34,672 nucleotides of DNA from contig JAUIBQ010000010.1 of the NCBI GenBank assembly GCA_030427445.1, positions 1 to 34,672 on the forward strand, in the 5' to 3' direction. The translations under genes were made by a program, and so were the position numbers. Below are positions 1-34,672 of this stretch, piece after piece. This DNA comes from a bacterium (lineage in GTDB: Bacteria > Patescibacteriota > Saccharimonadia > Saccharimonadales > SZUA-47). The notes beneath the pieces were generated by a model. That model made no database searches. It was not told where the DNA came from and saw only the letters and a program-made list of their open reading frames with translations. The stretch's first letter is position 1. Each line of letters starts with the position of its first letter.

Positions 1-732
1 ATTCATACTACTCGTCGCCATCATGTATACACCAAAAATAAAAGTTGGCAGTGTCAATAACCCAGCAAGCGTCATAAGCAATACGTACACTGGAGAATAA
101 TAACCACCTAACACTCTAACAACGCCAGCACTAGAGATATTTAGTTCCGCTGTATTCTCTGTGCCCTGATATGATCTAAATTTATGGTCGAGTTCTGAGA
201 TGATTTTTTCAGATACTTCCAAAAGTAGTTCATGGAGCAAGTTGTTGTCTCTCACGAGTTGAGGTGTGATGATAGTTAATCTATTCTCGTAAAACTCTAA
301 CTCATAATCTTTGAAATGTTCTTTAATAACTGTCATTACGTCAGGTGTTAAAATCTCTCTTGCTTCTGATTGGGAAGCTCTTGGAGTAAATGCAATAAAG
401 TTCTGGTTAAAGTCACCTTCCAGTAACAGCTCTTGGCCCGGAGCGATAGTGATACCTAGATCCTTATTCATATCGTTTGTAACTGAATCGAGGATGATAT
501 GGGGTACTCTCTTTGGCAGTGTAATAATTATCCCACTAACACGAGAGTGGAAGTGCCATTTTGCGTTGTCCACCATAGCATACGTATAAACGTTGCTACC
601 TCTTTTTATCTGGCCATCTTCGCGTGATTCTCTAAAAAAAGTAAATCGAACAAGAGATATACCAAATACAATCGCGAAGATACTCGACATCGTATAAAAA
701 ACCCATAACCATAAAGAATCACCTGCAAACAT
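1..732 (-). CDS. Partial bitopic membrane protein, unknown function (3' end outside window)
   Basis: The reading frame is open from an ATG at 732 to the left edge, giving 244 codons with no stop in the window. The ATG directly follows the TAG stop of rsmE in the same frame, so it is translationally linked to that operon. Residues about 7-32 form a hydrophobic helix. A soluble mixed alpha/beta segment of roughly 180 residues follows, and a second helix lies at about 212-236. A two-helix protein with a large loop between the helices fits. I recognise no enzymatic motif. It is probably real because the frame is long and open, the position in the operon is tight and codon use resembles its neighbours. 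The C-terminus cannot be judged. Function is unknown. Confidence 0.75.
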   Translation of the reverse strand, partial: MFAGDSLWLWVFYTMSSIFAIVFGISLVRFTFFRESREDGQIKRGSNVYTYAMVDNAKWHFHSRVSGIIITLPKRVPHIILDSVTNDMNKDLGITIAPGQELLLEGDFNQNFIAFTPRASQSEAREILTPDVMTVIKEHFKDYELEFYENRLTIITPQLVRDNNLLHELLLEVSEKIISELDHKFRSYQGTENTAELNISSAGVVRVLGGYYSPVYVLLMTLAGLLTLPTFIFGVYMMATSSMN

Positions 733-1437
733 CTACTCAGCCCCATCATCGTACTGTAATAATGCTACTGCCGTAATCGCTGCTGTTTCTGCACGAAGTG
801 TGAAATCACTCAGCGAAACAGCTTTGATATCGTTTTCATCAAAGTAAACTTTCTCGTCATCTGTCCAACCACCCTCAGGGCCAATAAGCACAGCTATGTG
901 CTGCGATATATGATAGTTGATATCTGATATTTGAGTAGTTGATTGTTCTGCGACGTATAAATTCACATCGCTCGGAAGGCTTTCTCGTATCAGTTTAAGT
1001 TGCGTTGGGCTTATGATACCTGGCACGTCAGTCCGACCGCACTGCTCTGCTGCCTCGACCACAATCTTCTCTGCTCGCTCATCATTCCAGCCAGTTTTTT
1101 CAGTCCTAGAAGAGATGATTGGCACAAAGTAGCTCACTCCGAGCTCGGTGCCTTTTTGTAGCACCCATTCGTTTTTATCTTTTTTGAGCAGTGAAAAACA
1201 CAAATAAATCTCTCTTTTTGGCTTCATAGCTTTCGTTGGCTTGATTACATCTAATTTAGCTTCACTTTTTGATAACCTTTTAATCTCATAAATTGCGGAA
1301 GATTCTCCGTTAAACAGTTCTACCTCTCTACCGGCGTCAAAACGAAGCACCCTCGTCCACTGGTGTAATACAGCTTTATCTTTAATAACGAGACAGCTGG
1401 AAAGCTCAGTATCAATATAAAATCTATGAAGTTTCAT
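733..1437 (-). CDS. rsmE: 16S rRNA m3U1498 methyltransferase RsmE
   Basis: RsmE methylates N3 of U1498 in 16S rRNA with S-adenosylmethionine and belongs to the SPOUT (trefoil-knot) superfamily. The 234-residue length is normal. The N-terminal PUA-like part begins MKLHRFYID. Visible family motifs are QKGTELGV (about 96-103), EQCGRTDVP, the knot motif LIGPEGGW (about 184-191) and the C-terminal LRAETA. It is third in the Nudix - RlmD-like - RsmE run, 103 nt after the previous stop. A weak GGG lies just before the ATG. An 8-nt inverted repeat (1440-1447 with 1529-1536) ends 2 nt before the ATG and could fold over the ribosome-binding site. The identity is firm; the regulation is inferred. Confidence 0.95.
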   Translation of the reverse strand: MKLHRFYIDTELSSCLVIKDKAVLHQWTRVLRFDAGREVELFNGESSAIYEIKRLSKSEAKLDVIKPTKAMKPKREIYLCFSLLKKDKNEWVLQKGTELGVSYFVPIISSRTEKTGWNDERAEKIVVEAAEQCGRTDVPGIISPTQLKLIRESLPSDVNLYVAEQSTTQISDINYHISQHIAVLIGPEGGWTDDEKVYFDENDIKAVSLSDFTLRAETAAITAVALLQYDDGAE

Positions 1438-1540
1438 CCCGTTAGAGCCTTTCTGAAATACGCCATATATAACAAAGAGGAGCTATAAATAAATCGTATT
1501 AAACATACAAATTGCTTTATATCTAGGTCTCTAACGTGAT

Positions 1541-2863
1541 TCATTTCTTCTCCAATACTATCAGAGATTCGATGTGTGGTGTGCGTGGAAAGAAGTTAAA
1601 TCCTTGTGCATGGACGATTTTGTATTGTTCATGCAGTAAGGCTACGTCACGTGCCTGAGTACTTGGGTTACAACTTAAATAAACTACTTTAGGCGGTAAA
1701 ACTTCAAGAATTTTGTGCACGACGTCTTTATGAAGTCCAGCTCGAGGTGGATCCACTACCAACACATGATCCGATGTTATGTACTCGATAGCATCTTCAC
1801 TCGTCGCGTGCACTAATTTTGTTGAATCGCCAGCATTTTGCTTAGCCATCGCGATATTTGAGCTGTCCGATTCAATTAACATACTGGCTCCCAGGGGCAC
1901 GCCAATCGTACCGACACCACTGTAAAAGTCAGCTACATTATTGCCATCTATATACTTCACAATCGTACTCATCACTTCTTCAAACACGGGAAGGTTTACC
2001 TGAAAAAACGAGTTTACGTCATACATGATATTTTTACCCATCACCTCATCCATGAGAGTTATATCGCCTATGCGATAAAGTTCTTCCGTTATGACACTCG
2101 CTGGACTTTTCGGATCAGAATAATAAATGCTCAAACCCCGTAATTTCACCGCGGTAGTAGTCGAGTCAGCCGTCACTACACGGTTTTCAACACCATTGAG
2201 CATTTTAACTTCTTTCAGTTTCACATCATTTTTCTTTATGAATAATGCAGCTACAACTTCTCCGGCTGATGAGCTTCGGAAAATAACGGTTTTTAGATCT
2301 CCTGCTCTGAGGCTATTTTCTAACACAAAATCATTTATAAATTGCTTGAAATCGTCTAATACTGAGTTAATAGCATCCGAAGCAAGTGCATTTGATGTGA
2401 TGATGCGCTTCCCATGGGTACCACGTATATAGCTGGCAAAGTGAATCCCGTCGTCATCTCCCCAAAAACCGAGCTCTACTTTATTACGATACCCATACTG
2501 TGCTTCTCCTGCATAAAAGTCGGTCCAGCTAATGTCGTTTACGTGTTCTCGCTCAAACGTCTCTTCTAAAATTGCTTGCTTAGCACTATTTTCAGCTTCA
2601 AATGTCATAATCTGCCACGGACTTGAAGAAAGATAAACCTCTTCTTCACGTGGCTCCACCCTGTCCTTAGAAGACTCGTGAACAAGTACTGCAACCCCTT
2701 CAAGATAGCTCGATTTCTTCTTAGTGACTCGTACATCAACTAGTTCACCCGGCAAGCCTCCCCAGACAAACAACTTCTTGCCCTCAGGAGTCTCTGCAAG
2801 ACATTGCCCGCCATGAACCAATTTACCTAATCGGATATTTTCTAGAATAATCTGTTTTTTCAT
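1541..2863 (-). CDS. RlmD/TrmA-family RNA (uracil-C5) methyltransferase
   Basis: This is a SAM-dependent RNA m5U methyltransferase of the TrmA/RlmD/RlmCD family; its target (23S U747/U1939 or tRNA U54) cannot be told from sequence alone. An N-terminal TRAM domain covers about 1-60. The catalytic part has FFQVN (about 287), the SAM-binding DFYSGVGTIGVPL (about 313), VVDPPRAGLH (about 367) and the nucleophile cysteine in LSCNPSTQARD (about 393). At 440 residues it is a normal length. The CxxxxxCxxC iron-sulfur ligand set usually found just after the TRAM domain is absent: the matching stretch reads SSSPWQIM. The ATG overlaps the TGA of the Nudix gene (ATGA), so translation is coupled. Confidence 0.9.
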   Translation of the reverse strand: MKKQIILENIRLGKLVHGGQCLAETPEGKKLFVWGGLPGELVDVRVTKKKSSYLEGVAVLVHESSKDRVEPREEEVYLSSSPWQIMTFEAENSAKQAILEETFEREHVNDISWTDFYAGEAQYGYRNKVELGFWGDDDGIHFASYIRGTHGKRIITSNALASDAINSVLDDFKQFINDFVLENSLRAGDLKTVIFRSSSAGEVVAALFIKKNDVKLKEVKMLNGVENRVVTADSTTTAVKLRGLSIYYSDPKSPASVITEELYRIGDITLMDEVMGKNIMYDVNSFFQVNLPVFEEVMSTIVKYIDGNNVADFYSGVGTIGVPLGASMLIESDSSNIAMAKQNAGDSTKLVHATSEDAIEYITSDHVLVVDPPRAGLHKDVVHKILEVLPPKVVYLSCNPSTQARDVALLHEQYKIVHAQGFNFFPRTPHIESLIVLEKK

Positions 2864-3300
2864 ATGTATTTGAGCTGCTCTAATCGCTTTTTTGTACCTT
2901 CAGCCAAAATGTCTGAATCCAAATCATGTAGTTCGTACCACTGTGCGTTCACGAAATCATCATCTAATGAAAGTGTTATATCTTTAGATGCTACAGAAAG
3001 TCGCACGATATAGTCATAGAAAATCATTTCAACTAGCACTTTTTCACCAGTATCTTTTAACACCTTTTCACTTTTACCAGTATTCGGTGGACCTATGTAT
3101 TCCGTATCGACATTCGAAATATCGATTCCTGTTTCTTCTTTGATTTCACGGACTAGGGCTTGTTCTTTAGTTTCACCAGGATCGATACCGCCACCTGGTA
3201 CACATAATTTACCACTGTAAACTCCGGCGTTTCCTAATAAAATCTTACCATCGGCAGAAAATATAAAAGCACCTACAATATCACGCTGAATCGTCCTCAT
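2860..3300 (-). CDS. Nudix hydrolase (MutT-like)
   Basis: Nudix enzymes hydrolyse nucleoside diphosphates linked to another moiety. The box GX5EX7REUXEEXGU is complete at residues 37-59 (G37, E43, R51-E52, E55-E56, G58), so it should be active with Mg2+. The 146-residue length is typical of MutT/ADP-ribose-type members; the substrate cannot be assigned. It is the first gene of a four-gene operon with two RNA methyltransferases. The ATG at 3300 lies 6 nt after an extended -10 (TGTTAGAAT on the minus strand), so the mRNA probably starts at or next to the ATG. No Shine-Dalgarno is seen. A strong hairpin (3321-3353) separates it from the heliorhodopsin gene upstream. Confidence 0.93.
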   Translation of the reverse strand: MRTIQRDIVGAFIFSADGKILLGNAGVYSGKLCVPGGGIDPGETKEQALVREIKEETGIDISNVDTEYIGPPNTGKSEKVLKDTGEKVLVEMIFYDYIVRLSVASKDITLSLDDDFVNAQWYELHDLDSDILAEGTKKRLEQLKYI

Positions 3301-3306
3301 CTTATT

Positions 3307-3315
3307 ATTCTAACA
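3307..3315 (-). promoter_or_regulatory. Extended -10 of the Nudix operon, leaderless spacing
   Basis: The minus strand reads TGTTAGAAT, matching the extended -10 TGnTAnAAT, and ends 6 nt before the ATG at 3300. Transcription would begin about at the A of the ATG. No convincing -35 is visible; that position falls inside the terminator hairpin. Confidence 0.55.
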
Positions 3316-3320
3316 AATAA

Positions 3321-3353
3321 TTAAAACTCACGAATTAACTTCGTGAGTTTTAA
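3321..3353 (-). terminator. Hairpin terminator downstream of heliorhodopsin gene
   Basis: This is a perfect 14-bp inverted repeat (3321-3334 with 3340-3353, arm TTAAAACTCACGAA) around a 5-nt loop. The T-rich arm is followed on the minus strand by TTATTTG. A/T runs flank both sides, so it could work in either direction. It lies between the heliorhodopsin gene and the Nudix operon. Confidence 0.7.
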
Positions 3354-3363
3354 TACAATATTG

Positions 3364-3435
3364 GGAGGTGAGCAACCGGAGCAACATGCTTTGCATTTGC
3401 GCCGCGTGATGAGAGGAGGAGTCACCTCCTCTCAT
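3364..3435. other. Structured non-coding stretch after the heliorhodopsin gene
   Basis: Five nt after the heliorhodopsin stop there is an 11-bp perfect hairpin (3409-3419 with 3425-3435, arm ATGAGAGGAGG, loop of 5). An alternative long-range pairing is also possible: GGAGGTGA at 3364-3371 matches TCACCTCC at 3422-3429. The stretch is GC-richer than nearby intergenic DNA. The first hairpin has no T-run, so it is not a simple terminator. It could be a 3'-UTR stabiliser or a small RNA; no known RNA family was recognised. Confidence 0.4.
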
Positions 3436-3440
3436 AGTTC

Positions 3441-4433
3441 TTACGGCCGTAGTGTGCCGGCGAAGATTTGCCACGCAAGTGCTGACTTCGCAACTAGCGA
3501 AAGAATCATATAGACTTTTTCACCATAAAGGTAATCTTGCCATCGGCCTTTACCTCGGTATTGGAGCCACATGTTTACAGCAAAGCTTGAGAAGAACACG
3601 AATATGCTAGCGTAGATCCAGTATACAAATGTCGGGATACCGCCACTTCCGTACTGCTCTGCTCCCCAGAAGTAAATGCCAACTACTACCCACGGCAATA
3701 GACCGGAAATGGTTCCGACGATGTAGCTAATCCAGTTGGTCTTAGAAGTTGTTTGATTGTGAACTTCCATAACGAGACCACAGAGGTTCATAACTGATGT
3801 TGCACCAAAGAGCATTACTAACGTAGACAAGTCACTAACACCTGAAAGCATCGCAATAGCCACCATCATAACGCTGGCGCTGAGGCTATATTCGTACCAT
3901 CGAGCCTTGTTCATACCCTTATCAAGCTGTGTTTCGTATCGTTTACGACCAATCGTAGCAATGTAAAGGTGTGCAAGAGCTGAGAGGAAGAAAAATGCAG
4001 CAACTAAGTACGCTAAGTTAATGTCAAAAAGACTTCTTTGTGCTTCCACTAATACTGGCATTCCTTCGCTTGAAGCAAGCTCATCAGCAGTAACGTAGTT
4101 CGTAGTGACTGGGAAAAGTGAGTCAGACTTGCTTAAGAAGATGATTGCAAACCCTTGAATAGCATGGAGTGCAGCGAGCACCCAGTTCCAAAGATTAAGC
4201 TTGTCTAGCTTCGAATCCTTTGGTGTAGACTTTTTAGATGTCGATGCAGACGTAGTCTTTGAAGCTTTTGTATTTGTCGCTTTTTTAGCAGTGCTCTTCT
4301 TAGAACTTGCTGCTTTTTTCGTTGTTGTCTTTTTAGCTGAACTCGCAGCTGTGGTTTTTTTAGTCGACTTTTTAGCCGATTTCTTGGTTGTGCTAGCTTT
4401 TTTAGCGCTAGCTGCTTTTTTCGTTGTAGCCAT
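3441..4433 (-). CDS. Heliorhodopsin with N-terminal histone-H1-like Lys/Ala/Ser/Thr tail
   Basis: This is a seven-helix retinal protein of the heliorhodopsin family. The Schiff-base lysine is K316 in LSLVAKSALAWQ (helix 7). The counterion is E181 in RWYEYSLSAS (helix 3). H90 and H155 sit where the conserved helix-1 and helix-2 histidines are expected. The E-to-K spacing of 135 matches known members (about 134). Helices start at about residue 81. Before them lies a tail of about 75 residues built of KK separated by A/S/T, with 25 Lys, no Arg, no Glu and two Asp in residues 1-80. Family members are usually near 250 residues; this one has 330. Heliorhodopsins have a cytoplasmic N-terminus, so the tail would face the nucleoid. 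It stands alone, with its own extended -10 upstream and a terminator downstream. No retinal-synthesis gene is in the window. Light sensing is likely; the tail's role is unknown. Confidence 0.9.
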   Translation of the reverse strand: MATTKKAASAKKASTTKKSAKKSTKKTTAASSAKKTTTKKAASSKKSTAKKATNTKASKTTSASTSKKSTPKDSKLDKLNLWNWVLAALHAIQGFAIIFLSKSDSLFPVTTNYVTADELASSEGMPVLVEAQRSLFDINLAYLVAAFFFLSALAHLYIATIGRKRYETQLDKGMNKARWYEYSLSASVMMVAIAMLSGVSDLSTLVMLFGATSVMNLCGLVMEVHNQTTSKTNWISYIVGTISGLLPWVVVGIYFWGAEQYGSGGIPTFVYWIYASIFVFFSSFAVNMWLQYRGKGRWQDYLYGEKVYMILSLVAKSALAWQIFAGTLRP

Positions 4434-4443
4434 AATACTCTAA

Positions 4444-4452
4444 ACTATATCA
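4444..4452 (-). promoter_or_regulatory. Extended -10 of heliorhodopsin gene
   Basis: The minus strand reads TGATATAGT (TGnTATAAT-like), 10 nt before the ATG at 4433. It sits in the 33-nt gap after the vWA pilin gene, so the rhodopsin can be transcribed independently with a leader of only about 4 nt. No Shine-Dalgarno is present. Confidence 0.55.
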
Positions 4453-4466
4453 CACCAGATAATTAC

Positions 4467-5690
4467 TTATATATTAATCTCTTTTTCTAAAATCTGCTGG
4501 AGCAGACTAATGATTTCATCTGGCCCCGCGCTTAGCGTTTGATAGATGAATTTTCGAGGAAGTATCCCATCTCCTTCAGGATCACCGGAATTGTCGTCTA
4601 TACCCTCGTCATAGTCGCCCCCTACTGAAGCGATTGCTGCGGAAACGCGCCGAGTTTGTAGGACACCGTAAGAAGTTGTATTTATGTTATTGTCGTCGTC
4701 GTACACACTAAGCACTGTCCACCCTGAAGTTAGCCCTGAATACCCATCATCGGCAAAAACTGTTCCATCTTTGAGCTGGTTGTATTCACCATAGCCAGAT
4801 AACGCATCCTGTGAATTCCAGTTACTTGGCTCACCACTTGCCTTCTTAAGCGAAGTACAGCAACCACCTGAATTACGCTCACCGTAAGCATCGGTGAATA
4901 ACACAAACTGGACATTACTTGCCCCTGCAAGATCTAGCGCATCTCCAGGTCCATAGACAGAGTCCATGCGCATCTCAGCTAACGATGCTGGTAGGTGGTC
5001 TTGATAGTCTTGTACTGATGGACTGCCTGGACCATATCTCCTGTCCCAAGTTGTAGCTGTGACTGGGTCTTTCGTAAACGGTACTGTCACATCATACTTG
5101 TGAACGTGAGAGGAATCATTCGTACCGTATTGGACAACCGCTACTTCAGCAGTCGGGGCATTATCAAGCACGTATTCAATAGATGCGTCCGCTGTCTCCT
5201 TACTTTGTAGCCATTCAGACTCAGACATCGAGCCTGAGTTATCAATAATAAAAACGAACCTTACACTTTGAGGTGTACCAGACGTATAGGTAATCTTACC
5301 TTGGATTTCTCTCTCTTGCACCAGCCTACCACTCACCCGTTCATATACTCTACCGAAGCCTTGAATATCTTGCTGTGTCTGCGAAGGGTTCGTGTAACCA
5401 CGACTCACAACTTCAAAAGCTACACGATGTGTCGCAGTTTCATATAACGTTGTCTCAGCGGTGCCATTGTATGATTGATCAAGTTCATACTGTTCTTTAG
5501 CAAAGTCCATAGCTGTCACACTCGCTAGCTGTGCTTGTTTAATGTGTTCTTGGAACCGAATCGTAGAATAATTTTGCGAAGCAAGAGTGAGCATAAATAC
5601 CGCAAACACACTAATAAGCGGGAAGAAGCTAAGCACCAAGACCATGATGGCGCCTTGCTGTTTTTTGTTGCTAGACGTTATATATTTCAT
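4467..5690 (-). CDS. Pilin-like/TadG-like membrane-anchored von Willebrand A protein
   Basis: The 407-residue protein has a short basic N-terminus and one hydrophobic helix at about 14-36, as in PilX-like minor pilins and TadG-like proteins. A vWA domain spans about 144-400. Its metal-ion-dependent adhesion site is seen as D150-x-S152-x-S154 (IIDNSGSMS) and D267 in VLFTDAYG. Two adjacent cysteines (277-278) could form a strained disulfide. The start overlaps the stop of the preceding prepilin gene by 1 nt (TAATG), so the three pilin genes are coupled. vWA tips on pili or pilus-associated proteins bind host proteins or surfaces; binding to the host bacterium is inferred. The helix lacks the classic GF(S/T)xxE cleavage site, so processing by prepilin peptidase is uncertain. 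Confidence 0.8.
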   Translation of the reverse strand: MKYITSSNKKQQGAIMVLVLSFFPLISVFAVFMLTLASQNYSTIRFQEHIKQAQLASVTAMDFAKEQYELDQSYNGTAETTLYETATHRVAFEVVSRGYTNPSQTQQDIQGFGRVYERVSGRLVQEREIQGKITYTSGTPQSVRFVFIIDNSGSMSESEWLQSKETADASIEYVLDNAPTAEVAVVQYGTNDSSHVHKYDVTVPFTKDPVTATTWDRRYGPGSPSVQDYQDHLPASLAEMRMDSVYGPGDALDLAGASNVQFVLFTDAYGERNSGGCCTSLKKASGEPSNWNSQDALSGYGEYNQLKDGTVFADDGYSGLTSGWTVLSVYDDDNNINTTSYGVLQTRRVSAAIASVGGDYDEGIDDNSGDPEGDGILPRKFIYQTLSAGPDEIISLLQQILEKEINI

Positions 5691-6496
5691 TAGTTAATCT
5701 TCCTAATCGTGTGGGTCACTGTAGCCTCTATATCCTTGCCATAAATCTTATCTCCGAGTGTTAAGGTGACTTCAATCTTCTCCGCATCTGACGGAGTAGT
5801 AATGACGACGTTACCCTCCGCAAAGTACGTGATATCCATACTTATGACGTTCTCTGTCATTACAGCGTCTGGACGACACCCGTTAGACTCAGCAACGCTA
5901 ACTGGGCACGTGCTCTCTTTCGCATTTCCTCGACAATCGCCAGTGACAGGAGTACAAGGATCACCATCTGAATCGATGCTGCACAAATCGTACTCAGGAG
6001 TCACCGTTCTACGATAGAGCGTGTAGTACGCATCATCTGGATTTTTATCTAAGAAATATATCTCGTTGTTGATGGCTAGTGGGTTTGACGTGATTGGCGA
6101 AGTTTCACAGTTATTAACTCTCTCACGGACAATGTGCCGAGTATCATCTCGTCTTGTTGAATCAATCGCTATCTCGTTGATAACAAGGATAGCCGGGTCT
6201 TGGTCATACTGCCAACCACCTGTTGGCGCATAGGCATCTGTCAACCGATTCTCAACTTCTTCACCATAGGCAATCGTGAATAACAATTCGTCTTGTAAGT
6301 TAAGTAGTGTGTACTGTCCTTCCGCACGTAACCTCACACGAGAAGACTCGATTAACCCTGATGCAAACTGGTCAGTAAAGATACTAAACATCAGAACGCT
6401 AAACATCGATATAAGCACGAGTGTAACCATTAACTCGGTTAGTGAAAATCCTTTTTGAAGCTGTCCTTTATATTTCTTATAGTACTCTGCAATCAT
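5690..6496 (-). CDS. Type IV minor pilin (PilW-like prepilin)
   Basis: The 268-residue prepilin has a class III signal: a leader of 16 residues ending KG, cleavage predicted between G16 and F17, then FSLTELMV with the conserved glutamate at mature position 5 and a hydrophobic helix to about residue 40. The globular part has several cysteines (in NNCETSP, LCSIDSDGD, CTPVTGDC, STCPVS and GCRPD), so a disulfide-rich loop is likely. It is in an operon with a prepilin upstream (1 nt gap) and the vWA gene downstream (1 nt overlap). Its role is inferred as an initiating or tip minor pilin. The assembly ATPases, PilC and the prepilin peptidase are not in the window. The identity as a prepilin is firm; the PilW assignment is by general resemblance. 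Confidence 0.85.
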   Translation of the reverse strand: MIAEYYKKYKGQLQKGFSLTELMVTLVLISMFSVLMFSIFTDQFASGLIESSRVRLRAEGQYTLLNLQDELLFTIAYGEEVENRLTDAYAPTGGWQYDQDPAILVINEIAIDSTRRDDTRHIVRERVNNCETSPITSNPLAINNEIYFLDKNPDDAYYTLYRRTVTPEYDLCSIDSDGDPCTPVTGDCRGNAKESTCPVSVAESNGCRPDAVMTENVISMDITYFAEGNVVITTPSDAEKIEVTLTLGDKIYGKDIEATVTHTIRKIN

Positions 6497-6497
6497 A

Positions 6498-8006
6498 CTA
6501 ATCCCCTACTCCATAACGGCGCATCAGTGTTGAATACATCACTCGCTCTCTCGTACCCAACGAGTCGTACTCAAGTATTGAAGTGACCCTTAGCAAGTTT
6601 GGATTATCGACATCTCCGTCTCCATCAGCATCGACATATTCACCAGTCACCTCTTCAATAGACTCTTCCCATTCGATAACAAGCTGAGGTGATGGTGTAC
6701 GATATGCACGACGCTCACCACTTCCTGTAATGTGAGTAATTCCAAATCCCATATCGTTGCCACTACTCCACCCGGTGCGCTGCACAATCTCCTGGACAAT
6801 GCTGGTTACATCTACTCGAGTGTCACTACCATTCTCACCACTACTCCATGCGTTTGGGTACCAATCAGTAGCGCTACTTGTGCCGACGTAGCCGTCCGAA
6901 GAGTTATTGTCTATAGCATTATCCACCGCGAAGGTACCGACCCACTCAGGTGCTGTATCCGCATCAACTCCACGCACCCTCAACCCAACGTAGCCGCTTT
7001 CATTGGCTCTCGAAACAAAGTTTATGTATGCATTCGTAACAGTCGCATCTTGAGGTAAATCTATCTCATCAAACTTAATGCCGACACTCTGTTCTCCTGC
7101 ACTTCCTCCATCGGTTAGATCGATTGTGGAGTCTGAGTAATCAAGCGCTCCTGGGCTACTCACACCCGAGCTTCTTTGCTCTACGATGTCGCCTGGTATG
7201 TCTGCGGCTAATGCCTCTAGCTCAGATATAACTGTATAGTTATTATTATTTGAATCGTACACATATATTCTCCAGTGTTGATAGTCGGTAGAGTTAAAGC
7301 TGACATCAATATCTTGAGGATTATCTGAACCGCTACAAGATATTGAGTCCGCAGATAAACCGTTCACTATCGTATTCCATCCTGAGCTGCTCGTAGGAGA
7401 TCCATTTTTAGCCTGCACAGCAAAACTATCACCTGCATACGAGCAATACCACCAGCTAACTCGAATAGTTTCTACATCACGTGGGCTTCCTAGGTCTATC
7501 GATGGCGATGCGACGTTGTCATCATCTGCGATGTATGTATAGTAGCTGTTATAATTTCCATCACCTATCCGATAGTGATAATTCCAATTTCTTGTCTCGT
7601 CAGTACCGACGTTTTCAATCACTCCACCGCTAGAATAGCTAGAATCCGCACTAACGGCTTCAACATATTCATTTGTCGTGATAATAGGTGCAGGCACAAC
7701 ACTTGCCGGCTCAATATACACCCTACCTTCAGCATTTGGTAAATCTATAGCTTCTGCATCTGCATCATAGTTCTCGACTTCATATGCAGTTGCTGAGTCA
7801 CCGACTGGAACACCTTCAAACGGCAAGTTGATGTAGTCTTGGATTTTTTGAAATGTGAGTGCTTCAGCAACTGAACGCTGGGATGCTCGAGCATTAGTAA
7901 TCATAAGAATCTGCAAAGACGTTGCCATAATACTGATCACTATCGTACCCAGAACGATTGCAACTAACACTTCAGCAATCGTAAACCCTTTTTGCACTTG
8001 TTTCAT
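6498..8006 (-). CDS. Large type IV prepilin with F5/8C-like and DNRLRE-like adhesive domains
   Basis: The class III signal is clear: MKQVQKG then F8, with TIAEVLV and glutamate at mature position 5. At 502 residues it is about three times a normal pilin. After the helix come a Ser/Asn/Asp-rich region, a beta-sandwich at about 140-270 with features of discoidin (F5/8 type C) folds (Trp-rich core, SIDLGSPRDVETIRVSWWY), and a region at about 280-450 resembling DNRLRE/carbohydrate-binding modules (ATVTNAYINFVSRANESG, then RTPSPQLVIEW). A DADGDGDVDNPN stretch near 460 resembles a calcium-binding loop. It is the first gene of the pilin operon, with a good promoter 8 nt before the ATG. Sugar or surface binding by a pilus tip is inferred. 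The domain names rest on pattern recall and need a profile search. Confidence 0.8.
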   Translation of the reverse strand: MKQVQKGFTIAEVLVAIVLGTIVISIMATSLQILMITNARASQRSVAEALTFQKIQDYINLPFEGVPVGDSATAYEVENYDADAEAIDLPNAEGRVYIEPASVVPAPIITTNEYVEAVSADSSYSSGGVIENVGTDETRNWNYHYRIGDGNYNSYYTYIADDDNVASPSIDLGSPRDVETIRVSWWYCSYAGDSFAVQAKNGSPTSSSGWNTIVNGLSADSISCSGSDNPQDIDVSFNSTDYQHWRIYVYDSNNNNYTVISELEALAADIPGDIVEQRSSGVSSPGALDYSDSTIDLTDGGSAGEQSVGIKFDEIDLPQDATVTNAYINFVSRANESGYVGLRVRGVDADTAPEWVGTFAVDNAIDNNSSDGYVGTSSATDWYPNAWSSGENGSDTRVDVTSIVQEIVQRTGWSSGNDMGFGITHITGSGERRAYRTPSPQLVIEWEESIEEVTGEYVDADGDGDVDNPNLLRVTSILEYDSLGTRERVMYSTLMRRYGVGD

Positions 8007-8014
8007 TAGTTATA

Positions 8015-8042
8015 AGTATAAGCGAGATGGACTTCTTTTCAA
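8015..8042 (-). promoter_or_regulatory. Promoter of the pilin operon
   Basis: On the minus strand, TTGAAA (8037-8042), a 16-nt spacer and TATACT (8015-8020) lie 8 nt before the ATG at 8006. The mRNA would be leaderless or nearly so. It is divergent from the promoter of the membrane protein gene at 8082. Confidence 0.6.
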
Positions 8043-8069
8043 AGGCCTTCAGCCTCATGCGATTCATGC

Positions 8070-8075
8070 TACAAT
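8070..8075 (+). promoter_or_regulatory. -10 element, leaderless start of the 8082 gene
   Basis: TACAAT ends 6 nt before the ATG at 8082, so transcription should begin at the start codon. No clear -35 is seen. Confidence 0.5.
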
Positions 8076-8081
8076 ACGCTT

Positions 8082-8669
8082 ATGGCTACAAAGAAAAAAC
8101 CAAACAAAAACTCCCTTTCAAAACCCACTGATTCAGACAACTTAGAGGTGACTCGGATTACACGCACGATGTTCCTGGTCGTCCTCACATTGCTTACCTT
8201 TATCATCGTCTCTGATTCGTGGAATCTTATCTTACGTGAAAAAATCGTATGGTTAGTTAGCGGCATCTTTTTATTGTTTATTGTCAGCACTGTCGTGTGG
8301 ATGTTGGCATCCACTGCAAAGCAATCCCGTTCATCATCACTTTTTTATAGACTCGCTCTCGTCGTGACATTGATTTTGCTTGCTGGACTTTTCACCTACA
8401 ACGAGCGTGGTATGGCAAGCACCTCTACTCCGCTTTACGTACTGCCTATCTTGGTTGCAGCAACATTGAAGAACCGCCATATTTTAATCGGTACCGCATT
8501 TTTATCAATCGCAACATACATCTACACAGCCGTTGCGTACTTTAACCTGAATTTCAATGAGGGCTATCGAGTCGAGCTCTACTCAAAGTTAATTCTCTTT
8601 AGTGGACTTATTTTGTGTATTACATGGCTTGTCATGATTCTCGTCGGCTTACGCAAAGATTCACGGTAA
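8082..8669 (+). CDS. Six-helix membrane protein, unknown function
   Basis: The 195-residue protein has a basic N-terminus (MATKKKPNKN) and about six predicted membrane helices (near 28-44, 54-74, 89-105, 115-128, 133-153 and 168-190), with no large soluble domain. The layout recalls the membrane halves of sensor kinases, but no kinase or cyclase domain follows. It is divergent from the pilin operon across a 75-nt gap, and its 3' end overlaps the minus-strand protease-like gene by 9 nt. The start is supported by a -10 element 6 nt upstream. I do not recognise the family. It is probably a real gene because the whole frame encodes well-formed helices and a promoter precedes it. Confidence 0.75.
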   Translation: MATKKKPNKNSLSKPTDSDNLEVTRITRTMFLVVLTLLTFIIVSDSWNLILREKIVWLVSGIFLLFIVSTVVWMLASTAKQSRSSSLFYRLALVVTLILLAGLFTYNERGMASTSTPLYVLPILVAATLKNRHILIGTAFLSIATYIYTAVAYFNLNFNEGYRVELYSKLILFSGLILCITWLVMILVGLRKDSR

Positions 8670-9305
8670 TCTCAAAATATCTTTAGCGCTTAATCTTGTT
8701 AGATCAAGTACAGACAACTCTTTATTGTTCTTAAGTACTTGGTCTATAAACCACGTACCAGCTTTGTACAGCCTCCACTGCTCTTTTGTTTTAGGATCAA
8801 TAAACCCCCATCTTTCGTAATCTTCCCATTGCCATGGAGTGTCGACGCTACGGATTGATTTCACCCATCGATTGAGTGTTTCTTCGTCTTTAGGGTATAT
8901 GCCGTATGGCTGTACATTTCCAAGCATCTCTCTTTCAAAAACCGTAGCCAGTCCTTCATAAATCATGCACTCTATCAATGGTGTATCTTCGCCGTTGCCA
9001 GTGTAGCCTTGAGCAATGTGCAGCCCTTCGTGATAAATTGTGCTTTTAAGTTGCTTGAGCTGTTCTTCTTTGTCTGCGAAATCTATTAAAAATCCAAGTG
9101 ACATTATTACCGGACTATACGCATACCCACCGACACCGAACTCTTTCATAATTCCCGGATCATCTTGATCAAAAAAGTATATCTTTAAATTGCTTGGTAA
9201 GCTCGGCAGCAAGCCTCTAAGCTCATCGTACCAAATTTCGATTTTTGGCAATATAGATGACTGTACTGTGTCATCTCCTAGTTTGTGGATGACTTTTATA
9301 GACAT
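8661..9305 (-). CDS. Predicted zinc metallopeptidase (DUF2268-like, HExxH)
   Basis: The 214-residue protein carries a zinc-binding H92-E93-G-L-H96 motif (YHEGLHIAQG) and a downstream glutamate, E117 in IYEGLATVFE, giving a gluzincin-type HExxH...E site. The C-terminal YKAGTWFIDQVL also fits DUF2268/YjaZ-like proteins. No signal peptide or membrane helix is seen, so it is probably cytoplasmic. It starts 4 nt after the lysS stop and is very likely co-transcribed with lysS. Its 3' end overlaps the convergent membrane protein gene by 9 nt. Peptidase activity is predicted from the motif; substrate and role are unknown. Confidence 0.75.
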   Translation of the reverse strand: MSIKVIHKLGDDTVQSSILPKIEIWYDELRGLLPSLPSNLKIYFFDQDDPGIMKEFGVGGYAYSPVIMSLGFLIDFADKEEQLKQLKSTIYHEGLHIAQGYTGNGEDTPLIECMIYEGLATVFEREMLGNVQPYGIYPKDEETLNRWVKSIRSVDTPWQWEDYERWGFIDPKTKEQWRLYKAGTWFIDQVLKNNKELSVLDLTRLSAKDILRLP

Positions 9306-9309
9306 TTCC

Positions 9310-10833
9310 CTAATTCCCGTGTTTGAGGTCGGGGTAGATAGACTTTGTTGTCTCGTCGATGTCGCTTCGAAGCTGTGGGAACGGCACGCCCTCTCGTGCG
9401 GTGATTGCCTCTAAGCTCCAGAAGATTCGCTCTGAAAAGCCAAGCCCACACGCTGGAGGCATACCGTATTCAAGCGCTTCGACATAATCGATATCCATCA
9501 TTTGTGCTTCATCGTCACCATCATCTCGCATTTTCTGTTGCTCCAAGAAACGTCCGTATTGATCAAGTGGATCATTGAGCTCACTGTATGCTTTGCACAT
9601 CTCACTCCCGCCAAACACTAGGTTAAACTGCTCGGTTAAGCGCTCATCACTTGACTGCAGCTTCGCGAGTGGTTGCATAAATGTAGGCATGTCGATAAGG
9701 AAAGCTGGACCGCTCACTGTTTTACGATACTTTTTCCATAGCTTATCAAGTGAACGCACTCTATTATCTTGCTCTTCTACTTCGAGGTTGTGCTCTGCAA
9801 GTTTCGTTTGGATATCTTCCATCGATGATTCAAACACATCGATGTCGTACTGCTCCTTCAGGATTCGCACGAAACTAATGCGTGGGAACGGTTCGTTGTC
9901 TGCCCCGAAGTTTACGACTTGACCATTTGCGAGTTCGAACTCTCGTCTTCCCCAGACTTGATCGACCATATAGCGGATCATGCGTTCTGTCAGCTCCATG
10001 CCGTCTTGCCAGTCAGCATATGCCCAGTACCATTCCATCGCGTTATGCTCAGGTAAATGCTCTTCTGTGTAGTTTTCATTTCTAAATCGTGGACCGATGT
10101 CGTAGACTTTTTCAAAGCCTGCAACAAGTAGTCTTTTAAGTGGCAATTCATGAGAAATACGCAAGTAAAAATCCTGATCAAGCGCGTCCATGTGTGTCAC
10201 AAATGGGTTCGCATCTGCTCCTCCTGCAGTGTTCTCTAGCACAGTATTGTTAACTTCGATAAATCCTTCTCTATCGAGAAAATCACGCGTCGCTTTCCAG
10301 AACTTACTTCTTCGTATAAAGCGTTCACGAACATCAGGGTTCACGTTCATATCAACATAGCGGCGGCGGAACCGCTCTTCTTTGTCCGTAAGTTGTTCAG
10401 GCAATGGTCGAAGTGCTTTTGTAAGTAACCTCAGAGTTTTACACGATACTGATATCTCGTCCGTCTGCGTCTTGATCACTTCTCCGCTACATTCAACGAA
10501 ATCGCCTGTGTCGAGTAGACTAATCTCGGTTGGCATGATGAGCTCGCTTTGACTGCGGTCAGCTTCTTCATTCGTATCACCTTTTCTAATGAATAGCTGG
10601 AGCTCACCCGAATCGTCTTTCAAGACTATAAACGCGAGCTTACCGAACTTACGGATGGACACGATCCGTCCGACAACAGTCGCAGTTTGTCCCTGCAATG
10701 AATCAAAGTTGTCTCTGATATCTGCAAGTTTTTGCGTACGCTCTGCAGTTGCCGGGTATGGATTTATACCAAGTCCTTTTAGTTCTTCTAATTTTCTCAG
10801 TCGCTCGTCGCGATAATCTTTTAGTGTACTCAC
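9310..10833 (-). CDS. lysS: Lysyl-tRNA synthetase, class II
   Basis: LysRS charges tRNA-Lys with lysine. The N-terminal OB-fold anticodon-binding domain is at about 50-150 (ATVVGRIVSIRKFGKLAF). Class II motif 2 is seen in RFRNENYTEEHLPEHNAMEW (about 251-270) and motif 3 in CGLGFSERIFWSL near the C-terminus. The length of 507 is normal. The start is GTG at 10833, preceded by AAAGGA with a 9-nt spacer. The SD and GTG lie in one arm of a 24-nt imperfect inverted repeat whose other arm is about 140 nt upstream, so initiation may be controlled by RNA folding. A predicted peptidase gene follows after 4 nt. Confidence 0.96.
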   Translation of the reverse strand: MSTLKDYRDERLRKLEELKGLGINPYPATAERTQKLADIRDNFDSLQGQTATVVGRIVSIRKFGKLAFIVLKDDSGELQLFIRKGDTNEEADRSQSELIMPTEISLLDTGDFVECSGEVIKTQTDEISVSCKTLRLLTKALRPLPEQLTDKEERFRRRYVDMNVNPDVRERFIRRSKFWKATRDFLDREGFIEVNNTVLENTAGGADANPFVTHMDALDQDFYLRISHELPLKRLLVAGFEKVYDIGPRFRNENYTEEHLPEHNAMEWYWAYADWQDGMELTERMIRYMVDQVWGRREFELANGQVVNFGADNEPFPRISFVRILKEQYDIDVFESSMEDIQTKLAEHNLEVEEQDNRVRSLDKLWKKYRKTVSGPAFLIDMPTFMQPLAKLQSSDERLTEQFNLVFGGSEMCKAYSELNDPLDQYGRFLEQQKMRDDGDDEAQMMDIDYVEALEYGMPPACGLGFSERIFWSLEAITAREGVPFPQLRSDIDETTKSIYPDLKHGN

Positions 10834-10989
10834 GTCAATATATCCTTTGTTTTAAGTGGTAAGAATTGGCAATGTATAGTTTTTTGAGTACTTACGAATG
10901 AGCGTATCCTTTGATACGTGAGTGAGGAATACTCGGAAAATATGCTTTGAGAATTCTTAGCACTGCAAAGGATATTTAGTCGTGAGTAC
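10826..10989 (-). promoter_or_regulatory. lysS leader: inverted repeat that can sequester SD and GTG start
   Basis: On the coding (minus) strand, 10989-10966 and 10849-10826 are complementary: 9 bp (GTACTCACG/CGTGAGTAC), a 5-nt internal loop, then 10 bp (ATATCCTTTG/CAAAGGATAT). The second arm contains the lysS SD (AAAGGA) and GTG codon. Between the arms, 10918-10903 forms a small hairpin (CGTATC-AAAG-GATACG) with another CAAAGGATA, and 10891-10886 holds another GTACTC, so competing structures are possible. No T-box TGGNACC or lysine-riboswitch core was recognised. The repeat is directly seen; the switch is inferred. Confidence 0.6.
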
Positions 10990-11051
10990 AAACCAGCCAT
11001 ATCTAAGACAACAGTTTACAGGAAAATGATTAGTTGTAACAGAGCTGCGCT

Positions 11052-11510
11052 TTAGGAAATACTCTTGATAGTGAAAACGTTGCTACCGCCAGGCATTTTC
11101 AGCTCGACAGTGTCACCAAGTTTTTTGCCTAGCGTTGCCTGACCAATCGGAGATTCGTCAGAAATTTTCCCTTCGCTTGGGTTTGCTTCTACAGAGCCTA
11201 CGATAGTAACCTTTTTCGTCCCCTTGTCACCTTTAAGCTCAACAGTATTGCCGATACCGACAACGTCTTTTGAGGCAGCCTCTTTGATGATTTCACAGTG
11301 TTTCAAGATATGATCAATCTCTCTGATTCGTATCTCATTTTTTGACTGCTCCTCTTTCGCGCTTGCGTATTCAGCATTTTCGCGAAGATCTCCAAAATCA
11401 CGAGCGATTGCGATTCTCTCAGCTATCGCCGAGCGCTCTTCCGCTCGTCTTTGTAGCTCATCTTCAAGATCTTTTTTACCACTTTTAGTCAATTTAAATA
11501 CATCAGCCAT
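11052..11510 (-). CDS. greA: Transcription elongation factor GreA
   Basis: GreA inserts a coiled coil into the RNA polymerase secondary channel and stimulates cleavage of backtracked RNA. The 152-residue length is typical. The N-terminal coiled coil (about 1-75) includes the acidic tip region DFGDLRENAEYASAKEEQ. The C-terminal FKBP-like domain has the conserved SPIGQATLGKKLGDTVEL stretch. The start is ATG at 11510 with AAGGA about 8 nt upstream. It lies between proS and lysS on the same strand. An 8-bp inverted repeat (11556-11563 with 11582-11589) lies about 46 nt upstream of the ATG. Identity is firm. Confidence 0.95.
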   Translation of the reverse strand: MADVFKLTKSGKKDLEDELQRRAEERSAIAERIAIARDFGDLRENAEYASAKEEQSKNEIRIREIDHILKHCEIIKEAASKDVVGIGNTVELKGDKGTKKVTIVGSVEANPSEGKISDESPIGQATLGKKLGDTVELKMPGGSNVFTIKSIS

Positions 11511-11555
11511 CAGTCTTTCCTTCTTTATTTACGTTATATTCTTGCTAATTTATAT

Positions 11556-11589
11556 GTTGATTTTTCTCTGTCACTTTTGGTAAATCAAC
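11556..11589. repeat. Inverted repeat upstream of greA
   Basis: GTTGATTT (11556-11563) and AAATCAAC (11582-11589) form an 8-bp inverted repeat with an 18-nt loop, about 46 nt before the greA ATG. No T-run follows on either strand, so it is not a clear terminator. It could be an operator or a leader hairpin. Confidence 0.35.
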
Positions 11590-11631
11590 GATACCTGTAC
11601 TATACAGCAGTTGCCGTGAACGTCGCAACGC

Positions 11632-12885
11632 TTACGCTTGGATTTTCTGTTGTAGATTCTTACAAAGTTCTTTGAGTGCGATCATCTCATTTTCGCCGTT
11701 TTCACGACTTGTTAGCTCTACAGAATCATCTGCCAATGTCTTATCACTCACCACAACTCTGTACGGTATGCCCATAAGCTCTGCATCAGCAAACTTGCTG
11801 CCTGGCCGCTCATCACGATCATCAAACAATACTTCTATACCACTATCTCTCAGTTCACTGTAGAGTTCTTCTGCCTTTTCGTTTCCTGCATCTCCGATAC
11901 CCACAAGATACACGTGATACGGAGCAATATTTGCTGGCCATACGAGCCCATGCTCGTCGCTCATCATTTCTGCAATCACACCCATGACTCTTGTTACACC
12001 TACTCCATAAGAGGCTAGGTACAGCGGCTTATTTTTGCCGTCTTTGTCGGTATATGTGAAGTCCATTTTCTCAGACTTCTCTGTGCCGAATTTAAAAATG
12101 TTACCAACTTCTGCGCTCACAGTTGGAGTAAGCTCGCTCTTATCAATTCCAAGTTCTTTTGCTGCCTCATCTAGCACTTCTTCATTTACTGCTACGGTCT
12201 GATCTTCATTTACATAGAGTGTGTCTTCACCAGCCTCACAAATCGTTTGGAACTCGTGGCTGAACTTCGTAAACGCGCCACCGCTAGCAAATGTTACAAA
12301 TGTTTTGTCTCCGATTCCGAGTCTTTGAAAAATCTTGTTATATGCTTCTATCGCTTTTTCATAGTATTGGTCACAGTCTTCTTCTGTCGCATGCACAGAA
12401 TACATGTCTTTCATGACAAATTCTCGTCCGCGCATAATTCCACTTTTGCTTCGGAGCTCATTTCGGAACTTCGTCTGAAACTGATAAACACTCTGTGGCA
12501 AATCTTTATAACTATGTACATGTTGTTTGAGCATCTCGATAATCGCCTCTTCGTGCGACCATGCTAAACCGAGTGGCGACCCATCTTTTAGCTCCGTCTT
12601 AAACCACACATCTACCGCTTCGTCATCCCAACGACCAGTTTCTTGCCATGTATCAGGTCTTTGCAGTGCGGTCATGATAAGTTCACCGCTGTTAATGGCG
12701 TTCATTTCTTCTCGTACGACTTGTTTAATCTTTTCTACAACTCGTATACCTAGAGGTGTGTACGCATATACTCCCGCCATCACCTTGTAAACAAATCCTG
12801 CACGGATAAGAAGCTGGGCATTTTTCGCCACCTCGTCAGCTGGTGCGTCTTTTAATGTCTTCGTAAATAGTTGTGTTCGTCTCAT
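11632..12885 (-). CDS. proS: Prolyl-tRNA synthetase, short form without editing insertion
   Basis: ProRS charges tRNA-Pro. The class II core is complete: motif 1 region near LGIRVVEKIKQVVREEM, motif 2 in FRNELRSKSGIMRGREFVMK, motif 3 in ASYGVGVTRVMGVIAE. An HGTP anticodon-binding domain closes the protein (HVYLVGIGDAGNEK onward). At 417 residues it is much shorter than bacterial ProRS of about 570, because the YbaK-like INS domain between motifs 2 and 3, which removes mischarged alanine, is missing. The start is ATG at 12885 with AGGA about 7 nt upstream and a promoter at 12913-12942. No separate YbaK/ProX editing gene is in the window. Confidence 0.95.
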   Translation of the reverse strand: MRRTQLFTKTLKDAPADEVAKNAQLLIRAGFVYKVMAGVYAYTPLGIRVVEKIKQVVREEMNAINSGELIMTALQRPDTWQETGRWDDEAVDVWFKTELKDGSPLGLAWSHEEAIIEMLKQHVHSYKDLPQSVYQFQTKFRNELRSKSGIMRGREFVMKDMYSVHATEEDCDQYYEKAIEAYNKIFQRLGIGDKTFVTFASGGAFTKFSHEFQTICEAGEDTLYVNEDQTVAVNEEVLDEAAKELGIDKSELTPTVSAEVGNIFKFGTEKSEKMDFTYTDKDGKNKPLYLASYGVGVTRVMGVIAEMMSDEHGLVWPANIAPYHVYLVGIGDAGNEKAEELYSELRDSGIEVLFDDRDERPGSKFADAELMGIPYRVVVSDKTLADDSVELTSRENGENEMIALKELCKNLQQKIQA

Positions 12886-12912
12886 AGTGTTGTCCTGTTA
12901 ATCAATAATAAA

Positions 12913-12942
12913 AGTGTAGTAAAAATAAGTATCAACCCTCAA
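12913..12942 (-). promoter_or_regulatory. Promoter of proS
   Basis: The minus strand has TTGAGG (12937-12942), an 18-nt spacer and TACACT (12913-12918). The predicted leader is about 20 nt and contains AGGA before the ATG. Confidence 0.45.
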
Positions 12943-13037
12943 GCGGGCTTTGTCATGTTCGGCAGTAGTCGATACTTCGTCATGAGATGTATTGTAGCGT
13001 AAAAGCTAGATGAACGCGAGAGCTGTAATGTAACCGC

Positions 13038-13859
13038 TTAAAGTGAAACTCCCGAAATCAGTATCGTGAATGCTAAGAGGTTCTTAAGAGCATGCACATA
13101 GATTGCCGGCCACAATGAATTTGTTTTCTCAACTACTATCACCAGCGCAGCTGAAAGTAGAGTCGTATCCACCATTGCAATCCAGTTAGGGCTGCTTCCA
13201 CTCAGCAACTCAAGATGCATCACACCAAAAAGCACGCTGACGATAAGCCCAGCAACCCACTTGGGCATCCAGTTTCGGACAGTGCGATACATAAATCCTC
13301 TAAATAACACCTCTTCAATTATTGGCGGGATGATGACAAACATAACAAAAAGCACAATTGCATTTACTGGGGTTAGACTAAAGTCCACGCCAAAATCTTG
13401 CTGCTGATCAAGATTGATGATGTCCTGGAGAAACGGCAACACAAGCGATGCGATAAAAGCAAATGAGACAAAGTACCCAGCATACGCCAACAGTGACCAT
13501 GCTGCGTCACTCCACGCCGGTTTTCTGTCTAGACCAATAACTTTTACTAAGGATTTACCCTTCGCTTTACAGACAAATACAAGCAACAAGATGAGCAATG
13601 CTGACGATAATACGTACATTGCTAGCACTACAGCATTGTTAGAAAAAAGATCTTCAATTCTCGAACTATCAAACCCGAAACCAAATCTCAAAACTATACT
13701 CACTAAAACTGCCGCGACTAGCTGACTCGCGACAAAAGCGAATACGCCCCCAACTAACACGAGTAAGCTGCTCGCTACTTTATGTAATGTCGATTTTTGC
13801 TTATCTTCGACATTCGGGCTATGTGGTCTCGCTGGTTTATCCAATAATTCTTCCGACAT
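13038..13859 (-). CDS. CPBP-family intramembrane metalloprotease (Rce1/Abi type)
   Basis: This is a polytopic membrane protein of 273 residues with about eight helices. CPBP motif 1 is E182-E183-x3-R187 (IIEEVLFRGF), motif 2 is H215 in LFGVMHL and motif 3 is H256-x3-N260 in YVHALKN; these are the expected catalytic and metal-binding residues. CPBP proteins act in prenyl-protein processing, bacteriocin self-immunity or membrane protein turnover; the substrate is unknown here. The ATG lies 23 nt inside the end of rseP in another frame, so the two intramembrane protease genes are translationally coupled. The N-terminal 25 residues are soluble and polar. Identity as CPBP is firm; physiological role is open. 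Confidence 0.9.
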   Translation of the reverse strand: MSEELLDKPARPHSPNVEDKQKSTLHKVASSLLVLVGGVFAFVASQLVAAVLVSIVLRFGFGFDSSRIEDLFSNNAVVLAMYVLSSALLILLLVFVCKAKGKSLVKVIGLDRKPAWSDAAWSLLAYAGYFVSFAFIASLVLPFLQDIINLDQQQDFGVDFSLTPVNAIVLFVMFVIIPPIIEEVLFRGFMYRTVRNWMPKWVAGLIVSVLFGVMHLELLSGSSPNWIAMVDTTLLSAALVIVVEKTNSLWPAIYVHALKNLLAFTILISGVSL

Positions 13860-15015
13860 CGATATAGGTGATTAAAACGAATAACAGCATCAATGCTATG
13901 AATCCAGTGGAATGAATTTTCTCTTCTGTTTCTTTCGTGAGCGGTTTTCGCAGCGCTTTATAGACTAGTGTTACGAAAAGCCGACCACCGTCGAGTGCCG
14001 GTATCGGCAAAATATTCATGACAGCGAGCGAGATTGAGACGAGACCCAATATCAAAAGTGTAAACACCAATCCAAGCTCACCGGAAGAGTTAAAAATGTA
14101 TACAACTCCGACTATGCCTGATGTTTGCTCAGCTGCTTTCTGCGGCTCGCCGCGGAATAAATCTCCCACGATAGATCCTACACCCTGGAGTGTAGCCCAT
14201 GAAAACTGCCCCGTATTGACGAGTCCGACAATTGGTGCAGACCATGTCGCTTGACGCTGAGTGAATACACTTGGTATTACTCCCAGATGTCCTTGAGGGA
14301 ATTCGCAGTCGTCAGCATTTTCATTTGACGATACGCAGTCATCGTAGTTGTTTTGAGACTGAGTGACTTCATCTTCTGAGAGTAAGCGAGTTGTCGTGGT
14401 TGTCTGCTCTCCTTCTCTCTCGTAGGTGATGGCGACTTCTTGCCCCTCGAAACGGTTAGTCGTATCTCGTAATTCTTCTTCTGAGGTTATTGTCGATACA
14501 CAATCAGGCTCCGTGCAATTTGTTAGTGCTATTTCACGGATGACATCATAGTCCTCTAATCCAGCTTTTTCAGCCTGAGAATTAGGCGCTACAGCTGCAA
14601 TCACATCTAGTCGATTAACAGTTGAGTCTGATTCTACATAGAATTGATTATCGATTACTTGCGGCATGCCAACAAGTGCAAGGATAGTGAATATACCCCA
14701 AGCTGCCAGCAAGTTCATGCCAACGCCTGCTACCATAATCAACACTTTGCGAGGCAAACTGGCCGCACCGTAGCTTCCTTTTGTTGTATCACTGTCGTGT
14801 TCGCCTTTAAGCTTCACAAATCCACCAAGTGGCAACCAGTTTAATGTGTACTCCGTCCCATTTTTCTTCGTCAACGTCTTAGCTTTAGGCGGGAAGCCCA
14901 CTCCAAACTCTTCAACTTCTACACCGCCCTTTTTAGCAGCGATAAAGTGACCAAATTCATGAAGGATTATAAGCAACAAGATGCCGATGATACCTACAAT
15001 CAAACCTAGGGTCAT
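13837..15015 (-). CDS. rseP: Site-2 intramembrane zinc metalloprotease RseP
   Basis: RseP-type S2P proteases cut membrane-spanning anti-sigma factors and signal-peptide remnants. The zinc motif H19-E-F-G-H23 is in the first helix (LHEFGHFIAAKKGG). A PDZ domain follows at about 130-200, with acidic insertions around 225-245, and the third zinc ligand lies in NILPIPALDGGRLF. The 392-residue length is normal. The start overlaps the uppS stop by 4 nt and the end overlaps the CPBP gene by 23 nt. In many bacteria cdsA and dxr lie between uppS and rseP; both are absent here. No anti-sigma factor is visible in the window. Confidence 0.95.
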   Translation of the reverse strand: MTLGLIVGIIGILLLIILHEFGHFIAAKKGGVEVEEFGVGFPPKAKTLTKKNGTEYTLNWLPLGGFVKLKGEHDSDTTKGSYGAASLPRKVLIMVAGVGMNLLAAWGIFTILALVGMPQVIDNQFYVESDSTVNRLDVIAAVAPNSQAEKAGLEDYDVIREIALTNCTEPDCVSTITSEEELRDTTNRFEGQEVAITYEREGEQTTTTTRLLSEDEVTQSQNNYDDCVSSNENADDCEFPQGHLGVIPSVFTQRQATWSAPIVGLVNTGQFSWATLQGVGSIVGDLFRGEPQKAAEQTSGIVGVVYIFNSSGELGLVFTLLILGLVSISLAVMNILPIPALDGGRLFVTLVYKALRKPLTKETEEKIHSTGFIALMLLFVLITYIDVGRIIG

Positions 15016-15707
15016 GATCCAAATCTCCTTTGTCTTGAAATGTATTCTTCAAGTACAGCATCGACATCAGTCTCATCGAAGTCCGGCCAGTGCTTGTCAA
15101 TGAACATCAACTCACTGTAGACCGTTCGCCATGTCATAAATCCGCTCAAGCGCTGCTCGCCAGACGTGCGCACGACGATATCAACATCACCAATTGTGTT
15201 GTCACCGTATAGATACTGATGAAACGTCGGTTCGTCTATGCAATCAGAATCAATGTTTCCGTCTATAATAAATTTCACCGCATCAATAATCTCTTGCCGA
15301 CCACCGTAGTTCAGACAAAGTGCAAGTGTGTGTTTTTCATTCTGTAATGTTTCTTTTTCAGCTTTTTCAATGGCTTTAAGTACAGAATCACTAAGGTTCT
15401 GACGACTACCCATTACTACAATGCGAACATCATTCTCAATAGCATCCTTCAAAAAATCGTCTAAGAATTTCGTCGTAAGCTTCATGAGGTAGCCGACTTC
15501 CTTCTCACTTCGCTTCCAGTTCTCAGTAGAAAACACATACGCAGACACTACACTCACACCTTTATTGAAGAAATCCTCAGCGATTTCACGAAGATTATCA
15601 GCACCTTTTCGGTGCCCTTCTAGTGTAGGTAAACCACGGTCTTTCGCCCAACGACGATTACCGTCAAGAATCAATCCGACATGTCTTGGAATAATAGTTT
15701 CTGACAT
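15012..15707 (-). CDS. uppS: Undecaprenyl diphosphate synthase (cis-prenyltransferase)
   Basis: UppS extends farnesyl diphosphate with isopentenyl diphosphate to the C55 lipid carrier used for cell-wall assembly. Conserved blocks are present: the catalytic aspartate D15 in LILDGNRRWAKDRG, the FSTENWKRS block near 66-74, LCLNYGGRQEI, and the C-terminal VRTSGEQRLSGFMTW followed by YSELMFIDKHWPDF. The 231-residue length is normal. The ATG lies 7 nt after a TATACT -10, without a Shine-Dalgarno, so the mRNA is probably leaderless. It heads a uppS-rseP-CPBP operon with overlapping genes. Confidence 0.96.
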   Translation of the reverse strand: MSETIIPRHVGLILDGNRRWAKDRGLPTLEGHRKGADNLREIAEDFFNKGVSVVSAYVFSTENWKRSEKEVGYLMKLTTKFLDDFLKDAIENDVRIVVMGSRQNLSDSVLKAIEKAEKETLQNEKHTLALCLNYGGRQEIIDAVKFIIDGNIDSDCIDEPTFHQYLYGDNTIGDVDIVVRTSGEQRLSGFMTWRTVYSELMFIDKHWPDFDETDVDAVLEEYISRQRRFGS

Positions 15708-15714
15708 AACTTTA

Positions 15715-15720
15715 AGTATA
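15715..15720 (-). promoter_or_regulatory. -10 of uppS operon, leaderless spacing
   Basis: TATACT on the minus strand ends 7 nt before the uppS ATG. No clear -35 is seen. A short inverted repeat (CGACT...AGTCG) lies just upstream. Confidence 0.45.
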
Positions 15721-15761
15721 CCTGCGACTCATGAGAATAGTCGAATACAAACTTCTAATGA

Positions 15762-16322
15762 TTAGACTTTCATGATGTCTGCTTCTTTAGCTTTTGCAGA
15801 CTCTTCAATCTTTGCCTTGTATTCGTTTACCAGATCGTCAATTTGCTTCTGCGAACGGTTTGCATCGTCTTCAGAGATTTCTTTCGCTTTTTTAGAGCGG
15901 TCAACGACACCCATTGCATCGTGTCGAGCTTTACGTACACCGATCATCGCTTCTTCTTGCTTTTCACCAAGTTGCTTCACGATCAACTGTCGTCTTTCGG
16001 TGGTAAGTGACGGTATCTGTATTCGGATCAGCCGTCCGTCATCAGCTGGGTTTAAGCCAAGTGATTCGTTTTTACGGATAGAATCAGCGATATCTTTGAG
16101 CGTTGATGGGTCAAATGGTGAAATCTGGATTAACTGAGCTTCTGGGGTCGTAATCGTTGCCAATGTCTTCATTGGTTGCATGACACCGTACGCCTCAACC
16201 ATCACATCTTCAACCATGCTTGGATGCGCACGGCCTGTGCGAAGCTTTGTGAGCTCGCCGTGAAAATGCTCGAGTGTTGACTCTAGTTTATCTTTAAGTT
16301 CTTTAGTAACTTCTTTATCCAT
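15762..16322 (-). CDS. frr: Ribosome recycling factor
   Basis: RRF splits the post-termination ribosome with EF-G. The open frame runs further upstream to 16409, but the start is placed at the ATG at 16322 (MDKEVTKELK): AAAGGAG lies 6 nt before it, and the protein is then 186 residues, the family norm. Family features include LRTGRAHPSMVEDVMVEAYG, QISPFDPSTLKDI, GLNPADDGRLIRIQIPSLT and the C-terminal long-helix region. A promoter (TTGGAT, 19 nt, TATACT) lies in the gap before it. In most bacteria pyrH separates tsf and frr; here an orphan gene occupies that place. Confidence 0.96.
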   Translation of the reverse strand: MDKEVTKELKDKLESTLEHFHGELTKLRTGRAHPSMVEDVMVEAYGVMQPMKTLATITTPEAQLIQISPFDPSTLKDIADSIRKNESLGLNPADDGRLIRIQIPSLTTERRQLIVKQLGEKQEEAMIGVRKARHDAMGVVDRSKKAKEISEDDANRSQKQIDDLVNEYKAKIEESAKAKEADIMKV

Positions 16323-16371
16323 CTCAACTCCTTTGATAATGTCCTGAAAGTACAATACTAATACTATTACA

Positions 16372-16402
16372 AGTATACCATTTTGTGTAAAAACTAATCC
16401 AA
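16372..16402 (-). promoter_or_regulatory. Probable promoter of frr
   Basis: The minus strand reads TTGGAT (16397-16402), 19 nt, TATACT (16372-16377). The predicted leader of about 43 nt carries the AAAGGAG site. Confidence 0.4.
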
Positions 16403-16436
16403 GCCTCAAAGATATGAAGCATATGAAACTTATTTG

Positions 16437-16979
16437 TTAAAGAAGTCTTGAAGACTTATCATTAAATATCTTTTTATCAGCTTCTTTTTGTTCTTTTATT
16501 TGTTCTTGAGCTTGTCTATTTTCTTCACTCTCTTCTCTATGTTGAGCTTCTCTGGCCTTAGAATAAACATCATCTTTAATCCTGCCTAATGTTCTTGCAC
16601 TCACTCTAGCAACAGTTCTTGGATCGTCTGTAGATGAAGTTCTGACTGGTGCTATATAATCCTCAAACATAGGTCTATGCGTAGAAGCTTTTCCATCTTT
16701 AATCTTCATTCCATGACCTGTTCTTAAACGCTGCCCAGTAGTATCATCTATCTCTTCGACTAAAAGAGAGCCTTCACCGGGTTTAAAGTATAAATTATTA
16801 CCCGTTTGATGGTCTAATGATTTTAGTGATCCTGCAGGCATTAAAGGTATTTTTACAGTGCTACCATAATCATCGAGTCCTTTATCAATAGCTAGACTAC
16901 CTAGATTAGCGCTTATTCGTTCAATTTGCGCATTAATATCTTCTGATGTTTTTTCACTTGCAGGGATTCTTTCAGACAT
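16437..16979 (-). CDS. Orphan soluble protein with charged C-terminal helix, unknown function
   Basis: The 180-residue soluble protein has no signal peptide or membrane helix. Residues 1-130 are mixed. Residues about 135-175 are a charged E/K/Q-rich helix that probably forms a coiled coil. I recognise no family. The gene is A/T-richer than its neighbours and uses many AT-ending codons. It sits between tsf and frr, where pyrH is usual, and has its own consensus promoter (TTGACA, 17 nt, TATAAT) and an A-rich leader of about 70 nt with AGGA before the ATG. The promoter and leader style resembles that of the orphan genes at 20159 and 23512, which suggests a related accessory class. Function unknown. 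Confidence 0.7.
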   Translation of the reverse strand: MSERIPASEKTSEDINAQIERISANLGSLAIDKGLDDYGSTVKIPLMPAGSLKSLDHQTGNNLYFKPGEGSLLVEEIDDTTGQRLRTGHGMKIKDGKASTHRPMFEDYIAPVRTSSTDDPRTVARVSARTLGRIKDDVYSKAREAQHREESEENRQAQEQIKEQKEADKKIFNDKSSRLL

Positions 16980-17056
16980 TTTTTATTTTTCCTAATTTTA
17001 TAATTTTTGTTTAAAATATTGTTTAGTGAATACTTAATTTTTTATTCAGTACAATT

Positions 17057-17085
17057 ATTATAGCAAATATACACTATCATGTCAA
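17057..17085 (-). promoter_or_regulatory. Consensus sigma-70 promoter of the 16437 orphan gene
   Basis: TTGACA (17080-17085), 17 nt, TATAAT (17057-17062) on the minus strand: a perfect match to both hexamers at the best spacing. The A/T-rich leader to the ATG is about 70 nt. Confidence 0.75.
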
Positions 17086-17094
17086 TAGTATATA

Positions 17095-17685
17095 TTAGCT
17101 TACTTCGCCGAGTTGGAGGCGACTGAAGCGTCGGACAACAATGTTTTCACCGAGCTGAGCGTTCGCTTCTTTCACCAAGTCACCAACTGTCATGTCAGGG
17201 TTCTTGATAAATGGTTGCTCGAGTAAGCACTGCTCCGCAAAGTATTTCTTTACTTGTCCACCGACGATTTTCTCAACCATATCTGCAGGCTTACCGTCTT
17301 CTTTAGCCTTCTCTGAGAATTCAGCGGTTTTCGCATCTTTAACTTCTGCTGGGATGTCGTCTTCACTTACGTACAATGGAGCGCTTGCTGCGATGTGCAT
17401 AGAAACGTCTTTAAGTAGCTCATCAAACTTTTCGTTTTTTGCCACGAAATCTGTTTCACAGTTGATTTCTACGAGTACACCGATGCGGTTGTCGTGTAAG
17501 TAGCTCGCTATTTTGCCTTCACGTGCTTCACGCTCACCACGCTTTTCAGCTTTGGTCATACCTTTTTTACGCATCGCTTCGAGTGCCTTGTCGAAGTCAC
17601 CGTCTGCTTCGGTCAATGCTGCTTTTGCGTCGGTCAAGCCAACACCAGTTAATTCTTTTAATCTCTTAATATCTTCGATTTTCAT
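17095..17685 (-). CDS. tsf: Elongation factor Ts, short form
   Basis: EF-Ts exchanges GDP for GTP on EF-Tu. The N-terminal UBA-like domain reads MKIEDIKRLKELTGVGLTDA, followed by the conserved EINCETDFVAKN stretch (about 75-86). At 196 residues it has a single core subdomain, as in Thermus-type and organellar EF-Ts, rather than the about 280 residues of E. coli. It follows rpsB by 137 nt. An 8+4 bp hairpin ends 12 nt before its ATG, and no strong Shine-Dalgarno is visible, so leader control is possible. Identity is firm. Confidence 0.96.
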   Translation of the reverse strand: MKIEDIKRLKELTGVGLTDAKAALTEADGDFDKALEAMRKKGMTKAEKRGEREAREGKIASYLHDNRIGVLVEINCETDFVAKNEKFDELLKDVSMHIAASAPLYVSEDDIPAEVKDAKTAEFSEKAKEDGKPADMVEKIVGGQVKKYFAEQCLLEQPFIKNPDMTVGDLVKEANAQLGENIVVRRFSRLQLGEVS

Positions 17686-17697
17686 ACTCTATCGCTC

Positions 17698-17728
17698 ATG
17701 AGAAACAACCCTGATGGTTTTTTCTCAT
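17698..17728 (-). other. Hairpin just upstream of the tsf start
   Basis: ATGAGAAA (17698-17705) pairs with TTTCTCAT (17721-17728) and AACC (17707-17710) with GGTT (17716-17719), with one mismatch and a 5-nt loop. It ends 12 nt before the tsf ATG. There is no T-run, so an RBS-adjacent hairpin is more likely than a terminator. Confidence 0.4.
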
Positions 17729-17822
17729 CGCGCGGGAGAGTCGAGTGAATCGCCTCTGCCGGCTGCTCTTTTTTCCTTCCGAGCTATTGAGCGTCCTCCT
17801 ATAAATTTAATTTATTATTCTA

Positions 17823-18542
17823 CTATTTATCTTCAGATTTTGGTGCTTTTTGCTGTGATTTACCAGCTTCGATAGCTTGCTTCACATAATCAAGCACTAA
17901 TTCGATAGCTTTTAGCGCGTCGTCGTTACTTGGGATTGGGTAATCAATCGTTCTTGGGTCACCATTTGTGTCAACCAAACCAGCAACTTTGATACCTAAT
18001 TTATGAGCTTCTTTGACAGCTATGTCATCGTTTAAGATGTCTACGACGAAAACCATTCCTGGTTTACCAGAAAGGTCTTTTACACCACCGTACATGTGGT
18101 TCATCTGGTCGATTTCTTCTTGGTAGCGCTGTACTTCAAGCTTTGAGTACTTTGCTTCAAGCTCACCACTGCTCATGCGTGACTCAAGCTGCTTTAGGTG
18201 CTTGATACGAGAGTTCATGGTGTTTGAGTTTGTAAGCATACCACCCAACCATCGGTTAACAACATATGGCATACCTGTTTCTTCAGCTACAGCTTGCACT
18301 GCGTCAACAGCTTGTTGTTTAGTGCTCACAAGAAGTACTGGCTTACCAGCTGCAACAGTTTTCTCGATTGCGCGAAGTGCATCTTCGAGCATCGGAGCAG
18401 TTTTTGTTAAATCAATAATGTGCGTGTTCGCGCGCTTTCCGTGGATATACGGGCGCATTGCTGGGTGCCATCGGCTTGTTTTATGACCGAAGTGAGCTCC
18501 AGCTTGTAATAATAATTTAGGATCGACAGAAATACCTGCCAT
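17823..18542 (-). CDS. rpsB: 30S ribosomal protein uS2
   Basis: uS2 is a late-assembling small-subunit protein. The frame is open to 18590, but the start is set at the ATG at 18542 (MAGISVDPKLLLQAGAHFGH): AAAGGA lies about 9 nt upstream and the protein is then 239 residues, as expected. Signature blocks are GAHFGHKTSRWHPAMRPYI and VNRWLGGMLTNSNTM. The C-terminus is a short Lys/Ser tail (KSQQKAPKSEDK). A promoter (TTGCTT, 17 nt, TAAAAT) gives a leader of about 94 nt, long enough for autogenous control by S2, which is known in other bacteria. tsf follows on the same strand. Confidence 0.97.
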   Translation of the reverse strand: MAGISVDPKLLLQAGAHFGHKTSRWHPAMRPYIHGKRANTHIIDLTKTAPMLEDALRAIEKTVAAGKPVLLVSTKQQAVDAVQAVAEETGMPYVVNRWLGGMLTNSNTMNSRIKHLKQLESRMSSGELEAKYSKLEVQRYQEEIDQMNHMYGGVKDLSGKPGMVFVVDILNDDIAVKEAHKLGIKVAGLVDTNGDPRTIDYPIPSNDDALKAIELVLDYVKQAIEAGKSQQKAPKSEDK

Positions 18543-18641
18543 ACGTGTGTTTCCTTTCATCTTCACTGCACCTAGGCCGCTTGGACACAATGTCGCTGCG
18601 GAGGACCACGTCGCACAGTTGCTTAATTAGTTAATGAGAAT

Positions 18642-18670
18642 ATTTTAACAGATGGGTTGATAATAAGCAA
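18642..18670 (-). promoter_or_regulatory. Promoter of rpsB, overlapping the divergent rpmE promoter
   Basis: The minus strand has TTGCTT (18665-18670), 17 nt, TAAAAT (18642-18647), preceded by TG for an extended -10. Its -35 lies within the spacer of the rpmE promoter on the other strand. Confidence 0.6.
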
Positions 18671-18685
18671 CAGATACGCTATAAT
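18657..18685 (+). promoter_or_regulatory. Promoter of rpmE
   Basis: TTGATA (18657-18662), 17 nt, TATAAT (18680-18685). The ATG is 12 nt after the -10, so the leader is about 6 nt and has no Shine-Dalgarno. Confidence 0.7.
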
Positions 18686-18697
18686 CGTACTTCGATT

Positions 18698-19039
18698 ATG
18701 AAAAAAGATTTACACCCAACAAATTACCGCCTCGTAGTGATTGAAGACCTCAATGACGGCAACCGCATTTTGACTCGCTCTACTGTGGCAACAGAAGAAA
18801 CGACTAAATGGGAAGATGGTAACGAATACCCTCTTTTGAAAGTGCATATTTCTAGCAGCTCTCACCCGTTCTACACAGGCCAAGAGAAGCTTGTGGACAT
18901 CGAAGGTCGCGTTGACAAGTTCAAAGCTAGACGCGAAGCAGCTGAAAAAGCTCGTAAAGATCGCATGATCAAAGCTAAGAAAGCAAACAAGCAAGAAGAA
19001 AAGGCAGAAGAAACAAGCGAACCACAAAAAATCGGTTAG
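18698..19039 (+). CDS. rpmE: 50S ribosomal protein bL31 with charged C-terminal extension
   Basis: bL31 bridges the two ribosomal subunits. The family part is residues about 1-75: [17 protein letters not shown], then [12 protein letters not shown] and [11 protein letters not shown]. The zinc-binding cysteines of the C+ type are absent, so it is the C- type. It is 113 residues, longer than the usual 70-90, because of a charged helical tail (K/A/E-rich, 76-113). It has a good promoter with a very short leader, and a terminator follows at 19053-19090. The order rpmE-prfA-prmC is common in bacteria, and prfA follows here. Confidence 0.93.
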
Positions 19040-19052
19040 CTAATCAGTAACG

Positions 19053-19090
19053 AAAGCTCCAAAACAATTAGTTCTGGAGCTTTTTTATTT
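19053..19090 (+). terminator. Rho-independent terminator of rpmE
   Basis: AAAGCTCCAAAAC (19053-19065) pairs with GTTCTGGAGCTTT (19071-19083) with one mismatch around a 5-nt loop. A T-rich tail (TTTTTTATTT) runs from 19081 to 19090. Confidence 0.85.
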
Positions 19091-19091
19091 G

Positions 19092-19097
19092 TACACT
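19092..19097 (+). promoter_or_regulatory. -10 of prfA, leaderless spacing
   Basis: TACACT ends 6 nt before the ATG at 19104, directly after the rpmE terminator, so prfA is probably re-initiated as a leaderless mRNA. Confidence 0.5.
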
Positions 19098-19103
19098 ATA
19101 CAT

Positions 19104-20162
19104 ATGAACATCGCAGATTACTCACAAGAACTTGAAACACTGAAAGCTAAGCTTGATGATCCTTCGTATTTCAGCACAAAAGAATATCCGAAAACCGCGA
19201 AGCGCATAGCTCACCTAGAAGACATCACCTCAACGTATGAAAACATCGAAAAAGCCAGGAAGGATATAGATGAAGCCAAAGAGATGATTAGTGCTGGTGG
19301 CGAACTTGCAGAGCTGGCAGAGCTAGAGCTTGAAGAGAAAACTGAGTATCTCACCAACTTGGAGGAAAAACTCCAAGAACTTTTGATACCAAAAGACCCG
19401 AACAACGATAAAGACTGCATCTTCGAAATCCGTGCTGGTGCCGGTGGAGACGAAGCAGCGCTATTTGCAGGCGACTTATACAGAATGTACGTGCGCTATG
19501 CTGAAACAAAGGAGTATAAAGTAGAGCTTCTTGGCACTTCCACTTCTGACAACGGCGGATATAAAGAAATCACATTTAGTGTGGGCGGTGGCAAAGAAGA
19601 TGGTGCATATGGCACCTTCAAGCTCGAAGCTGGCGTACACCGCGTGCAACGCGTACCAGAAACAGAAAGCCAAGGACGAATCCACACATCTACTGCGACT
19701 GTAGCAGTGCTCCCTGAGGCTGAAGAAACAGATATAGAGATCAATCAAAACGATCTCCAGATAGACACATATCGCTCTAGTGGTAATGGTGGACAATCCG
19801 TCAACACAACAGACTCTGCAGTGAGAATAACCCATAAGCCAACAGGTATCGTAGTGACGATGCAAGATGAAAAATCACAAATTAAAAACCGTGAGAAAGC
19901 GATGGGCGTTCTCCGCTCTCGCCTGCTCCAGGCAAAAATTGATGAAGAGCAAGCTGCAGCATCTGCTCAGCGTAAGAAACTTATCGGCTCAGGTGACCGC
20001 TCAGAAAAGATTCGTACCTATAATTATCCTCAAGACCGCATCACTGACCACCGCATCGGCTATTCACGTAGTAACATCCCAGTCGCGATGACCGGCGACA
20101 TTCAAGACATCTTCGACGAACTTAAAAAAGCCGAAGCCGACCTCCTCCGCGACGAGAGCTAA
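19104..20162 (+). CDS. prfA: Peptide chain release factor 1
   Basis: RF1 reads UAA and UAG and releases the peptide. The frame can be read from a TTG at 19089, but the ATG at 19104 ([10 protein letters not shown]) is preferred because TACACT lies 6 nt before it and it gives the usual N-terminus and 352 residues. The catalytic GGQ is at 219-221 in [16 protein letters not shown]. The codon-reading PxT motif is present as PET in [13 protein letters not shown], which marks RF1 rather than RF2. Its TAA overlaps by 4 nt the end of the opposite-strand 1060-residue gene. prmC, which methylates the GGQ glutamine, is usually next but lies 4 kb away here. Confidence 0.97.
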
Positions 20163-23100
20163 CGCACAACAACTAAAGAATGAAGTTCTGGAGGAATTCG
20201 CTTGCGAAGATCTTCAGCTTCATCTGCGGAGAATACGACAATTTCTTGAGCCATGGAGAAGTCGACACCACCTCTAATTTGAGCCTCTACATAGTCGCTT
20301 GTTTTTGTCCCTCCAAGACCCTTTTTATCTTTTGCTCGTCTTAATACCATAGCGTCTTCTCTTGTTAATAATGTTGCCGCCCTAAAGCTATCTTCAGGTG
20401 TGAAAGTGACGTTTTCTTCATCTATTTTACTTGTGTCAAGCACAATTACAGCCTTTCCATACCCTTGCGCACCTTTTTTGGTCCCTTCGTTGCCTAAGAA
20501 AATACAAGTACCATATACAGGATGCTCATCTGAATGATCCATGGACCGTAGTCCCATAGCTATTTCGACACCACTTCTACGATATAGATATCCTTGGTTG
20601 CCTATATGTAGTTTCTTGCCGCTACCGAAAAATACTTCACGGTCGAATAAGCTTTTTATGTCTCCACCTTCTTCTATTATCTTGGAAATGATGTCGTGGT
20701 CTGCATTGATTATTACCCGTAAATCATCTTGAGAGTCATATGCTTCTGCGGCTACTTCCTCGATCTCTTCTGGAGTCATAGCTAGTCGCTGAGTTAGATA
20801 ATCAAAAAGCGCTTTTTTGCTAACAAGCTCTCTGTTTTCTGGCCTGTGAACCCATTCAAAAATAGCATCTGGATTATTTTCTACACCGTCAGCTATAGCA
20901 TTTTCTCTTGCTGATAAGATTGATGGGAGAGTAGCGTATGGAGTATTACCTGTATTAAACCACAACAAGATACTAGCTAGTTCAGTCGAATCCATACGCA
21001 GAAGAGTGCTCTTGTACATCTCTATCACGGAAGTAATAGACTCATAAGGAAACCCATCCTTATCAGTCATGGTAGTAGCACGTTCTAGTAGACTGAACAG
21101 TACTTCTTCGTTTCTTTCTCGCACTTCAGTCCTTCCTTCAGGAAAAGATTTTCTGAACTCTACTATATCGTCTAGCAAAATCGGATAGGGATTCCAGTTT
21201 TTATTTCCAAATTTTTCCCAACTATTATAAAGTTTCTCTGCTTCTTCTAAGCTGCCTAGTTCAACCATCGCTGATAATACCAAGTCATCGCTTACTATTG
21301 AACTTTCAATAAAACTTATATAATTTTCATCAGCTCGAAGCTGCTTAAGAAAATCTGAACCTACGATTTCTTTCAGAGTAGCTAATTGCTGCTCATCATG
21401 TCTGATCGCGAAACCTAATATTTGTTTTAATTCAAGCGTGCCATTTTCTATTTCCGTCCTTAGGCTTTCTACTTTGTTAAAAAAAGTTTCGATACCTTCT
21501 AATCCAGCAAAGCCAGACAACTCAGGTGGTGATTCAAAATAAACTCGTTCTATATAATCTTGAATCCGTATGTAACTATCATCAATAGCTACGTTTTCCT
21601 TACGAAAGACTCGTGCTCTTAATTCAGGAAATGTTTGTAGATATTTAGCTGTTTTGATGTTTGCTTGTAACCCGTGGACACCACCAAACCCAGTGGTCCT
21701 TGCCATCTCACACGCCCATGTAGCTAATTCAGGGTCATTTTCTTCTAATTCTGTAATCTCACTAGATATAGTGATCAGAGTACCTATTTGACTTTCTACA
21801 TCTTCATATTTTCCAGACACGTGAATTAAATCATACAGAATCCTCCTGCCTGTCTCTTTATCAACCGAGAAAATTCCAGTTAGTTTATCTCCTATCTTTT
21901 CTGCTATTTCCAAGGCACGAAACTCTGCTGCAAATGGCTGAGCCGGATCACGATTATAATTAGTCGTGTCTTGAGGATTCAATCTACCCAACAACAACTC
22001 TGTTAGATGTTCTACGGGAAATCCTGCTTCTTTGACTTTATCCATTAAGGGGTTCAGTGCTCTAATGTAATCGCCATATTCTTCTGGTTGTATCTGTATC
22101 TCCTGTAGAGCTATGTCACGTAAATCCTTTTGATTGAACTGATATATTTCTTCATTATCTTGATAGAACAAATCGGTTTGAGCGAGCAAGGTAACAATTT
22201 CAAAAATTTCAGGATTTTCATCGTGATACATCTCATCAAGTAACTTAAGCCGTCTACTATCACTGATAAAGCTCAAAATTTTATCAGTTGTTAATCCGGC
22301 TCCTTCTAGAGCTTCAGAAATAGCCCCAAATTCCTCTATTGTTAGTTCTGCTTTATAGCCTGTAGCACCAGTAATCTCTCCAAGTCGAGTTACCGCTTTT
22401 TTCTGCTCTTCCTTATCGTCATCAGGCGGGATAAACCTATCCAATAATTCAATATTGCTAAATAATTCTGCTCTGTTTTCTGTATTATTTGTAACGATTA
22501 ATTTAGTTATATGTTTTACAGAGTTAAATCGTTTACTTACATCAACAACTTCTTCAGGTGTCGGTTCTTGCTTTTTTTCTACCGGAGATTCTTCGCTCCA
22601 TGAATACCTCTTTTCGCCGTAAATTTTGTCATAATCTGATAATTCTTTGTAGCTCGTACTACGCGATGTTTGCGGATATGTTTGCATTAAATCTACAACT
22701 CTCGAACCATTATCAGAGACCTCTTCCTGTACGGAGTCAGTCAATGCATCGTATAATTCTCTTATCGACTGTCTTTCTTCAAGCAGCTCAGGAGGCTCTG
22801 GACCCTTTTCATTAAAAGGATCACTTATATGTAATGAATTCAATACACCGCTGCAGCATTCTCGGAAAGCGGAGCGTGTCCATACGTCCATAGTACCTTG
22901 ATCTAGTTTTGCTTTTACATCGTCTTTTATGCGCGGGAAATGTTCTCTCACTAATACCCAAAGATCGTTACTGGATGAATAATCTTCACTATGTTTTGCA
23001 ACAAATGTCGTAATTTCATCTAATATTTGCTGAGGGTCATCACCGGATTGATATGTTTCTATAAGCCCTTTGATACTAGAGACACTTCTACTCGCTTCTG

Positions 23101-23341
23101 TTGCACTCTCAGGGATTTCGGGAGTAGGCATCTCTTGCGGAAGTAAGTCAGTAAAAATATCCTCTTCTATTCCTACTTGTTGACCCGTTGTATTGTAGAC
23201 ATGCTCCACCTCTACACCTACAACATGTGCGATACCGTCAATACCTTGCTGTGGAGTAGGATGAGTTAGGGTGTCATGACCGTCACGTACGATTGCCGGG
23301 TCGTCATCCAATACGCTTTTCTGTGCTGGAAAATTATTCAT
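20159..23341 (-). CDS. 1060-residue orphan helical protein with possible ADP-ribosyltransferase-like C-terminus
   Basis: This very long soluble protein has no signal peptide or membrane helix. Residues about 1-850 are acidic and mostly helical, possibly a helical solenoid, with no family I recognise. The last about 170 residues differ: HPVYG, then [19 protein letters not shown] and [14 protein letters not shown] occur in the order I recall from DUF3626-like and phage or toxin ADP-ribosyltransferase-like domains. That link rests on memory of motif order and is weak. It lies with the gene at 23512 between prfA and prmC on the opposite strand. It has its own promoter (TTGCAA, 17 nt, TACAAT) overlapped by the palindrome ATGTTGCAACAT. 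It could be an effector or toxin-like protein; function is unproven. Confidence 0.8.
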
Positions 23342-23372
23342 TTTTTATTTTTATTTTAATTTAGGTATTTTT

Positions 23373-23401
23373 ATTGTATCTATATAATAAAAATGTTGCA
23401 A
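23373..23401 (-). promoter_or_regulatory. Promoter of the 1060-residue gene, -35 within a palindrome
   Basis: The minus strand has TTGCAA (23396-23401), 17 nt, TACAAT (23373-23378). The 12-nt palindrome ATGTTGCAACAT (23393-23404) covers the -35 and could be an operator. The leader is A-rich with no Shine-Dalgarno. Confidence 0.55.
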
Positions 23402-23511
23402 CATGCTTACTCCTGTTAATTAGAAGCGTTCTTTTGTTAATGGAGATACATCTTGAATCTGCGGAGATGGAGGAATTCCTATGGAATTTTTGGCTCAATT
23501 TCTGTCATATT

Positions 23512-24024
23512 TCATTTTTTCGATTGTTGCACTAGACCGGGAGATCCAATACCGTGGATAGTATCACTTTCTCGGAGATCCGGTGGAAAATCTCCAAGAT
23601 CTGGATTGTGGCTGCTGACTCGTTTTATCCCATCAAGCCCCACTAGGGTGTCTTCAAAAGCATCAGGGGTATACGCATGAGTGCGTTTTTCGTTACCGGG
23701 AGTATATGCAAATATGTCACCCTCTACACCATCTAAATACCGTGGCTCAACCCTATCATTTATTTCATCCTCAGTGGGCTCCGGTAGTGTTTTTACTCTA
23801 TGAGTTCTTTGAGATGTCTCTGTTTTTTTGCCCAGCGCAGTTTCACCTAACGCTAACTCCGCTCTACGCTGTCTATTTGTCTCTTCTCGAATCTCTTTGG
23901 CTGACATATGGTTTAAGCGACTTTTTGAAGGTTTATTGCGTTTTATAGCTACGGCCTCTTGTTTGGTAGCGTCGCTAGAATCTATGAGATCACCTATCCA
24001 TTGTTGTTCAATTTTTTTAGCCAT
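23512..24024 (-). CDS. Orphan basic soluble protein, unknown function
   Basis: The 170-residue protein is soluble and highly charged, without a membrane helix or signal peptide. The N-terminal half is rich in K, R, E and Q (MAKKIEQQWIGDL, later KEIREETNRQRRAELALG). The C-terminal half is acidic and Pro/Gly/Asp-rich, and probably disordered. I recognise no family. The start is supported by a strong promoter (TTGACA, 17 nt, TATACT) 28 nt upstream. A 170-nt A/T-rich gap with a new promoter separates it from the 1060-residue gene. It shares the promoter style of the 16437 orphan. A small partner of the large protein is possible but only by position. Confidence 0.65.
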   Translation of the reverse strand: MAKKIEQQWIGDLIDSSDATKQEAVAIKRNKPSKSRLNHMSAKEIREETNRQRRAELALGETALGKKTETSQRTHRVKTLPEPTEDEINDRVEPRYLDGVEGDIFAYTPGNEKRTHAYTPDAFEDTLVGLDGIKRVSSHNPDLGDFPPDLRESDTIHGIGSPGLVQQSKK

Positions 24025-24051
24025 GATTTTTATCTTTTGATTTACTGTAGC

Positions 24052-24080
24052 AGTATAGCAATAAATTTAGGTTTTGTCAA
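24052..24080 (-). promoter_or_regulatory. Strong promoter of the 23512 orphan gene
   Basis: TTGACA (24075-24080), 17 nt, TATACT (24052-24057) on the minus strand. The nucleotides before the -10 (TTGC) match those of the 16437 orphan promoter. Confidence 0.7.
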
Positions 24081-24124
24081 CCCTAGTGGCAAATAGCCTG
24101 CTGCTACGAGACAAGTGTTTGTGG

Positions 24125-24130
24125 TACAAT
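24125..24130 (+). promoter_or_regulatory. -10 of prmC, short leader
   Basis: TACAAT ends 10 nt before the ATG at 24141. The predicted leader is 3-4 nt and lacks a Shine-Dalgarno. Confidence 0.5.
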
Positions 24131-24140
24131 TACCTCTGTT

Positions 24141-24953
24141 ATGACTATTAAAGAATGGACTGAGAAAACTACCATAGACTTACATCATGCTGATATTTCT
24201 ACAGCTGAGTTAGATGCTGAAGTTCTGCTATGCGATGAACTTGATAAAGACAAATCATGGATACATGCTCATGGAGACTTTGAGTTATCAGAGGAGTCCG
24301 TAAAATCGTTGGATAAAAAGATTGAGCGACGGAAAAACCATGAACCGATTGCATACATCCGAGGGAGACAAGAGTTTTATGGACGGGATTTCTTTGTATC
24401 CCCTGCTACACTCACCCCTCGACCTGAAACTGAGACACTCATAGAAAGTGCTCTGCAGATTCTTGCATCTAACAATATTTCGTCTGTGGCAGACATTGGT
24501 ACAGGGTCTGGATGTATCATTATCACCTTACAGCTAGAGCATGGTGATTCGGCCTCGTATTACGGATGCGATATATCAGAAGATGCACTCACCATCGCTA
24601 AGAAAAATGCAAAAAACCTATCGTCCAACGTAACGTTTGAAATCGATGATATTACGAAGGATGAGCAGAAATCTTGGGCAGATTCTGATCTCATCGTAGC
24701 TAACCTACCGTATGTACCGTCTGACTTTCAGATAAATCTCGCTGCTACTCATGAGCCTGATTTTGCGATTTATGGTGGTAGTGACGGATTGAAATACTAT
24801 CAGTTTCTATTTAAGAAACTTACTCTCATGAACAGATTTGTCATCACTGAAGCACTGCCTCCACAACATGAATCTCTTGCGAAGCTAGCAAGTGCACATG
24901 GCTATAAACTACTAGAAACGAACGACTTAATCCAACTATTTAAACGAGTGTGA
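24141..24953 (+). CDS. prmC: Release factor glutamine methyltransferase PrmC
   Basis: PrmC (HemK) methylates the glutamine of GGQ in RF1 and RF2. The N-terminal helical domain includes EPIAYIRGRQEFYGRDF (about 68-84), then LTPRPETETLIE and the SAM-binding VADIGTGSGC (about 107-116). The catalytic motif, usually NPPY, reads N178-L-P-Y181 here (VANLPYVPS), a variant. The 270-residue length is normal. It has its own promoter because two opposite-strand genes separate it from prfA. Its TGA directly abuts the end of the convergent htrA gene. Confidence 0.93.
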   Translation: MTIKEWTEKTTIDLHHADISTAELDAEVLLCDELDKDKSWIHAHGDFELSEESVKSLDKKIERRKNHEPIAYIRGRQEFYGRDFFVSPATLTPRPETETLIESALQILASNNISSVADIGTGSGCIIITLQLEHGDSASYYGCDISEDALTIAKKNAKNLSSNVTFEIDDITKDEQKSWADSDLIVANLPYVPSDFQINLAATHEPDFAIYGGSDGLKYYQFLFKKLTLMNRFVITEALPPQHESLAKLASAHGYKLLETNDLIQLFKRV

Positions 24954-26138
24954 TTACTGTTCTGGCGCAGCTTGAAGCGTCGCTCGTAGCGTCACTTCTT
25001 CTCCGCCGCGATTTACTTTAAGCTCGACTTCATCTCCTACTCGCTTCTGTGCAAGTATGCTCACCAAGCTTCTATCATCAGTAATCTTTTCTCCGTCAAT
25101 TTCTGTGATGATATCTTGCTCTTCAATACCTGCTTCGTCTGCTGGAGAATCGGGAATGATAGACGGCGAAAACTCTGATCCTTCGGGGATGTACGCACCT
25201 TCTGAAACATCCAGCTCGAGCTCATCTGCGATGCCTTCGTTTAGTGAAATGTAGCGAACGCCTAAGTACACTCGTTCGAGCTTCCCAGTCTCAAGCACAG
25301 TGTCGATTAATCCTTTTACGTCGTTAATCGGTATCGCAAAGCTAATGTTCTCTGCACCTGCTGTCGCAACATTCACGCCAATCACCTCACTGCTAGAGTT
25401 TACCAATGGGCCACCTGAGTTACCCGAGTTGATAGCTGCGTCTGTCTGGATGAGGTTCTGCAGTGATTCGGTGCCATTACTAGAATAAGCTTCGATGTCG
25501 CGTCCAAAGCCAGAGATAATCCCGCTTGTAACTGTGTTCTGGAACTCGCCGAGCGCATTACCGATAGCCACGACTTTGTCTCCAACTTTAAGCTCGTCCG
25601 AGTCACCAAGAGCTACAGGCGCTAAGTCGTAGTCATCGGCATCTTTAATCTGTAAAAACGCTATGTCGAGCGGATCGCTACTGCTCGTACGGCCTACGAC
25701 ATCTGCTTCAGCTGTCCGACCATCGTCGAATACGATCTCTACAGCCGTCGTACCTTCGTCTACCACGTGGCGATTAGTGAGCACCAAACCATCTTTATCG
25801 ATAATAAATCCTGTTCCTGCTGATTGCTGTGAGCGAGGAGATGAGAAACCAAAGAAATCTTGAGTATAGGAGACACCTGTTACATTAATAGAAACCACAC
25901 TTTTACTCACATCGCTTGCAATTGTGTTGATGAGGTTTTCTTCGCCTGTGATGATTTCACGAGTTACCGTTTGATCAACACCTCCTGTAGAGACCTGACT
26001 AATCTCACTTCCAGCAAACCCGCCTATAAATCCAAATATTGTCGCTAAAATTAATAAGAAACCTTGGCTGTACGGTTTTTTAACTTCAGATTTTTTATTT
26101 TCAACCGTTTTCTTGATGACCGTTGAATCTTTTTCCAT
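24954..26138 (-). CDS. HtrA/DegP-like membrane-anchored serine protease
   Basis: HtrA proteases degrade or refold damaged envelope proteins. The open frame extends to 26171, but the ATG at 26138 (MEKDSTVIKK) is chosen because AGGAGGT lies 4 nt before it. The 394-residue protein has one N-terminal membrane helix (about 25-43), then a trypsin-like domain with H124 (TNRHVVDEG), D158 (PLDIAFLQ) and S241 (NSGNSGGPLV), and a C-terminal PDZ domain (about 295-390). The topology places the protease outside the cytoplasm. It follows a membrane protein gene whose stop codon lies next to this SD. Identity is firm. Confidence 0.95.
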   Translation of the reverse strand: MEKDSTVIKKTVENKKSEVKKPYSQGFLLILATIFGFIGGFAGSEISQVSTGGVDQTVTREIITGEENLINTIASDVSKSVVSINVTGVSYTQDFFGFSSPRSQQSAGTGFIIDKDGLVLTNRHVVDEGTTAVEIVFDDGRTAEADVVGRTSSSDPLDIAFLQIKDADDYDLAPVALGDSDELKVGDKVVAIGNALGEFQNTVTSGIISGFGRDIEAYSSNGTESLQNLIQTDAAINSGNSGGPLVNSSSEVIGVNVATAGAENISFAIPINDVKGLIDTVLETGKLERVYLGVRYISLNEGIADELELDVSEGAYIPEGSEFSPSIIPDSPADEAGIEEQDIITEIDGEKITDDRSLVSILAQKRVGDEVELKVNRGGEEVTLRATLQAAPEQ

Positions 26139-26146
26139 AGTACCTC

Positions 26147-26911
26147 CTACCCTTGCGTTGGAATTGACCACTTAGACACAAATATCAAAAACAGCACACC
26201 TACTGTCATTAATCCAATAAATTGCCAACGTAACGTGTCTTTAAGTCTGTCAGTGTGGTCCAAGTAATAAATCGCAGCTATGCCATACCCAAGAAGACTG
26301 AGGAATATCGCTGGCATTGCGATATATCCACCATACATGATTAACCGATGCGAGGTAATCCAGACGGTAGCTCCTGCAAAAAATGCCCATGTATAAGCTG
26401 TGGCTCGGCTCATCTGCTCGTCGAACGCAGAAAGGAAGTGTCGTGCAGACAGATACGCCACACCCCATACTGCGAACATGAGCCATAATGTTGAAGCTCC
26501 TGTCCACTGAATAAAGATGGCGATAATCGCGAGCGTCTGACCAAGCAACGCTTGTATGCCGATCCAGACGGATCCACTGCGAGGTTTTATGAGCAGTAAC
26601 CAAACCGCATACATTACAACCCAAAATATTCGAGACGAAACAGAGGCTACAGGTATACTCATCAACGAAATTATAGAAAGCCCAACAAAGATATCTACTG
26701 CATTTGCTCGAAACAATGCCAGCCAATGACGAGACTTAACTGAAAAGATACGCCATTTGCTAATTAGTACTAATACAACTGCTATCCACGCGAAGTCCAA
26801 GCTTACTGCGATATATACAAGTACCGGCAAAAGCAGGAGCAACAGATAGTGGAGAGCTTTTGAAAAGAAACCCCTGTCAGGGCGTTTAATTGGACGTCTG
26901 AGAAATTTCAT
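26147..26911 (-). CDS. Polytopic membrane protein, unknown function
   Basis: The 254-residue protein (start ATG at 26911, MKFLRRPIKR; a TTG start at 26920 is possible) has a basic N-terminus and about eight hydrophobic helices covering most of the chain. No transporter or enzyme motif is recognised. The gene overlaps the 3' end of the LCP gene by 26 nt and ends 8 nt before the htrA ATG, so it lies within an LCP - membrane protein - htrA operon. A role in envelope assembly or quality control is inferred only from these neighbours. Confidence 0.8.
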   Translation of the reverse strand: MKFLRRPIKRPDRGFFSKALHYLLLLLLPVLVYIAVSLDFAWIAVVLVLISKWRIFSVKSRHWLALFRANAVDIFVGLSIISLMSIPVASVSSRIFWVVMYAVWLLLIKPRSGSVWIGIQALLGQTLAIIAIFIQWTGASTLWLMFAVWGVAYLSARHFLSAFDEQMSRATAYTWAFFAGATVWITSHRLIMYGGYIAMPAIFLSLLGYGIAAIYYLDHTDRLKDTLRWQFIGLMTVGVLFLIFVSKWSIPTQG

Positions 26912-28571
26912 CTGTACCAAGTATTATAACAAAGTCAGCCTCTTCACTCCCAGGTAAGCCTTCCCTACCGGTCGTCGTCGTGGTTAGCCCTAGCCTCTTC
27001 TCAAGATAACTTTCTGTATACGGTTTTGCACCGTTAGTATTGTCGATAATCGTGTTATTTACATAGTCACTCGTCGGTGCATTATCCACCTTTATCACGT
27101 TGTATCCGTATGACTCGAGCTCTTCTTCAGTTCGCGATGCGAGACCCGGAGTGTTGGTACCGTTGAGGATAATTATCCTTGCATTTTCATCAGCTAGGAA
27201 TGAGTCTTTCAATTTATTTCTAATAAAAGAATGGATCTCACTGTAGTCGGTGAGTCCAGCCGTTGGTGCTTGAATGGCCTGCCCTGGTACAGCTCCGCTA
27301 CTACCGATAAGTACGTTTGGTTGCTCAACCAAACTAATTGATTGGATCTTATCAGCAGATATGCCACCACCGATTTCGTACAACCTTTTTATTTCACTGA
27401 GGCCATTTAGGTCAGTGCTGACGTTGTTCCCTAGCGTGTTGAGCAATTCCACAACCTTCAGCGGATTTGAGAACGTGCCAGCAGAAAGGACCTTTTGTTG
27501 AAGCGCGATAATTACTTCTTTTTGTCGCTCACTTCGTGCAAAGTCTGAACCACCAGTACCTTTACGTGAACGTGCGTAAAATAAAGCCCGCTTACCATCG
27601 AACGTCTGGAGTCCTTTTTCTGCGATAACTGGGTTACCGCCCAACTCCCATGCGACTGTATAGTCAATAAGTGGTTCCTCTACGTCAATCGTAATACCGC
27701 CAACCGTGTCTACGGCTTCTTCAAATGCCTTGAAGTCAACCATCACATGGTAGTGCACTGGTACACCTAACACCTCAGAAACTGCTTCTTTAAGTGCATT
27801 CACGCCGTCACGCTCAGCTGCTGCTATGTCAGACTCTGTGCCAGAGCCTTGAGCGAGTCGTGCTTGCTTTGCAGTTGAATACACAGCATTGATGCGGTAG
27901 TTTGACTGGCCTTCTTGATACAAGTCACGTGGGACACTTACCATAGCTGCCTCTTGTTTTATGGGATCGATACTCGCAAGTAAGATTGTGTCAGTGAGGT
28001 CAGGTGCTTCATGACCTTCACCACCTTTTCCAATCAAAAGTATATTTACCCGTCCATCACCTTCGCCATTCAATAAGCTAGGGTCGACATTTTCATCAAG
28101 CGCTGCTGCACCTGTGCCATCACCATTAAATATTCCTCGAGTTTTGATGTAGGTATACGCAGCTAAGCTCCCAAAACCAATTAAGCCAATAAGCAGAAAA
28201 GCTGCAAAGGCTTTTCTGAGTTTTTTAACAGAGACTTTTTTACCTTTAGCTCTCGACTTGTGGGAGGATTTATTTCGTCTGTGGAGTTTACTTACTTTTT
28301 TGTCGGTGTTTTGACCTGAAAATGAATCTATTTCAGATGAGAAACTACCTTTTAGAGGTTTTTTTCTCGTATCTTCTTGTATAGACCTGTCGTTAAAAGT
28401 AGTAACGTCTCTTCTCCTTGTAAAACCAGTCTCGCTATCTACTTTCCTGTTTTGCCCTGGTTTGTAGCTGTTCTGAAACTGCTTTTTAGAGAAATTATTA
28501 CTATCACCACTCAATAAACCATCGACTGACTTGCGAGAACGTGAATTGTCTTTTGGGTTTCTAAATTTCAT
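26886..28571 (-). CDS. LytR-CpsA-Psr (LCP) family protein with LytR_C domain
   Basis: LCP enzymes transfer undecaprenyl-linked glycopolymers to peptidoglycan outside the membrane. The protein (561 residues from the ATG at 28571; a TTG at 28580 also opens the frame) has a long basic Ser/Lys/Arg-rich cytoplasmic tail of about 120 residues, one membrane helix (about 121-142), an LCP core (about 170-390) with RVNILLIGKGGEG, DTILLASID, VSVPRDLY and the arginine-rich LFYARSRKGTGGSDFARSER, and a C-terminal LytR_C domain (IIILNGTNTPGLASRTEEEL). The promoter TATAAT lies 15 nt before the ATG, so the leader is short. It links with UppS function: both use the C55 carrier. Confidence 0.94.
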   Translation of the reverse strand: MKFRNPKDNSRSRKSVDGLLSGDSNNFSKKQFQNSYKPGQNRKVDSETGFTRRRDVTTFNDRSIQEDTRKKPLKGSFSSEIDSFSGQNTDKKVSKLHRRNKSSHKSRAKGKKVSVKKLRKAFAAFLLIGLIGFGSLAAYTYIKTRGIFNGDGTGAAALDENVDPSLLNGEGDGRVNILLIGKGGEGHEAPDLTDTILLASIDPIKQEAAMVSVPRDLYQEGQSNYRINAVYSTAKQARLAQGSGTESDIAAAERDGVNALKEAVSEVLGVPVHYHVMVDFKAFEEAVDTVGGITIDVEEPLIDYTVAWELGGNPVIAEKGLQTFDGKRALFYARSRKGTGGSDFARSERQKEVIIALQQKVLSAGTFSNPLKVVELLNTLGNNVSTDLNGLSEIKRLYEIGGGISADKIQSISLVEQPNVLIGSSGAVPGQAIQAPTAGLTDYSEIHSFIRNKLKDSFLADENARIIILNGTNTPGLASRTEEELESYGYNVIKVDNAPTSDYVNNTIIDNTNGAKPYTESYLEKRLGLTTTTTGREGLPGSEEADFVIILGTDEISQTSN

Positions 28572-28586
28572 ATTGAACAATGATTA

Positions 28587-28616
28587 ATTATACCTTTTTG
28601 CGCTAATAAGCGTAAA
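28587..28616 (-). promoter_or_regulatory. Promoter of the LCP operon
   Basis: On the minus strand TTTACG (28611-28616), 18 nt, TATAAT (28587-28592), 15 nt before the ATG. It is divergent from lepB. Confidence 0.5.
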
Positions 28617-28636
28617 GTTTTTAATACTACATCTGC

Positions 28637-28642
28637 TATAGT
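28637..28642 (+). promoter_or_regulatory. -10 of lepB, decides its start codon
   Basis: TATAGT, preceded by TGC (TGCTATAGT, extended -10), overlaps the GTG at 28641, so that GTG cannot be the start. The ATG at 28653 lies 10 nt downstream, giving a leader of about 4 nt. Confidence 0.55.
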
Positions 28643-28652
28643 GAATCGTGAA

Positions 28653-29276
28653 ATGTATGACGTAAACGACCCAGAACCAAAAAACAGCCCAAATGGCACT
28701 ACTGAGGGCTTAGTATTTATCAGACAAATAGCTATTATTATACTTCTAGCTTTAACGCTTGCTTTTGTCTCCTTACGATTTTTTATGCAAGCTTATGAAG
28801 TGGACGGGCTCAGCATGGAGACAACACTTCAAAATGGAGATCGGTTAATTGTATGGAAAGGCACAAAAACGTGGTACAACATACGAGGCAACACATACAT
28901 CCCCGACAGGTATGATGTCGTCGTATTTGACAGACCCCTGTTTATAGAAAATGGGTCTGATAGTGTTGACCATCTAATAAAACGCGTCATTGGTCTTCCG
29001 GGAGAAAGAGTCGTCGTTAGCGAAGGCACTGTAACTGTCTACAACGATGAGTTCCCAGAGGGTTTTAACCCAGATCTAGAACAAGAATACAGCGAGTCAT
29101 TTGATGCAACTCCAGGAGAAGTAGATATCCAAATAGGAGAAGAAGAGATATTTGTCTTAGGAGATAACAGGAATAACTCCTTGGATTCTCGGAGATTTGG
29201 ATCAGTTGATGTCGTGCATGTCACTGGAATAGCTGAGTTTCGACTCGCACCAGTCGGAGCGATGCGCAAACTCTAA
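28653..29276 (+). CDS. lepB: Signal peptidase I
   Basis: LepB removes signal peptides outside the membrane with a Ser/Lys dyad. Counting from the ATG at 28653, one membrane helix is at about 24-43. The nucleophile is S54 in VDGLSMETTL and the general base is K110 in HLIKRVIGLPGERV. The conserved LGDNRNNSLDSRRFG box is near the C-terminus. The length of 207 residues is normal for the Gram-positive type. The frame can be read from GTG at 28641, but the -10 hexamer overlaps that codon. It ends 9 nt from the convergent parB stop with no terminator between. Confidence 0.95.
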   Translation: MYDVNDPEPKNSPNGTTEGLVFIRQIAIIILLALTLAFVSLRFFMQAYEVDGLSMETTLQNGDRLIVWKGTKTWYNIRGNTYIPDRYDVVVFDRPLFIENGSDSVDHLIKRVIGLPGERVVVSEGTVTVYNDEFPEGFNPDLEQEYSESFDATPGEVDIQIGEEEIFVLGDNRNNSLDSRRFGSVDVVHVTGIAEFRLAPVGAMRKL

Positions 29277-29285
29277 GGATGAGTT

Positions 29286-30164
29286 TTAATCTCTATCTAG
29301 TTTATTTAGTATATCTTTTAAAGTATTCTCGTTTTCTACGGTAATCAGCAACTGCGACTTCGATGCATTAAACGATAGTTGTGTGGCGAGCTTCTTAGAA
29401 ACGCCAGCTAAACTTTGCTTTGTGTCTTTGGATATAGTAAAAGGCGCTTTGTGAGCTGCGGGAGTAAGTTTTTCGGTTTTTACAGCTTTTATGTTCTTAG
29501 CTGCCTGCTCTGCTTCACGCACAGAGAGGTTATGAGTAATAATTGTGTTCAACAGTATATCCTGTTGCTCTACATCTGTTAAACTGAGTAGCGCTCTCGC
29601 GTGACCTTCTGTGATTTCATTGTTCATTAGTGCTTCTTTAGCCCTTTTTGTTAACTGAAGGAGCCTCATCGTATTGCTTATTGTCGTGCTAGCTTTACCT
29701 AATTTTTTTGCGATTTCTTGCAATGATAAGCTAAACTCATGCTTCAGTTTATAAATCGACATCGCTTCTTCAAGTGGCGTGAGATCTACTCTTTGAACAT
29801 TTTCAATAATGGCAATTTCAAGTTTTTGCTGCTCTTTGGTGTCTCTGACAATAGCAGGAACCGTCTTCAGTCCTGCTAACTTGGATGCTCGCCAACGACG
29901 CTCTCCAGCAATTATCTCGTGCTTACCGCTGCCCTTCCTAGCGCCGACAATTAATGGCTGGATGACGCCGTGCTCAGCAATAGATTGAGACAATTCTTTT
30001 AACGCTTCAGAGTCGAATGTTTTTCTGGGTTGAGATTCATTAGGGTAAATCTTTGATACATCAAGTTGCTGTACCTTCTCTCCTGGTGACGCAACAGCCC
30101 CAACATCAAAGCCTGTTGGCAGCAAGCCTTCCATACCCTTCCCTAGTGCTGACTTTTTAGACAT
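29286..30164 (-). CDS. parB: Chromosome partitioning protein ParB
   Basis: ParB is a CTP-dependent clamp that loads at parS sites and works with ParA. The N-terminal ALGKGMEGLLP motif is the usual ParA-contact segment. The ParB/sulfiredoxin-like CTPase part has PNESQPRKTFD (about 41-51), HGVIQPLIV and IAGERRWRASKLAGL (about 85-99). A helix-turn-helix (about 145-170, LSLQEIAKKLGKASTTISNT) and a C-terminal dimerisation segment follow. The 292-residue length is normal. Its start overlaps parA by 8 nt. I found no sequence matching the parS consensus in this window. Confidence 0.96.
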   Translation of the reverse strand: MSKKSALGKGMEGLLPTGFDVGAVASPGEKVQQLDVSKIYPNESQPRKTFDSEALKELSQSIAEHGVIQPLIVGARKGSGKHEIIAGERRWRASKLAGLKTVPAIVRDTKEQQKLEIAIIENVQRVDLTPLEEAMSIYKLKHEFSLSLQEIAKKLGKASTTISNTMRLLQLTKRAKEALMNNEITEGHARALLSLTDVEQQDILLNTIITHNLSVREAEQAAKNIKAVKTEKLTPAAHKAPFTISKDTKQSLAGVSKKLATQLSFNASKSQLLITVENENTLKDILNKLDRD

Positions 30165-30909
30165 GCGATTCTACCTCTTTTGCTAAAGATTTATACGCGC
30201 GAGCTCCTTTAGACCATTTATCGTGTTCAAACACTGTTACTCCGTAACTTGGGGCTTCAGCTAATCGAACGTTTCTTGGGATCACTGTATCAAATACGTA
30301 TTGACCGAAGTGTTTCTTAACCTCGTCAATAACCTGTGTGCTGAGTGCATTCCTCTTATCAAACATGGTCATCACAACTCCGAGAAGCTTTAAGGACTCA
30401 TTAAGATTCTGCTGGACTCTTTGTACGGTTTGCATCAACAGTCCTAAACCTTCAAGTGCGTAATACTCTGTTTGAACTGGGATTAGGACATAATTAGATG
30501 CGACTAATGCATTTACACTTAACAACCCCAACGAAGGAGGACAGTCAATGAGAATAATATCGAACTCTAAAGACGATAATACGGCCTTCAAGATAGACTC
30601 TCTATGAGAAACACTTACGAGCTCTTGTTCAGCAGCTGCTAAGTTTGCTCCAGCAGGTATGATAGAGAGATTGTTGTACTTAGTATTTATGATAGTTTTA
30701 TCTGCCTGAATGGTGCCGTTTAGTACTTCGTAGATAGTCTGTTCTTGAGTCGACTTATCAACTCCTAGTCCACTTGTAGCATTACCTTGAGGGTCTAAGT
30801 CTACAATGAGTACATTTTTATTTTTAGACAATGCGGCAGCAAGGTTGATTGTGGTGGTTGTTTTGCCGACACCACCTTTTTGGTTAAGAACTGCTATCGT
30901 TTTTTGCAT
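30157..30909 (-). CDS. parA: Chromosome partitioning ATPase ParA (Soj)
   Basis: ParA is a deviant Walker-type ATPase that forms gradients on the nucleoid and moves ParB-parS complexes. The deviant Walker A motif KGGVGKTTT is at residues about 11-19, switch I/Walker A' DLDPQGNATSG at about 38-48, and Walker B IILIDCPPSLG at about 118-128. The 250-residue length is normal. It overlaps parB by 8 nt and follows the membrane coiled-coil gene by 27 nt, so the three may be one transcript. The Shine-Dalgarno is weak or absent. Confidence 0.97.
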   Translation of the reverse strand: MQKTIAVLNQKGGVGKTTTTINLAAALSKNKNVLIVDLDPQGNATSGLGVDKSTQEQTIYEVLNGTIQADKTIINTKYNNLSIIPAGANLAAAEQELVSVSHRESILKAVLSSLEFDIILIDCPPSLGLLSVNALVASNYVLIPVQTEYYALEGLGLLMQTVQRVQQNLNESLKLLGVVMTMFDKRNALSTQVIDEVKKHFGQYVFDTVIPRNVRLAEAPSYGVTVFEHDKWSKGARAYKSLAKEVESHV

Positions 30910-30936
30910 ATAGTGAACTTTGGGTTTACGTCTTTC

Positions 30937-31452
30937 CTACTCTTCTGAACTAGACCCACTACTAGTTGTTTGTTCGTTAGATGCTCCTGTGCTGATAGGT
31001 CCAACTTTTACAAGCTGCTTAGTATCAGGTCGATATAACACCGCTTGTGAAGAATTACTGAATACAACTAGAATATCGCCGTTTTGTGCACCTTCAAAGA
31101 ACGTTTGATCTGCAAGTTTTGATACATCCTGCACTGTTGCTATCGTTGGCGTCTCATCCTCAGGGATTGCATACACTTTTGATATTTCATCCAAGATAGA
31201 CGAGTTTTGTTCTTGTTGAATTTTAGATACAGCAGTGTTTGGGTCTGTGACTAGTTCGCTTTTAAGCTCATCTAACTCAGCTGTTTTTTCGTTGAGAGTA
31301 GTCTGTAATTCTTGATTCTCGTTTCTTAGCTCTAGATATTGCCATACGCCTGCAGCAATCAATCCTAGCAATACGACAGCTACAATATACTGCACTGACT
31401 TTTTCTTTTTACTTGAACCACTACCACTAGATACCGTATTTGATTTTTTCAT
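30937..31452 (-). CDS. Membrane-anchored coiled-coil protein, unknown function
   Basis: The 171-residue protein has a basic Ser/Lys N-terminus (SGSGSSKKKKS), one membrane helix (about 20-38), a coiled coil (about 39-70, LRNENQELQTTLNEK onward) and a small outer domain ending in GDILVVFSNSSQAVLYRP, a pattern I recall from many short Patescibacteria membrane proteins of unknown role. The C-terminus is a Ser/Thr/Glu tail. It lies directly before parA and after the adhesin gene. The promoter (TGATATAAT) lies about 60 nt upstream, and GGGGG precedes the ATG by 6-7 nt. Function unknown. Confidence 0.8.
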   Translation of the reverse strand: MKKSNTVSSGSGSSKKKKSVQYIVAVVLLGLIAAGVWQYLELRNENQELQTTLNEKTAELDELKSELVTDPNTAVSKIQQEQNSSILDEISKVYAIPEDETPTIATVQDVSKLADQTFFEGAQNGDILVVFSNSSQAVLYRPDTKQLVKVGPISTGASNEQTTSSGSSSEE

Positions 31453-31464
31453 ATGGTTTTACCC

Positions 31465-31480
31465 CCTGAGGTCAACACCT
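31465..31480 (-). other. Small hairpin before the ribosome-binding site of the coiled-coil gene
   Basis: TGAGGT (31465-31470) and ACCTCA (31475-31480) form a perfect 6-bp stem with a 4-nt loop in the leader, next to the GGGGG ahead of the ATG. No T-run follows. Confidence 0.35.
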
Positions 31481-31510
31481 CATATCATATGCTATTTCTA
31501 CTTACACTTG

Positions 31511-31519
31511 ATTATATCA
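31511..31519 (-). promoter_or_regulatory. Extended -10 of the coiled-coil/parAB unit
   Basis: The minus strand reads TGATATAAT, a full extended -10. The predicted leader to the ATG at 31452 is about 52 nt. No -35 is clear. Confidence 0.55.
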
Positions 31520-31528
31520 CTTTTTGGG

Positions 31529-34500
31529 TTATCTAACTTGAATTCGTATTGCTGATAATCCGACTATCTCCGTGCCATCTCCCCCTTCGCAAACAACACG
31601 TAATTGAACTTCTTCATTATCTTTGGCGGCTTGAGGAACCAACTCCCACTCCGACTTCAGGGTTATTGCATCGTCAATCGAAAGCGCTTGAGTAAGGTAC
31701 TGCCACTGACTATCACTTGCCACCTGATATTGTACTCGACATACACTACCGGTAATTCCTTCATCACTAACCGACAGAACGACTCGCAGTTCTTTTATCC
31801 TTCTTAAATCTAGCCAAGTTCGCGCGCTTCCAGGTATCTCTTGACCTTCAAGAGGCAACTGCCAATCAGAAATATTGTTTGCGATAACATATTCACTCAA
31901 TACAGATGATATACAGTCTACCCATTCACCATTTTCATGGCAGCGGAATTTTTGTAGATATTCGTTGTAATACTGAGCACCATTTACCCCGATAGGGTCT
32001 TCTTTAGTATTTTGACGTGCCAATACGAACAGTACTGCTGATGGATCTGGTTGTGCGCTACCAATCTGAACTACCCCACCGTTGGTATTTACGCTGAAGA
32101 GATCGATACCGTTTCTGTCTTGAATCTCAAATGCCTTGTCGGAGTTCACCCGAAGTCCAAGTGACCCATCACCAGAAATTTCTAATGCATTTTGCTCATT
32201 GTATTCAACTTTAAGCACACTATCTAGTGCGTTTTGTGATGATAACGAAACTTGCTGTGCTTCTACTGTATACGCTCCAAGTACATTACCGACTGATCGG
32301 ATGCCGCTAAAGTTGTTATCAATACCGCCAGCAAGCAATGTAATTCCATTTATATTTACCAACTCACCTTCTCTTGTAAGACGAATTATTCCGTCTGTCG
32401 CAACACTTTCTACATTGATATCCGTGAACTGCTGAGGGAATTCAAGGCCATCAGCAGGAATACTATAACTTGCTTCCGCCACATAATACGTAAGCCCGAC
32501 AAACACATCTATCAAACCATCTTCGCTCGCGTCTTCCATCGCAACTCCAAGCACTGTTCCAGTCTGAGTAGCCTTCACTGCTCGCCCACCGGGACCACTT
32601 GTAAGGTAATCGCCCTTCTCGATTGAACCATTCGCTACACTCACTTTCGTTGGTAAGCGACCCTTCAATCCCACTGGCACACCGTCGACACCTGCATCGA
32701 GAATAATCGCAGCCTTCGTAGACACAACTCCAGCTAGACCCTTTTGATATTGCTGACTTGATTTAGCAACCGTGCGATTATCTGTGAAGTACACGACGTC
32801 ACCAGGTTTTGCGCCATCGCTGTTTTTGTAGTTCTCAGCGATATCAGCACCATTAGATATGTTATTTGTGCCATCAGAGAACACGTCGCCGTCACTGTCG
32901 ACTCTAAACACCACATTACCGACCGAACCAACATCGCTTCTAAGAGCAAGAATATCTACATCTGAAGTTGCACTTGCGTTGTAGCCCTCTATTACATTGT
33001 CGCTATAAGACAGTGGACCAAGTTCTGTAATGGTAATAGTATCGAGACCAAAGTCATTATGCCAGTTAGTACCTGAAGCTGGCATAGTGACAACAAATCG
33101 TATTTGCGTAGAAGGATCACTCACCACGCCACCACTAAGGTTTAATTGTTCGAAGTTCCATACCTGGGTAGCAGCTGTAGGCTGATCGCCTCCACCATAG
33201 GTACCGCGCGTTACCCAGCCAGCTCCGGCTTCATTTGTCTGCACTGTTAGTACTGCCGTATTATCATCTCCACGTTGGTTCCAGTAGAAGTCAATCGCGA
33301 TACCATTTGTAGCATCAAATGTTGAATTATTTGTCATGGTGAACACATCACCAAAAGCACCAGGTGTAGACGCCTCAGTAAACACATACCCATCTGGGTT
33401 ACCACCCTGCCCTGAAGTCGGACCGACATCAGTTGATGCAGTCAGATTAGTATCATGATTCCAATAACCATTGTTACTTGGCGCTTGAAGTCCGGCACCT
33501 GTAGGACTATTGAATGTCCAAGCAGATTCATCGGCATCATTATCCGCATCAAAAGTATAAGGACCAGTTGATGTCCCTGGTAGCTGTGCAGCACCAGTCG
33601 TAATTGCACCTTCGAAATAAGCAGTAGATGACACGATGCCATTAGTACCAGCAACATTAAGTACTGTACCGACATCAAGACTGTTCGCCGTTGTCACAGC
33701 CCCATTGAGATTCACTGCACCAGTTCCAGTGCTGAATGTACCTGTTCCAGCAATAGAGAAATTACCGCCTGTTTGATCATATCCAGTGATGCCACTGAGA
33801 GAACCGCTATTCACTATGAGTCCATTAATAGTGTCTCCTGAGTTCGCTGCCGTAATAGTGCCGCTATTTATAACAATCCCGTTAATCGTATCTCCAGCAG
33901 TAGCAGCACTGATTGTTCCGGCATTATTGATACCAACTGAACTAAGATTTAGTGCACCGCTTGTGACGGTGAACCCATTACTAAATGTGCCGACACCACT
34001 TGCATCAAATTCTAGTGCATTGTTACCGCCACTCATTATTCGTAAGCCAAATGCATCAGTCGTACCCAATATACCTGTAGCGCCGAAGCTATTTCCATTC
34101 TGTTCGAATGATGTACCGCCACCGCCACCGCCGCCACCGCCGCCAGAGACTGCATTCGTATCAAGTACGGTAAAGTGCCAGACTCTATCAGCTGCCACAT
34201 CGTTACCTGTGCCGTTGTCTCCAGTAACGATAGACACATTAAACGCACTATTGCTTTGTGCACTCAAGACTATATTAATATCATTATAAGTTGCGCTATC
34301 TGCTAGCGAGAGGAGCACCGTATAATCTGCGTCAGTTGTAGGTGTATCAAACGTAACAGTATATTGACCTGTGCTGTTTCGTACCACTGAAGCGCCATCT
34401 ATGTTAAACGGCGTACCGTTCCCTGCCACCTTACCGAATGCCAGAACACCTTCCAGTAGAGGCTGACCGCCACCTGTTAGCGAGACCCAATCTGTGCCAT

Positions 34501-34672
34501 CGAAGCCTTCGAAGTCTGCGCCGGTCCAGCGAATTGCACCTGCAGTCGAGCTTACGAAGTTTCCTAACACAGCTCCACCTGTGAATGTTTGAGTGTCGGT
34601 AAATACTTGCGCCGTATCCAACAGCGCAACATTTGACGATAGCCTGAGATCATCTAGTGTGCCTGTGGTTAT
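31529..34672 (-). CDS. C-terminal part of a very large surface adhesin/tail-fibre-like protein (5' end outside window)
   Basis: The frame is open to the right edge (1047 residues seen), so the N-terminus is missing; the TTG near 34621 is not a start. The chain is rich in Thr, Ser, Gly and Asn with few charges. It has fibre-like short beta repeats (AGTISAATAGDTINGIVINS, then TITAANSGDTINGLIVNS), a run of ten glycines (near 34115-34143), a jelly-roll-like part (about 360-550), a DIAENYKNSDGAKPGDVVYF domain like those near the ends of phage tail fibres, and a closing Cys-containing domain (FRCHENGEWVDCI). It is probably a cell-surface or secreted attachment protein. The next gene (coiled coil, parAB) has its own promoter. 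Exact family unknown. Confidence 0.85.
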   Translation of the reverse strand: MTTGTLDDLRLSSNVALLDTAQVFTDTQTFTGGAVLGNFVSSTAGAIRWTGADFEGFDGTDWVSLTGGGQPLLEGVLAFGKVAGNGTPFNIDGASVVRNSTGQYTVTFDTPTTDADYTVLLSLADSATYNDINIVLSAQSNSAFNVSIVTGDNGTGNDVAADRVWHFTVLDTNAVSGGGGGGGGGGTSFEQNGNSFGATGILGTTDAFGLRIMSGGNNALEFDASGVGTFSNGFTVTSGALNLSSVGINNAGTISAATAGDTINGIVINSGTITAANSGDTINGLIVNSGSLSGITGYDQTGGNFSIAGTGTFSTGTGAVNLNGAVTTANSLDVGTVLNVAGTNGIVSSTAYFEGAITTGAAQLPGTSTGPYTFDADNDADESAWTFNSPTGAGLQAPSNNGYWNHDTNLTASTDVGPTSGQGGNPDGYVFTEASTPGAFGDVFTMTNNSTFDATNGIAIDFYWNQRGDDNTAVLTVQTNEAGAGWVTRGTYGGGDQPTAATQVWNFEQLNLSGGVVSDPSTQIRFVVTMPASGTNWHNDFGLDTITITELGPLSYSDNVIEGYNASATSDVDILALRSDVGSVGNVVFRVDSDGDVFSDGTNNISNGADIAENYKNSDGAKPGDVVYFTDNRTVAKSSQQYQKGLAGVVSTKAAIILDAGVDGVPVGLKGRLPTKVSVANGSIEKGDYLTSGPGGRAVKATQTGTVLGVAMEDASEDGLIDVFVGLTYYVAEASYSIPADGLEFPQQFTDINVESVATDGIIRLTREGELVNINGITLLAGGIDNNFSGIRSVGNVLGAYTVEAQQVSLSSQNALDSVLKVEYNEQNALEISGDGSLGLRVNSDKAFEIQDRNGIDLFSVNTNGGVVQIGSAQPDPSAVLFVLARQNTKEDPIGVNGAQYYNEYLQKFRCHENGEWVDCISSVLSEYVIANNISDWQLPLEGQEIPGSARTWLDLRRIKELRVVLSVSDEGITGSVCRVQYQVASDSQWQYLTQALSIDDAITLKSEWELVPQAAKDNEEVQLRVVCEGGDGTEIVGLSAIRIQVR
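34111..34143. repeat. CCG/CCA trinucleotide tract coding for a poly-glycine linker
   Basis: A run of CCG and CCA triplets (GGC/GGT on the coding strand) encodes ten consecutive glycines inside the adhesin. Gain or loss of triplets would change linker length without breaking the frame. Confidence 0.7.

Follow-up and report, generated by a model that had tools for sequence, protein, structure and literature searches.

The gene at 3441-4433 (minus strand) of the window, by which we mean the whole 34,672-nucleotide stretch of DNA that was analyzed, encodes a heliorhodopsin with a long, lysine-rich N-terminal tail. The best explanation, to which we assign a probability of roughly 60%, is that the tail constitutively tethers the protein to a polyanion in the cytoplasm by electrostatic attraction and that light sensing is optional. 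Judged from sequence and gene order, the gene belongs to a vertically inherited Saccharimonadales heliorhodopsin lineage at one conserved locus, and this lineage is more interesting than the single gene.

The open reading frame specifies 330 amino acids from an ATG. PF18761 covers residues 79-328 over the full profile (1-242/242, E = 1.6e-92), NF038020 matches at 1.4e-93, and the best solved relative is TaHeR (6IS6, 1.1e-73). In the seven-helix core (3441-4205, minus strand), alignment placed the retinal lysine K316 within SLVAK (residues 312-316), with S312 to K316 over the canonical SxxxK of helix 7, and E181 over the helix 3 counterion of canonical heliorhodopsins; H90 and H155 are both present. 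AlphaFold modeled the core confidently as a seven-transmembrane protein, the ten top-ranked Foldseek matches to this model were all heliorhodopsins, and the TM score against the 6IS6 crystal structure was 0.95 by target length. The first-pass annotation had named K316, E181, H90 and H155 as marks of a complete core and suggested a family profile search; that search, with its match over the whole core, and the alignment both bear it out, and by sequence the protein is a complete, retinal-competent-looking heliorhodopsin. The retinal-synthesis profile BCD (PF15461) found no match anywhere, controls included. Heliorhodopsins have an inverted topology, with the N-terminus in the cytoplasm. The basic N-terminus here agrees with the positive-inside rule, and the tail would be cytoplasmic if the known heliorhodopsin topology holds.

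The tail is encoded at 4206-4433 (minus strand). Its 76 residues, rich in Lys, Ala, Ser and Thr, include 24 Lys, one Asp and neither Arg nor Glu, giving a charge of about +23, and pLDDT was below 50 across nearly all of residues 1-69. An earlier description of about 75 Lys-rich residues without Arg or Glu is thus accurate, and the 25th Lys from the N-terminus is residue 78, beyond the tail. The likeness to histone H1 that had been drawn also stands, in that the tail has the Lys/Ala-rich, nearly acid-free repeat composition of H1-like nucleoid proteins. To call the tail "fused", however, is too strong, since its length varies among relatives and no separate domain is joined. A Pfam scan of the protein returned no family besides PF18761, and no linker-histone or HU profile. 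The tail lacks both Cys and the YEGEW motif, and neither MORN repeats nor a zinc ribbon precede the core. When the tail was used as a query against its whole own genome, no other gene matched, and a tail profile run against 61 genomes matched heliorhodopsin-family genes only, a search in which composition bias limits sensitivity; we therefore rejected the idea of a module common to other proteins. PADLOC returned no defence match.

We next consider whether the tail is translated. No in-frame ATG, GTG or TTG separates the tail ATG from the core, and the nearest GTG is residue 85, within helix 1. An extended -10 box (TGATATAGT, 4444-4452, minus strand) lies 10 nt ahead of the tail ATG. Of 26 tailed genes, 21 have the extended -10 TGNTANNNT placed 5-11 nt ahead of an ATG, which in every case is the one that opens the tail and never a later Met; the same box at this spacing is found at 130 of 7491 background ATGs (1.7%). 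Given a transcription start about 7 nt past the -10 hexamer, the mRNA would be leaderless or nearly leaderless, and the tail ATG is then probably its first codon. The missing alternative starts, the family conservation described below and the promoter position together provide strong indirect evidence that the tail is translated, and on these grounds we rejected a late start codon. The antisense frame at 4201-4443 (plus strand) is a Phe/Leu-rich mirror of the Lys codons and is without support. A hairpin resembling an intrinsic terminator (15 pairs, weak T tail) lies 3' of the gene at 3320-3354 (minus strand). Just past the stop codon, at 3409-3435, we also noted a perfect 11-bp inverted repeat, ATGAGAGGAGGTGACTCCTCCTCTCAT on the minus strand, with no T run.

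Within the window's GTDB family, all five other K-bearing homologues at the locus carry the tail (62-74 aa). All six K-bearing family genes there, the window's included, start with MATT, and their tails span 62-76 residues. The family alignment that the first-pass annotation had called for thus finds the Lys-rich tail conserved in the K-bearing locus genes; a start near residue 75 in close relatives, which it had raised as evidence against the tail, was seen in none of the family's genes at the locus. Among seven aligned family tails, 135 of 238 aligned Lys pairs combine AAA with AAG, whereas Lys/Glu pairs number zero, and there is no GAA or GAG codon against 147 Lys codons. AAA to GAA is a single transition, of the same kind as AAA to AAG. 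The ratio of Lys to Glu is 160:1 in eight family tails and 73:45 in their cores (composition was compared with 183 ORFs from the window plus nine neighbourhoods). With synonymous AAA/AAG change near saturation and Lys/Glu change at zero, the codon patterns indicate that selection for lysine and against acidic residues keeps the charge while the tail sequence turns over. A functionless, neutral expansion of low-complexity sequence would fit the limited alignable sequence, the variable length and the repeated gain or loss of tails, but the same codon contrast argues against it, as do the lack of a tandem DNA repeat and the conserved MATT start and promoter, and we consider it very improbable. 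A tandem-repeat artefact was likewise ruled out, there being a single 1.9-copy match and mixed Lys, Ala, Ser and Thr codons.

The locus has a conserved order in Saccharimonadales, rsmE-rlmD-[heliorhodopsin]-msrA/lysS/pilins. One flank holds an RsmE and/or RlmD/TrmA-like methyltransferase. The opposite flank carries MsrA, a DUF427 protein or lysyl-tRNA synthetase; in the window's family, pilin genes take that place. The downstream markers in the window are an RsmE-type 16S rRNA methyltransferase (733-1437, minus strand) and a TRAM/TrmA-type RNA uracil methyltransferase (RlmD/TrmA-like; 1541-2863, minus strand). The upstream neighbour, at 4467-5690 (minus strand), is pilin-like with a weak von Willebrand A match and holds the same place in family relatives; it belongs to a run of three consecutive pilin-like genes (4467-8006) kept beside the heliorhodopsin in the family. 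MsrA often adjoins the locus heliorhodopsin in other families (L039-L053, L184-L193, L062:6685-7167), which fits an oxidative-stress idea, and is not beside the heliorhodopsin in the window. A ParB gene lies at 29286-30164, about 25 kb from the heliorhodopsin, and the locus may lie near a partition site.

Across 122 heliorhodopsin-family rows, tails were present in 26 of 50 at the locus versus 0 of 72 elsewhere; a single branch (SH-aLRT 96) separates the 72 non-locus rows from the others, so that the contrast is essentially one between two lineages and not 122 independent cases. Untailed heliorhodopsins have N-termini of 3-9 residues. Other families of the order have divergent PF18761 proteins at the locus with similar tails of 40-82 residues, and all nine divergent proteins tested exceeded the Pfam cut-off for PF18761 (1e-12 to 1e-50). 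Some members of locus families f4, f7 and f8 have short N-termini only. In sister orders of the class the heliorhodopsins are short-tailed and K-bearing, and the locus genes were absent from the flanks examined around them. A single clade or origin for all tails was rejected (p-AU 7e-5; our AU tests used a reduced 61-row set and a simpler model). By this phylogeny, tails arose or were lost several times; given this result, the variable tail length and the short N-termini of some members, the tail cannot be strictly necessary.

The retinal lysine is often missing at this locus. In 19 of 50 locus members another residue occupies the K316 position, the replacements including V, I, L, A, S, E and W, Q twice and R five times, and the helix 7 alignments are free of gaps for L026, L028, L180 and L181. 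In L039, L041, L047, L049 and L188 an Arg sits exactly at the Schiff-base lysine, which keeps the charge and makes a retinal Schiff base impossible there. The Lys-less members remain PF18761 matches, and tailed ones have V, I, R, Q or A at this position; away from the locus we found no complete sequence without the retinal lysine. Two cases fall in the window's own family, where the tailed positional equivalents have V for K in G007 (L026/L059) and I for K in G002 (L033/L061). G002 has a second heliorhodopsin at another locus, which is untailed and K-bearing. A clade of all eight family sequences, those of G007 and G002 included, was not rejected (p-AU 0.73, same reduced set), a result in keeping with proteins that lost the lysine and retained the tail. 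The Lys-less cores are long branches, however, which makes their exact relation to the window gene uncertain, and the core may instead have been replaced at the locus. Since Lys-less equivalents by gene order keep the same tail, the job of the tail probably does not depend on light.

These data bear on the first-pass proposal of a light sensor that the tail fastens to the nucleoid, through which light would alter gene activity or the position of DNA. In its favour, the window member has the full set of retinal-site residues and an H1-like tail composition, and its genome encodes a photolyase-family protein (PF00875; G000 contig C33:49901-50365, L200); another heliorhodopsin, in another bacterium, binds and enhances a photolyase (PMC9769723), a precedent for such a model. 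The coupling of tail to light is nevertheless unsupported, because there are tailed equivalents at the locus with no retinal lysine, two of which come from the window's own GTDB family, and because K-bearing, retinal-competent heliorhodopsins at other loci are tailed in 0 of 72. What the tail tracks is the lineage at the locus, as opposed to the retinal site, and we therefore regard the light-to-DNA model as improbable.

What the tail contacts is a separate matter. In the tether reading, a membrane protein with N-in topology would trail a disordered polycation into the cytoplasm, where the polycation would serve as a constitutive tether to a polyanion, with nucleic acid as the likeliest one; the light-sensing core would be an optional module, given that several locus relatives without the retinal lysine have the tail, and light would at most modulate the action of the tail. 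Variable tail length and the short N-termini of some locus members count against a tether. The odds lean slightly towards nucleic acid, be it DNA or ribosomal or other RNA, as the partner, and anionic lipid is a distinctly less probable one. Lys-rich tails bind lipid and ribosomes too. In favour of nucleic acid, the window tail is H1-like in composition, and the AKKA-repeat tail of mycobacterial HbhA has been reported to be necessary and sufficient for DNA binding (PMC10665949).

An electrostatic membrane anchor, in which the tail would lie along inner-leaflet anionic lipid, fixing the topology or clustering the protein, is a doubtful alternative. The LytR-CpsA-Psr protein at 26886-28580, another membrane protein of the window and a possible comparison for basic tails that bind lipid, has a strongly basic stretch before its membrane helix, and some locus members manage with short basic N-termini. 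Polybasic segments beside membrane helices commonly serve in this way. Against an anchor, 62-82 residues far exceeds what topology needs, untailed heliorhodopsins have N-termini of 3-9 residues, and the large hydrophobic residues that usually aid lipid insertion are nearly absent from the tail. Docking on ribosomes or RNA, with the tail binding rRNA like the basic tails of YidC-type membrane proteins, draws on the translation genes that are its conserved neighbours (RsmE, RlmD/TrmA-like, SerS and LysS) and on the precedent of YidC tails, for which contacts with ribosomes or ribosomal proteins are described (PMC8595059). Proximity of genes in a compact genome is weak evidence, though, and the heliorhodopsin gene comes with a promoter and a terminator-like hairpin of its own; as a specific account, ribosome docking seems unlikely to us.

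Returning to the polyanion tether, we noted that HU (PF00216) was found in 0 of 61 Saccharimonadales genomes and that this HU/IHF family was found in 18 of 21 genomes from other orders of the class (search controls, 9 of 14 positive), a single phylogenetic contrast and so a weak link between HU loss and the tail. One might go further and suppose that, in an order that seems to have lost HU, the tailed heliorhodopsin serves as a membrane tether for the nucleoid or RNA, with light ancestral and dispensable, and that in several lineages the lysine was replaced, often by Arg, leaving a retinal-free scaffold that kept its tail. We put this forward tentatively, as a scenario that we ourselves doubt.

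The function of heliorhodopsins is a standing question. A selected tail, kept while the retinal lysine is often missing, suggests that the important contact may be cytoplasmic and need not involve light. The lineage allows a clean comparison among tailed proteins with K, tailed proteins without K and untailed proteins with K. It also supplies a candidate membrane tether for DNA or RNA in an order in which HU went undetected. Elsewhere in the window, two long minus-strand ORFs, at 20159-23341 (1060 aa) and 31529-34621 (1030 aa), have no Pfam match.

In the open-licence literature neither the Lys tail nor the conserved locus nor any Lys-less member was found to be described, and the main text of a genetics paper on Saccharibacteria does not mention rhodopsin. 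Chiriac et al. 2022 (PMC9166423), who studied the same group of organisms, report many Saccharimonadia heliorhodopsins and new clades, with SLVAK, SLIAK and SFVAK as the commonest motifs; their main text describes no tail, conserved locus or loss of the retinal lysine. The lysine tails of histone H1, HupB and HbhA share with the window tail AKK/AKKA-like repeats, a near absence of acidic residues and disorder; the window tail differs in sitting on a seven-transmembrane protein. With the heliorhodopsins TaHeR (6IS6) and 48C12 (6SU3) the window protein has in common the seven-transmembrane core, the Glu counterion, SxxxK and the extracellular beta hairpin, and it adds the 76-residue polycationic N-terminal tail, whereas the N-termini of ordinary members are short. 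Bulzu et al. 2021 (PMC8612252) describe MORN-HeR, Znf-HeR and the N-terminal extension classes ntv1-ntv10, in a set that retained SxxxK proteins only; as far as that account goes, one of ntv2-ntv10 may be the present tail. MORN-HeR and Znf-HeR resemble the window protein in having extra cytoplasmic N-terminal sequence on a heliorhodopsin, but the window tail, in contrast, is a disordered Lys/Ala/Ser/Thr polycation with no folded domain.
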